A stretch of DNA of 64,000 nt from Muscardinus avellanarius (lineage: Eukaryota; Chordata; Mammalia; Rodentia; Gliridae), in NCBI GenBank assembly GCA_963383645.1, contig OY726561.1, positions 31,600,826-31,664,825 on the forward strand, read 5' to 3'. Of this stretch, positions 1-64,000 are shown piece by piece (position 1 is the first letter of the stretch; each line of letters opens with the position of its first letter). The notes under the pieces are model-generated. The model saw only the letters and a list, made by a program, of their open reading frames with translations. It searched no databases and was not told where the DNA came from. The position numbers and the translations under genes are program-made.

Positions 1-34
1 GAGGAGGAGGAGGAGGAGGAGGAAGAAGAAGCTT
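1..34. repeat. (GGA)n simple repeat, cut by window edge
   Basis: Seven or more GAG/GGA triplets decay into GAAGAA. The tract begins outside the window, so its true length is unknown. Confidence 0.9.
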
Positions 35-391
35 AAAAGTACATTGATCTCAGCTTTTCTTGACATTGTACTAACTTCTACTAAAATATGAGGAAGTTAC
101 CTTTATTTGTTGCATGTAATACTGCCACAAATCCTATGGCTGCTGTTGTCAGTAATTTTCTCTTGCAACTTGGGCCCTAGGTTTGCCATATTCTACATTT
201 TCAGTCTATCTACTGACCTCTTCACTACAGATGATGCTATCCTTATGTTTAAAGGATCTAACAACAAACAAAAACCTTCTTCATCTCTAAATTCTTGTAA
301 CAATCTCCTTCTTCCTTTCCAAATGAATGATAGACTTCTTTCCATTTTCTGATCCCAACTTCATGTTATAAAAGTGGAAATAGAGTGAACA

Positions 392-393
<2 letters not shown>

Positions 394-427
<34 letters not shown>
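394..427. repeat. (TG)n microsatellite
   Basis: An uninterrupted TG dinucleotide run of about 17 units. No SINE is recognisable beside it, unlike several other TG/CA tracts in this window. Confidence 0.95.
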
Positions 428-429
<2 letters not shown>

Positions 430-1199
430 AAGGCACCCATGATCTTTTTCTTTAACCCAAACTTATCAAACTTTAGCCCATCATGCCACTAAAGTAGCAT
501 TCAGCAAAGTTTCTACCAGCTGTCAACATTTCAAATCCAGTCAACTCCATGACCTCTCTGAAATAGTGGTAATAGCCAATAACTTCATATTTCTTCCTCT
601 GCCATTTCACCATCCTGGGGTTTTTATAATAACCTTCAGAATATTTTCATCTATTTGGAGTTAAAAACAAAAAGAAAGGGCATTGGATCCAGGTTACTGG
701 ATACCAATATTTTCCTCCAAACATGATTTTAATTTTACCTGTTAATGTTAGTGACTCTCCATTTGGTAATCATCCAAGCCAGACACCTCAGATTGTGCCA
801 TACATTAGGAAGAGGTTTTGCTACAAGTAAGAGACCTTGAGTAGACATGGTTTAAATATGATCATTTATTTTATATCATCAGAGACTCTGACTGTTGAGG
901 ATAAAAATCATTTTCACCTTATAGTTAAGGTACTATATTTTTCCTTTCTAAAATGGAGAACTCAAGAGAAAAAAAAGAGCTCTAGTGACTTCTCTAAGTG
1001 ACTAAAAAAGCAAAGGCAAAGAAACTTAGACTCAACGTTGCTGAGAAAATCAACTCTCTGAAACAAACACCTGATCACTTTACTTTTCATCCAAAATTGC
1101 TCCTTAAAACTTTTATTCTATAACATCTATGTTTCCTATTATGGACAAAATTTTCCCTCTGTAATGCAGATCTATATTAGTAGAAAACAGTAGTTCCCA
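428..1199. other. Unassigned AT-rich sequence
   Basis: No coding frame, RNA gene or repeat family was recognised here or in 35-393. An 81-codon open frame at 107-352 has no recognisable domain, and its composition matches the surrounding noncoding DNA. Confidence 0.6.
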
Positions 1200-1592
1200 A
1201 CAGTCCTTATTCTGTATTCTAACCACATTAATTTCTTGAGGTTGTTCATGGTTTCCTTCTTGTGGCTTTGTACATTCTATTTCTTCTGCATGAAATAATT
1301 TCCCACCCCTTTCAGTAGGATGAATGTCTATTTATCCTTCAAAATCCAGCCTAAATATTAGGTGTTCTCCTGTTAACTGTCTGTGCGCTAGTTCACACAC
1401 ACTGTGGAACATTGTATCTTGTATGAATTCCAGTGTAGTATTTTATTCTGTTGTCTTATTAGTTGTATTTTATCTGTCCTGCTCTTAGACTATAAATGTC
1501 ATGGGAGCTTGTTGATCATATGTGTTCATCTTCAGTACAGATACAAAATAGTAAGTATTCAATAAAAATTTATTGAGTTGCTAACTCTATGA
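1200..1592 (+). mobile_element. LINE-2 (L2) 3' fragment, old
   Basis: The order of words follows the L2 3' end. A 'CTGCATGAAATAATTTCCCAC' type stretch is followed by TATCCTTCAAAATCCAGCCTA. Further on come a 'TAGACTATAAATGTCATGGG' type stretch and finally CAATAAAAATTTATTGAGTTG. Divergence is high, as expected for an element that predates placental mammals. Boundaries are approximate. Assignment is by pattern only. Confidence 0.6.
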
Positions 1593-4500
1593 AATTTATT
1601 ATATTATATATTAATTATTATTAAATGTTTATTAGTACAGTAAAGACAACAACTACCACTTACCACAAAGCCAATATCTCAAGTGATTAGAATGGTATTC
1701 ACTACAAATTCTTTATCTAAACTAAAAAAAAAAAATGAGCTAGACCACTTCTTCCTAAATAATTCCCTTTTGTTGATGCTTAAGAAATTGTTCTTTACAT
1801 AAGGACAATCTAAGTGGGTAATTCCACTATTGTGAAATATAAACATTTTTAATACAAAAAATGTGCAATATTTCCAGGTGAGTTAATGTTTCCTAGAAGT
1901 CCATGTGTAGTTTTCTGGCATAATAATCTATTATGTGTTGATTCACTGGATTGCATAAGGTCCTTCCCCTGAACTGGCTCTTTTAATTAATAACATCTGG
2001 GCCAACATCATAATGTAAATCATGTTGACAAAGATATACATGCACACACTCTTGGTGCCTCTCCCCATTTTCCTCCCTCTCAATACACAGTACTCAGATT
2101 TACCTTGGTATATATTCACATGTATACACATAGTCTGTGGTAGTATTTCTATTAATGAAGCTAAGTCTTCCTCCACCCCTTACGTTTATATCTTCTTTCT
2201 AACTCCCCCTGAGGTTTCTCCTCATCATCTGGAGTTTCTCTTTAATTCACAATATATAACTATTTGGTGGTTTTGCCTCTGTGGTTTCTTCAGCTTACAA
2301 ATATGACTACTGATTTTATAATACTGAGATTATTTCTTTTGGTTTCTATTTCAGTAGATTGACTATTCTTCACTATATGCAAGAAAAATAGGTTGAGTGA
2401 TTTCTCACTTCAACTCATTTTGTTCTAGAATATCAGTTAAGGAATCACTTCCTTCACTCTTTTCTGATGAATAGAAAAATTATTTCACAGATAACATAAA
2501 TTTAATCATGAGAATGCCTTAGTTTCTGCATTTTATATCTCCTGTTCAGTTTTTCTTTATCTCATATGTCTGTAGGGTAGAATTGCCAGAAACTCAAGTT
2601 GAATCAAAACATTTATTCCTCCCAGTATGTGCCTTTATTTTGACATTTGTCAAAACCTTTGGTCACTATAAGTCTATAGTTTACATGGAGAGCTTTACTG
2701 TAAGCATCCATTTGTCATAAATACAGAAAAAGTGGTAATAATATTGAAATTTTATAATTGCAGCCATAAAATACTATTAAGCCATCTGATAGTCAAAAGA
2801 TTATAAAAGGTATACATATCTCTGAATTTAAACACATAAAAGTCAGCATTTTAACTTAGGATGTATACTTCAGAAAAATCGTTTTTCTATCTGAGGAGTA
2901 AAAATGAGCTAAGAATAGATTTGTACTGAAATAATTAAAACTGGCAAATGACACAATATGGGACTAGACTTTGTAGTTGTTTGAAGGTCAAAACAAATTT
3001 ATAATGTACGATATACTTGTCTAACCAACAGATTTAGCATAACTAAATTGAAAAGCACTGTTAGGATGGCAACAAATCAGAATTTAAATTATTGAGCAGT
3101 GGAGCTGTCGTTAAAAATGTCAAGCATGAAGTTTATTTTCCCTAGGGACATCTCACAGAATATTCTAACTTCATCATGTGATTGTTTTCTTTCTATTTTA
3201 TTATATCTAAAAAACATATGCAAGCCTATCATCTACACCATTGCTTTTCAAATTACTTGTGATCAAGCATTATATTTTCGTTTGTGATTTTTATTTGTGC
3301 CTTGTTGTAGCCCAATACTTTTATAAAACACAAGAAAAATGAGTTACTTATAAAATTAAAAAGATACAATCATACAAACTCAAACCACCAACTCTTAAAA
3401 TTATTAACAGATTCAAATGCAATTAATCTGTGATAGCATCAAGTAACTTTCAAATTTTACTGATACTTACTTTCCAATCTGTCCTCAAGGTTCTATGAAC
3501 TTGTAGGAAGCAATTGGTAAGGTAACACATGATAACACATGAGCACCCTAAGTCATAATCTTCTATGATCTGCCAGAGTCGAGGTTGTCTTAAAAGTTCA
3601 GATCACCAACGTCACTGGCAGATTTGTTACACTAAACTCACTATTCTAGGTTACCAATAAATCTCACTCATCCATGTCACTAATATTGGTGGGCCTGATA
3701 CATGGTAAGTAAAGTTTTGTTTGATTACAGGTTTTTAATGAAACATTAAAAGTTGAAAGGGGCATTGTAGCCAGTGAAACCTTAAAAGCTCTACTCACCA
3801 AGCTTATCCTGAACAGGCATGATTTAATCCATGCCTTGTTCAAACACTACACTACATTTTGAATCAAGAGGCATTTTATTCCTGCAGGTAGGATTTTAGG
3901 ATCAATTATAACTACCTTGTATTTTAATAGGTACTTCAGCATGATTATATTAATTTAAACATAAAAATCAGGCTACTTATGCAGGAGTTGAAGTATGAGA
4001 GAGCTTCTCAATAGACTTCTTATTTTAAACCTTACCAGCCAAATTACAGTGTAATTGCTTTTATTTGATCTTTTCCCATCTAAAAACTGCCTTGAGGGTG
4101 CATGCTTCAGTCCATTTAATTTGATCAAAGTCTATGATTTTTTTTTCAAAGGACTTCCAGATTTGAAGTAGCAAAGAATATTCTATGTATTTTTATCACC
4201 CCATATGGACAAGTAATTTCAATTGCTTTAAAGAAAGAAAAAGAAAGGGATGTGTATAACCTGTAGCTTTGCAATAAAGTTATAAATTTCATACTTGAAA
4301 GATAAAGCTGAGTGTTTAGAAGAATATTACTTATATTTGCCATAACTCTATTACTATTAATTATATAAAGCCTTTGCCTTAAGCTTTAATCTATCTGTTC
4401 AAATGTAATTTTGTGCCTACTTTTACTGTAAGTTTATTACTACTAATATATTTAAATATTATTGCCAAACTTTAATTATATCTAAAATAGTTTGTTTTAT

Positions 4501-5929
4501 TAATTTATATGAAATTAAATAAATACATTGGGGAACTAATAATAATATGGTTAGCACTATTCATGACTTCAAGCTTAGAGAAATACTTGTGATCTTGTTC
4601 ATGAATTAATCATTCTAATATCTAATCTTTATTAGTACTTTACATTTAATTTTCCAAAAGCATTTTATGTGTTTAAGACTTTAAGACCAACATTCCCTCT
4701 TTTTTATTCTGTAAGACTGTTGGCTTATTTTATTTTAATTTTAATTTTTGGCAAACTAGAAACAAATGAAAAATAAGGATGACTGTTTACACATAATCAG
4801 GTTGAATATGAGTAGAGTAGGATAATTTCCATAATCCACAATATCTGTAAGTAGACACACCTGCACATCTCAAATGCTACTTCCCAGCATCCTGGAATTT
4901 TCTCAAGGGCCTGATCTTCTCACTTAATGAACTGTATGTTAATTGTTCAGCCGTGTCTAGTGGCAGGGTAAAGTCACAAAGTGACTGACAATATATAGTG
5001 AACTGTCTCCCAACCAGATAGTAGCTATATTTTTACTCAAAATGTGGTACCATTTATTTTTATTTAAGGAAAAGTAGAGGGCATTGATTCATTTCAACAA
5101 GCATTCACTAAGTGTTTATTGCTGAGTATTAACATGAATCTAAATTACAGTTATTTTGTAAGACAGGAGGAGATGCTATATAACGGACCATCAGATTGAC
5201 ATTTGTTTAGGAGGGAAAACCTGCTGTAGTGAAACCCTTGTCATTTCTGCTCTCACAAGGCATCCATTTCTTCTTTCAGTTAGAAGTGTACTTTAATTGG
5301 GCATTTAACCATCACATTAATTCCAATCTCAATCTAGTGCTGTTGAGGAAGCCACATTCAAGGATTCTTTTTAATTCCTTTTTCATTTTCTAAGATGTTT
5401 CAGTTCATTGTGCCTTAGTTTTGCTTTATTTGTATTTCTTAATTTTCAGAACATGAGCTTAAGAAAAATTAGGCCCATGGAAATTTAAAACTTAAAATGC
5501 CAGTTTTATTAAAGCTCAAATTTGAGACATTTTTATTTAATGCTGCTCAGCAGGAAAGAGCAACACGCCCGATGATGTATACTATCCAGATTCCCTTAAA
5601 AGAAAATTTTAACATCAATTTCCAATGGAATACGTTAGCAGTTCCATTTGTGTATTAAAGTATTTGAAATTAGAAAGTACTTCTTAAAAGAGATACTTAT
5701 TTGTAGAAAAGTACTGGCTAACTCTGTCCTCTCAACATCTAACACTGTCTTGGAAAAACTTAGCTCATTGCATGAGATGTTTGAAAAGTAAAGGTAAAAG
5801 TGCGTACAACAAGAGAGAATAACATTTTCTCTATATTGAGTTCTGGTTCAATCCAGCAGCAGGGCTGCCAGTAATATTTGCATCCAGTGATCAAATATAT
5901 ATCTTTATGCCAGATATATTAGTTTATTT
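1593..5929. other. Unassigned AT-rich sequence, gene-free
   Basis: Over 4 kb of AT-rich DNA with no SINE of the lineage-specific type and no long open frame. A stretch near 5095-5170 faintly resembles the start of an old MIR or L2 element but is too weak to call. The open frames at 1943-2306, 3099-3287 and 4146-4343 show no domain and stop in ordinary AT-rich DNA. Confidence 0.55.
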
Positions 5930-6290
5930 TCTTTTCCTATGAAATCTCAGAGGCAGGGTACTTTATAAAGAAAAGACACCTACATATCTCACACTTTAGA
6001 GGCTGAAATGGCAATATCCGTCAGCCCATTTTTTCAACCTGGATACGTCTCCTGTCTGTGTTCAAACATGGTGGAGAGGTAGGAAGGGGAATGGCTGTTA
6101 AAATTTCTGCCACTCTTCAATATTAACACATTGGAGACACGCTTCTAGCACATGACACTTTGAGAGGATACACCCAAACTGTGTTCACCAAAGCAACAGG
6201 GTCTCTGCATGGCCCTTCCTCCAAAGGTTCATCCTTTCCCATGCAACTAGAGGCTTGGCAATGTGTCTCATTTTCCCCTGATATAAACTA
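5930..6290 (+). mobile_element. LTR-retrotransposon-like relic (MaLR-type suspected)
   Basis: The words TACTTTATAAAGAAAAGACA, 'TTTAGAGGCTGAAATGGCA', 'AAACATGGTGGAGAGG' and 'GCATGGCCCTTCCTCC' occur in the order typical of a medium-reiteration LTR-derived repeat of rodents. The exact family is not established. It lies directly left of the long inverted repeat. Confidence 0.4.
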
Positions 6291-6364
6291 ATAGTCATCA
6301 GATGATGTATATTTAATTCCTTTTAGCACTGCTTTGTGTATGTAATAGTGTTCATTTTATAGAC

Positions 6365-6852
6365 AATGGGCATAAAATGTTATACAACCTATTTTCAGGA
6401 AAGATAAATATATTCATATTCAATATTATAAGTTATAACTTATGTTTTACCTAATATCTTTCTCATAAACCTTATTTTCCAATAAACCTTTGTTTGCTTT
6501 CCCTAAAATTCTATAGTTCTTCTTGTATTTCAGATTGAAAATTTATAATTTGTCCACCCAAGGCATATTCTTATTTTATCTTTATTTTTGGTGCCTCCAA
6601 GCTACACCCCCAACACAAACTTTTATTATTTATTTTGAAACAGAGTCACACTGAGTTGCAGTGGGCCTCACTAAGTAGCTGAGGCTGTCCACAAATCGAG
6701 ATCTGTGATCCTCCTGTCTCAGCCTCCCAAATACTGGGATTACAAGCATGTGCCACCAAGCCCGGTTCAGGACTATTCTTTTAAATAATTGTTTATTTTC
6801 ATATCATCTTTCACTTCTTTCTCTGTATAGCATGTTTGCCTTGAGCCTTTGC
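6365..6852 (+). repeat. Left arm of long inverted repeat
   Basis: This 488-bp arm is the reverse complement of 7188-7679. By hand alignment there are about 19 substitutions and one 4-bp gap, so identity is near 96%. The arm contains an antisense SINE at 6581-6766, which was duplicated together with its flanks. The inner boundary is sharp: similarity stops after CCTTTGC at 6852. The outer end may extend weakly for another 15 bases. Confidence 0.95.
6581..6766 (-). mobile_element. B1-dID-type SINE in left arm
   Basis: Read on the minus strand it runs from GGGCTTGGTGGCACATGC through the ID-like AGCTTGGAGG to the tail. The ID half is shortened: the segment holding the usual AGAATGCCCCTGGGTTC is missing. 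The copy in the other arm lacks the same segment, which shows that one insertion was duplicated. Confidence 0.85.
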
Positions 6853-7187
6853 TCCTTAACAAACAAGAACTGGTGACAGACCCAAAGAGTTTTGGAGCCA
6901 AAGTTCTCACTATCAATAATTCTTTGACAGTATATTTTCAAGCTGGATCTGTATTTTGATCAGATGGTACTCCAAGTTGCTACAGTTGTTAAAAATCACT
7001 AAGTAAAAATAATATAAAAATTGCTAAGTGAATTGAATATAAATTAAATTGAATATACAATCACTGTTAAGTGAATATAAAATACTAAATTGATACCAAT
7101 ATGAAATAATTGGAAAAAGATTGTTTTATAACAATAAGTAGATTTCCAATCAAAATATATGAATAAAAATAAAGCTTCCAATGTAAT
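6853..7187. other. Spacer of the long inverted repeat
   Basis: 335 bp of very AT-rich DNA between the arms. It holds three degenerate copies of an ACTAAGTGAATATAAA-like word between about 7000 and 7085. No open frame or known repeat was seen. Confidence 0.7.
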
Positions 7188-7679
7188 GCAAAGGTTCAAG
7201 GCAAACATGCTATACAGAGAAAGAAGTGAAAGATGATATGAAAATAAACAATTATTTAAAAGAATAGTCCTGAACCGGGCGTGGTGGCAAACGCTTGTAA
7301 TCCCAGTATTTAGGAGACTGAGACAGGAGGATCACAGATCTCGATTTGTGGACAGCCTCAGCTACTTAGTGAGGCCCACTGCAACTCAGTGCGACTTTGT
7401 TTCAAAATAAATAATAAAAGTTTGTGTTGGGGGTGTAGCTCTGAAGCACCAAAAATAAAGATAAAATAAGAATATTCCTTGGGTAGACAAATTATAAATT
7501 TTCAATCTGAAATACAAGAAGAACTATAGAATTTTAGGGAAAGCAAACAAAGGTTTATTGGAAAATAAGGTTCACGAGAAAGATAAATATTAGATAAAAC
7601 ATAAGTTATAAATTATAATATTGAATACGAATATATTTATCTTTCCTGAAAATAGCTTGTATAACATTTTATGCCCATT
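7188..7679 (-). repeat. Right arm of long inverted repeat
   Basis: The 492-bp inverted copy of 6365-6852. It is four bases longer because of a single gap (AGATAAATATTAG here against AGATATTAG in the reversed left arm). Several differences are G/A or C/T and two lie in or near CpG, as expected from ordinary decay after duplication. Confidence 0.95.
7276..7450 (+). mobile_element. B1-dID-type SINE in right arm
   Basis: Plus-strand twin of the left-arm SINE, with GGGCGTGGTGGCAAACGC at its head and the same truncated ID half (GGGGGTGTAGCTCTGAAGC). It retains a CG in GGGCGTGG where the other copy has TG. Confidence 0.9.
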
Positions 7680-8011
7680 ATAAATGTCATATTATAATTG
7701 TGAAACATCTAAAATTGCTCAGTGGTTTTATAACAGAGTAATAGGAACTCAAAAAAGTATTTGTCAGACAAATAGTGTGCATTGTGCTCATATACATTTC
7801 TTTTATTTGGTATACCACTGTATATTAAGAAAAATATCTGCATTGGTAATATTATGACTACATGAATACTTTAAACTCAAATAAAAATATCTTGGTTTAG
7901 AATATCTATATAAATTTTTCTTAGAAAATTAAAGTCAAGAAAACGATTATGACTTAAAAAAATAGCTTAATCGGAGAAAGGATTTTATTATTTATTTTTT
8001 ATTCCTGAATT

Positions 8012-8182
8012 TTGTACATCACTTAACTTAATCCTCAGGAAGCACTAAATAATAGAAACCATTCTGCTTATTTTGAAGCTTAGGAAACCGAGGCAGGGAA
8101 CTCATTCACCTTGCTGAAATGAGATGAGTGGTAGAACTGGGATTCAAAAACGAGTGTTTGAACCACTGTGTATACTGCCTCT
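8012..8182 (+). mobile_element. MIR element, old
   Basis: The MIR core is readable: AATCCTCAGGAAGC, then GGAAACCGAGGCAGGGAACT, then GTAGAACTGGGATTCAAA, and the end 'AACCACTGTGTATACTGCCTC'. This is the tRNA-derived mammalian-wide SINE, inactive in rodents. Confidence 0.8.
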
Positions 8183-8374
8183 AAATTAGTGGAAATGTAA
8201 ATCTGCAAACTTGAATTGCTATTATCTTAAATAGCATCTATTTTGCAACAAATGAACATACATGTCTAGCATTTGTTGAATAATTTTTGCAACTATTAGA
8301 AATTGATCACCTTTTAATATCTTAAAATTTGCCATTAAAACTGAATATCAGAAAATTCTTAAAAATAATCTCAC

Positions 8375-8530
8375 GTAGGTGTGGTGGCACACATCTTTAA
8401 TCCTAGTACTTCAGAGGCTGAGACAGGAGGATCACATGTTCAAAGATCATCCAACAATGTAGTGAGACTCTCAGCAAAGATTCTGAAGGTGTAGCTAGGA
8501 GGTAGAATGCCCTAGTATCAAGACTAAAAT
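8375..8530 (+). mobile_element. B1-dID-type SINE, internally shortened
   Basis: The head GTGTGGTGGCACACATC, the body GAGGCTGAGACAGGAGGATC and the ID-like AGGTGTAGCTAGGAGGTAGA are visible. The link between the halves is reduced compared with full copies of about 210 bp. Confidence 0.8.
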
Positions 8531-10013
8531 AATAACAATAAACTATTATATTGCCTGCATTACTATTGAAAATAGGAAATTCTTACCATAAAACTATTTG
8601 CCATTGCTAGAACTCTTTTTGTGTTCTAATCTAATCATATACCAGGGGAAAAGAAGTACAGGGATATTTGAAGAATGGAGTTTCAGTTTGACTGATTCTG
8701 GTTTAGAGGGGTCATTTTATAATTTTTGTTCAGCTTTTCTCAGTTTCATACCTAATAGTTGAAATATAGCTTTGATTTCTTCCTAATGAATTTGCTATAC
8801 TCTCAAAGGAATTAAAAATCTCTCAATATTACATAATCTACCCAATCTTCTAGGTACTTGTTGTATTAGGTAAAACCTGGATATAACATTTGCCAACTAG
8901 ATTAAAGTTTTCACCAGGCTCAAGAGATGTGGTATGATGGTCTCCAGCATCTTTAGAACTATGGAGATTTCCATTAGAAATTCCAGGTCCTTGTCACTTT
9001 GGTGGTTCTGTGAATTGAACAGATGTTCAGCTTACTGTAATTTTCTCAAAAGCAAACTGAGAGCTAAGTTTAGCTTTCTAGTAGTACAAAAAGATTAGAG
9101 GCAAAATATTCCTAAAGTATACCTGTAACGTGTTACCTATTGAAACAGTTTGTTTAAGATTTCACAAAGACATACTTATTTAGCAATACAGTCAAATACA
9201 TATACATTAATATATATTCAGCAAGTAAAAAGATCTTATTGAGGGTGTAACCGATGGTTGACAGGCACTGTGACTGTGATGAGTAAATAAATATATTAAT
9301 TTTAATGGGCACAAAATGGTAAGCTTACTGATTGCATTTTTTCATGAATGTCTTTGGAATTAAATAAAATTCAGAAATTTGCAAAGGCTGAGCAGTGAGC
9401 ATTATTTAGGATAAATAGGTCACTAAAAATTGGCAAATACTATTAGCCATCTCATTTTATAATAATGTTGAATATAAGGTATAAAAAATAGGCAACAAAG
9501 GATAAAGTTCCACCCAGCAGAACAAAGTAAAAAACAAAAATCTTATAAAAGATTAAGTATACTTATTTTATATCATATTATTCTTATGAAAAAACTAAAA
9601 TTACAGATTAAATTTGAAACACAGAATAGTGATAACTCAATCATTTGTCAGATGAATAACTTGTATTTTGCTAATGTCTGTTTCTTCTATTTTATGTATC
9701 AGTCAATAATATGTATAAATTATCAATATCATTAGTATTATAGTGGTATAAAAACAGCAATAACTGTGTAGCCTTGTGCAAAAGATTGGCTTCTTTGCAT
9801 ATATCCTCCCCTCTTCCCTGAAAAGAGATAATTTTGAAATTTGCAGGTACTCCCAAAGTTGGTTTTAATCAGAACAGTTTGGGAATCGTTTTTAAAATTA
9901 CAATTTCAGAACTCAATTCTGGAGTCTGACACAATATATTTTATATGGGCCTCAGTAATCTCCTCTTCTTAAGTTTGTCAAATGATTCTGTTATAGACAA
10001 CTCACAAATCATT
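8531..10013. other. Unassigned AT-rich sequence
   Basis: No repeat family, RNA gene or coding frame recognised in this stretch. Confidence 0.6.
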
Positions 10014-11277
10014 ATTTATTTTTTATTTTTATTGGTACATTATAGTTTAACATAATAATGTGGATCATATTGACATTGGCATAACTTCACACAGTGCTTA
10101 GTGCCCTATTGGCCACTTATTGCCCACTGCCCCACCCCCAGTTTCGACAATGAGTGTCCAGGGTAACCATGGTACATTCACACTCATACATGTATTCGAA
10201 TGTAACTCCTCCATTAATCAACCTCAGCCTCGTTCCTCCCCTACCCTTCCATTCTAGCTTTGCTGAGGTTTCCCCTCCATTATCTGGAGTCCCTTTGGTA
10301 TTCCTAATACTCCTGAGTTTGGACATATTTGAGAAAACATATGTCCCTTCTCTTTCTGTGCTTGGCTGATCTCATTTAATATAATGTACTCCAGGTCTTT
10401 CCATCTTCTTGCAAATGACATGATTTGTTCTTTATTGCTGAGTAGAATTCCATGGTATGTGTTTTCCATAATTTTGCAATCCATTCATCTGTTGATGGAA
10501 ACCTAGGTTGATTCTGTCTTTTGGCTATTGTGAATTGTTCTATGAACTTGGGTATCCATATGTTACTGTAGTTCTCTGATTTCAACCCCTTTGGAAAGAT
10601 ATCCAGGAGTGGTATAGGCAGATCATATGGTGGATCCATTCCCACTTTTCTAAGGAATCTCCACACTGATATCCATAGCGGCTGAACTAATTTGTGTTCC
10701 CACCAACAGTGTAAAAGAATTCCTATTTTCCCACATCCTCTCCAGCATTTGTTGTTATTTGGCTTCTTTATGCTTGCCACTCTGATTAGGGTTAGATGGA
10801 ATCTCAGTATAGTCTTGATTTGCATTTAACTAATAGCTAATGATGTCGAACATTTTTTCATGTATCTATTGGCCATTTGTACATCTTTTGTGAGGTATCT
10901 ATTCAATTCAGTTGCCCATTTCTTGATTGGGTTATTTGCTACTGTAGAGTCTTTTGAGCTATTTGTATATTCTGATTATTACCCCTCTATGAGAGTAGTG
11001 GCTGGTAAAGATCTCCCATTTTGTAGGTTTTCTCTTTAGATTCTTGATGGTTTCTTTTGATGAGCAGAAACTTTTTAGTTTGATTCCATTCCACTCATTA
11101 ATTCTTGTTTTAATTTCCTGCACTTTGGAAGTCTTATTGAGAAAGTTAGTACCTATACCTATATGTTGTAGTGTTGATCCTATGTCCTCCTCTAAATGTG
11201 TCGCAGTCTGTGGTCTAATTTCCAAGTCTGATCCATCTGAGTCGATTAAACTCCTGAATTTCTCTTTCTGATTTCAT
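10014..11277 (-). mobile_element. L1 LINE, 5'-truncated (ORF2 3' end plus 3'UTR)
   Basis: On the minus strand this reads from late ORF2 through the 3'UTR to an A-rich tail at 10014-10031. Typical ORF2 words are present, such as 'TGGAATTCTACTCAGCAAT' reversed near 10440. The remainder of the L1 is absent, as usual for truncated reverse transcription. It is the longest L1 segment in the window. The same 3' end recurs at 18.6, 42.4 and 48.1 kb. Confidence 0.92.
10376..11225 (-). pseudogene. L1 ORF2 C-terminal remnant, broken frames
   Basis: Two open pieces, 88 codons at 10959-11225 and 149 codons at 10376-10825, give recognisable C-terminal L1 ORF2 protein. The second contains HCWWEHKLVQPLW, GMDPPYDLPIPLL and FPSTDEWIAKLWKTHTMEFY. 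They are separated by stops and frame shifts. The endonuclease and reverse transcriptase domains are absent, so no active protein can be made. Confidence 0.9.
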
Positions 11278-11895
11278 GCAAGCCAAATTCCCATGAGGTA
11301 GACAGTATTAACTTTGTAGATTATCTCTGGCTATAAATCCAGAGTTGTTTTCTGTTGTTCCAGATAACAGTATTTTACTTGAATATGAACTTCTAGAGAA
11401 CATGTCTCATTCATCATCATTATCTAGGGTCTAGGACATTGTCTGACATTTGGCAAATATTAATTTAAGAAATGAAACAAATAACAAATCAACATAATTT
11501 CTTATATTCTCTCTTTCCTCCCCCAAATTAATATAAATATGTGAGCAAAATACTTTACAAAGTAGCATATGACTCTAAATGACTCTTGCCTGTTTTGTGA
11601 AACATCAGTTATCTTAAGAATGAGGCAAAATGACATAAGACACACAAGAATCTTTACTGGGCCAGAATCTTCCACTCAGTTTGACTTGTTTTCCCTCCTT
11701 TATACTTTGTTGTATTTTCTAGTCACCTGCTTTTTTTTTTAATTGGAATTCTATTTCTTTCCTTCACTTTTAAAGACATGAAAGAAAAACTGGGTACATT
11801 TAAATAAATATTAAAGAAAATATGCCAATTGCTTTTTTACCTACCCACATTGAAATAAATTATATTATAAAATATACTCAATTCTTTCAATTTTA
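11278..11895. other. Unassigned AT-rich sequence
   Basis: No repeat or gene recognised. It contains short A and T runs only. Confidence 0.6.
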
Positions 11896-12045
11896 TTATT
11901 TATTTGTTTGTTTGTTTGTTTGTTTTTGTGATTGGACTACTGATTGAACCCAGGGACATATTACCTTCGAGCTACACCTCCATTCCTATCCCAGCTTTAT
12001 TTTTTATTCTTTATTTTGAAACAGGATCTTCTTACTAATTATCAG
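11896..12045 (-). mobile_element. SINE fragment (ID-like half) with (TTTG)n tail
   Basis: The left edge is a (TTTG)n run at about 11900-11928, which is the former 3' tail. It is followed by GATTGAACCCAGGGACATA and CGAGCTACACCTCC, the ID half in antisense, then TATTTTGAAACAGGATCTTC from the linker. The B1 half is missing. Confidence 0.8.
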
Positions 12046-13269
12046 AGTATAAGGCAATGTAGATAGAACAAAACACAAAAGCATTTCTAAATAACCAATT
12101 TATATCATCAGGTTACTTAGCCTTATATCTTTAGAGACAACCAACAAAAGCAAAAGGGGCTGAACTTATTGAACAATTTCAGGATGAAACAGATGTAGTA
12201 ACTCTGTTTTGGTTTTGTGGCATGTGGTCATCTACTCTCAGGAATTTAGAGCCTTTTCCCTAAAATGGTTTCATAGTTACTCACTGTACTTTATATATCA
12301 TATATTATATACCTTATAACTTCTAGCTATTTTCTAGAGTTAGATTTAACTTAATTCAGGACTTTGTCTTTGACAACAGTTTAAATAAAAATCATTGAGA
12401 AAATAGTGAATAAAATCTATAAAAAGATAAGATGGATTTTTTATGGAAATGAACTAAATGGGTTAGGAGCTGAGAAACATGCTTGTGATTATTTACTAGT
12501 ATATGCAGATTTGTGACAGTGAATGGCAGCCAACTTATTTCTTAGAAAGCCTGCCTGTTCACCAGTGATACAGTAGATCTGAAAGACCCTTGTGGAGTCC
12601 AGCTCCTTCTATACCACACCTGGGCTGGCCATGGCTGTAATTAGCAGGAAGGGCTGTGGCTGAAGATGGCTCTAGGGATGGAAACCTGGCAGAAATAATC
12701 ACAGGGCTGCAACTCAGCAGTAAGACTTCATAATTTTTTTAATATTCTTCATTTTTTTTAATGAAAGCTCTAAACTTGGAAAATTTTAACACTTGGAAAT
12801 TTGTCATAAATGTCACAGAAATATAAATGAAGGTGCCAACAGGGTAACATTTTTTAAATTTTCTCTTACTCTTTAGAGATGGTCACTCTTAAATTTTAGA
12901 CATATAATCCAAAAAATGATATTTATCCAAATGAACTTCCTAACAAAAGTGCTACTGTCATTTTATTCCCCCCATGATTTACCATGTAGAACAGAAACCA
13001 AGAAAATACTTAAAGTATAATTAATATAAGGTGGATATATTATATTATAACCTGAAATTTTCAAGTAGAAAAGCAAATCAGTCTTAGGGTAAAAATTGCA
13101 AAAATACAGAAAACACAATGAAATTTATCCATACCTCAACACTCAGAAAAAGAAAATCTTTGTATTTTTTAAGCATTGAAAACTTTTTATTTCCATTCTG
13201 GGCATTAAAAATTGAGAAACTGTACATTCAAATATTCAATGTATATTTGAATGACATTTGTAAAATTCT
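12046..13269. other. Unassigned sequence, partly less AT-rich
   Basis: No gene seen. A section at about 12530-12720 is less AT-rich than its surroundings (CCACACCTGGGCTGGCCATG) and matches no repeat family I know. Confidence 0.5.
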
Positions 13270-13282
13270 CATGATCAATATT

Positions 13283-13500
13283 TTTTTTTTTTTTGTGGTA
13301 CTGGAGATGGAACCCAGGGTCTTTCTACCTCTGGGCTACACTCCCAGACCTATTTTTTTTTTTATAATTATTTGGAAGGAGGGTCTCACTAAGTTGCTGA
13401 GAGCCTCACTAAGTAGCTGACACTGGCTTAGAAACTGTGCAATCCTCCTATCTCAGCTTCGCTAGTGCTGGGATTACAAATATGCACCACCACGCCTGAC
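13283..13500 (-). mobile_element. B1-dID-type SINE, 'AGGTCTGGGAG' variant
   Basis: Antisense copy starting with a T run. Read in its own direction the ID half is AATAGGTCTGGGAGTGTAGC, then CCAGAGGTAGAAAGACCC. Flanks TGATCAATATTTTT and TGACCAATATTTTT look like target-site duplications with one mismatch. Part of the link is duplicated (CCTCACTAAGTAGCTGA after CTCACTAAGTTGCTGA). Confidence 0.9.
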
Positions 13501-13705
13501 TATGACCAATATTTTTTAATTCTTATGTATCCAAATATTTTATTTGAATATTTATTTAAAATGTATTATATTCCAAGAAGATTAGTCAATCTCTTTGTGA
13601 AGTTATGATCCTTAAAATCATAAGACCACAAATTATATAAGAGTTGATGAGAGAAAAATGTTAAGATATCAGAAATAAATTTCTTATAATTGCCATAATT
13701 GCCAC

Positions 13706-13857
13706 ATTTTTTTTTTTCTTTGCAGTACTGGAGGTGGAACACAGGGGCATTGTTCGTCTGAGCTATACCCTCAGCCCTATTTTTTAGTCTTTTTATTTTT
13801 GGAAACAGGGTCTCATTGAGTTGAAAAGGGCCACACTAAATAGTCTCCCTCTGGTCT
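13706..13857 (-). mobile_element. SINE fragment, ID half and link
   Basis: T run, then AGTACTGGAGGTGGAACACA, CTGAGCTATACCCTCAGCCC and GGAAACAGGGTCTCATTGAG. The B1 half is lost, and the neighbouring sequence at 13858 belongs to another element or flank. Confidence 0.8.
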
Positions 13858-13864
13858 CTGTACC

Positions 13865-14350
13865 TGTATTGGGAATGGCCTAGGAAGATTTGAAAAAGCT
13901 CTGATTATTAATATATTTAAAAAATAATTGGGTAAAAATGGCAGACCTGGGGAAAGACTTGGTTTCGGTTTTTGGTCAGGAAGCAGACAGCTATTCAAAC
14001 TTAAATTGACTTAGCTAAAAGTAATTAGCAAGTCGATAGAAGAGGGAGCTAGGACTTCCTCTTTCTAAAGACAGATCCACATAATAATTGGATAATCTAG
14101 CTAGAATGGGAGGAGGGGGTCGACCTTCCTGAAAGGAGACACCTTTTCATGTAAGGAGACACCTTGGTGGGGAAAGTAAGTGGAGGAGTTTTTACTATGT
14201 CAGAATTACAAGATGGAGATCATGTGTATAAAAAGTCTGTTCTGTGTTTTGTACTTCGGTGATTTCGTTTGAAGCACCCCCTCTGGGTAATATGAGGCTA
14301 TAACTATCTTTTGTATTTTTATCTTTTTAATAAACTTTTAAAAATCTTTA
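13865..14350 (+). mobile_element. Solo-LTR-like unit with promoter and poly(A) signal
   Basis: An LTR-like order can be read: a U3-like part, a TATA box (GTATAAAAAGTCTG), about 95 bp of R-like sequence with CTTCGGTGATTTCG, then AATAAA at 14329-14334 and a short T/A-rich end. Within the U3-like part a GGAGACACCTT word occurs twice (14135-14165). No gag or pol was seen, so a solo LTR is likely. The 5' edge is uncertain and the family not identified. Confidence 0.5.
14227..14235 (+). promoter_or_regulatory. TATA box of LTR-like unit
   Basis: TATAAAAAG lies about 100 bp before AATAAA, the spacing seen between the TATA box and poly(A) signal in many retroviral-type LTRs. Whether it is still active cannot be told. 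Confidence 0.45.
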
Positions 14351-14494
14351 GCAAAAGTCCAGGCTATTGCATATCTATGCTTAGATCATGACAAGAACCC
14401 ATGTTTTTTGTGTTTTTGAGGGGAATTATTCCCAGGGGTCCATAAAAGGTCCCTGGGGACAGTTCCCCCAGACGGTAACCCTCACCCCCAAACC

Positions 14495-14552
14495 ATAACA
14501 GTCTCAGCCTCCCGATGCTGAAATTACAAGTGTGCACCACCATACCTGCAAA
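14495..14552 (-). mobile_element. SINE B1-half fragment
   Basis: AGTCTCAGCCTCCCGATGCT, then AATTACAAGTGTGCACCACC, is the head of a B1-type half in antisense. The preceding 14400-14490 is too altered to assign. Confidence 0.7.
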
Positions 14553-14878
14553 TTGCAGCAAATTTTAAATTAGAATTAGATACATATTTAACACCAAGTT
14601 TGTTTGCCTAAATAATATCCATCCTTATAGATATATGTTCGGGAAATGCATGCATATACTTTTGTTTCTGTAAAATAGATAAATTCACTCTTACGACCTC
14701 CTACATGCTATCTTTTGTTGCTTGTTTTTACGTGGTTTCTAATGATTTAGGCCAGAGTCTCCCATGTAGGTAAAAAAAAAAATCACATTTATTTAATTAT
14801 CATAAACAATAACAGTATGAAGGTTCTAAATAAACTTAGACACTACGTCAAAACTCAAATAAAAAAAAATGATGTCTT

Positions 14879-15080
14879 GCCAGGTGTGGTGGCTCACACT
14901 TGAATCCCAGCATTTTGGAGGCTGAGACAGGAGGATTGCTGTTTGCAGACAGCCTCAGCTATTTAGTGAGGACCTTTGCAACTCAGTGAGATCCTGTTTC
15001 AAAATAAAGAATAAAAAATAGGGCTGTGGTAGCCCAGAGGTAGAATGCCCCTGGGTTCCATCCCTAGTACAACAACAACA
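14879..15080 (+). mobile_element. B1-dID-type SINE with perfect target duplication
   Basis: A full-length copy from CCAGGTGTGGTGGCTCACAC to CCATCCCTAGTAC and an (ACA)n tail. The 16-bp direct repeat AAAAAATGATGTCTTG at 14864-14879 and 15081-15096 marks the L1-type insertion site exactly. Confidence 0.96.
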
Positions 15081-15096
15081 AAAAAATGATGTCTTG

Positions 15097-16828
15097 TTTT
15101 GTCCAAATAATTAATATAATATTTTAATATTTGAAACAGATTTTTATAAGAAAAAAACAGTCTTATATGTTTAACTCTAAACATATAAGACTAAAAACAT
15201 CCAGGAACTTCTTATTCTTTAGAATAATAATGATAAACCATGATTGCGTCCAGTGCACATTAAACATTACAAAGGTTAATAAATGTCACATTGTAATTGG
15301 TCAGTCAATATTTAAGCCTCTTCTAAGGCAAAGTTCATGCGCTCTAGGGCAAAGGGAAAAAGCTTCATAAATATATTAATTATTTGAAAACTGGAGTAAG
15401 GGTATACTGAATGGCTTGTATACCATAGGAATTATTTGATTTTTTTTTATATAGTGTCTGGAATGGGTACAAACTCCTGAGAACATTCAGCCCCTAAGAA
15501 ATAGTGAATGTCCTTCTATGACTAGCAAAGTTTTTCATTTGAACTTAAAATTCATTTTATACAATGTCCTTTTAATTATGGAAAGAGTTGAATAATTTTC
15601 TTTCTGGAAATGTGTGACACTTCTCAATTCCACAGATATGCCTCTTATGGCCAGAAACTGAAAAAAGTAATTGAATATAACCTTTGCTCTGTGTCTTTGT
15701 GACAAAATCTGTTCATATGACAGAAGAGCTGTGGGTGCTAGGCAAAGAATTTCTCTTTTAATGCCTTTTTCCTATTGCCAGAAGCAGAGTGGGAATTCTG
15801 AAGTTGACCACCCAAAAAGATGAAGCTCCACTTTCTTCCTAATTTGATTATTGACCCTGGTGCCCTTGAAATAGAGAATGGCACTAGTTAAGATAAATAG
15901 ATTGGAGAAAGAACCAAACAGAAGCCTAACAGAAGTAAGCTAAAGAATGTAAATTCCCCGAGACCCACAAGTTAAAGAGGGGAGCAGGTTAGTGGGCCAG
16001 CCACCATTGATTGACTGAGGAGATAAGTCACTCTGGGAATTTGAGAAAAGGAATTTAAGTGCCATTAGGTTAAACAAAGGCTTTGGGTTTAAATACTTTA
16101 TGTTAGAGTTGGTTGTTTGTTTTCAGACCAATAAAAAGAGAGTGCCTTTGACTTCCCAGAACCATTAACTCTGTTTTTGTCAGCCCATACTTCATCTCAC
16201 CAGTTAAGAACCTTCCAAAGTCAAAAGGGGATACTTTTTTTTAATCTTCAAGCTGCCATCATGTTTCTCAACTTTTATTTTTTTAATTTTTTTAATTTTT
16301 TTACTTTTTTCCCAGCAATCTCTCTAAAGGATGCTAAAGGTGCTCTTGATTACTTCACAAATCAATAAGATATTTAGGGGTTGAGTTGACATGGTTTTGC
16401 ATTGTCACTAAATTTCTGGTTCTGAAAGGAGTGGAGACATCAGGATGCCCCCACTACACCATTATCCCATCACGGAAGTTTAGGTCAAGAACCCTGAGTG
16501 AGGAGGAAATGATAGTTATTTGAAAAAGCATTTTTCATGGGTCTATTTTTCCACTACAATTAAAGTTCATTAAGATCTCCACAGAAGATGAATGGAAAAA
16601 GCCTTAAAGGGATCATGGGACTAGTAAAGACAATTCAAGAGATGATCATCTTGTATAATTCCTTCTCAGCTGATGCAAGAATAGGGTGCTGAGTTCAGAC
16701 AGATCAAGGAACTTCATAAGGTATATATGTCTTCATCTTATATTCTAAAATATTAATAAATGGATTACAAAGAATATTATTTTTAAGTCACTAAAATTTA
16801 TGAGGAGGGGAGAACAATTATATATTTC

Positions 16829-16830
<2 letters not shown>
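15097..16830. other. Unassigned sequence, possible old LTR relic inside
   Basis: No coding frame supported. The part at about 15775-16200 is less AT-rich (AATTCCCCGAGACCCACAAG) and has an ACCAATAAAAAG word, suggesting an old LTR, but I could not assign it. T-rich runs occur at 16280-16310. Confidence 0.45.
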
Positions 16831-16874
<44 letters not shown>

Positions 16875-16948
16875 GTTCATTTATGTTAATATATTTTAGT
16901 CTTGAAACACAACAGAAATATTCTATATTATATAGTTTTGAAACCAAA

Positions 16949-16983
<35 letters not shown>
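16831..16983. repeat. Paired (AT)n microsatellites
   Basis: Two pure AT runs, 16831-16869 and 16951-16983, are separated by about 80 bp. The separating sequence contains AGTCTTGAAACACAACAGAA and AGTTTTGAAACCAAAAG, which look like degenerate copies of one another. This is consistent with local duplication of an AT-tract unit. Confidence 0.85.
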
Positions 16984-16984
<1 letters not shown>

Positions 16985-17252
16985 TAAAATTACATAAATG
17001 TTTTATATGAACATAAATATAAAACAGTATTGCTATTAGTATTTGAAAAATCTATATTATCAGGAAATGAGATTATTCATTTCTTTGCACACACCTGTTT
17101 GGTGTTAGCTTAAAGGTTTTTCTTACAAATATCCTGGTTCTTGTCAAAGGATGATAGTCTGAAACATACACAAACTACACATACTTAAATTGTTTTTTTC
17201 TTCCAGTATATGGTGCTATTAGATCAGAAATCAGCCTTACTAATGTATTCTG

Positions 17253-17473
17253 TTGCCAGGTGTGGTGGCGCAGGTTTGTTTGTAATCCCAGCACTTGGGA
17301 GGCTGAGACAGGAGGATCGCACAGGTTCAAAGCCAGCCCCAGCTACTTTGTGAGGCTCTCAGCAAATTAGTGAGACCCTGTTTCTAATAAAGTATAAAAT
17401 AGGTCTGGGAATATAGCCCGGAGGTAGAAAAGCCCCTGGGTTCCACCCCTAGTACCACCAAAAAAAAAAAAAA
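17253..17473 (+). mobile_element. B1-dID-type SINE, 'AGGTCTGGGA' variant
   Basis: Full length, with GATCGCACAGGTTCAAAGCC and AATAGGTCTGGGAATATAGC as variant marks. A GTATTCTGT direct repeat lies on both sides (17243-17251 and after the A tail). A (TTTG)-like duplication interrupts the head (GGTTTGTTTGTAATCC). Confidence 0.93.
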
Positions 17474-17739
17474 GTATTCTGTGTTTTGAGGTTGTAGAAA
17501 TTTTAGAATACTAAGCAGCCAAAAAGGAAGAAAAGATATTTTAGAATTGTGTGTTTTGAAGATGGGAAAACAGCAGGATAATGAGAAGACTAGAAGTTGG
17601 TAGGCAACTCTATAGATGCTTTTTCTCCTAGTATGAAGTAACTCATGACAGGTCCATTTTAAGAAATACTTTTGACTCTGTAGCTTCCAAAGTTCTCTGA
17701 TACACAGTATATCGTCTCCATATAACTTGCTCATTTTTA

Positions 17740-18300
17740 AATAACCTGCTATCTTAGTTGTCTGTGGCTTCCATAACAACTTATCATGGACTGGAGACAG
17801 GAAGACTAAGATTGAGGTGCTCAACTAGATGACTGCCCTCCTGGCTTTCCGTCATGTGCTCTCATGGCCGTTGCTTAAGAGACACAGGCAGAGGCCTCTT
17901 TTCCTTTTATTTCTTCCTCTTCTCCTTCTGTACCAACTCCTCCTGTTTTGAATCCTGGGGAATTTTACCAAAGAGTGCACCCTAAGCCTTTATAAAAAAA
18001 AATAGTGTTTTAAGTTCCTGGGGAATCTCTCTAAGTTGCTGACACTGACCACAAAACTACTATCCTTTTTTTTTTTGTCTCAGCCTCCCAGGTTCTTGAG
18101 TTGAAAGCATGTGCCACAATCAATACCCAGTGGCCTTTTTTCATAGAGACACCTTTCCCATCCAATTAAGACCCAACCCTTATGAACTTAGTATACTTAA
18201 TTACCTGAACAAAGCCTTATCTTAACATACAATCATTTTGAGACTTTGGGTATCAGTATAATAATTTGGGGAGAGAAAATTCATAGCATTCTTTACCCAT
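17740..18300 (+). mobile_element. LTR/MaLR-like relic split by a SINE
   Basis: The word order is 'GTGGCTTCCATAACAACTTA', CATGTGCTCTCATGGCCGTT, 'AATTAAGACCCAACCCTTATGA', AATTACCTGAACAAAGCC and GGGAGAGAAAATTCATAGCA. This is that of a widespread mammalian LTR-derived repeat. The family is uncertain. A SINE fragment at 18001-18125 interrupts it. Confidence 0.45.
18001..18125 (-). mobile_element. SINE fragment nested in LTR-like relic
   Basis: AATCTCTCTAAGTTGCTGAC and GTCTCAGCCTCCCAGGTTC, then GAAAGCATGTGCCACAATCA, mark a decayed B1-type half in antisense with an internal T11 run. Confidence 0.7.
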
Positions 18301-18410
18301 CATTCCTTTCCTCTATTTCATATCTATGATTCCATGAATATTGCTATGGGGAGGGGGGCTCCTGAATTTAGAAAGCCTTTAAAAAGCCTCATAAAACATG
18401 GATAAAGAAA

Positions 18411-18462
18411 TTTTTATTTTATTTTATTTTATTTTATTTTATTTTTTATTTTATGTTATTTT
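18411..18462. repeat. (TTTTA)n simple repeat
   Basis: About ten TTTTA units with one irregular step. A similar short tract occurs at 45933-45957. Confidence 0.9.
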
Positions 18463-18540
18463 TGATTCCCCAGAGGGAATCCAGATAATGCACATATATA
18501 CTTTTTTTATATGAGAATTTATTTATTTTTTTAACAATTT

Positions 18541-18607
18541 TTTAATGAACATAAATAGTATACATTTAAACTATATACGGGGGCAGGGGGGAAAGGGCAC
18601 CAAATAT
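18541..18607 (+). repeat. Inverted fragment of L1 3' end
   Basis: GGGGGGAAAGGGCACCAAAT, then ATAGTTTAAAT, is the reverse complement of the L1 tail start at 18655-18688 with few mismatches. The two form a small hairpin-capable inverted repeat with its centre near 18630. Confidence 0.7.
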
Positions 18608-19141
18608 AGTTTAAATCTATATATTTTTTATTGAAAGTAAATGTTATACATTTAATCTGTATTTGGTGCCCTCTCCCCCCCACGTCATTTTTCCTTACCC
18701 CCTCCCGACAATCAATACCCAGGCTAATTTTGCTGTATTCATACTTTTACACCTATTTGGAAGTAGCCCCTTATCAATCAAGTTCAGCCTCCTTCCTCTC
18801 TTAGCTTTCCATTCAAACTCTGCTGAGGTTTCCCTTCCATTATCTGGAGTCCCTCTGGTATCCCCAATGCTCACTCGTTTGGGCATATTAGAGGAAACAT
18901 ATGTCCCTTCTCTTTCTGGTTTGGCTGATCTCACTTAACATAATGCTTTCCAGCTTCTTACGAATGACACAATTTTGTTCTTCTTTATAGCTGAATAGAA
19001 TTCCATTGTGTGTATTTCCCATAACTTTGCAATCCATTCATCTGTTGATGGGGACCTAGGTTGTTTCCATATTTTGGCTATTACAAATTGTACTGCTATG
19101 AACATAGGTATGCATATGTTGCTGTAGTTCTCTGTTTTCAA
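18608..19141 (-). mobile_element. L1 LINE, 5'-truncated 3' part
   Basis: The same L1 3' end as at 10 kb, but shorter. The minus-strand frame at 18935-19141 still reads RSPSTDEWIAKLWEIHTMEF, the ORF2 C-terminal region. The element stops abruptly at about 19141 against an unrelated unit. Confidence 0.9.
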
Positions 19142-19756
19142 GGTTCTTTATTAACACTCCACACAAACTTACACAACATAGGCTATTTTACAGCATAGAG
19201 AAAGATGGCCTCAAACATGGGTCTCATAGTTCATTTATCATGGAGCTCATCAGGCTGTATTGGAGTCTCAGATCTAGTTCAATTATTAGTCTGCCCTGGA
19301 TCTTCAGGCCTGACCTTAACCAGTACTCAAACAGAATCAGAGTTGAAGGCTTGGTTGACAGTTACAAGCAGACAAGCAGAGCTGGCTGATCAGCATTCAG
19401 CCTTATCTGTGGTCAGAATGCTCAGGTAGCAAGGCTCCGTGGCAGAAGAAGTTGTGGATTTCTAGTCTCAAGAGCTGAAAATTATAGTCCTTTGTTGCTG
19501 GGGACTCCATGTGCTCCTGATCATCAGGCCTTGCACTTGGGCATTGTCTATCAGCCCAGGCATTGCAACTTCTGTCTGGTACCCAAGTAACTAATACCCT
19601 GGCATGCTGAATCATGCCTGTGTGTGCCACAAGAGTTAACACTTGTATGCTGCACAACATGCTGGAGTGTGGTGAGCCACACCCAGGTATGTTTTGTGAG
19701 TTTAATTCCTCTTTGGCTTTAATCCAGCCTCTTTTTATATAAAAAATGTGTTCCAT
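19142..19756 (-). other. Unclassified 0.6-kb unit, possibly LTR-derived
   Basis: It is distinctly less AT-rich than its surroundings. On the minus strand a TATATAAAAAG word (near 19735) opens the unit and AATAAAGAACC (near 19150) closes it. Between them lies a 117-codon open frame (19403-19756) with no domain I know. The layout would suit an LTR or a copied transcript without a poly(A) tail, the latter being less likely because no A run follows the signal. Confidence 0.35.
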
Positions 19757-20904
19757 ACATGCCTACAGTATTTATTTGTAGCCAACTTATAAGTTATCAG
19801 AAACTTGAACTACCATTTCTAAGCTATTAAATATCTGTTCCTATAAAGAAAAGATAATACTATTAAAAAGGTGAAGCCAAAAAATAAATTGGAAATATAA
19901 TATGATGTTTTTCATCTCTGAGCAAGTTTGGCTGTAGTATATAATGCATTGAGGTTCTGATGCAAATTACTCATTATAAGACAGTGAAAAATAATAGAAG
20001 TAGTTCTCAAAGGTAATGATTTAGGGCTTGAATTTTACATGTTTTCCAACAGCCTTATGACTATACATAATTCATGAATTCGTATTTCTGTAATGTTTAA
20101 AAAGTTTTCCCCTGGAAGTGTTTTTTAATGATTAGGTCACATGGCCAGAGCAGTCTTTTAATGTCATTCTTTTTTCCCAGTTTATTATTTTTCCATTTTG
20201 CTTAGGAATACATTATTAGCCTTTGCAACATACGCTCAAAACATCTACTTTCACAATCAGTTTGGAGCACAAAACGAATAGTAGGATCTTACTGAGTGTT
20301 ATGTATTTAAGATGGTTAAAATGGATATAAAATTGAAATGAGGAAATGCATGTATGTACAGAGGATAGAAATGATGGACTTCTATCAATGTTGAGGCTTA
20401 TTGAATATAAAAAAATGTACTTATTGAATACAAAAAAGCATGCTGAACTAATATCATGCAAATGTTTCTATGTGAAGACTAAAATAGTTTTACACTTGAA
20501 AAATTAAAACATGTTCAGTTACAAATATTTCATTAGATATGAACTCTTGGTGGTTTGAATATTTTGGAGGCTTTCTTTCCATACATTTCAGAAATTTGGA
20601 CACAATTTTAATATTGGTGGTCTTTCTTTTTTGTCCAGCAAAGCATTACTTAAAGTTCTCATATATAATTCTTAACAGCCTCAACTTGTTTGATACTCAC
20701 TTGATAAATGGAGTAAAACCATCATTATTTCATTCTTATTCAAGTGAAAAGTTATGAATATATCCAATTTAAAAGAATATGCTATGTAACGAGCTAATAG
20801 ATTTTGTAATGCATTCTTAAAAATTTGGTTTCTGTGATACTTTATTAACACAGACTATTTTTAAATGGGAATTTGGAAAGATTCTTATTTTGTTTATTAC
20901 TTAG
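19757..20904. other. Unassigned AT-rich sequence
   Basis: No repeat family, gene or RNA recognised. Confidence 0.6.
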
Positions 20905-21480
20905 CCTTCTCTCTCCTGGGAGAATTTCCCTATATTAATTGCTTCTGTGCTCAGATGCTTCTAATTATTAACCTGCAGGTGTCTCTAATCACTGTGTCTT
21001 CCAGCAGAGTTTTGTTCGAGGGCCATTAGCTGTGATGCTTAATTACAATACACTGCACCTAGCTTTGTGTACTGTTTGATCTTTCAGATGGCTTCCCAGA
21101 CCTCAGAAAACAGTCATTGGCAATCATTTTCTACAATTAACCACTGTGCCCTGTATCTCTTTCTCTATTATTAAATTGGATCAGAGTGTAGAGAATTACA
21201 CCAGGGCTAATCCTTAAAACTGAAGACCCAAAGCACTAAAATATACCAAATGATAGTCTCAAACACCAAGAATGATGATTTTCTCGCTTATTTTAGAATC
21301 TGAAATCTGTATACAGATTTATAGAGCCACTGAAACTTGAAGTTTGCAGACTCCTTAGAAATATTTCAATTCTTGCCTTTTAAAGAGAGAAAAATGCGGC
21401 AGCCATAGACCGCAGCCAAAAACAAAGTTATAGGTTTCTGAGCCTCCTCTGCCACATTGTTCTGATTGGCCACTCATTTC
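20905..21480. promoter_or_regulatory. Candidate conserved noncoding element
   Basis: A stretch free of recognisable repeats and denser in transcription-factor-like words than its neighbours. These include TAATTATTAAC and CTTAATTACAAT (homeodomain type), CAGATG and CAGGTG (E-box type) and GATTGGCCA (CCAAT type). No microsatellite and few homopolymers interrupt it. This is a judgement of texture only; without an alignment it stays a candidate. Confidence 0.3.
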
Positions 21481-22636
21481 CCATACCATCTTAAATATTT
21501 TCAGGAATACTAAAATTTAAAATATTTGGAGTAAACTTGATGTTATTATTGAGCTACAAAATTTGGATTTTCTGTTTCAGATCAGAAAAAAATATATATC
21601 TTGAATAAAAATCAGCATGCAAATAAAGATATCCATAGGTCAATGATTTTCTCCTACTCAGAGCAGTCATTTGGATCTCTGAACACATCTTTTGATCCAG
21701 AAATGGCATCTAAATGGGGCACTGTGATTATAGCCCTGACTATGCAGAAAGTCAGGAGTCAAGGTCTGCTGAGGCTATGATCAAACATAAGTCTGTCTGG
21801 TGGTTTCCAGGCATGCCCTGGAAAATACTGCTTGGCTTGCCCCAACAGGATCACTGGGTGATAGATTGAACTTTATTATGGATGACACTGTGAGGTTGTT
21901 TGCCTTGTTTTGATTTGTTTGTTGTAGATTTGGAATCTGTTCTGTTGTTGTTTTTCTTTGTTGTTGTTGTTATTGTTTGTTAGAGTCCCACCTGCAGACA
22001 TCTGTGCACAGGTGAAACTAGTGTCTGGCTGTCAGTTTCACATTCAAAAATCAGTTATTGTATAGCCTTATCTACCCCTCTGATTTATCTACTAATAGAA
22101 AGTTAATATTTCACAAATTTGGAAATACAAGGTCACTAATTATCTCCCAGAATAACATATCCTCACCCCAGCCCTTTATTATTTATACATTCAGAATATC
22201 AAAATGGCTTTTGAAAATACTTTGTATTCATTTGTCTTGAAATATAGTTAGTATTTTAGCACTTTTTGAATATGTTTCCTGTATTGCTTAGCATGCTAAG
22301 CAAAAAAAAAAAAAATACCCCCAAGCAACAAAAAATATCACTAAGTAAAACATGCGGTTCTAATATAAATAAAAGTTCTGGGTTATGGTTATAGATTTTT
22401 AAACATCTATCAACACCTTTCATGGAAAGTAGTTACTTATATTTATTTTTTCACAGTTATTTACTGTATTCATTCATTGTTAAGTTTATTTGTCCAACCA
22501 TGAAATGGAAAAGAAATTTATTTTTGTACTTCTATCTTCAGAAACTAAAATATTATTACATTGGAAAGTCAGGTCTGGTATAGAACTTTTATATATCACC
22601 TTTGAAGGAGAATTCTAAAGATGAGTAATTCTTAAA
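21481..22636. other. Unassigned AT-rich sequence
   Basis: No gene or family recognised. A (TTG)n-like imperfect run lies at about 21945-21980. Confidence 0.6.
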
Positions 22637-22646
22637 CATATGTATG

Positions 22647-22690
<44 letters not shown>

Positions 22691-22691
22691 C
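22637..22691. repeat. (TATG)n/(TA)n compound microsatellite
   Basis: A symmetric tract: TATG units, then about 19 TA units, then TATG units again. This pattern suggests growth of TA inside an older TATG run. Confidence 0.9.
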
Positions 22692-23736
22692 ACAGTCTTC
22701 CTAATTAGTTTCCATTATCAGTTTGTTATGTGTGTGTTAGTATCATTTGTATCTAGAAAGGATATTAACCTGGAGTTCTGCCCACAGAAAGGAGAATGAC
22801 CTCTTTTGCTTACATAATTCCAGACAAAATATAATCATTGCCCAGTAGATTAGCTACTTTAGGGTTGATCTGAATTTTGTAAAGCACTTTATCAAAGAGA
22901 TTACAACCATTTAAAAGGAAATTTAATCTTCTTCAAATAATTACTTAGAATAATGAAAAATCACCATATCTATAATTTACTCCATAATACATATAAAATG
23001 TACATGTCTAAGTTAAGATCCTTACTGAGAATATTTTGTATACAGTTGCTTTCATTATTATAAAATCCATAGTTTCTAAATCTCCTGAATGAGAATAAAA
23101 ATATTATATATGTAAAAATGTTAAGATATGATTGAAACATATTCTTAATTACTAACAGTTCAATCATGTTCACATTGTGTGATTTATATAAATGATCCTA
23201 AACTTCACAGTCATTGGCAAAGACCTATTATATGCTAGAAATACAATCTACAGGCCTGTTATCTGAATTCTTTATTCTAATCTTCCTGAATAATGAGGCG
23301 ACTTCAGTATATTAATGGTGTCATTTTCTGGTTTTTATCCTCAACAGAAGCATATGATGAAAACCATTTATCTCAAACCAATTTGGTATCACACTGTAGA
23401 AGACAGTAAATGGAGAGAAGTCTCGTATTATGATTTATTTCATGCCATATGATCTAAGGTTACCAACTATCCATTTACTTAATCTGCTGTCCAATGCAAG
23501 ATTGTCTAATTAAATTCTGATGTCTAAGGAATAGCTATTACCATAGCAATGGCTTCTTACAATCGTCAAAAACACTTAATGCAGAGTTTGTGCTGGAACT
23601 TGTTGTTCAACAATGTTTTCTTTCTTTATCTCATTTCAGAGTTTTGCTTAAGAGAGTCCTGTATTAAATTATTCAAATTGAAAGTATATCCAGCTCATAG
23701 TGCAATGCAATGTCCAAAATTAAATTCTAAAACTTG
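22692..23736. other. Unassigned AT-rich sequence
   Basis: No gene, RNA or repeat family recognised in this kilobase. Confidence 0.6.
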
Positions 23737-23750
23737 ACATAAAGCAATTT

Positions 23751-23957
23751 TTTTTATGGGTCTCAGGGTGGAACCCAGGGGCATTCTACTTCCAAGCTAT
23801 ATCCCCTACCCTTTTTAGTATTCTTTATTTTGAAGCAGAGTCTCACTAAGTTGCAGAGGGCCTCACTAAGTAGCTGAGGCTGTCTGGGAACCACAATCCT
23901 CCAGTCTCAGCGTCCCGAATGTTGGGATTACAAGCATGCACCACCATGCCAGGCTAA
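23751..23957 (-). mobile_element. B1-dID-type SINE
   Basis: Antisense full-length copy: GGTGGAACCCAGGGGCATTC, AAGCAGAGTCTCACTAAGTT and AAGCATGCACCACCATGCC are clear. Flanks CATAAAGCAATTTT and CACAAAGCCATTTT are likely target duplications with two differences. Confidence 0.93.
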
Positions 23958-24734
23958 CACAAAGCCATTTTAAAAGACCCTTTATCTTTAATCTGTTGTT
24001 ATCCATTGTAATTGATGAACATTTTCAAACCTCTTTGTGAGCATGCTAGAGAATTTAAATTTTTTGGTTTGTTTTGTGTTTTGCTTAGTATGGGCATAAA
24101 CATTATTATGAATCATCAAGGTGCCAATCTTCCCTTCCTTTCCCTTAATAGATAAGAACATTTTATTATAAGTTATGTTTAAAGTTAGCATAATTATGTT
24201 TTATAATATTACAATTATGATTATGAAATATGTATAATTATACCCACTGTTGGATAATGAACTGTAATACTGTATATTTTGAGATTATGTATCAATAGTA
24301 TTCTAATGGAAACATTCATAATTTATGACATATTTGTCATTCACTTTCTAAGCATTTATTGAAACTCTATTATCCTCTAAACTATACTACATGTGAGGGA
24401 TACAGAGATGACCAAGAGACAGTCCTTACTTCATAGTGCTTGCTTTTTGATACAGAATATGTTTCTGGAGAGAACCCAACACATTACTTTTATAGCTACA
24501 GAGAAATATAATAGAGAAGCCCTTGGCAGAGGCCAGCTGATTTGTTAAATCAGGTTTTACCAAATAGCAGTCCCTGAGAACCATGACAACATCAGCTTCT
24601 GTTCTTAGCTTAATAATCTGGGAACACACTTGTCAGCCAATAAAAATTAAATCAAGTATACACATATATTTGTACTTATAAATTCCTAAGAAGCTAGGAC
24701 TATTTCACTTTTTTATGTTGTTATTCCCAAAACA
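23958..24734. other. Unassigned sequence with a weak old-repeat match
   Basis: 24340-24440 (AGCATTTATTGAAACTC, then GGGATACAGAGATGACCAAG) recalls an old mammalian interspersed repeat, but the family could not be fixed. The rest is AT-rich and unassigned. Confidence 0.4.
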
Positions 24735-25085
24735 TTTTTTGTAAGTCAGATTTTCATTGCTGTGAACAAAATATCTGACATGCACAACTTATGTTTGAGA
24801 TGTTTCAGTCTATGGTCAACTACATTGCTCTAGGCCTGAGGTGAGGTAAAACATTGTGGCAGGAAATTGTGGCTCAGTTAACTCCAGGTACCTACTTCCA
24901 ACAATCATGCCCTACCTTACTACAGTTTTCACCTCATCCCCAATAGTCTACTCAAATTTTGAGTCTCAGAGGATTAAAGCACTGATGAGAATAGAGTACT
25001 CATGATACAATAACTTTTCAAAAACCCTGCTTCTGTCCATTGCTACATTGGTGCCCTGCTTTCAACACATGAGGCTTTGGGTGAC
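24735..25085 (+). mobile_element. LTR-retrotransposon-like relic (MaLR-type suspected)
   Basis: The word order is TTTCATTGCTGTGAACAAAA, TTTCAGTCTATGGTCAACT, AGGCCTGAGGTGAGG, CCCCAATAGTCTACTCAAA, 'CATTGCTACATTGGTGCC' and TTCAACACATGAGGCTTTGG. It is shared in part with 36110-36880. It is a recurrent rodent repeat by its look; the name is uncertain. Confidence 0.5.
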
Positions 25086-25572
25086 ATACCAAATTGTGAC
25101 ACTTTCCTAAAGATTATGTTGCAATCTTTCCTGATATTAATTCTAATGTCAGTGTACCTCAAAGGCAACAAGGCATTATATACAAATAGGAGAAGGCTGT
25201 CTTCCTGTCACATCTCTTCCAATAGGACTGATAAATATACTCAGCTTTCTGCCTGGAATACTAAAAAGGTGAAATAAAGGCACAGAAGAAGATGTCAAAT
25301 CTTACTGGGGAGATACGGGTCAGTAGAGTAGCATCACATATGTAATTCAGATCTATTAAATAAAGAACAGATGCAAGTCAGCAGGGAAATGTCAGTGGAT
25401 GAAAGTGAGGGAAAGAAGGACCATGTGATGACCAAAATTTTCTTGAAATTGAAGCCATATAGAAAGTAATGACTAAGACATAGATAATTTTAATTAAGTG
25501 CTTCTACTGGATGATCTAAATGATGTCTAAGAGTCATTTTACTGTTACTATTTACCTTACAAAGTAACTTCA

Positions 25573-25790
25573 AGCAGGGCATGGGGCACATATTTGTAAT
25601 CCCAGTACTTGGGAGGCTGAGACAGGAGGATCCTGTATTCGTGGCCAACCTCAGTTACTTAGTGAGGGCCTCCACAACGTAGTAAGATCCTGTTCCAAAA
25701 TAAATAATAAAAAATAGGACTGGGGATTTAACTCAGAGGTAGAATGCCCCGGGTTCAATCCCAAATACCTTCCCCCAAAAAATTAAAAAA
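25573..25790 (+). mobile_element. B1-dID-type SINE
   Basis: Full-length copy from AGGGCATGGGGCACATATTT to GGTTCAATCCCAAATACC, ending in C- and A-rich tail sequence. The link AAAATAAATAATAAAAAATA between the halves is intact. Confidence 0.93.
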
Positions 25791-26664
25791 GTGATTTAAC
25801 TTATACATGAGTCAAATTTAATTATGCAATAAAATATTTGGAAACATGTGAGTTTTGAATTGAGCCTTGAGAATGTATGAAGCTTTATTAGATAAAAAAG
25901 GCAAAAATCCAGTTCAGGTTGATGGAGTACACATTTATCAAACATTAAAAAGGATTTCTCTAGGGATTATAAATTTCAAAAAACAAGCTGTAGAACAGCT
26001 GGTGTGAATATCACATCATTTATAATATTAGATAAAATAGATATGCTAGACTACTTTACTCAAACTATTTATAAATGTGTCTTCTCCAAACATATCTGGA
26101 TGCACACTCAAGAACATTATTTTCCATAGTTACTCCATCAATAAAATAGATTTAAAATTAGAAGCTGAATGTAAACCACCACTGAGTGCTAAAATCAGGG
26201 AAGACCAAAGGAAGTATATGGTCCTTGAAAACTGTACCAGATACCTCTTAGTGCTAAGAACCTTCTAACACCATCTCTCACTGAGGCCCTTGAACACTCA
26301 TTTTATTTATACATGAGTTACTGCAGTTCCTGATTAGCATGTGCCAGCAAGACCATATATTTTTTAATGAGGACATAGTGGAGACTCATTCCTTTTTGAT
26401 ATCTCTCTGTTGTTCCTGAGACATGAGATGCCATGGGACACTTCAGGACCTATCTGTGTGCAACCTGAAAGTGTGTGTTAGGAAGGTGAGATTATAAAGA
26501 GGCATTGTTAATAGCCCGTGAAGCAAACCTTTGACAGTGAAAGTGGGAGATGATAGATGAACGCCTTTTTCTTTTCCTCAAGATAAATGGAGATGCAGTA
26601 GTTCACATGCCTCTTAAAGAAGGAGAGATTGTGCTTGAGAAAAAGTACAGGAAGGGTGGTAAGG
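25791..26664. other. Unassigned sequence left of the L1 promoter-like array
   Basis: No known repeat. From about 26400 the sequence becomes less AT-rich. The open frame at 26550-26774 runs into the array and shows no domain, so it is not treated as a gene. Confidence 0.5.
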
Positions 26665-26723
26665 CACATGCTCAGGAATTCTGGACAACATACTATGTAA
26701 GAAAAATGCTTGGGAGGAGGGCC

Positions 26724-26731
26724 AAGATGGC
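26724..26731 (+). promoter_or_regulatory. YY1-like site in monomer
   Basis: AAGATGGC within GGCCAAGATGGCAGC. In human L1 a YY1 site of this type near the 5' end directs accurate transcription start. Here it opens an A monomer. Confidence 0.5.
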
Positions 26732-26892
26732 AGCGGCAGCCAGTATCGGGGAGAGGCAGGTAGATTCATTCTAATCCACCCTGAACTTTTTAGAAAATCT
26801 CCCCCAAAATAGACTGCACCTGTCCCACATGCTCAGGAACTCTGGACAACATACTATGTAAGAAAAACATTTGGGGCGCATCAGATGGAGCC

Positions 26893-27525
26893 CTACATAA
26901 TCGGGTTGGCTGGTGCCTCACATCCCAGGAGCCAAGGGCCCTTCTGGCAGCCTTGCTCCTCTGTGTAGCACTGGGGCTGGTGTGCTCGGAGCAGCAGAAC
27001 CAGCTCTCCATGGTGAAGCTGTGGGCCTCTGCTCTTGGTGGGAAGATAAAACACATTGCTAATAAGTACTTGGGCCCCCAACCCCTGCAAAAGATGCATA
27101 CTGTTTTCTTTCATTAAGAAATATTGAAGAGGGAGAAAGATGGCGGCAACTGCAGCTGCAGCGGTGACCATGGCCAGAGTGGTGTAGGTTGGCAGTGGCT
27201 GAATAGGACATGCATCCCTCTGAGAAACCCTGGACAACAGAATGTGATTTAATAGCTGATTGGGAAAACACACAGAAACAATTTCAGTCATGATTATCTG
27301 AAATATAGGAGAGAGAGTGGAAAATGGAGAAATTAGAGGCAAAATGCCAGCACAGCGCCTGACACTGCATGAAAAGTGATTTTTTTGGAGAGATATTTCA
27401 GACGAGATCAGAAAGCAAACTGCTCCTGCCACATATCCATAGAAATACTTAACAACAACATACTCTAGGAGAGACCAACAAGACGGCAGCAGTGGCCAGT
27501 ATTCAGGAGAGGCAGACAGATCCAA
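26893..27525 (-). other. Longest open frame of the window, antisense in the array (210 codons)
   Basis: The frame runs antisense across monomer types A and B. Its start, MDLSASPEYWP, recurs as LDLSASSKYWP in another antisense frame at 27640-27825. QMFFLHSMLSRVPEHV in the frame at 26790-27056 recurs as QIFFLHSMLFRIPAHM in that same 27640-27825 frame. The repetition follows from the tandem DNA units. No domain is recognisable. Primate L1 has a known antisense frame (ORF0) in its 5'UTR; similarity to it is of position only. Probably not a functional gene. Confidence 0.25.
27137..27144 (+). promoter_or_regulatory. YY1-like site in monomer
   Basis: AAGATGGC in GAGAAAGATGGCGGCAAC, heading the third, more diverged repeat block after the first B monomer. 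Confidence 0.45.
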
Positions 27526-27641
27526 TCAAATCCGCCTTGAATTTTTGAAGACATCTCCCCAAATATAGACTATTCCTGCCCCACATGCTCAGGAACTCTG
27601 GATAGCATACTCTGTAAGAAAAAGTTTTGTAGACATGGACT

Positions 27642-27649
27642 AAGATGGC
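27642..27649 (+). promoter_or_regulatory. YY1-like site in monomer
   Basis: AAGATGGC in ACTAAGATGGCAGCAG heading the last A monomer. The equivalent site of the preceding monomer, at 27480-27487, reads AAGACGGC and has lost the ATGG core. Confidence 0.5.
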
Positions 27650-28053
27650 AGCAGTGGCGGCGGCCAGTATTTGGAAGAGGCAGACAGATCCAATCCAATC
27701 CACCTTGGATTTTTGAAGAAATCTCCCTCAAAAGTAGACTCCTCCTGCCACATATGTGCAGGAATTCTGAACAACATACTATGTAAGAAAAATATCTGTG
27801 GCAAGTTGGAGGGAGCTCCTCCCATATTTCTGGGCCAGCTCGCTGTACCAGGTGTCCCAGGAGACCTCAGCTTATGGCCACCAAGTTAATCTGCACTGCA
27901 CTAGGGACCAGGGTATGCTTGGATAAGTGGATTCTACTCTTCATTTTGAGGCTGCAAGCCTCCACTTTCAGTGGGGAGATAAAATCCATTGCTACTATGG
28001 AATTGGGCTCCCAGCTTCTGCAAATAAGAGGTGCTGTTTTCTCCTACTTAAAG

Positions 28054-28054
<1 letters not shown>

Positions 28055-28130
<76 letters not shown>
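28055..28130. repeat. (TA)n(GA)n compound microsatellite
   Basis: About 18 TA units up to 28092 pass directly into about 19 GA units. It sits at the end of the second B monomer, where the first B copy has only AAATATTGAAGAGGGAGAAA. That offers a seed for both runs. Confidence 0.95.
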
Positions 28131-28133
<3 letters not shown>

Positions 28134-28504
28134 GGAAACCTCTGTAAACATTCTGCCCACAGTGACAAGGAACTGGAGACTGCTGTGGGGCAAGACTGGG
28201 GGCTGGAGCCAGTGAGGCCAGGCCCAGAGCCTGCCCTGGGGCGAGGCCAGGTCTGGAGCAAGCAAGGCCGGGCCTGGAGCCTGTTGTGTGGTAGGCCTGG
28301 AACTGGGGCATACTCCACAGCAAAGGGCCAGCGGATTTCTTCAGCTGTGTGGCCAGGAAGCAGTAGAAGCTGATGCTTCCTCACTTAATCTCTCAGCAGA
28401 TTGCTAGATCCAAGTGACCTATATTAAAAAAAAAAATTGGTTGTTAGTGGATCATCTTGTTAAAGTTACTCACCTTCTGGCATTCAGGTTTTCAGTAAGT
28501 AGGA

Positions 28505-29182
28505 ATAAGTGTGGAGAAATGGAAGCTCTAATACATTGTTGCTGGGATTGCAAGTTGGTGCAACCACTTTGGAGAAAAGTATAGAAGATCCTCAGAAGAA
28601 GGAAAATGAACTTACCATATTATCCAGCAACACCACCTCTGGGTGTCTACCAAAAATAATGAAAACCAAAATACCAAACTAATGTATGAACAACCATGTT
28701 CATAGCTGCACAGTTCACCATTGCCAAACTGTGAAACCAACCAAGATGTCCTTCAACAGATGAGTGGATTTAAAACTGTGGGATAAGTACACAATGAAAT
28801 TTTGCCCAGCCATAAGGAAGAAAAAAATTATGGCATTTACAGTGAAATATCACAAAAAATAAGAAATCAGATGCTTTTCTTAATGTGCAAAATATGATGG
28901 AGAAATGGGAAGGAAGAGGAACTCTAGATGAAGAAGGGACCCCTATAGAGGAGCAATTAAGGTGACATATCTAAGGGGATAAGAGGGAGAATAAGGGAAA
29001 CTCTTTAAAACACATAATGTATTTAAACATATCAAAGTCAATCAGGAAGCTAAGCATGGGTAGGAGGGAGGAGGAGAGAAGGGGTTAGAGATTGGGTAGG
29101 GGTTGATTTGGTGATGTGTACATGTATATCTCCACAAGTTTTTTATCCCATGAATACAATGCACCAATAAAAATTTATAAAA
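28505..29182 (+). mobile_element. L1 ORF2 3' end and 3'UTR, sense
   Basis: GTGGAGAAATGGAAGCTCTA and the following bases are late ORF2, followed by 'CCATGTTCATAGCTGCAC' and the 3'UTR with GGAGGAGAGAAGGGGTTAGA. It ends in 'CAATGCACCAATAAAAATTT'. It is the same 3' terminus as at 30.4 and 40.0 kb. No ORF1, endonuclease or reverse transcriptase part lies between the 5'UTR-like array and this piece. Confidence 0.9.
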
Positions 29183-29280
29183 TAATGATTTGCAATTATG
29201 GGCAGGTTTTAAGTAGTAGCATTTTCCCCTAAAGTGTCCATTTAAAGGGAACGATAGGACATATTTTTTATTTATTTATT

Positions 29281-29492
29281 TTTTTAATTTGGTGGTACTA
29301 GTGATTGAACCCAGGGGCATTCTACCTCCAAGCTATACCCCCACACCCTGTTTTTATTCTTTATTTTGAAACAGGGTCTCACAAAATTGCAAAGAGCTTC
29401 CCTAAGTAGCTGAGGCTGGCTGAGAACCTGCCTTTCTCCTGTCTCACCCTCCCAAGTACTAAGATTATAAGCATGTACCACCAAACTTGGCA
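29281..29492 (-). mobile_element. B1-dID-type SINE
   Basis: Antisense full-length copy beginning TTGGTGGTACTAGTGATTGA and ending AGCATGTACCACCAAACTTG. Flanks GGACATATTTTTT and TGACATCTTTTTC resemble a decayed target duplication. Confidence 0.92.
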
Positions 29493-30018
29493 TGACATCT
29501 TTTTCAAATGTTAATTTTTAACTACTAGTTAGATTACTCTGTCCTTATTTGAGGAAACATATTTGTAGAATCGATGTGATGAGAAAAGCATTGAACTAAA
29601 TTGTAGCCCCAAATTAACTAACCTGAAGAAAATTGGGTGACTTCATTTGTGTTTGCTTTCTCAATTGTTAAATAAAGACATTAAATTGTCATACTCACTT
29701 TTTCTGATAAATAAGCAATAAAGAATAATAAAAGAAAATAAAACATAAATATTCATAAATAAATAAGCATGTCCGGCACAGTGAGTATTCAGGTAGAGTT
29801 TGAGCATGTCAGGGCAGTACAGTAACATATGGGAAAGGGAAGAAGAGGCAAGGTGGAAGTGAGCTGGTCTAAACCCCCATTTCCTTTATGCTGCCTCCTC
29901 ACTTCAATAAAAGCAGCTTGGAATCAAAGACTTCTAGTACTTTTGTATTAAAAATATTATACTTTCCACAGGTTTCTTAAAAATATTTTCTAAGATTCTG
30001 TGATTCAACAAAATCACC
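29493..30018. other. Unassigned AT-rich sequence
   Basis: No gene or family recognised. Confidence 0.6.
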
Positions 30019-30480
30019 AAGCCCAGTGTGAGGATGCACGCTTGTAATCCCCATACTTGGGAGGCTGAGAAAGGAGGATCACAGGTTTTAAGACAACCTC
30101 AGCAGCAGGTTTTAAGACAACCTCAGCAAGTTGAGAGACTCTCATCAACCTAATGAGAGGAAGGAGAAACCATAGATGAGCAAATTAGGTGACCTACCTG
30201 TGGAGGATTGGAGAGAAAAAAAGAAATTCCCTAATGTACATGATAGACATTCACAAACATATCAATCACTAAGCTGAACCTGAAAATGAAGAAGAGGGGA
30301 GAGAATGGGGTGGGAATTGGTGAAGGGCTAAATGAGTGATGTGTGCATGTATGCCTTTTCCATCTTGTACTTCATTAAGATGTATGAATACAATGCACCA
30401 AAACAGAAGAAAAATTAAAAAATAAATTTTCAGGTATACCTTGTAGGTAGAATGAGCCTAGGTTCAATCCCTACTACTAA
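30019..30480 (+). mobile_element. SINE split by an L1 insertion
   Basis: The B1 half (CCAGTGTGAGGATGCACGC to about 30148) and the ID half (GTAGGTAGAATGAGCCTAGG, then TTCAATCCC, from about 30440) flank an L1 tail. Inside the B1 half a 24-bp unit is tandemly doubled (30082-30105 and 30106-30129, CAGGTTTTAAGACAACCTCA...), differing by one base. The L1 must be younger than the SINE. Confidence 0.85.
30150..30425 (+). mobile_element. L1 3'UTR fragment nested in SINE
   Basis: 'ATTCACAAACATATCAATCA', GAATGGGGTGGGAATTGG, TGAGTGATGTGTGCATGTAT and TTCATTAAGATGTATGAATA, then CAATGCACC, match the L1 tail at 39.9 kb. ORF2 is absent; it is a very short insertion. Confidence 0.88.
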
Positions 30481-30519
30481 AAATAAAAACAAAAAACAAA
30501 AAAAAACCCACCATCATTA

Positions 30520-31909
30520 TCATGCAGTCATTGGATGAATGAAATCAAATATGCACTTTATATGGTATTCTTTTACCTCTATAACCTTAAGAAGCTATAT
30601 AAGATGGCCACATTAGATTATATATCCCCAGGCTAAGAGTCTTACCATATCCCTACTCTATCTAAGGTGCAATCCACATAAAATGGAATCTAGAAAATGG
30701 TTTGAGGGTTGAAATGTATAACTTTAAAGTTAAAACTAAATTATAACTTTATGTAACTATCAATTTGCATTCATCTAACTCCGAGAAGTTTTAAATATTT
30801 TGGTAATTATACCTACATTAAAATTAGAAAGCAACAGTGTATATTAAGGTCCAGACACAATTGGAATAGTAAAATCCAAATATAATTACAATGGATAATA
30901 AGATCCATAAATAAGCCTTTGACCTTAATCTAGTATTATGATGGTAAATACTAGTAGAACTGGAGTTAATTATTATTTTATAATATACTTGTTAATTATT
31001 ATTTTATAATATACTTAGTAATCAGAAAATAAGTATATAAAACAAATTAAAATAAATGCAAATAAAAACTACTTACAATTCTAGAAAATAATAAGTATAC
31101 TCTATCAGGATTATCATTGGTACAATACATTGGTACAATATATGGAAAAATTGTGGTATCTAGGTTATGTTTACACTATGACATCATAGTCTTTGCCACT
31201 GATAAATCACCATCTACATATCATTGTAAAAAATGCCTTTGATTATCTCATGCCACTAGAAGACTTTTGGCTCCAGGTTTTAATCAGCGCCAGCAGGAGT
31301 TAAAGAAGCTGATTTATTGGTTCATTTTCTTTTGTGATGGTTCACACATATGCAATGTTTAAAATCTTCTAATCTCTTTGCAATGTCTCTAGTTTGTGCT
31401 TCCTCCAGAAAATATTATCTGTGAAGGACAAATAACTTTTAACATAAAAGTCACTTTTTTTCCTGAAGCTTATAATCCCTTCAAAGGTGGCGGATGATTT
31501 GGTGAGAATGTTGAGAAAGTTCTTCATCATTCGTGTTCATTCTCCTTATTATTTACACAGCACAGTGGTTCCACTGTTGGAATCAGGCCTACACACTTTC
31601 CTATAAGCTTCTCCAAATCATAGCTGTGCCCTGTGGTTTGACTGATGGTAAGTGCTGAAAGTCTAGTTCATATTGCCCTGATAGAGAGAAATTCATTCCT
31701 TAGCCAGAGTGATTACTGAGATGAGACTGACTCAAATCTCTGTTTAGGCACTGAGTTTTAGACTTGGCATTTGATTCATATAACTTGTGGGGGGGATGAA
31801 ATATAGGTGTTATTATAAAATATTTGTAACTTTATAAGGCATAAAACCTTATACAATATGAATACAAAGAGAGTTGGTGGAAATCTTTCTATGAATTAGA
31901 TCTATTATA
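30520..31909. other. Unassigned AT-rich sequence with a 26-bp tandem duplication
   Basis: At 30965-31016 a 26-bp unit beginning GTTAATTATTATTTTATAAT occurs twice without a difference. The rest has no recognised repeat. 31240-31560 is unique and somewhat less AT-rich. Confidence 0.7.
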
Positions 31910-31919
31910 TCTGGAAAGT

Positions 31920-32132
31920 AGGGATGTTTGGTTTGGTTTGGTTTGGTTTGGTTTGGTGGTACTGGGGTTCCTGGAAACTCTTTTTTCCTCTGGTCTACAC
32001 TACCAGACCTATTTTATACTTTTTATTTGGAAACAGGGTCTCTTAAACCAGCGTGCTGGCTTCGAACATGCGCGGTCCTTCTATCTCCGCCTCCCAAGTG
32101 CGGAGATTACAAGCGTGCACCACCACCCCCGG
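31920..32132 (-). mobile_element. B1-dID-type SINE, 'AGGTCTGG' variant, (GGTTT)n tail
   Basis: The left side is a (GGTTT)n run at 31926-31957, derived from the 3' tail. The ID half read on the minus strand has AATAGGTCTGGTAGTGTAG and the end 'TTCCAGGAACCCCAGTACCA', shared with 36617-36807. CTGGAAAGTA occurs on both sides as target duplication. It keeps several CG pairs (CATGCGCGGTCC), so it may be one of the younger copies here. Confidence 0.93.
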
Positions 32133-32452
32133 CTGGAAAGTAATTTTTTTTTTATATTAGGAATTAAACAAAGTGACAAATATTGCATACAAGCATTATA
32201 ATGAGAACTTCGAATGCAGTACCATTTTATAGTGGAAATATTGGAAAAATAGCAGTTATTCATGTAACAAACATTTGTTTTCTACATATATGTGCCACAC
32301 ATTGTTTAAGATACTGGGGAAAATGAAAGAAGGAAACAGATTAAAACCCATATGCAGATTGTATTTTACTAGGGAAGACAATGCAGATGCTGAGGTAAAA
32401 TATAATGTTTATCACAAAGAGATCATGGGAAAATGGTTGTAAAAGAAAATGG

Positions 32453-32762
<310 letters not shown>

Positions 32763-33074
32763 ATAAATAAAGAAAATGAGAATAGTGTACCAAGTATCTC
32801 TGTGATTTTTTGTTGTACTTTGAACAATTCAAAGAAGTGGAAGTGAATGGGGGTAGACAGGGAACTTTAGACTGTTAGGTCATTGTGAAGACTTCATTTC
32901 TATTCTTCCTGTCATGGGAAGTCCATTAAGGATTCTAAGCCAAAAACTATCATTGTCTGATTTACATTTTCTCAGGAGCACATTGCACTTGGAACAGATA
33001 GAGAATTGGCATAAGAGTAGGGTGACCAGTTAGAAAAATATTTCAATATGCCAGGAGAAATATGATCATGGGTT

Positions 33075-33225
33075 ATTGAATTATCACCATGTGCCAAACA
33101 TTGTAATAAGAAATGTACCTGTCATATCTCATTTAATTCTAACAATAGTCCAATAAATATCTGTATTTTCAGCATTTATTTGTTAAGAAGAATAAATTAG
33201 AGCTCAGAAAAGTAAAATTAACAAA
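33075..33225 (+). mobile_element. MIR element, old
   Basis: ACCATGTGCCAAACATTGTA, then ATCTCATTTAATTCTAACAA, then 'TTAGAGCTCAGAAAAGTAA' follows the MIR consensus order. Confidence 0.75.
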
Positions 33226-33329
33226 CATAATTAATAAATTTTATAGTCTTTAACAATTTAAAAAATATTCATGAATAACAACTATACCTTATTAGATGAA
33301 ATCAGGTGGAAAAAAAAAACATTGCTAGA

Positions 33330-33480
33330 GTCCATAAATTGTAAATTGTACAAATTTAGGGAGTATAGTATCATAATTCAATACATGTATACAGTGTAAA
33401 ATGATCAAATAAAAGAAGTAATTAATTTTATAAATTTTTGATGTAGCAATTGCACATAATTATGGGTTATAATGTGAGAT
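33330..33480 (+). mobile_element. Possible old L1 fragment
   Basis: 'AATTGTACAAATTTAGGGAGTA' then CAATACATGTATACAGTGTA, then AAATGATCAAAT, recalls a stretch found in old mammalian L1 3' regions. It is short and diverged. A SINE is inserted directly after it. Confidence 0.4.
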
Positions 33481-33482
33481 TT

Positions 33483-33698
33483 TTTTTTTTTTTTGCGGGT
33501 GTCTGGGGATGGAATCCAGGGGCATTTGAACCCCGAGCTACACCCCCTGCCCTATTTTTTATTCCTTATTTTTGAAACAGGGTCTAACTAAGTTACAGAG
33601 GGCCTCACTAATTAGCTGAGGCTGTCCACGAACTGCTGATACTCCAGTCTCAGCCTCACGAATGCTGGGATTACAAGCATGCGCCACCACTCCTGGCT
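33483..33698 (-). mobile_element. B1-dID-type SINE with perfect target duplication
   Basis: Antisense copy with T run and 'TCTGGGGATGGAATCCAGG', CATGCGCCACCACTCCTGGC. The 14-bp direct repeat TAATGTGAGATTTT lies at 33469-33482 and 33699-33712 and bounds the insertion. Confidence 0.96.
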
Positions 33699-34059
33699 TA
33701 ATGTGAGATTTTGATACAGGAAGGACTATCAAAATTGTTCTACTCATATCCCAATTCTCCTTAAGAATTTGTCCTTATTCTGTTCTAGAATAGTCATTTC
33801 CAAGATTAAGGTATAGGACTTGATATATTCTTAGGATGATTTCATGAGTGTGCATGTTGCTACCATGAAATAAATATCTTTGAATTTTATTATCTATAAA
33901 ATATTACCTTTGCTGTATTGACACAATTTTAGTATTTATTGAACACTTCAATCTGTTTAATAGCAATGATCATTTGTCTTGATTATGTGTTCATATTATC
34001 AAACCCGACACTACGTGTCTGTCTTTCTTTCATCTGTCACTCATTTCCCCTTCTCGCCT

Positions 34060-34690
34060 GCTGCACTGGATAAGTTATCTCATTGCTCACCATGTCTAAT
34101 GCTTCTAATATTTCACCATTAGGTATGATGTTTGTTGAAGTTTTCTGTAAATTCTCTTTATCAAATTGAAAGAACTCTTTTTTTTTCTAAGCTTGCTATG
34201 CTATCTCAGTCAGGAATGAGATTTGAATAAAGCCAAATCCTTTTTTAGCATCAAAATCTCATGCTTGTTTCAGTTTTTTACTCATTAATATGATTTATGG
34301 TATTTATACAAGTTCTAATATTGAATTACATGTGCATATGTCATAATAGTTTTAAAAATATTTCTAGACTTTTTTGCTGATATTTTCTTTAGAATTTTGT
34401 ACTTAGGTGCATAATTCAGATTGAACAATAGTTTTCATTTATGCTAATATTATCAACCCTTTTTAAAGAATATACTACATTGTTAAATGTGTAGGAAGGG
34501 ATTCTACCCTTTTTCTATACTCTGAAGCAATTCAAATAACTTAACAATTATTCAATTTTTAGAATAAAAATCTATGCAAAACCATCAGAACCTAATGTCT
34601 TTTAGGAATATATTTCGGATTAGTTTTCCATGGTTGCAGTACTATTGGTTTATCAGAGTATTCTTGAGTTGCTGTGGATATTGATATCTA
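34060..34690 (-). mobile_element. Old L1 relic, ORF2 reverse transcriptase region
   Basis: In antisense the sequence follows the known L1 ORF2 order: 'TATGATGTTTGTTGAAGTTTT', 'AATATGATTTATGGTATT', TTTGCTGATATTTTCTTTAG, 'GGAAGGGATTCTACCC' and AAAACCATCAGAACCTAATG. It is full of stops and gaps. It is a different, much older layer than the L1 tails at 10 or 42 kb. Confidence 0.7.
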
Positions 34691-35212
34691 ATAATTATAA
34701 AAGGCATAGTGTTGAAAAAAAGAAAAGAAAATCAACCAAGCAATATTTGATAATATTTTAGACACATAAAAGAATGGCAGAAGGCATATGGGTTGCTAAA
34801 ATAAGAATTGTTGGTAGATGGTTAAATTTAATGATTTAAAATCCATGAACCTAAGACACTTAGGGGTGGGAGATAAAGTCTCTCAATGTGGAGGAGAAAG
34901 GACCTATGTGCCACCTAGATCTCATGGAAGAAGGTGGTAAGGAGCACATTTTACTCCACTTAAAATAATATCAGCCAAATGCAGTCTCCTCAACAGAAAT
35001 GGCAATTTTATTTCTATAATATTTGAGAAGGTGATGATTTTGGTGATGAGTTGGTACACGTTCCAGAGAGCTCAGTACATAGGTTAGGGAATCGGGAGAA
35101 GTATTAGTTTTGCTAGATGCAGGGAATGTGCCTATGAAATGGAAAGTTTCTGTGGGAGAGATGACCTTGGAGTTGAGACTCTGATGGAAATTATGGTACA
35201 AAAGATGATGGA
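34691..35212. other. Unassigned sequence
   Basis: No repeat family recognised. The 93-codon antisense frame at 34971-35252 has no domain and runs into the next SINE. Confidence 0.6.
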
Positions 35213-35402
35213 GCCAGATGCAGTGGTGCACATTTGTAGTCAGGAGGATCATGGTTGGCGGACAGCCTCAGCCACTTAGTGAGGCCCTCTGCAACTCACT
35301 GAGACCCTGTTTCAAAATAAAGAATAAAAAATATGGCTAGGGTATAGCTTGGAGGTAAAATGCCCCTGGGTCCCATCTCTACTGCTACAAAAGGAAAAAA
35401 AA
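35213..35402 (+). mobile_element. B1-dID-type SINE with internal deletion
   Basis: The head GCCAGATGCAGTGGTGCACA is followed by TTTGTAGTCAGGAGGATCAT. About 25 bp that normally hold CCCAGCACTTGGGAGGCTGA are missing. The ID half (TAGGGTATAGCTTGGAGGTA) is complete. Confidence 0.9.
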
Positions 35403-36109
35403 AAGACTGTAAGACACTGATTGGATTACACATTGATGAGTTTTTAGGAAGCCTATCAAAATTAATCTGTAAATACTGGCATTTTTAAAGAAGATAGAGA
35501 TGAAGTTATCTCATAGTAGCAGGTAGAACTCTGCTTTAGTCTCTTATTCAGTCCCCCAGCAGCTCTGTGGGCACCATATAAAGGATATGGAATCAAGAGA
35601 ACACAGAAATATATACTTCTATGCAGCTGTACTAGTAGCATTCATGGCTCTGTCTGAATCTCTGTGTTTATGATATACACAAATATTATACATCTCAAAC
35701 TATAGCATCATGAGTTGGGTCAACTTGTCTCCACTTGTTTTTTCTACTCATCACCTAAGCCCATTAAAATAACCTAAGAATCAAGCATTCTATTTTATCT
35801 GTCATTTTCCATTATTTCTCTTTAATGCATCCACTGCTCATATGCTCACCATTCCTACTCTTTCCAATTTCCAATTCATGGTCATTCTTCTACTACCTTC
35901 CTTTCTCTCTTTATCTCAATGAAATTTGCTAATCTAATGTAACACTAGAATCATTTCAGTGAAGCCAACATCTGTCTGGTTTACCATGTCTATCCTTGCC
36001 TCACTGTCTGGCAAAATGCAACTTTTATTATGTTTTTCATCTATTCTTTACCTACCTAGTTACAGAGAAACATAATCAGGATAGCTTTATTCATCCTTAG
36101 ATTAATTAC
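35403..36109. other. Unassigned sequence
   Basis: No gene or repeat recognised. Pyrimidine-rich in part (35820-35930). Confidence 0.6.
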
Positions 36110-36203
36110 TGGACTAGTCAGCTTGTTTTTACTATAACAAATGACTGACATAAATTAGCTTATAAACTGAAATAGTTATTTTCACTCCTAGTTTTAGAAG
36201 GGA

Positions 36204-36418
36204 TTTTTTTTTTTTTTTTGCAGGTCTGGGAATGGAACCCAGAGGCATTTGACTTACAAGCTACACCCCTTTCCCAATTTTTTATTTATTTTGAAACAGG
36301 GTTTCACTGAGTTGTAGAGAGCCTCACTAAGTAGCTAAGGGTGTCCACAAACTGTGATCCTCTGGTCTTAGCCTCCCAAATACTGGGATTACAAGTGTCC
36401 ACCACCACACCTGGCTAG
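36204..36418 (-). mobile_element. B1-dID-type SINE in LTR-like host
   Basis: T15 run, then GGTCTGGGAATGGAACCCAG, AAGCTACACCCCTTTCCCAA, and the end 'GTGTCCACCACCACACCTGGC'. Opposite in direction to the SINE 200 bp downstream. Confidence 0.93.
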
Positions 36419-36616
36419 TATAGTATTATATTATTTATAGGTTTTATTTCATGATTAGTTCAGCCCATTGGTTTGGTAGCACATTAAGATGTGGGCTTCT
36501 GGTAGACCAAAATTGCTCAACCTCATATGTCCCACACATACCCAGTGATCAAAAGATCTCCCACTAGGCTGCACCTCTTAAAGTTTCTACCACCTTTCAA
36601 TAGTGTCAAGATGAAG

Positions 36617-36807
36617 CCAGGCGTGGTGGCACACTCTTGTAATCCCCGCGCTTGGGAGGCAGAGACAGGAGGATCACGCAGGTTCAAAGCCAGCCATGCG
36701 CTCTGGCTTAGGAAACCCTGTTTCCAAATAAAAATGTAAAAATAGGTCTGGGAGTGTAGCCCGGAGGTAGAAGGGCTTCCAGGAACCCCAGTACCACCAA
36801 AAAAAAA
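36617..36807 (+). mobile_element. B1-dID-type SINE, 'AGGTCTGGGAG' variant, perfect target duplication
   Basis: CCAGGCGTGGTGGCACACTC at the head, GATCACGCAGGTTCAAAGCC and AATAGGTCTGGGAGTGTAGC as variant marks. The 14-bp repeat GTGTCAAGATGAAG stands at 36603-36616 and 36808-36821. Several CG pairs survive, suggesting a younger insertion. About 20 bp of the second B1 segment is lost at CATGCGCTCTGGC. Confidence 0.96.
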
Positions 36808-36880
36808 GTGTCAAGATGAAGACTGAGCTTTTAAATCATGGGCCTCTGGGGAAGTTCTGGATATAAACTATATCAAATGA

Positions 36881-37313
36881 CCACTGAGTTCACATGGAAC
36901 CAGGGATTCCACTTTCCTTTCTCTAGCCAATTCATTTTCTCTCTTCTCAAGATGAGCACTTTACATTCTCCCTACCCTCCTCAACCCAATATCTTCTTCA
37001 CTCCTTTTGTTTTCAAGCTAGTTATTTTACTTATTAATTAATTGAGGAAATATAAAGAGAATTCTCATATGTTCCAACACCTCCTCAGTCTCCTTCACTC
37101 TTAAGTTTTATTGCACTCAACCTCCTACCTCAAAAGAAAAATAGCCGTTCTGCTTTTTGCCTAAGACTATCTCTTCCATTTGGATTCTTGATTCCCATTC
37201 CATCTTCCAGAATAGCTGACATTTTTATCAGTTAAGATATATGAAAAGCATCATACTGTGAGTAAAGATTCATAATGTTGTTATCACACTTCTTCCCCTT
37301 TTGACTACATACA
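36881..37313. other. Unassigned sequence
   Basis: No gene or repeat recognised; rich in pyrimidine runs. Confidence 0.55.
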
Positions 37314-37335
37314 CATGCGTGCGCACACACACACA

Positions 37336-37366
<31 letters not shown>

Positions 37367-37367
37367 C
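37314..37367. repeat. (CA)n microsatellite, interrupted
   Basis: CA units with GTGCG and one AAAC interruption near the start. Confidence 0.9.
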
Positions 37368-37527
37368 TTTCACCTTTATCCTGTTAGCTAGCTGATAGTA
37401 GCTAGAGAAAAGTACACAATTGATTAGCTGAATTCACATAATTAATTTCCACTTCATTCGGAAGAGGCAGGATTCCCAGGATTAATTTTGGAGATGAGAA
37501 AAAAATCCTTCAAAATCACAATAATTG

Positions 37528-37805
37528 TCCAGGTGAGGTGGCACACACTTGTAATCTCAGTACTTGGGAGGCTGACAGGAGGATAAAGGTTCAAGGACAG
37601 CCTTAGCTACTTAGGCTCTTTGCAACTCAGTGAGACCCTGGTTCAAATTAAAGAATAAAAAATAGGGCTGGGTGCCTCTCAGTAGTAGAAGGTCCCTGAG
37701 TTCCACCCCTAAAGCTTCAAACAATAATAATAAAATAAAATAAAATAGGGCGATGGTGTGACTCAGAGGTAGAATACCCCTGCATTCCCTCCCCAATGGT
37801 ACAAA
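37528..37805 (+). mobile_element. SINE with two ID-like halves
   Basis: The B1 half (CCAGGTGAGGTGGCACACAC) is followed by one ID half (GGGCTGGGTGCCTCTCAGTA ... GAGTTCCACCCCTAAAGC, about 37665-37725). After an A-rich (AAAAT)n link comes a second (GGGCGATGGTGTGACTCAGA ... GCATTCCCTCCCCAATGG, about 37747-37800). Ordinary copies have one. The second is preceded by the same type of A-rich link as the first. Confidence 0.88.
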
Positions 37806-38024
37806 AGAAAAAATAAATCATATAATGTCTACTTTAATGTACTGATTACTCCTCCTGAAACTATTTTAATAAGTTTATTTTTGTTTTCATAAGTAGATAG
37901 TTATTCCTATGTATAAAATTTAAAATTAATAATTTTATCTAACTCCAAAGGGAAAGGTTATTTTTTCAATAATAGGGCCTAAAAAGAAATTCTCTTGGAC
38001 AATTATATTTCTTTTTTAGTTTAT

Positions 38025-38220
38025 TCTTCTTTCTTTGAAACTGTGGATTAAACCCAGGAACATTATACCTCTGAGACACACCATCAAACTTATTTAAAAA
38101 AAAAGATCTTACTAAGTTTCTGAGGATCTCTCTAAATTGCTGAGGCCAGATTTTAACCTTCAGTCCTTTTGTCTTAGCCTCCCAAGTACTGAGATTAGAG
38201 GTGTGTGCCACTACTTGGCT
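38025..38220 (-). mobile_element. B1-dID-type SINE, decayed
   Basis: Antisense: GTGGATTAAACCCAGGAACA, CTCTGAGACACACCATCAA and TTAGCCTCCCAAGTACTGAG. More diverged than its neighbours. Confidence 0.88.
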
Positions 38221-39855
38221 ATACTTTGTTATTTTGATAGTGACACCCATATTTCTGGGAAAAAAAATCCCTTTATCCTACCTCACTAAACCTATTACCA
38301 ATATTTGCATTATAACTTGCTAACTCAATGTATTTTAGACTCCACTCAGCATATTGCATATAAATATACTATTTTTGGTGTTTTAATATTTTTAATTATC
38401 ATTTCTGTGGATTGAAAATATTACAATTGAACTACCAACCATATTGATACTATTTTGACACTGTCTTCATTGTCTTCCAAAACTGATAAATGCTTCTATA
38501 AATCATAGATAATTCTGATTTAGTATCTTTTCTGATCCTCTGTTTTTATTTTGAAATATGTAAGAATGTCATTGCCTTGACATATTTTGTAGGTAAAATA
38601 ATTTCCAGTTATTATTATATATTTTTTTGTTCCATTAAAAATGAGGTATCGTATCAGCAAAACAGATCTGCTTATTATGTTTTTCCTGTCAAAGGTAGTG
38701 TATTCTGATGAAAAGGATCTTTCAAAATGAAATACCTTATGGCATGTGCTGAAGTAGTCATAGTAAATTATCATAGTCAGTTTTCATTTGAACAGTGCCA
38801 GGCTTCTGAATTACTCCCTTACGAAAAATGTCTTCTAGTCAATTTTAATACTCTTCAAAGACATGAGAACTTATTTTCTGTGTAAGTTAAAGTCAGAGAT
38901 TCTGGAGTAAACATGTTCGTATAAGGTTACTCACATTATTTTTTCTGAATCATGAGACAGTATTGACCTAATCCAACCATAAGAATTGATAAAGTATTTT
39001 TCAATTCACATCAAAGCAAATAGAATTATATTTGTATGGAATCATTGGAATGGTTTCCTTTTAGGAAACTTAGTTTGGCTTTTGTCTTTTTAGAAAACAT
39101 ATTAGATAAATATTTGTGTTACTTCTTTCTAATGATATTGTTAATAAAAATAAAATGTTAAAATAAAAAATTAGACTTTTGCCTTCATATTAAGAGATAC
39201 CAATCATGGAATTTAAAAAAAATTGTCTCATTTATTTGTTCTTTCTCTGTTTCCTGCTATTAATCATTTTTATTCCTTTTCTCTTTTATATTGAATGACT
39301 AGGGTAACCAATTGGTTTTTTTTAATGTATTGACCATAGTACTTCCTGGCTTTAAAAGGAAAACATACAAAATAAATATCACAAAGAACTTTCTTGAGCA
39401 AAATAAATGAGTGCTTGTTTGTACAATGCATAATATATGCTTTTGTTTGTTCATTTCTTTCACTGTTACTCAAAATACACTGCACCAAAGTCATTATAAA
39501 TTTTCAAATCATTCAATAGTTAGGATAGTTTAAGGATAGTTTAAGCAGAAGCCAGAACATTGTGTGCTTGTTTATAGGTATATATAATTTATAATTATTG
39601 GATTAAATTATAATAGAATCATTGCTTATTAAACTTTGTTATAGCATATATTTGTAGTGCAGTACTATATAATTTATTTAGTAATTATTGGGTAAATTTT
39701 ATATGATTAGGCCATGCATTGCTCATTTAATAATTCTGATTTAAAATAGCTTTGAGAACAGTCATAGTAATGAACTTTAAGAAAGAAAACTTTACTTTCC
39801 TTTGGATACAGAGTCATAAGCCCAAGGTCGTTGAGTCTGCAATATTGAGCTCAAA
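38221..39855. other. Unassigned AT-rich sequence
   Basis: No gene or repeat family recognised. A small tandem repeat of AGGATAGTTTA lies at 39523-39545. Confidence 0.6.
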
Positions 39856-39859
39856 ATTG

Positions 39860-40085
39860 ACTAATGTGCATGATGTATATTCACAAACATATCAAAGTCA
39901 ATCACTAAGCCAAACATGAGAAGGAAGTAGGGGTGAGGGATTGGGGTGGGTATTGGGGAAGGGCTAAATGAGTGATGTGTGTGTATGTCTGTATCATCTT
40001 GTACTCCATTAAGATTTATGACTACATCACACAAATAAAAAATTTGAAAAAGATGTATGACTACAATGCACCAATAAAAAAATAA
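39860..40085 (+). mobile_element. L1 3'UTR fragment with doubled tail
   Basis: The same 3' end as 30.2-30.4 kb, but the last part is present twice in tandem: AAGATTTATGACTACATCAC, then ACAAATAAAAAATTT (near 40012-40047), then AAGATGTATGACTACAATGC, then ACCAATAAAAAAAT. No ORF2 sequence. Confidence 0.88.
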
Positions 40086-42383
40086 TTTCAAAATATTATT
40101 ATGTTATGGAGGATTTTTAAAAAAGATAATATACTCCTGTTTATAAAGAGAATTTTATTTTCCATAGCTTGGTTATTTTGTGGTTCTTTTATTCCTTTCC
40201 AATTTAGGATAAGCTATTTTGAAATAATTCCAGTTTTGCATTCTAATTCTTTCAAGACTATCCTTTGTATTCTCCCTTGACAAAACTGTACTTCTTGCTT
40301 TTTTCATCTTTTGCCCTTGAGGAAAATGGGATCTTTCCTGTGCTCCTTGGACAGCTGGGCTTGCCTTTTATTCTATCAAATGTACATATAGGATGTCCCA
40401 CTCTTGTTTACTCTCATGTACCCAGATACCCTGAGAGCTCAGCACTTTCCTTGCAATGCCACACCAGTTTGGAGAGTTCGAGGGTTGACTGTTGTATCTT
40501 GCAAAGAAAGAAAAGCCCACTTATTACCTTTCAACTACATAGAAACCTGTTAGTTCTTAATTCTTCCTATAAACCTCAACAGTATCATTTAATTTAGCTT
40601 GATCCAGATGCATAAGAGATCACACGACTGTACCTACTTGCAAAATGAAACATATTATGACTTTTCAGTCAAAATAGTAAAATTAACCTCAACCTTTTAG
40701 ATCTTCATTTTATTATCTTGATTACTGAAATTCAGAACTTTTTTTATTGAAGTTGTACATGTATCAACTGGCTTAGTTCTGCATTAAATAATAAGAATAT
40801 ATAAGTATGTATGCATTTCAATTAAAATTATATATTTTAAATGAATACTTGTTGTGAATTGACAGATATAGATGCTTCTTCCCATATTTAAACACTATTA
40901 TTTTCAATTACTAAATCTTTTAAATAACTCTAATTATCAACTTTAGGTGATAAAATTAGTAAGATTTTAGTAGGGCCATGTGTTGAAATTAAAATGTTAA
41001 AGTTATTAGACTAGTATGTATTACTATGTAAGTTTTTATTGTAATTGAATTAATGATGAATATTTGAGATGGGAGAATTTTTAACTGTTCAGAGAATTAT
41101 TGAAAACATTTTTAAAGTATTATTAATCTTTAAATTTTAAAATATTCAGGAGTTAAATATTCTCTTTCTGTGAAAACCTTACCAGTGATAAGTGTGGTAG
41201 TTGGTTCTAATTTACACTCAGATGTATTCTGTAGTGAGGACAGTCCTGAGCCCTGTGTATGTAACTAAGTATGTTACCACTAGGGTCCCTTCAGATATGT
41301 TGGTGATAGAAGGGTCTAAAAGATGAACTAAGAGTCTAAAATATAAGTAACTATTTTGCATATTGTATATAAAAATATGTAAAGCAGGTTTTATTTTTAT
41401 TTCTCATTTATGGTGGATCTACCAGTAGTTGGAATAAGATAGAAATCTAGATTCACATTAAAAATGCTAATTATATTCTTGTGTAACTGTATAATATCAG
41501 GAAACAGCTGGTTTCACATACACAAAAAAAATGCTGGCTTTAACTTGCACTTAAGAAAGTTTCAGCAGTTTTGTAAAACTGTACAATATCCCAGTACATT
41601 CTTTGTGTTGATTTGCATGAGGCCTGTATAGTTTATGCCCACAAATGTCCAAAGTACAAGAGGCTTATCTTAAGAAAGCAAAGTAGAGGTAAGATATTGA
41701 CACTGGTACCAACCGCATAGAAAAACCATGAGCACTAAAATTGTAGATGTCTGTATAAAATTCAGACATAGCAAAGTAACCCACACAACATGATTCTAAG
41801 GTGACAAATACAAGGAGAAAAAAATCTACCTCAGGGCACAAGGGGCCTGAAAATCAAACTAGGATTTTAAGTATGTATCTAGCTTTCCATGAATATACAT
41901 CCTAGTTACTTCCTTAGAATGAAAATTCTTCAAGGAGTTAGTAGCGTCCACTTTGAAAAAAAATTAGTACCTGGATATGGCATATGCAGCTTAGAAATTG
42001 TTGAGTAAATTGATCAGTAATTACATGAAAACTTTTTCTTCGGATGTTTGAAGGATGGAGAAATACAATATTGCTCCATGTGGTCTTATATTTTAGCTAC
42101 AATCAATTGAAAAAATAACCATATATAACAACAGAAAACCCCTGCTCATAAATGATTCAGTATTTATAGCATTTCTTCAGTGTAGTTATACACTTTTGTT
42201 TTTTCTTAGTGTTCTGAGATATGTCCATTGTTACTGTGAGATGACTGATCACTTCAGGGATGGGTGGAAGTATGAGCACTCTCTCTCACAATGGCCAATG
42301 CTTGAGCTCACTATTTGTCTCCATGGGATTAGCAATAGCAGATATCAAATATTTCTGGGTATTTGGGGAATTCTAATATTTGG
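40086..42383. other. Unassigned AT-rich sequence
   Basis: No SINE, L1 or gene recognised in 2.3 kb. The 110-codon frame at 40265-40597 has no domain and no supporting context. Confidence 0.55.
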
Positions 42384-43031
42384 TTTTTTATATTTTATAT
42401 TTTTATTTTTATGTGGATCATATTGAAAATGGCATACAGTTACCCAGTGCTTGGTGCCCTCCTCCACCACTTCCCCTTGCCCCCTCCCAATGAGGAGTGT
42501 CCTGGTTGACCATGCTACATCACACTTACACACATATTTGAATGTAGATCCTCAATTAATCAACCTCAGCCTTCTTCCTCTCCTACCCTTCATCTCTAGC
42601 TTTGCTGAAGTTTCCCCTCCATTATCTGGAGTCCCTCTGGTATTCCTAATACTCCCTAACTTGAGCATAATAGAGAAAACATAGGTCCCTTCTCTTTCCA
42701 TGCTTGGCTGATCTCACTTAACATATTGTTCTCTAGGTATTTCCATTTTCTTGTGAATGACAACATTTTGTTCTTTATTGCTGAGTAGAATTCCATTGTG
42801 TGTATTTCCCATAATTTTGCAATCCATTCATCTGTTGATGGGGACCTAGATTGGTTCCATATTTTGGCTATTACAAATTGTGCTGCTGTGAATGTGGGTA
42901 TGCATATGTTAACATAGTTCTCTGATTTCAATCCCTTTGGAAAGACACCCAGGAGTGGTATATCCAGATCATATGGTGGATCCATTCCCAGTTTTCTAAA
43001 AAATCTCCACACTGATCTCCATAGTGGCTGA
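42384..43031 (-). mobile_element. L1 LINE, 5'-truncated 3' part
   Basis: Minus-strand L1 from late ORF2 to the 3' end at 42384. The break at 43031, just after TCTCCATAGTGGCTGA, is the truncation point. Confidence 0.92.
42656..43031 (-). pseudogene. L1 ORF2 C-terminal remnant
   Basis: An open stretch of about 125 codons with PLWRSVWRFFRKLGMDPPYD and RSPSTDEWIAKLWEIHTMEF. It is the same protein segment as the remnant at 10.4-10.8 kb but shorter at its N-terminal side. No catalytic domain is present. Confidence 0.88.
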
Positions 43032-44451
43032 ATGAGTAATTTTAACATTTAATGGATGTTATTGTATCTCATGAAGAAAACATAGGATGAAGCACTTCCA
43101 TAAATGAACATATATTGGAACAATTATATGTATATTTTACTTTATAATGGCCATTTTATAAAGGTCACTTTATTAAGTGTTACTTTACCATCTGACTGCC
43201 TTTATAATTTTGGTGTATTTTAAACGCAATCTACATAAGTCATCTCCAAAATATTATAAGCAATACTAACAGATCTGATTTAATAAATACACCTAAAAAC
43301 AAAACATTAACTTACTGTAAAACACGTATAAAGAAAATGGTACATGTATTTTATAAGTAATATGTATAAATAGTGAAAACTGTAATATACAAATTCTCCT
43401 TCATAATATATGTGTTCATGTGCTGTGCTCTCAAAACACACTATAAAATAGCAATGCCTTCCAGAATAAAGTCCTGCATTTGTGTTCATAACCTCACTTT
43501 GTCATTTTACTAAAGAATATTAACTATTCTTAGTTGAAACTTCAGATAAACAATAGAAGTCAGTAGACCTTTAAAAAATCATTTAGGAACTTTGCTCTTA
43601 ATACTTTGATGATTCTCCCCACACTTCTTTGAGAACAGCAAGTCTTTTCCCAGCCTTATGAGAGTGTGAAGAATCATTATTACATTAAGTTAGATTTCCC
43701 TATATATTTTAGGTCATCTCAAGTTCTTTAGCAATATAAATATTTCTTAAAAATATATTCTCTGTATGTGCAGTATAGAGAGGAAAGGAGTATTTCGAGC
43801 TGGTATTTATTATACTTCAGTTTTGGCCAGAAACTCCAGGCTAGGAAATATGGGCATGCAAGAATAGAATCCTTTCTTGCATGTGTGCAACAGTTGAGAA
43901 GAACGGTCACGTGATGACCCTAAGGAATGGAAGAGGAGTAATTGGACACCCACCCCATGTGTTTCCATAATCGCTGGTGCCAGATGCAGGATGCATATAG
44001 CCATCCTTCCCCTCCTTCCTCCAAGAGGAAAATCTCCCTTTTATAGCCAATCTAGTATAGCACTGTAAATAAAAATATTTTTTCCCAAGGGAAGAGGAGG
44101 GAGTTTTGATAGAGCTTTTTATCTGAATTTAAATGCCTGTTCACAAATTTCTTTTCCACTCTTTTTTTTTTTTTTTTAAAGAACATTAGGGCATTTGGAA
44201 AAAAATAAACCTCATCCACTTCCTATGTCAAAAGCAACCAAGCACACATACATAATGGTGATTATTAAGTAAATGAAGAAAATGTCACAGTATAATGATT
44301 AAACTACATAATAACATATTTGCATCTAAATAATGTTTCTTGCTGAGGGCCTGAGTAATATGTTTTAGGCTTTTGCCTTTTTTCACAAATATTCGATGAT
44401 AATCTTCCTCTGTGGCATAGACATTTTAAGTTATGCCTTTTATATTTACTT
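43032..44451. other. Unassigned AT-rich sequence
   Basis: No gene or repeat recognised; a T16 run lies at about 44163-44178. Confidence 0.6.
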
Positions 44452-44652
44452 CTTTGTTTGTTGAGGTACTGGTGGTTGAACCCGGTGCATTTCACGACCA
44501 AGCTGCACCCCCAGCCATACTTTTCTCTTTTTGTTTTGAAACAGGGTTTTGCTAGGTTGCTGAAAGTCTCAGTATGTTGCTGAGTTTGTCCTTGAATCAG
44601 CAATCGTCCTATCTCAGCCTTGCAGGTACTGGGATTATAGGTCTACACCATA
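44452..44652 (-). mobile_element. B1-dID-type SINE, decayed
   Basis: Antisense: GGTACTGGTGGTTGAACCCG, AAGCTGCACCCCCAGCC, 'CTATCTCAGCCTTGCAGGTACT'. A TTTGTTTG stretch at the left is the tail remnant. Confidence 0.88.
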
Positions 44653-46385
44653 TGTTATTAATTTGTGCTTTTAAAATTATTCAACTTTTTATAGCCAGTT
44701 TCTTTTTATAGAAAATTCAAATCTCTATGCTATAAAGATGCAACCTCGACATCTAGATAGATTTACTTAACATGATACTTTATTATAATTTTTCACACAT
44801 TTCTTGAGGATTGCTTGTGTGGAAGACATTGGCTATGATGAAAAATATATACAGTGCTCCTTGCCCTCATTAAGCCTGCGTTCTCATTCTTTCTTTGAAG
44901 TATTGTTGATTTTGTAGACCTTGTTACTTTAAAGCCATATGCCCAAAGTTATTCAAAGCTAGTTGGATATTAGTTATTAAGTACTATTGTCATATGTATT
45001 TATGCTCATTAACAAATATTTTTAAATCATAAGAGAAGATCTCTTCCTTTAGAGAAATATTAATGGGAAGTTATCAATGTCCTCTATCATAGGATGGAGT
45101 AGCTTTTTTCCCAAGGTTTATCTTAAGTCTGATTCTAGGTTAGTTGGAGAACACACTGTGTAAATTTGCTCGAAGGCTTATGCTAAATCAAGTGATATAA
45201 TAATGTGATAAACTTTGTAAGGAGAAAGTTCAAGCCAAATCATTAAAATGATTTTCAGTATGAACAAATTATGGATTGTCATACTTTTCCCAATACTCTG
45301 GATGATTTTTTCTCCTCATACCTCTTAAAGAGAGTCAGAAGGAGTTCATGTTAGTGACTGAAAAACCATAATGAAAGTGGCCTGCCGGTTGAGACAAGAA
45401 TTAGGGAGCAGGGCTTCCAGCCTATATGTAAAAATATAGAAACACATTACAAGAGGCTGCTGCTGATTATTAAGAAAGGAACATTCCTGTGGTCCATTTG
45501 AAGGCAAATCCGTAGTAGTTAGCATGTGACCACATCTGAGGCCGGGAATTTTCGGGTTCCTGTGTGCAATGAGAAACCGGGCTGCACAGCAATGCAGATG
45601 AAGAGAAGATGGTGGCAAACAGTTCTTTTCCATATGGTGTTTTACACCAGCTACACTCATAGTTACTCTAGAGAAAAATAGAATGAAGAAAAACAAATCC
45701 ACAAGCTCTTGACATTTAAGGCCAAATCACTGAAGCTATGTTATTGCTCAGGAATAAGTTTAAGGTGGAATAAAACAGAATCCAAATATAGATATATACA
45801 CCAGAGGGAAACATCTTACTCGATGAGATCCTGAGCTAATTTGACTGACCAAGTGCTACAGCATAAGAAAACTTATCTCAGGTATGAGGGGCAGTGTGGA
45901 TCTTTCAGTTGGTCATTGACCACTCTTTTTTTATTTTATTTTATTTTATTTTATTTTGACACCATGGATCTCAGCTTTATTTTCAGCATCCATAAAAAAA
46001 CTTTTAATTTAAAAGAAAAAAAAGTCTTCATAAAGGTAAAGAGAAATTAGTTTCATTTCTAATTAAAGGTCTCTCCAGAATGCATCGTAAAATTGAAGAT
46101 TAGACCAGACCTCCCTGAATCTTTGGGGGGGGGGGGAGGACCAAAAGTTGGCATGATCTTGCACGTCAACATTGTGTTCTTCACTCTATTTTAAATTTCA
46201 ACATTTCCAGTAGTCTTTCATTTATTTCCCCTAATTTATTTTTATCTACATAATATACTCCTAAATTACATATTATACATTTAGCTTTCTTATTTTTTGT
46301 TTATAATCTTTTCTTGGCACTGGAACATAGGCTTCTCGAAGGACTAGGATTTTGAAATGTTTTATTCCATTTTAAAACCCTGAAT
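44653..46385. other. Unassigned sequence with (TTTTA)n and a G12 run
   Basis: (TTTTA)n at about 45933-45957 and 12 consecutive G at 46125-46136. The 118-codon antisense frame at 45346-45702 has no recognisable domain. Part of it (45540-45640) is less AT-rich and unassigned. Confidence 0.55.
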
Positions 46386-46605
46386 TGCCAGACACAGTAG
46401 TGGACACCTGCAATCTCGGGACTTGGGAAGCTGAGACAGGAAGCTAGCGAGTTTGAAGCCAGCCTCTACAGTTTAGCAGGATTCTCAGCAATCTAGCAAG
46501 ACCATGTTTCAAAACAAACAAACAAGCAAACAAACAAAGACCTGGGTATATAGCTCAGAGGCAGAATATTCCTGGATAGACTCCCCAGTACCATAAGTGA
46601 ATGAA
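46386..46605 (+). mobile_element. B1-dID-type SINE with (AAAC)n link and (GAAT)n tail
   Basis: The head TGCCAGACACAGTAGTGGAC. The link between the halves has grown into (AAAC)n at about 46512-46540, the ID half is CTGGGTATATAGCTCAGAGG, and the tail ends in GAATGAATGAATGAA. Confidence 0.9.
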
Positions 46606-47079
46606 TGAATGAAACCCTAACTCATAGTAGGTACTCAACATATATCTACTAATGAAATAATAGATTAAATTCCCTTTAAATATGATACAGAAGGAAGGAC
46701 AACTTATGGGTAAAGAGCAGGACAACCAATATTTATTAGGATGCATTCTTATCCTTTTTAGTCCTAAAAGGACATTTAATAAATTATTGCTTCTTAGATA
46801 ATTAAAATATATTTTAAAATATTTTTATTTAATTTAATTTCTTAAGACATTCCCATTTGTAATTTATATATGTACATATATTTGGTCACTTGAAATTTTT
46901 TAGTGCAAATATTTATTTTTCTTATTCCTAGTACTTTGGTTTAAACCTAAATTTTTTTCTTCCTTCTCTTTTCTACCTTACATCATCTACAATTATCAGC
47001 AACCATGATGAAACCTATCATGTATACCACAATTTTTAAAAAAAATTAATAAATACTCTGTAAAATATTCCTGCAAATT
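46606..47079. other. Unassigned AT-rich sequence
   Basis: No family recognised. Confidence 0.55.
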
Positions 47080-47285
47080 TTTGTATTTTTTTCACTCAAC
47101 AATAATGCAAACAGATCTCTTTATCTAGATTAAGTTCATTCTGATTTAAAAGTCACATGATCTTGTATGTAATGCATATGCCATAATAAATTTGACCATT
47201 TTATTATTCTTGAACTTTTGTTTATACCATATTTTTGGTTCTTTCCATAGTAATAGAATAGCTTTGTTTTCAATATTCAGCTTAG
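47080..47285 (-). mobile_element. Possible old L1 relic (ORF2 end)
   Basis: Antisense order 'TTCACTCAACAATAATGC', ATGCCATAATAAATTTGACC, TTTTTGGTTCTTTCCATAGT is that of the ORF2 end in old L1 families. Diverged. Confidence 0.4.
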
Positions 47286-47431
47286 CATAACATTGGCTTA
47301 ACTTTTAAAGTTTTTTATATATAACACTTTACATCTGCTAATAATTCTATTTATTTCCCAATTCCAAGTAGGTATTTTGGTTGTTTTGATATCTAATTAA
47401 TGTAGACTCTCACTATTATACTTTCTTAATG

Positions 47432-47648
47432 TTTTTTTTTTGTGTGTGGGGGGGCGGTCTGGGGATGAAATCCAGGGGCATTCAACCTCCAAGATACACC
47501 CCCTTCCCTGTTTTTTATTATTTTGAAACAGGGTCTCCCTAAGTTAAGGAGGGCCTCTCTAAGTAGCTGAGGCTGTCCACAAACCGTGATCCTCCTATCT
47601 CAGCCTCCTAATTGCTGGGATTACAAGCATGCACCACCACACCCGGCT
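47432..47648 (-). mobile_element. B1-dID-type SINE
   Basis: Antisense full-length: T run, a GTGTGTGGGGGGGCG disturbed tail, 'TCTGGGGATGAAATCCAGGG', AAGCATGCACCACCACACCC. A G7 run at the tail junction is unusual. Confidence 0.93.
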
Positions 47649-48084
47649 CACTTTATCTTACTTTTTAAAGCTATTTTAGGCATTTCTTTTACTATACCAA
47701 TTTTTAAATAATCTCATAAAATTCTAGAAAGTAAAATAGATAGCCGTAGCTGGGATTTTAATTAGATTTCTCTATTTCAAAAACATCTTGAATATACTTT
47801 GTCATTTTAGTTGTTTAGACCATTTAATAACTTCAAACAATATTTATAATGTTCAATTAGATTCCAAGACTTGATAGATTAATTCAGTAGCATTTAATAT
47901 TTTCCCTTTTCAAATTTAGCTTCTCATATAAAATTTACCTTATTTATTGCTAGAGTAAATTCATTCATATATGTTCATATTTTATCTAACAATTATTTTT
48001 GGTAAGTTTCTACAAAAGTTTTTGAGGATGTAAGAATGTGATCAGATCAGTAACCAAAGTATTAATTTATATATTCCTTTCAAT

Positions 48085-48575
48085 TAATTTTTTTTAATTT
48101 TTTATCTGTGCCTTGTATTAGTACATCTTTTTGGGATACAAGATGGTGGAGACATACATGCACACTTCACCCAATTAGCCATTACCCAGTTTCCGCCTCA
48201 TTCCCTCTCCCTCCCTCCTCAAATTTGGCTTACTGATTGTCATTGATGTGTTTGTTAAAATACATCATGTGCATTAGAGAATTTCCCTCTTCCCCCCTCT
48301 CACTCACTCAGGTTGCCTTATTTGCTCATCTATAGAATTTCCTTCTTCATCCAGATTTCCTCCTAAGACTCATTTTCTCCCTAGTTTCTGCATATTAGGA
48401 AGAGCATTTGATTTCTTATTTTTTGTGACTGTTTAATCTCACTTAGCATAATATCCTCCAGTTCCATCCATTTTCTTATAAACGAAGTAATTGTGTTTTT
48501 CTTTATGGCTGAGTAAATTTCCATGTGTACATATCCCATAGTTGTGGATCGCATTCATCTGTTGATGGACTTCTT
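48085..48575 (-). mobile_element. L1 LINE 3' end (diverged family)
   Basis: Antisense: 'GTATTAGTACATCTTTTTGGG', TACAAGATGGTGGAGACATA, 'ATCTCACTTAGCATAATATCC' and CATTCATCTGTTGATGGACT. The 3'UTR differs from the 10- and 42-kb copies and resembles that at 59.5 kb, which points to a second L1 subfamily. Confidence 0.85.
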
Positions 48576-48589
48576 ATCTTATTGCAGTG

Positions 48590-48830
48590 ATAAACACCAC
48601 AAAATCTATATTAAATAAAATAGTGATAAATTACATTCATTCCAAAATCTTGTTTGAATGGTCATGTTTTCAGTGTTTTATCACTTAAAATATTTTTGTT
48701 GAATTTTCATAGAATTTATTTTACTGATATAGATGCTTCCCATTCTTATTTTAAAGGAATATTTACTACTATTGAAGCTTGATTTTATTATATAATTTCT
48801 TATCATTTTCATATCTATTTACATAGTCTC
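48590..48830 (-). mobile_element. Possible old L1 ORF2 relic
   Basis: Faint antisense match to the ORF2 reverse transcriptase region (GATAAATTACATTCATTCC, then TTGTTGAATTTTCATAGAAT). Too diverged to be certain; 48831-49185 gave nothing clear. Confidence 0.3.
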
Positions 48831-49182
48831 TTTCTTGGTCATGTAGAAAAAATCTTGACACTGAAATTAGCTTGCATTTTCAAAAAACCCTGCATGTTTT
48901 TTTATTATTTTATGCTTTAAATTTTTGACATTTATATCAAAAGTGATATTTCTCTTTAGACTTCTTTTAATACCTTATTTATCACATACTGGTTTGAAGT
49001 GATGATTAAGATGCTTTCTTTCTCAACTCCTTCAATATTTAAATACTTCCACTTTTTTCTCTATTGTATGTTTACAGGCATTTCTTTAATAGCTCCATTT
49101 TTCTGCAAGCCAATTGCCTTTAACTATCATCTCCTGACCGTCAATTGTATAAATTACATTTTTATTTTTGTTCAGTGAAACT

Positions 49183-49185
<3 letters not shown>

Positions 49186-49229
<44 letters not shown>
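49186..49229. repeat. (TG)n microsatellite at SINE tail
   Basis: About 22 TG units directly at the 3' end of the antisense SINE that follows. Confidence 0.95.
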
Positions 49230-49233
<4 letters not shown>

Positions 49234-49436
49234 GTGGATTGAACCCAGAGGGATTCTATATCTGCTGTTTACCCCACACACAAACCCTTTTGTTTTTTGT
49301 TTTGTTTTGAAATAGAATCTCCCTAGGTTGCTGAGACTATCACTAAATTGCTTAAGCTGCTTTTGGGCCTATGATCCTCCCATTTCAGCCTCCCAAATAC
49401 CGAGATTACAGACCTTGCACCACCATGGCTGGCTCA
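49230..49436 (-). mobile_element. B1-dID-type SINE
   Basis: Antisense: CTGTGGATTGAACCCAGAGG, a (GTTTT)n-expanded link, and GACCTTGCACCACCATGGCT. Confidence 0.92.
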
Positions 49437-51186
49437 GGTATGGTTCTTGAAATATTCTTCGAGGGTCCTGCAAATGATGGAAAGAAATATGTTATTCATT
49501 TACTATGTCATCCTAAGATTGGCAACTTACAAATGGGCTCATTTCTTCTTCCTCCAGAACTTCAGTCTCCTAAGTTTTCTAAGCCCCAAGAGTACATAGA
49601 CTAATTCAGTCTATTTTTTATTTCTAAAGAACAAGGGAGATCAAACCACAACCAGAGATCAGTGTTGGACATTCTGGTAGAGCAATAGAGAGAAAACTTC
49701 CAGGGTCCTCAAGCTTATCTTTACATCTCTGCCCTTGTTCTTCCCTTTCTCTCGCCCCTTCAACTACTTTCTAGAAACTGAAATCGTCTCTACAGGTTCA
49801 CAGACATCCTGATGCCAATGGCTTAACTTGGTCTAAGAGGCAAAGGGCTTGTTCTTGAGAAGAAAAACAAAGGAAAAAAGAAAATAAAAGAAATTTGCAT
49901 TCATATTATTATGTTGTCAGAGTTCTCTACTTTACTTGGAGCACTTTCTATTAACTTAAAAAATCATATTAAAAACTTAAAGTTGAAAACACCTAAAGCT
50001 GAATATTTCATTGAACATCTCAAAATTCATCTTTATTTTCCCAGTACATAGAACTTCTATGGACAATAACTGTGTACTTTTTATTATATCCTTAAGGATA
50101 TAAGCATATTTATGCCATGAGGAAAACATTATTTGATAGTGGAAAAAATGTTCTTCATACAGAGACAACATCAACATATTGGGTTATGAAATAAAGCTGC
50201 TTTTCAAATGTTGTATCAATACATTTTCTATTAGTAATGTTGCTAAATTCACCACTTAGATTTTTTGATAAATTGAAACACCTGGTGAACCAAGATATAC
50301 ATAAAATGGTTTAGTTCCCTAACAATTTTGTAAAGAATAAACTTTCTTCCCCTGAGTTGGGTTACCAGCAGTCTCTTACCTCCCCCAGATAGTAAGGGCC
50401 ACCTAGATCCCTCTCATGGAATCCACCTGCTGGCAAATGTCATTCACAATTCTCTGTCCCATGACTCATATGTTCTGCGATTTAAGAACTAGCTCCAAAG
50501 CCTGTTTAGTTGAAGTTCACAAATGAGTATATTCTAAAGTCTTGCTCTGTTTGATGTTCTATTGTCATTTACGCCCTGAACATGAGGTTTCAAGGGCACA
50601 GCACAGCTCCCGTCTCCCAAACATTAGAGTTCCTAGGTGTGAGTTTGCATGAGTTTCCTCTGGCCCTTTTTAAGGCCATGCCACCAACTTTTATTTCTGT
50701 CTTATGTGTCTCTTGTCCATACTTAACTCTGGTAAAGGGATTCTTTTATACCTCCTTCTCTTTTCTCTCAAATGCATAGATCTTCTAAAGTTATGAATGA
50801 TTGCTTCTTTAAATAATGTTTTTTCTTAGACAATGTGCAAGCTACCTCCAAGTTTTCTTTTTCTTTATATGAATATCAGTAGAAGAATGACTTAATTTCA
50901 AGATTTACCATTACTTCACATTTTCCAAGACATTACTTTGGAAATGGATGAAATTAATATAGTGGAAGTACGCAGAATAGATTCTTTTGACCCTACCACT
51001 ACTGAGGGAGTTATGAGTGTTCTCTGTCCTCATTAGTACTTCTACGCAGGGCATACATAAGGAAAAGAGAGGAGCTACAATTAGGAAGAAATGAGGATCA
51101 TTAGAGAAGGCAAGGCAACCGTGTATTGGTGGCGAACAAGAAAAAGAGAGTCAGAAAAGGCCAGCTAAGCCTCCTGTGGAAGGGCA
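49437..51186. other. Unassigned sequence
   Basis: No gene supported. 50340-50700 is less AT-rich and may be an old LTR relic, but no family fits well enough. Confidence 0.5.
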
Positions 51187-51265
51187 TGGGAGGGCGCTCA
51201 GGGGTCGGGCACTTGCATGGCCTTTGCAAATGGACTGTGTTCCATCCACAGCACCACAAAGAAAA
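51187..51265 (+). mobile_element. ID-like monomer SINE (tRNA-derived), diverged
   Basis: GGAGGGCGCTCAGGGGTCGG, then GCACTTGCATGG, then TGTTCCATCCACAGCACCAC lies in the order of the ID core: an A-box region, then a B-box-like GTTCCATCC, then CAGCACCAC before an A-rich end. It stands alone, without a B1 half, and is closer to rodent ID than to the right half of the dimers. Confidence 0.6.
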
Positions 51266-51402
51266 CCCATAGAGTTAAAAGGTTCATGATTTACAATTGA
51301 AAATGTGACAGGTATTTTAATGTGTATATGTTCAAGTATCAGAGTATCATGAAAATAATAGTCCAAATAATAAAATCCTTACTTACTCAAAAGCAAAAAT
51401 GG

Positions 51403-51572
51403 ACTGGGCCTGGGTGTAGACACTTCTAATTTCAATCCTTGGTAGGCTGAAATAAGATTTGAGGGCAGAACATAGTAACTTGACAAAATTATACTTCAAA
51501 ATAAAAAATATAAAGGGTTTAGCTGAGGGTTTAGCTGAAAGGTAGAGCATCCCCAGGTTCAATTCTCAGTAA
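51403..51572 (+). mobile_element. B1-dID-type SINE, decayed
   Basis: 'CTGGGCCTGGGTGTAGACAC' head and GGTAGAGCATCCCCAGGTTC in the ID half. GGGTTTAGCTGA is tandemly repeated at the ID start. Confidence 0.8.
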
Positions 51573-52309
51573 CAAATGAATAAATATATAAATAAAAAAA
51601 AAACAAAAGTCAATACCAAGTAATAGGACGAGCCTCAATACAGAACCCTATTTCTAAACTTCTCCTAACTAGCCTATTACTGTCCTGATCCCCATTGTGG
51701 ATGACATACTTTAAAAAAAAAAACATTGATTATCCCTTCATCATGGATAATGCCACCACTGAAACTTCACCACTCATACATAAAATGTGAGATGTGCATG
51801 TGAGCGAGGGACTCTTGGAATCTCGTCTTCACTGCACGGCTGTGAACATTCTACATGCTTCTTATTCAGCTTCTTCATTCAGCCATCATCTGTAAGCACA
51901 AACTACCAGACTGTTATCAAGATAGTCATGGAAATATTTCTCAGTATCGGTGCAGTAACAATCTGGTACTCCTAAATTTAGTTCTTGGAGTTAAATCAAT
52001 TTTTTAATCTCTTAATATCTTTATTTTTCTCATCAAGTGAGTATTGAAGACAGGTATAAAGATGGATAGCTCTCAGTGAAAACTAGCACTTATTTTCTTC
52101 TCCCTGGATTGCATTTGATAAAGCAGCCAGGCAGAAAAGTCAACTGCTTTTCCTAAATGCTATGTGAATCTATGATGAGATTTTTCAAACTTGCATAAAA
52201 TGGACTCCTTATTACTTTGTAGCTCACAGGAATTATAAAAAGCTTAGAATATCTACTAGTAAGTCTCATATCAAAGCTAACATATAGAATTCCTTTTTGT
52301 CACTGTAGC
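51573..52309. other. Unassigned AT-rich sequence
   Basis: No gene or family recognised. Confidence 0.6.
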
Positions 52310-52448
52310 TCAGTTAATAGATGAGGAAAGTATATCAAAATAGATAATATCAATTATTTTGGGTTCACAGTATAAATAGCCTAGTTGGAATCAGAACTTA
52401 GTCTAAGGTCCAGAATTTGTTTTCTTAACCATGCTGTTACACAGCCTC
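52310..52448 (+). mobile_element. MIR element, old
   Basis: TTAATAGATGAGGAAAGTAT, 'GTTGGAATCAGAACTTAGTC' and TTCTTAACCATGCTGTTACA, then CAGCCTC, follow the MIR core order. Confidence 0.75.
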
Positions 52449-52611
52449 TACTATTATAAGTACTTAAATATTCATCTCTTTCCCCACTGCGTTATCAATT
52501 TTACTGTATCCCCTTTCATGTATATATTGATGTTTCCAAGCTTGACTATGAGTGTACTAAAATATTCATTTTGAATTTACATGTATTTTTTTTAGGATCC
52601 TATTAGACTAC

Positions 52612-52778
52612 TAGGCATTATAGGTCTATAATTTTAGTTATTGGAAGGCTGTCACAGGGGTATCCCCAGTTTGAGCTCAGCCTCTGAAACTTAGTGAGAC
52701 ACTGTTTCAAAATAAAATAGAGCTGAGGATGCAGCTCAGAGGCAGAATGTCCCTGAGTTCAATCCCCAGTACCACAAA
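52612..52778 (+). mobile_element. B1-dID-type SINE, decayed head
   Basis: The B1 half is strongly decayed (CTATAATTTTAGTTATTGGA). The ID half (GAGCTGAGGATGCAGCTCAG, then TTCAATCCCCAGTACCAC) is well kept. Tail with AATA/AATG units. Confidence 0.85.
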
Positions 52779-53605
52779 AATAAATTAATGAATAAATATA
52801 TAATCCTATCAGACTGTACAGTACTTTGAGACCTCGTAAATATGCGATGTGGCTACAAGCCTGAAGGAAATATCTAGCATGTGTTCTTCCTCTACTAAGA
52901 TAAAATGCTCAAGAAAAGTACGGATCTTGGGTCTTGTCTCTTTTGTTAAAAACTCTATCATGAATGTCTGTACTATCACCTTGCTGTCATACGAACTCAG
53001 AGCAGAATAAATGAAGTAATACACTGATGAGTGAATGAATGCATAGGGTGAGGGAGAAAAGAAAGTACCCAGGTCCCAGTGACATCATTTAGACACCACA
53101 CTAACCCCAAGACTGTTCTCTCGGGGTGTCTAGTAATACAAAATAATAACTTTCCCTATTCTCTCAAGATATGTTAATATTTAACTTAATTTGATGGTTT
53201 TCCTATATGAAGATAATAAAGTTTCCCTCAGTAAAGCAAATGTTTTACAATATTACTCCATAATGAGATTAAGCTTCTTCTTTCACTTTTCTTCATTTTT
53301 ATCCCTCCTCTCTCTTTCTTTCCATCTTTATTCATATATATATAACAGATATTAGAATTAACCAAATTAACTGGGATAACAGATGCATTCTGCTGCCATG
53401 TTTAAAGTGTAGGGACAAAATAAAAATTCTTGATGAGCCCAATATTCTTCTATTAATTTGATAAATGTATTGAATGCCTACAGTGCACCCAGAAGTCTAT
53501 GAGGTACCTAAGCTAATGTGAGGAACAAAAGTTTAACAATTTTATATAAGGTTTACGTAAATTGCATTAGTATTATCTTTACATATTTTGTGCGTGTGTG
53601 TGTGT
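52779..53605. other. Unassigned AT-rich sequence
   Basis: No gene. A short stretch at about 53455-53530 weakly resembles MIR. A GTGTG run at 53590-53605 adjoins the next SINE. Confidence 0.5.
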
Positions 53606-53806
53606 GGTCCTAGATATTGAACTTAGGGGCATTCTACCTCCAAGCTACACACCCAGCCTGATTTTTTTAATTCTTTATTTGAAAACAGAATCTCACAAAG
53701 TTTTGGAGGGCCTCACTAAGTACCTGAGGTTGGCCACAAACCCGGATCCTCCTGTCTCAGCCTCCCAAGTACTGGGATTACAAGCATGTGTCACCACACC
53801 TGGCTC
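53606..53806 (-). mobile_element. B1-dID-type SINE
   Basis: Antisense: 'TATTGAACTTAGGGGCATTC', AAGCTACACACCCAGCCTG, CATGTGTCACCACACCTGGC, with a short GT-rich tail on the left. Confidence 0.93.
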
Positions 53807-54069
53807 ATATATTTATTTTTCTTTTGAAATGGGGCAGTCTAATTCTAATGGATAACATAGTCGTTAATTACATGGTTAAAGGAAATAGTCTCTCATCAAC
53901 ACTGGTACATGACCTTTCTGTTTTAATGCAATGTTACAAATAAACCAAAGCCAAGGAAAATAAGTAACCTAAAAATAAAAAAAAAGTATTCAAGTGTTTC
54001 TTTGTACCATTCACTCCTTTTTTTTTCTTTGAATGAAGTTTAACATTTGTAGAAACACATTGCTATTAA

Positions 54070-54070
<1 letters not shown>

Positions 54071-54119
<49 letters not shown>
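54071..54119. repeat. (TG)n microsatellite at SINE tail
   Basis: About 24 TG units directly before an antisense SINE. Confidence 0.95.
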
Positions 54120-54121
<2 letters not shown>

Positions 54122-54300
54122 ACTGGGGATGATGAACACCAGGGGCCTTCTATAGATTCTGGATTATATCCGCAGCCTATTTTATTCTTAATTTAGAAAC
54201 AGGGTCTAATTAAGTTGCTGAAGCTGGCCAAGAACCTGTGATCCTTCTGTCTCGGCCTCCCAAGTACTGGGATTCCAGGTAAGGAACACCACTCTTGGCT
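54120..54300 (-). mobile_element. B1-dID-type SINE, shortened
   Basis: Antisense: 'TACTGGGGATGATGAACACC', 'AGAAACAGGGTCTAATTAAG' and TCTCGGCCTCCCAAGTACTG. The segment between the two gene-half copies of CTCACTAAGTAGC is single, so the copy is about 25 bp short. Confidence 0.9.
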
Positions 54301-55017
54301 TGAAAATTTAATGTTGGACTCAGCTTGGAAGTTCAACATTCGAACATTGTTCAGCTTCCCTACAAAGCAGCATTATCAGTAGAGAATCAGGTTTATCAGT
54401 TATCACTGTCAGGTAGACAATGAAATGAAGTGCTTGGTTTAGCTGTGTCAGAGTCAAGTGATTCTGAAAACCAGAGTACTGCCAAGTTTGCCAACTGAGC
54501 TCCACAATGCCCTTTCACTCAACATTTACCCTCAGAACTTCAAATAAAGCACTTTACTTGGTTAATCCTTTTATGAGCAGCTGCTTCTCAACAGGTCTAA
54601 ATAAATCAGCATTAGAAGTGAAAGGTTAATTGTGGTAAAGAAGAACAGGGAAATAATAAAAGTGAAAGTTGTTACCAAGAAAACTTGTACTTAGAGTTGG
54701 TGAGTCCATTCTTGTCTTTTAGGAACCTGTTTCCTAGGAAACATGATGGGTACCACATCTTCTAACATAGTCAGTGATGGAGAATACTGTGGATAACGTC
54801 AACATGATTGATTTATGCCTTCAGTTTTATAAAAGCTACAATAATGTGCAATCTTACTACTCAAGAAAATTTTCCATTTAATTTTTGTTAATGTAAATCT
54901 GAAACAATGGTTTACCTTGGCCACAAAACTTTTTAGATATTCTCTCCTGTATGGTGGCTATCTAGGGAGACAGAAATAAATCCAAAAGAATGTTCACTTA
55001 TTTAAAATATGCGTGGC
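54301..55017. other. Unassigned sequence
   Basis: No repeat family or coding frame recognised. Confidence 0.6.
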
Positions 55018-55261
55018 AAGCCAGGTGTGGTAGTATATGCCTGTAATCCCAGTAATTGAGGGGTTGAGCTAGGAGAATCATATGTTCAAGGCCAGCCTCA
55101 ACAATTTAGGGAGGCCCTCAGCAACTTAGTGAGACCCTGTCTAGAAATACAAAATAAAAAAGGGCTGGGGGTATAGCTTAGAGGTAGAATGCCTCTTCTA
55201 GGTTCAGTCCCCAGAACCCCTTATTTACTGAAAGATAAATAAATAAATAAATAAATAAATC
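55018..55261 (+). mobile_element. B1-dID-type SINE with (AAAT)n tail
   Basis: AGCCAGGTGTGGTAGTATAT at the head, GGGCTGGGGGTATAGCTTAG in the ID half, and a seven-unit AAAT run at 55231-55261 as the tail. Confidence 0.94.
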
Positions 55262-56385
55262 GATGTAAAGAAAGTAAAGGAAATACACACACTAACACAC
55301 CAAATGACAAAATATGTAGGACAAGAAAAATGAAAGTATATAAGGCAGTGCAATCTGACTTGAGTCATACCTGCTTTCCTTCAAATGTCTTTATCTACTT
55401 GGCAATTATAGAGGATTGATTTTTTTAAGTTTTAAAAATGAGTTTTCAAAATGTTTTAATAGGAGAGTCTTCTTATTCAAAATTATACCCTCACAACTCT
55501 AGATTATTATTAAATTAAGGCATATTTCATCTCAAGTATAGCTCACAGTTGGTCTTTTCAAGAGACAAGTTGTAGAGATTCTTTTCTTTGTCCTATAATT
55601 TTCTTGAGTGTCTCCTCTAAGGCATCTTATCAGAAGAATGTCACTTCTGTGCCTTACTCAAGGTGTCTTTGTTGGAACATTACTCTAAAACTCTTTGGTA
55701 TTTTTTAACTCAGTACTGATTACAATAACCATTGACTATAAAAAAAGTGATATATGCTTAGCCACTGTTGATGACTCTGTTGAACTTGGATAAACATGAG
55801 AATATTCAATTTATTTAATACACTCATGAATTGATGAGAAAGCAATGCAAATTTAGTTTGGGCTATGAAAAGGGGAGCTATTATAAATAATTTATACTGT
55901 TCATGTGAATAATGTTCTCAATAAGTGAATATGCATCACAGAGCATTAATCACTGAAATACTTTTCATGATATTTCTTCCTGAGAAGGTCCAAGTATCAT
56001 ATAATTAGTTCAAGAAGAAATCTTAGGGAATAAGGCCTTTTTCATTGCTTCCTAATACTTTAGGTCCTCTAATTAATAATACTCCAAAGAATGTCCCCGA
56101 AATGATCCTGAGAAAAAAGAGATGGTTGTTATAGTGTCTGTTTTGGCAAGCATTTAGATAAACAACAGAGTTAGACTAGTGTGGCAACTAGTATATTTTA
56201 TACTAGAAAGTATATTTTAATAAATAAAAAAAACTGTGGTGTTTGCTGGTTGTTCCATTTTCAGGAACAAAAACATAGTTGTGGCAAACAACAAAATTAT
56301 TTCCAAGGAAAGAGGAGTAACTATCAACAAATGGTTTAGAATCTGTTGCTAAGCACAAGTGTTACTGATCTGATTATGTACCTTT
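55262..56385. other. Unassigned AT-rich sequence
   Basis: No gene or family recognised. Confidence 0.6.
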
Positions 56386-56745
56386 TTAAATTGATGCATT
56401 GTAGTCATACATCTTAATGGAGTACAAAAGCAAAATTATGTTATTTTCTGGGAAATGCTTGAGACTGAGAACATTATGCTAAGTAAGATTAGTCAGTCAG
56501 GTACGTGGTGGCACACTCTTGTAAACCCAGCATTTGAGAGGTGGAGACTGGAGGATCTTGGTTTGTGGACAGCCTCAGGTACTTATTGAGGCCTTCCACA
56601 TCTTAGTGAGACCCTGTTTCAAAATAAAGAATAAAAAAATAGGGCAGGGGATGTAGCTCGGAGGTTGAATGCCCCTGGGTTATATCCCCAGACACCACCA
56701 CCCCCCAAAATAAAAGATTAGTCAGTCACAAAAAGTAAGTCTGTG
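56386..56745 (-). mobile_element. Short L1 with inverted 5' part, interrupted by a SINE
   Basis: 56386-56430 is the L1 3' terminus in antisense (GATGCATTGTAGTCATACAT, then CTTAATGGAGTAC). Directly after it, 'GAACATTATGCTAAGTAAGAT' and, beyond the SINE, TAGTCAGTCACAAAAAGTAA are L1 ORF2 C-terminal sequence in sense. Opposed 3' end and ORF2 pieces are the mark of twin priming. The SINE at 56500-56713 came later. Confidence 0.75.
56500..56713 (+). mobile_element. B1-dID-type SINE with perfect target duplication, inside L1
   Basis: GTACGTGGTGGCACACTCTT at the head and 'GGGATGTAGCTCGGAGGTTG' in the ID half. The 15-bp repeat AAGATTAGTCAGTCA at 56485-56499 and 56714-56728 is exact. Confidence 0.96.
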
Positions 56746-56815
56746 AGAGTGTCAGTGCACTTTTTATTCACAAGAAAAACAAGCTTCTTCCCTTTTTATA
56801 AGTATGGAAGCAATA

Positions 56816-57100
56816 AAGCTGGAATGGTGATGCATGCCTATAATCTCAGTACTTTGGAGGCTGAGACAGGAGGATTGCAGGTTTGCAGCCAGCCTCACCA
56901 ACTTATCAAGGCTCTTGGCAAGTTAGTGAGACCCTGTTTCAAAATAAAAAAAAATAAAATAAGACTGAGGGTGTAGCTAAAAAATTAAAATGCCCTTGGA
57001 TTCAATACTCAGTATAACAACAATAAGGAAGAAAGGAAGGGAGGGAGGAAAGAATAAAGGAAGGGAATAAGGAAGGAAGCAAGCAAGAGAGAAAGGAAGA
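56816..57100 (+). mobile_element. B1-dID-type SINE with (GAAG)n-rich tail
   Basis: GCTGGAATGGTGATGCATGC at the head and 'GACTGAGGGTGTAGCTAAA' in the ID half to about 57022. A purine-only GGAA/GAAG tract at 57027-57100 forms the tail. Confidence 0.93.
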
Positions 57101-58615
57101 GTTGAGGCAGGTAAATCTAACAATGCTCAAATGATAAAGAAATAACCAAGCCCACAAAATATCTTAGGTGAGGACAACTTGTTCACATTAAAGCTAATTT
57201 TTAAGTTTTAGATGTTAACTGATGCTAGTGCATCCAATCGTACAACCCAGTGAAGGAAGTCAGTTTTACCAGTAACTATAGAAGTTCTTTGGTTAAAAAT
57301 TACAGATTTCTCAAGTACTCAAATATATGCAATTACATTTTCCACATTGGAAGAACTTGTTTTAATTCTCAAATTTTGTTATTGAAAACATTTAAATATA
57401 AACTATTTTTAATGATGATGCATACAATGTATATATCAAAAAGCTCTATAAAATTTCTGAAAACCTCAGTGTTCTTCTAATTAATCTACAAGAAGATTTT
57501 TTCAATAAGATGGAACATTTATCATATATAAGTTTTAAGATAATAAAATCCAATGGCAATTCTAAAATCCTATTAGATGAACAACTGAACAAAGTAGACA
57601 TAGGCTGTTTTCCATATATATTATAATGATCATCTGGTCAGAATAAGAAGCATATCATCACCTTGCATGTTTGTACTTCTTAAATAAGCACAGTTCTTAT
57701 GTGTTGATTAAAAATTTTTTATAATTTAAAAATTCAATTTTATATGCTTTTTTGTCCTTAGTTTTTTTATCTTAAGCAAATAATTTATCTGTATTTGCTT
57801 TTTTTCTCTGATAGGAAATAACTAAATTTAATGCTTCATAAAATCCCTTAAGCTACTAGAACTCATGATATAGTAACTCTCACCCCCAAAACACAACTGA
57901 GAAATTTTCAGTACTAGTGATTCAAGAGGGCTTTATATTTGAAAATGAAGTCTAAATAGATGAGAAAATTCTATTTATTTCCTTTCCAACTGTATGTTTT
58001 ACTGAAATAAACATTTAACAGGGAAAATCAAGCACAAATATTTAAGAATATCCAGAAAAAATATAAGCTGTTAATAAAGCTAAAATCCCATTTGATAGAT
58101 TAAATAATTTACAAACTTCTTCACTTTATAAGCACAGAGTAACCAATAGACAATGAACTTTCTTCTGTTCTTATAATTCTCAATCAATAATAGCTAATTG
58201 CTCCCTTTTTTAATGAATGATTCTCCACATAATGTCCCAAATAAAACTTCAAAAGAAAGTATGAGTGAAAATTCTCATATCAAAAGAAAATTCATAATCA
58301 TTTCATAATATAATAATTTATAGATAAAACTATTTTACTGAACTATAGTTTATTAAGTATTATATATTCAACTTGAGGCAACAAAGCCTTTTTTTGGAAT
58401 TAGGAAAAGGGGGCTATTAATGATAAATGACTACTTTCACTCTTAGAGATTTGAAAGAGAAATACAGTGATATAACCCAGAACTCAGTCAGTTAAGATTA
58501 CATTCTTTGTACAGAAGGAGTTTTTTAAAAAATAGGTCTTATGTGTCCAAAGAGTACAGAGATAACTGTGCAGTAACTCAAACATAAACAGGAAAGAAAC
58601 TTGATAGCAAACGTT
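57101..58615. other. Unassigned AT-rich sequence
   Basis: 1.5 kb without recognisable repeats, genes or RNAs. Confidence 0.6.
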
Positions 58616-59000
58616 GGTGGAGGTCCAGCTGGAGTCTAATTACTGCCATTCCGTGCAAACATTTTTTATTTAACAAGGTGGGAGGACCAAAGAAAAGGAA
58701 AGCCATGATGAGCCTTCCGACTCTAAAACCTGAAACCTTGACCCTCTTTCAACATGGCCCTCTGCCCATGAAACTGCCTGAGTTGATGTATGAACTAGGC
58801 CTCTGAGTGTTGTTGGGAGAGGTCTTAAAGAGTCATTTCTGTCATTTCACCTGTTTTGAAGACCATCATTATGAAGGGAGTAAAGCTCTCCCTACATTTG
58901 AAAGCCTGCAAGGCATGCTCAGGACAGAGGGCCCAACTACTCCCTGCAGCTAATTAAAGTGAAAAATTACCTGGATCTGCATTTAGCACCAATCAGGGAC
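58616..59000. promoter_or_regulatory. Candidate conserved noncoding element
   Basis: This stretch is free of recognisable repeats and less AT-rich than both flanks. It has homeodomain-like CTAATTACTG and GCTAATTAAAGTG, a CACCTG E-box-like word, an AATCAGGG word and an inverted CCAAT (CACCAATCAG). No homopolymer or microsatellite occurs. Candidate by texture only. Confidence 0.3.
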
Positions 59001-59406
59001 ATAGTCCTATGTGCTTTGTGTGTGAATATCCTTCAAATAAATCTTCCTTTAAATGTTATTTTTACATATTATCCATATGATGACAAAATCAAGAAATATG
59101 TGAGTTAACATCTGAAAGCAATATTTTAATACTAATCTAGTTACAATTTCTAATGAGTTTTTTAAAGACAAATTCTAGTGAATAAATAAAAGTATTATAG
59201 ATGTTTAACTGATAACATGCTATCGTAAAATGTTGGGACAATTATTACCATTTAGCTACTGGGTATGGGCCACTCTGCAGGGCTAGCCCAACCTTTTGCT
59301 GGTGACTTTCTTTTTAGGTTAGTAACTGCAAAATGTAAATTGAAGTTCAGATGAGTTTCTGATATACTTTCATACATTAAAATAGTAGCCTAAAAGAAGA
59401 ACCTTT
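59001..59406. other. Unassigned AT-rich sequence
   Basis: No family recognised. Confidence 0.6.
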
Positions 59407-59506
59407 AGCTAGGTGAAGTGACTCATGGCTGTAATCTCAGTACTTGGGATGTTGAGACAAGAGAATTGCAGAATTGAGGACTTCATGAAGTTAAAGAGAA
59501 CCTGTT
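59407..59506 (+). mobile_element. SINE B1-half fragment
   Basis: TAGCTAGGTGAAGTGACTCA, TGTAATCTCAGTACTTGGGA and GTTAAAGAGAACCTGTTTTT remain. An L1 tail follows at the point where the A-rich link would begin, so the ID half is missing. Confidence 0.8.
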
Positions 59507-59606
59507 TTTTTATTTTTATTGATGAATTATAGTCACATCTTGATAGGTTACAAGATGGTAGAGGCAGGCATACATGCACACATTACTCATTTAGCCCTTC
59601 CCTATT
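59507..59606 (-). mobile_element. L1 3' end, minus strand
   Basis: 'TTTTTATTGATGAATTATAG' then GGTTACAAGATGGTAGAGGC matches the 48.1-kb L1 3' end. It is the sense part of a rearranged insertion. Confidence 0.8.
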
Positions 59607-59629
59607 TCCTACCCCCAAAAAAGTATACT

Positions 59630-59712
59630 GGAGAAAAGACAGCCTTTTCCAACAAACAGAGTTGGGAAAACTGATTATCCATTTGTAGAAAAATGACATT
59701 AAACCTCAACCT
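59630..59712 (+). mobile_element. L1 ORF2 piece, inverted relative to its 3' end
   Basis: GGAGAAAAGACAGCCTTTTC, AACAAACAGAGTTGGGAAAA and 'TGATTATCCATTTGTAGAAA' are ORF2 sequence in plus orientation, opposite to the adjoining 3' end. Confidence 0.8.
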
Positions 59713-59739
59713 CCCACCCCCCTACCTTTTTTTTTTTTT

Positions 59740-60052
59740 TTTTGGTATCTTCATCAATATGAACTGGCTATAATTGTGAGGATATTTTTTAATTTTCTGT
59801 TTTTTCTATGGATCTACGTTTGTTTTTGTGCTAGTTCCATGATATTTTTATTACTATAGCTCTGTCATGTAATTTGAAATCAAGTATTGTGATGCCTCCT
59901 TGGTGTTTCCTATTACTGAGAACTACTATAGCTATTCTGGGTCTTCTGCTCTTTATATGAATTTTAGTACTGATTTTTCTAGCTCTGTAAAGAATGACAT
60001 TGATATTTTAGTAGGGATTGCATTGGATCTGTAGATCTGGTTTCCCTGCTCA
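59740..60052 (-). mobile_element. L1 ORF2 piece, minus strand
   Basis: 'TGCTAGTTCCATGATATTTTT', AATTTGAAATCAAGTATTGT, 'GATGCCTCCTTGGTGTTTCC' and GGGATTGCATTGGATCTGTA give the ORF2 segment just upstream, in L1 order, of the piece at 59630-59712. A T18 run at about 59728-59745 separates them. Confidence 0.85.
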
Positions 60053-60784
60053 AATAAGCAGTGCAGAGAGTAGTAGAAAAAGAAAAAAAAATTAGTTTCT
60101 TTTCAGTGTGTTGGCAGTCATTAACATTATTATTTTAATCTCATGAATAACTACCTATGTCCACGACTACATTATCTACATTACAGGTGTTTATTTTTAT
60201 TAAGAGACACTGGAGAAATACTTTGATATTTGTGCCAAAAATTTCAGTGTCACTTCTCAGTAGCCTACATGCTTTTTATTTAGTTTTTATTCAATTTTGT
60301 ATCACTTTTTTCATGGTTGTTGAGAGGCTTAGGAACAAATGTATACAGTATTACAGAATTTTTATATGTATTTCAATGTATTAATATTATACTGACTGCA
60401 TCACAAAAAAAGAAAAAAGAGAAAGAATACTGCATACATTTTAGTTAACTTCCTTCATTTAATTATAATACAGGCTAATAGGTATACATATTAGAAGAAA
60501 AGAAAGCAAAGAATAAGAACTTCAAAAGGTGAAAACCAAGACAGAGGTGTTCTAAAGACAGAGAAAGGCAGGAACTCATTGCATTCTAACTGAGATAGAT
60601 GTGCTCTTGTGTGTGTCAGACTTTACCTTGCCAATTAAGATGAATATAAATGGTTTAAGAAGTGCATTGCCTCAAAACTTCAATATAACTTACCCCCCCT
60701 ACCAAAAAAATATCTATTTGTGGGTATCTTTATATGGCTTCTTGTTATTTACAGTCATCAAGGTCTGTAGCCTTATTTTTAATT
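60053..60784. other. Unassigned AT-rich sequence
   Basis: No gene supported. The frames at 60157-60384 and 60601-60816 show no domain, and the second runs into the L2 relic. Confidence 0.55.
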
Positions 60785-60912
60785 TATGTTTTGTTCGTGT
60801 CTCTTCCAGACTATAAGTTCCATGACTGTAGGGACCATAGTTATTCTGTTCACCATTCTATTCCCAATGACTTTAGCTGTGTCTAGCAAATAGTTTGCCA
60901 TGAAACCTGTAT
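60785..60912 (+). mobile_element. L2 3' fragment, old
   Basis: 'CCAGACTATAAGTTCCATGAC' then TGTAGGGACCATAGTTATTC, then TGTTCACCATTCTATTCCCA and GTGTCTAGCAAATAGTTTGC follow the L2 3' consensus order. Confidence 0.7.
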
Positions 60913-61089
60913 GTTAGCTATATGAATGATATATAAGCTGAGAAGCTTATCAAAAAAGCTTAAAGATGCTATATCTATGGATTCAGCTAAAAGAGTGAAA
61001 ATAATGACCTTAGGGAGGGAATCCTGGGACTTCTATCTCTTTCCTGCTTACAGTAAGATACTGTCTTTGTGAGTTCCAGTTGTAAGAAC

Positions 61090-61425
61090 AAAAATAATCA
61101 TGTCATGAATTGCTGAAAAGGCAAACATTCCTTTTCATAATTCTGGAGGCTAAGAAGTCCAATATGAGAGCAGCCAGCATATCTGATATATCGTGAGAGT
61201 TTGTAGACAGCCTTCTTATATCCTTACATGTTCACAAATGGAGAGAAGCAAGTTTCCCTATATTTTCTTATAAGGAAACTAACTCTATGGTACCCCTCAC
61301 ACTGGGGATTGAATCCTAGTACTAATCCCATCTTTGAGAACCCAACCCTCATGGCCTGTAAGTTTGCAGATTTCTAGATATGAATTTTTGGAGGACACAG
61401 TCCATAAGAGATATTGAATAGGTTG
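61090..61425 (+). mobile_element. LTR-derived relic, family uncertain
   Basis: 'ATAATTCTGGAGGCTAAGAAG' then TCCAATATGAGAGCAGCCAG, 'TTCTTATATCCTTACATGTTC' and CAACCCTCATGGCCTG have the word order of the repeat type also found at 17.7-18.3 kb. Confidence 0.5.
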
Positions 61426-61754
61426 TAAAAGATTGCATTTTCTGGAAAAAGTTATTTTTAACAAGAGAACATTGTTTCAATAAGCCTTTTTCTTAACCTG
61501 ACCTTCTTATATGAACTACATGGAAATCTACACTTGAATGAGGAGTATTTTTGTAGCTACATGAACTTTTGTTAACAATGTCTGACAGAAGAAAAGTAAG
61601 CTCTTAAGAAATGAGCATAAAAGGGACCTTATAGATAGATATATATATTTTCATATTAAGTATGATTTTTGTGGGTTAGACTATATTTAAAGATATTTAT
61701 ATGTATGGTAAAATCCCAAGAGATTTTACATGAATAAATAAAAAATACATAATC

Positions 61755-61971
61755 TAGCCAGAAGTGGTGGCACACTCTTCTAATCCCAGTACTTGGGAGG
61801 CTGAGACAGGAGGATGACACAGGTTCAAAGCCAACCTCAACTACTTAGTGAGGCTCTCAGCAACTTAGTGAGACCCTGTTTCCAAATAAAATATATTAAA
61901 AGAATAGGTCTTGGAGTGTAGCCCAGAAATAGAAACCCCCTGGGTTCCATCCCCAGTACCACAAAAAAATA
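61755..61971 (+). mobile_element. B1-dID-type SINE, 'AGGTCTTGGAG' variant
   Basis: AGCCAGAAGTGGTGGCACAC at the head, GATGACACAGGTTCAAAGCC and AATAGGTCTTGGAGTGTAGC as variant marks. AAAAATACAT on the left and right flanks is the likely target duplication. Confidence 0.94.
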
Positions 61972-64000
61972 AAAAAATACATTATTTAACACCATAACAT
62001 TTTATTCTAAGAGGTGTTCAAAGGAAACTGAGAACGAATAAATTCAAGGACATTCTTTGAATCACACAAAACTGTGAGAACAAGATGCTTCTCTCCATCA
62101 TTGTTTTTATCAGAGACTCTACACATTTTATTTTCTTTTTTAACTGTTTATAGTAGGAAAAACACTGATCTGTTTGAGGAACACACAGATTTCTAGCTTA
62201 ATTTTCTAGTGTCTTTCAGCCTATCTTCTTCCTGAGACCACACATTGACTAAAAATGCACAGGTTTAGCTTGAAAGGGGGCCTTTAAATTTTATTGGCTG
62301 TTAAAGGCAAGCATTGATAAAGATCATGGTGGACAAGGTGCTATCAGTACCCAGAGGGAAGAATGTAGCAGGTCTGCATCAGTAATGTTTCTGCTGCATT
62401 TTTATGTTCTACGTATGGTAATCAAAAGTCCCATTAAATTAAAGAATGAAGTCTGGTAGTCTGTTGCTTTTTATGCAGTGGGATCATTACTATTTGCCTT
62501 TTCACTGAGTGATTTCTTTTCTGTCAAGAATTATAGACTTTTCCAAGGAAACTCTTACCTTGAGAGGATTCAGAAATTGCAGTACCTTCAGGCAACACTT
62601 AACATGGACATACAAAAAAAAATGAGATTCTTGCTGACAAGAAAAATGATTGATAAGTGCATGCTGAGAAAACAGTGAAAACATTAGGAAGCCCAAGAAA
62701 ACTATTCAGTGGAATCAGCTCTATGCAAATGAATATCAAAATTTGCATATTTCCTATTCTTGCTCCATATATTAAGAGGCCCCAGGTGGTTCTGAAAGAA
62801 GAGTGCAGTTTGTTTTTGGATTCTGTAACAATTCCTGTCTTTTGCTCATTCACCAGCTGTGTCAAATATGGCAAAAATGGTTGGTGGGAACCTCTCATTG
62901 TAGGAAAAATAAAGTTCTTTTGAAAATATGCTTTTAACAATCATATGTGTAAAAAGATAATATTAGTGATCTAAAAAGCCATGACTAAGACCTCAAACCA
63001 AAGGTTTTATTACACAAAATTCTGGTTCTTTATCCTTCTGGAAGATATGGGCAAGTAAGAAGGCATGTATGTAACCAAAGAGAACCAGATCACTGCAAAA
63101 GGAGGGAGAAGGCTCAGATTAAAAAAAAAGAAGAAGACAGTGCCATATTTTCTAGTTATTAAGATGAGCAGAAATGCAAACTTACCCATTCATTTTAGTT
63201 AAGAAAATTGAGTATGTGAGACAGTATCAGGAAGGGTGCAAAATGTGTAGAGCCCAGTGCAAAATGAAAGCATGGAGCTTCTTTTTCAAAAGACAAAAAA
63301 GTAAAAATGTGCAGTAATCCAGAATCTAAGAAACTCAGGTAACTTGCCAATAATGTATGATTTAGTTTTCCACTATCACATTATTTTCTATAATTTTATA
63401 TTTTTATTTTACTTATTTATGAAAGAGAAAATAAACTTAGCCTAGTTTCACTATCATTAGAGAAAAAATGATACTCAATTAAGTGACACAAAAATTACTT
63501 ATGTTAACTCAATTATAAAACATTCTCTAACAGGGACAGTTTTAACTAACATTTCCAATAAATTAGATGCCATCATTTACAGCAGATTTTGTCTAGGAAG
63601 AAATTTTAGTCTAATGATTTGACACTTTAAGGTCAATAGAAATAGCTAAGGTTTTATTGTATACTAAACTGGAGGTATAAAAGTTCACCTTCCCCTGGTC
63701 TCAATTTTAAATTTTACTATTTGGTTTCTTCTTTAAGCTAGAACATTTTGCACTCATAATATATAATAACATGCAAAACTCTTCATTTGTTACAACAGAT
63801 ACTGCACCAAACTAATTCTTTTGAAACATGGATGTGTGTTTAAAGTACTTAGACTTTCAAAGTTTTATCTGCTTAAAATCATTACATAAGAAAGCAACAT
63901 GCTCTTTGGCACTAATGTTAATGCTTCTTTAAAAGTTTATATTTTTCAGATGTTCAACATCCATGTCAATTAATTGAACTTCATAGGTTCAAAACTTTTG
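61972..64000. other. Unassigned sequence to the window end
   Basis: No lineage-specific repeat in 2 kb. 62260-62700 is unique and moderately motif-rich. Overlapping frames on both strands between 62478 and 62940 show no domain and are unlikely to be coding. Confidence 0.55.

Follow-up and report, generated by a model that had tools for sequence, protein, structure and literature searches.

The tandem array that begins at position 26665 of the window, a stretch of 64,000 nucleotides from Muscardinus avellanarius (contig OY726561.1, positions 31,600,826 to 31,664,825), very probably forms the 5′ part of a composite, non-autonomous retroposon about 2.5–3.5 kb long that is moved in trans by LINE-1 proteins and whose units of type B come from the start of the host gene CACNA2D3, probably its exons 1 and 2. 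A first-pass annotation had placed the array at 26665–28420 and read it as L1 promoter monomers in the order A-A-B-(A-like)-A-A-B. Self-alignment and shuffled controls confirmed the array and the order of its units, but not the end, since the element runs on to about 29190. What remains of the promoter-monomer reading is the 5′ head of a retroelement, with a start word and a LINE-1 tail; no L1 ORF1 was found behind it in the copies read.

In the window copy, which spans 26665–29190, a landmark word lies at 26665, 26826, 27582, and 27751, giving spacings of 161, 756, and 169 bp; the spacing of 161 announced at first was recovered, whereas that of 167 was measured as 169. When the window was compared with itself, 26665–27124 aligned with 27582–28059 over 482 columns, with 70% identity and an E-value of 8e-50. 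Against 200 block-shuffled controls, the three full A units resembled one another with z 41–51, and the two B units, B1 and B2, with z 27. All features of this copy are on the forward strand. The first is a partial A monomer (26665–26714), in which, by comparison with other copies, A0 is missing and the greater part of the first A as well. It is followed by an A monomer beginning with CCAAGATGGC (26715–26875), B1 (26876–27130), an A′ unit (27131–27470), two further A monomers (27471–27630 and 27631–27800), and B2 (27801–28055), the three A monomers being delimited by the landmark word, copy comparison, and shuffled controls. Similarity to other copies ends at 26665, while these extend further upstream; because it starts inside an A, the window copy is considered to be 5′-truncated.

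The A′ unit, formerly the "A-like" one, proved by copy comparison and shuffled controls to consist of two pieces, an A0-type 5′ half (about 27131–27320) and a decayed A 3′ half (about 27361–27470). The former reaches z 37 against the A0 of locus L013 (block-shuffled controls), and the latter reaches z 10 against the A at 27631 but only 1.6–4.4 against the other A units. A0 is a third monomer type beside A and B. The A0 of L013 has no detectable relation to A in shuffled controls (z 1.0 or less), and the A0′ of the window copy has only a weak one (z up to 3.6). Since the A-like unit is A0 plus decayed A, the head reads as a repeated block, [A0-A-A-B1]-[A0′-a-A-A-B2]. The two-type arrangement proposed earlier holds for the recurrence of A and B, but it included neither the third type nor the host source of B. 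A YY1-type word had also been reported at the start of several A copies, and this agrees with the window as read by eye: of four A or A-like units, three begin with AAGATGGC, while the start at 27471 reads AAGACGGC.

Downstream of B2 come an (AT)n(AG)n microsatellite (28056–28130), a linker with a short GC-rich VNTR (28131–28430), a remnant of the 3′ end of LINE-1 ORF2 (28470–28832), and a LINE-1 3′UTR with an A-rich tail (28833–29190), the last being recognized from a self-match and from the 3′ ends of other copies. The order across the family is [A0-A-A-B1]-[A0′-a-A-A-B2]-(AT)n(AG)n-short VNTR-LINE-1 ORF2 end-LINE-1 3′UTR-A-rich tail. In the window copy the VNTR occupies roughly 28175–28310, with a weak 50-bp period that is barely above other periods. 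Among the eight copies in which the linker was examined (334–435 bp, longest in L025), a period of 50 was best or tied best for its GC-rich part in seven and 51 in the eighth, with low match fractions of 0.34–0.44. The linker also matches, at up to 73%, a clear and long 50-bp array elsewhere in the genome. Like VNTR composites, the family has in its middle a GC-rich VNTR whose number of units varies. In a tblastn search with an ORF2 C-terminal-like frame from the window, 28510–28770 matched that frame (49% identity, E 2e-19), and the 3′UTR tail matched 48078–48428 on the other strand (72.6%, window self-comparison). On the minus strand, at 10376–10825, the window also holds an open frame of 149 aa that resembles the C-terminal part of LINE-1 ORF2, in an L1 piece that is apparently younger than the composite tail.

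The element belongs to a dispersed family. The 2.5-Gb genome was searched with window positions 26665–27665, which gave 3164 first-look candidates; the best 40, which were scored, are the window itself and 39 other places, the latter 82–86% identical to the query along its whole length or the greater part of it. Twenty of the 39 were taken with their flanks (loci bear L numbers and contigs C numbers), making 21 copies with that of the window. All 21 have B1 and A′, and 20 have B2 (near full length in 18, partial in L013 and L026, absent from L010). The linker with its VNTR is found in 19 copies (not in L012 and L026). The LINE-1 tail likewise lies downstream in 19 (not in L012 and L028), being partial in L021 and standing behind an ORF2-like piece in L026. 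An A0-type unit lies upstream in 17, the exceptions being L010, L011, L028, and the window copy. LINE-1 tails are at a mean distance of 0.046 from the consensus of this piece (16 copies, CpG sites excluded). With a neutral rate of 2–3e-9 per site and year, this gives a rough age of about 15–23 million years for the family. No account of it was found among the open-access papers listed by literature searches, and repeat databases may list it under a technical name.

AAGATGG was found in 12 of the 18 upstream regions aligned, in ten of them as AAGATGGC, 39–88 bases ahead of the shared A0 core and near the point where the copy flanks diverge, at a distance that varies among copies. In the other six the word is decayed (L014 and L017, by eye) or missing (L011, L022, L024, and L028). 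On the 3′ side the copies stop close to CACCAATAAAAATTTAT, behind which A-rich sequence begins. Flanking duplications of 14 bp (L013) and 17 bp (L014 and L017) were detected in three of 18 copies tested, and none of 306 mismatched flank pairs exceeded 12 bp. The remaining 15 copies yielded no duplication clearly above chance, and none was found around the window copy, which is one of them. The 11-bp duplications of L015 and L027 (the latter AT-rich) are of a length reached by five of the 306 controls, and that of L020, also 11 bp, was equalled by one of 17 mismatched flanks. The family thus shows, in three copies, target-site duplications of the L1 type, together with an A-rich 3′ end, as expected of a retroposon mobilized by LINE-1.

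The B units were traced to CACNA2D3, which encodes alpha2delta-3. A sequence of this protein served as the starting query and matched named alpha2delta-3 proteins (467 at E 1e-3, 120 of them listed), and five such proteins were then searched against the whole window by tblastn. B1, through a protein-like stretch at 26914–27099, matched the three placental proteins with 60–63% identity over 60–63 aa (E 1e-12 to 5e-12) and those of wombat and budgerigar with 66% over 41 aa (E 8e-9). B2, through 27826–28023, matched all five with 43–54% identity over 43–67 aa (E 2e-7 to 2e-4). These two units account for every match below E 1e-3 in the window, the one other match standing at E 0.7. The B1 consensus of 21 copies is 84% identical to residues 31–68, with a frameshift between its two parts, and the B2 consensus of 18 copies is 58% identical over residues 1–67, signal peptide included. 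Because the consensus units read closer to the gene, B1 and B2 are concluded to derive from the beginning of the CACNA2D3 coding sequence (residues 1–68 approximately). Protein and profile searches with the B readings returned nothing from PDB, Pfam, or short proteins, and alpha2delta-3 peptide strings had no match in a text search of the literature.

In three of the 120 listed CACNA2D3 proteins (from cat and two turtles) the sequence changes at residue 42 to a different N-terminus, and in a fourth this residue is the first; both point to an exon border here. A search of the animal's own genome with residues 1–127 gave 5118 candidates, for which 150 matches were listed. All but one of these are repeat-like. 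Each of the 149 spans residues 41/42 within a single alignment, with its end at 66–73 in 134 cases, further on in 14 (84 at most), and at 65 in one; their context was read where they fall in the copies taken with flanks. The remaining listed match, on contig C18 near 28.37 Mb, is 95% identical to residues 68–108 and is taken as the next exon of the gene itself (exon 3-like). With 41/42 crossed and the ends mostly at 66–73, B looks like exons 1 and 2 joined and ending at the border of exon 3. It was thus probably derived from spliced CACNA2D3 RNA; exons 1 and 2 of the gene itself were not recognized among the matches listed. The 14 matches that pass residue 73 may include some exon 3 or may reflect chance extension. 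Pairs of CACNA2D3-like matches only about 380–425 bp apart, as against roughly 925 bp in the window copy, occur at C23:47906655/47907045, C17:35704171/35704554, and C2:125140963/125141386; such pairs probably represent further subfamilies whose tandem units are arranged differently.

Another explanation of the B units would be that processed pseudogenes of the usual kind, or a CACNA2D3 locus duplicated in place, came to lie beside L1 debris by chance. The intron-less appearance of B suits a pseudogene, but the order A0-A-A-B-A′-A-A-B-VNTR-tail recurs on many contigs, and the exon 3-like match is on C18 whereas the window is on C5, so that this explanation is scarcely credible. The architecture that the copies share contradicts it, and duplication of the CACNA2D3 locus was rejected. 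The tandem organization and the dispersion of copies could also recall a satellite or the LTR of an endogenous retrovirus. However, each copy has few units in a fixed order, unlike the long arrays of a satellite, and a LINE-1 3′ end with an A-rich tail speaks against both. LTR elements usually give duplications of 4–6 bp, as opposed to the 14–17 bp seen in three copies, and the chance that the units are satellite or LTR is judged very small. The first-pass annotation would have given up its reading if the units had occurred only as satellite or LTR parts and never upstream of L1 ORF1; the second half of this agrees with the copies read, in which no ORF1 stands behind the units, but the first half does not.

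A more serious alternative is that the array is the tandem 5′UTR of an autonomous L1 subfamily, and that the copies read are internally deleted or spliced derivatives without ORF1 and most of ORF2. The AAGATGGC start, the monomers, and a LINE-1 ORF2 end and 3′UTR on the same strand would all fit, as would a 211-aa ORF2-like frame noticed by eye between B2 and the tail of L026 (oriented positions 6055–6687), a piece that may be either a nested L1 or a sign of a fuller relative. On the other hand, ORF1 queries found no ORF1 in any of the 21 element bodies, which also lack a match to the first 397 aa of ORF2, and in 19 copies the VNTR-bearing linker occupies the place of ORF1 and most of ORF2. 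None of A, A0, A′, and B was found in the 1.5-kb flanks of ORF1 at 20 loci, mostly young L1s, taken from 38,950 candidates. The suggested check whether the units precede a full L1 ORF1 therefore gave a negative answer in these bodies and at these ORF1 loci alike. As the ORF1 sample is biased to young L1s, an older L1 with an A0/A/B head may exist. Altogether, descent from an autonomous L1 is judged possible but rather unlikely. It also overlaps with the composite reading, because a derivative of this kind would itself count as a non-autonomous composite; the probabilities of the two are therefore not additive.

Returning to the composite retroposon, the lack of ORF1 and of the first 397 aa of ORF2 implies that the copies read cannot move themselves; judging from their sequence, they have no coding capacity for their own mobilization beyond a decayed ORF2 end in the tail, with L026 as a possible exception. 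Matches to ORF1 at L016, L020, L023, L027, and L028 fall outside the element or, at L020, belong to a half-L1 that is inserted behind the first A and ahead of the second. A fusion of A0-A to ORF1 in L020 was accordingly rejected; a 10-bp word is common to both sides of the nested half-L1, a match made without a control. This half-L1 (oriented positions 1278–4206 approximately) and another at L033 (C2:61943642 region) carry an ORF1 frame of 306 aa with, about 1 kb downstream of it, a 3′ end of the LINE-1 type, and we take them to be HAL1-like. Many of the ORF1 places listed in the genome (at least 150) have open frames 329 aa long whose domain scores are equal. Given these many frames, L1 looks young in this genome, and a LINE-1 helper is probably available now.

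The LINE-1 3′ sequence, the A-rich tail, and the flanking duplications argue for mobilization in trans by LINE-1. RNA polymerase II would start near the first AAGATGG of A0, to judge from where copies begin, and the transcript would run through the tandem A0, A, and B monomers, which would have a promoter role, and on through the short VNTR into the LINE-1-derived 3′ end. LINE-1 proteins would then copy this RNA into new sites in trans, aided by the LINE-1 3′ end and the A tail. The start word suggests that A0 and A may be linked to LINE-1 5′UTRs. As for B, the most likely route is that early CACNA2D3 exons were spliced to a foreign acceptor and that the chimeric RNA was retrotransposed; a later duplication of the whole head would have given [A0-A-A-B] twice.

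Mouse L1 elements have tandem monomers in their 5′UTR and a YY1-type start word. The family described here resembles them in its tandem units of 160–250 bp ahead of a LINE-1-related body and in this word, but it has three unit types, one of them from a host gene; as no ORF1 was found downstream of the head in the copies read, it is kept apart from the L1s with promoter monomers. Like HAL1 (half-L1, with ORF1 only), it is non-autonomous and has a LINE-1-type 3′ end, and both occur in the same genome; unlike the HAL1-like L020 and L033, it has neither ORF1 nor their other 5′ sequence. The closest parallel is with the composite families SVA, LAVA, PVA (PTGR2-VNTR-Alu), and FVA, which are also non-autonomous and dispersed, insert in the LINE-1 manner, and join a 5′ domain and a VNTR to a 3′ domain that was acquired from a different element or from a gene. 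One account states that PVA carries a host exon, that the four families have a 5′ CT-hexamer/Alu-like region in common, and that VNTR composites are specific to hominoid primates, even though its Table 1 also has SVA2 of rhesus macaque (PMC4432496). By contrast, the present family as read has A0 at its 5′ end, together with CACNA2D3 exons and tandem AAGATGGC monomers, and its 3′ domain is a LINE-1 ORF2 end with 3′UTR. It is set apart from the four because their common 5′ CT-hexamer/Alu-like region was not noticed in the copies read. According to another paper, SVA_F1 acquired the first exon of MAST2 and the chimpanzee pt_SVA_D6 that of STK40, on the 5′ side and probably by splicing, with 84 and 94 copies, respectively (PMC6139936). 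In the present family, too, the first exon of a host gene was probably captured by splicing; the differences are that CACNA2D3 contributed exons 1 and 2, twice, and that these lie between monomers and not at the extreme 5′ end. With 5118 first-look candidates, the copy number is probably above those two figures.

The balance is slightly in favour of the view that this is a second, independent lineage of VNTR composites outside apes and monkeys. Its older members would have spliced CACNA2D3 exons 1 and 2 in a LINE-1-style head and a short VNTR, and in a younger branch, multiplying still or until very recently, the VNTR would have grown to dozens of units on a LINE-1 3′UTR. If such a lineage is independent, it lets one ask which features make an RNA a good LINE-1 substrate, the features in question being the GC-rich VNTR, the captured early exons, and the LINE-1 tail. 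It would also exemplify how host exons are turned into repeated units of a retroelement 5′ head, and it has a bearing on how new 5′ ends of the LINE-1 type originate, a question still open in general. If the CACNA2D3-derived units kept a putative regulatory activity, many dispersed copies could act as promoters.

This putative younger branch came to light at the top ORF1 locus (L029/L049, C1:6710500-6714500, minus strand), where about 58 GC-rich units of 50 bp form an array, with a higher-order period of 100 bp, that is followed by a LINE-1 3′UTR (68% to the window tail) and then by a 5′-truncated young L1. A query of 500 bases from this locus gave 1826 candidates, and the best 40, which were scored, are its own place and 39 others that are 99–100% identical over 499 bases (e.g. 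C5:41605880-41606378). This near identity among the 39 scored copies indicates that a family of VNTR plus LINE-1 3′UTR multiplied very recently, and it is perhaps still active. No large block of tied scores was seen among the 150 CACNA2D3 matches listed. The 39 copies match up to within one base of the junction between the 3′UTR and the L1 at L029, which is the extent of the query. A young member at L026 has about six units, a LINE-1 3′UTR, an A-rich tail, and the same 15-bp word on both sides (by eye), and it ends in its LINE-1 tail, unlike that of L029, which is joined to an L1.
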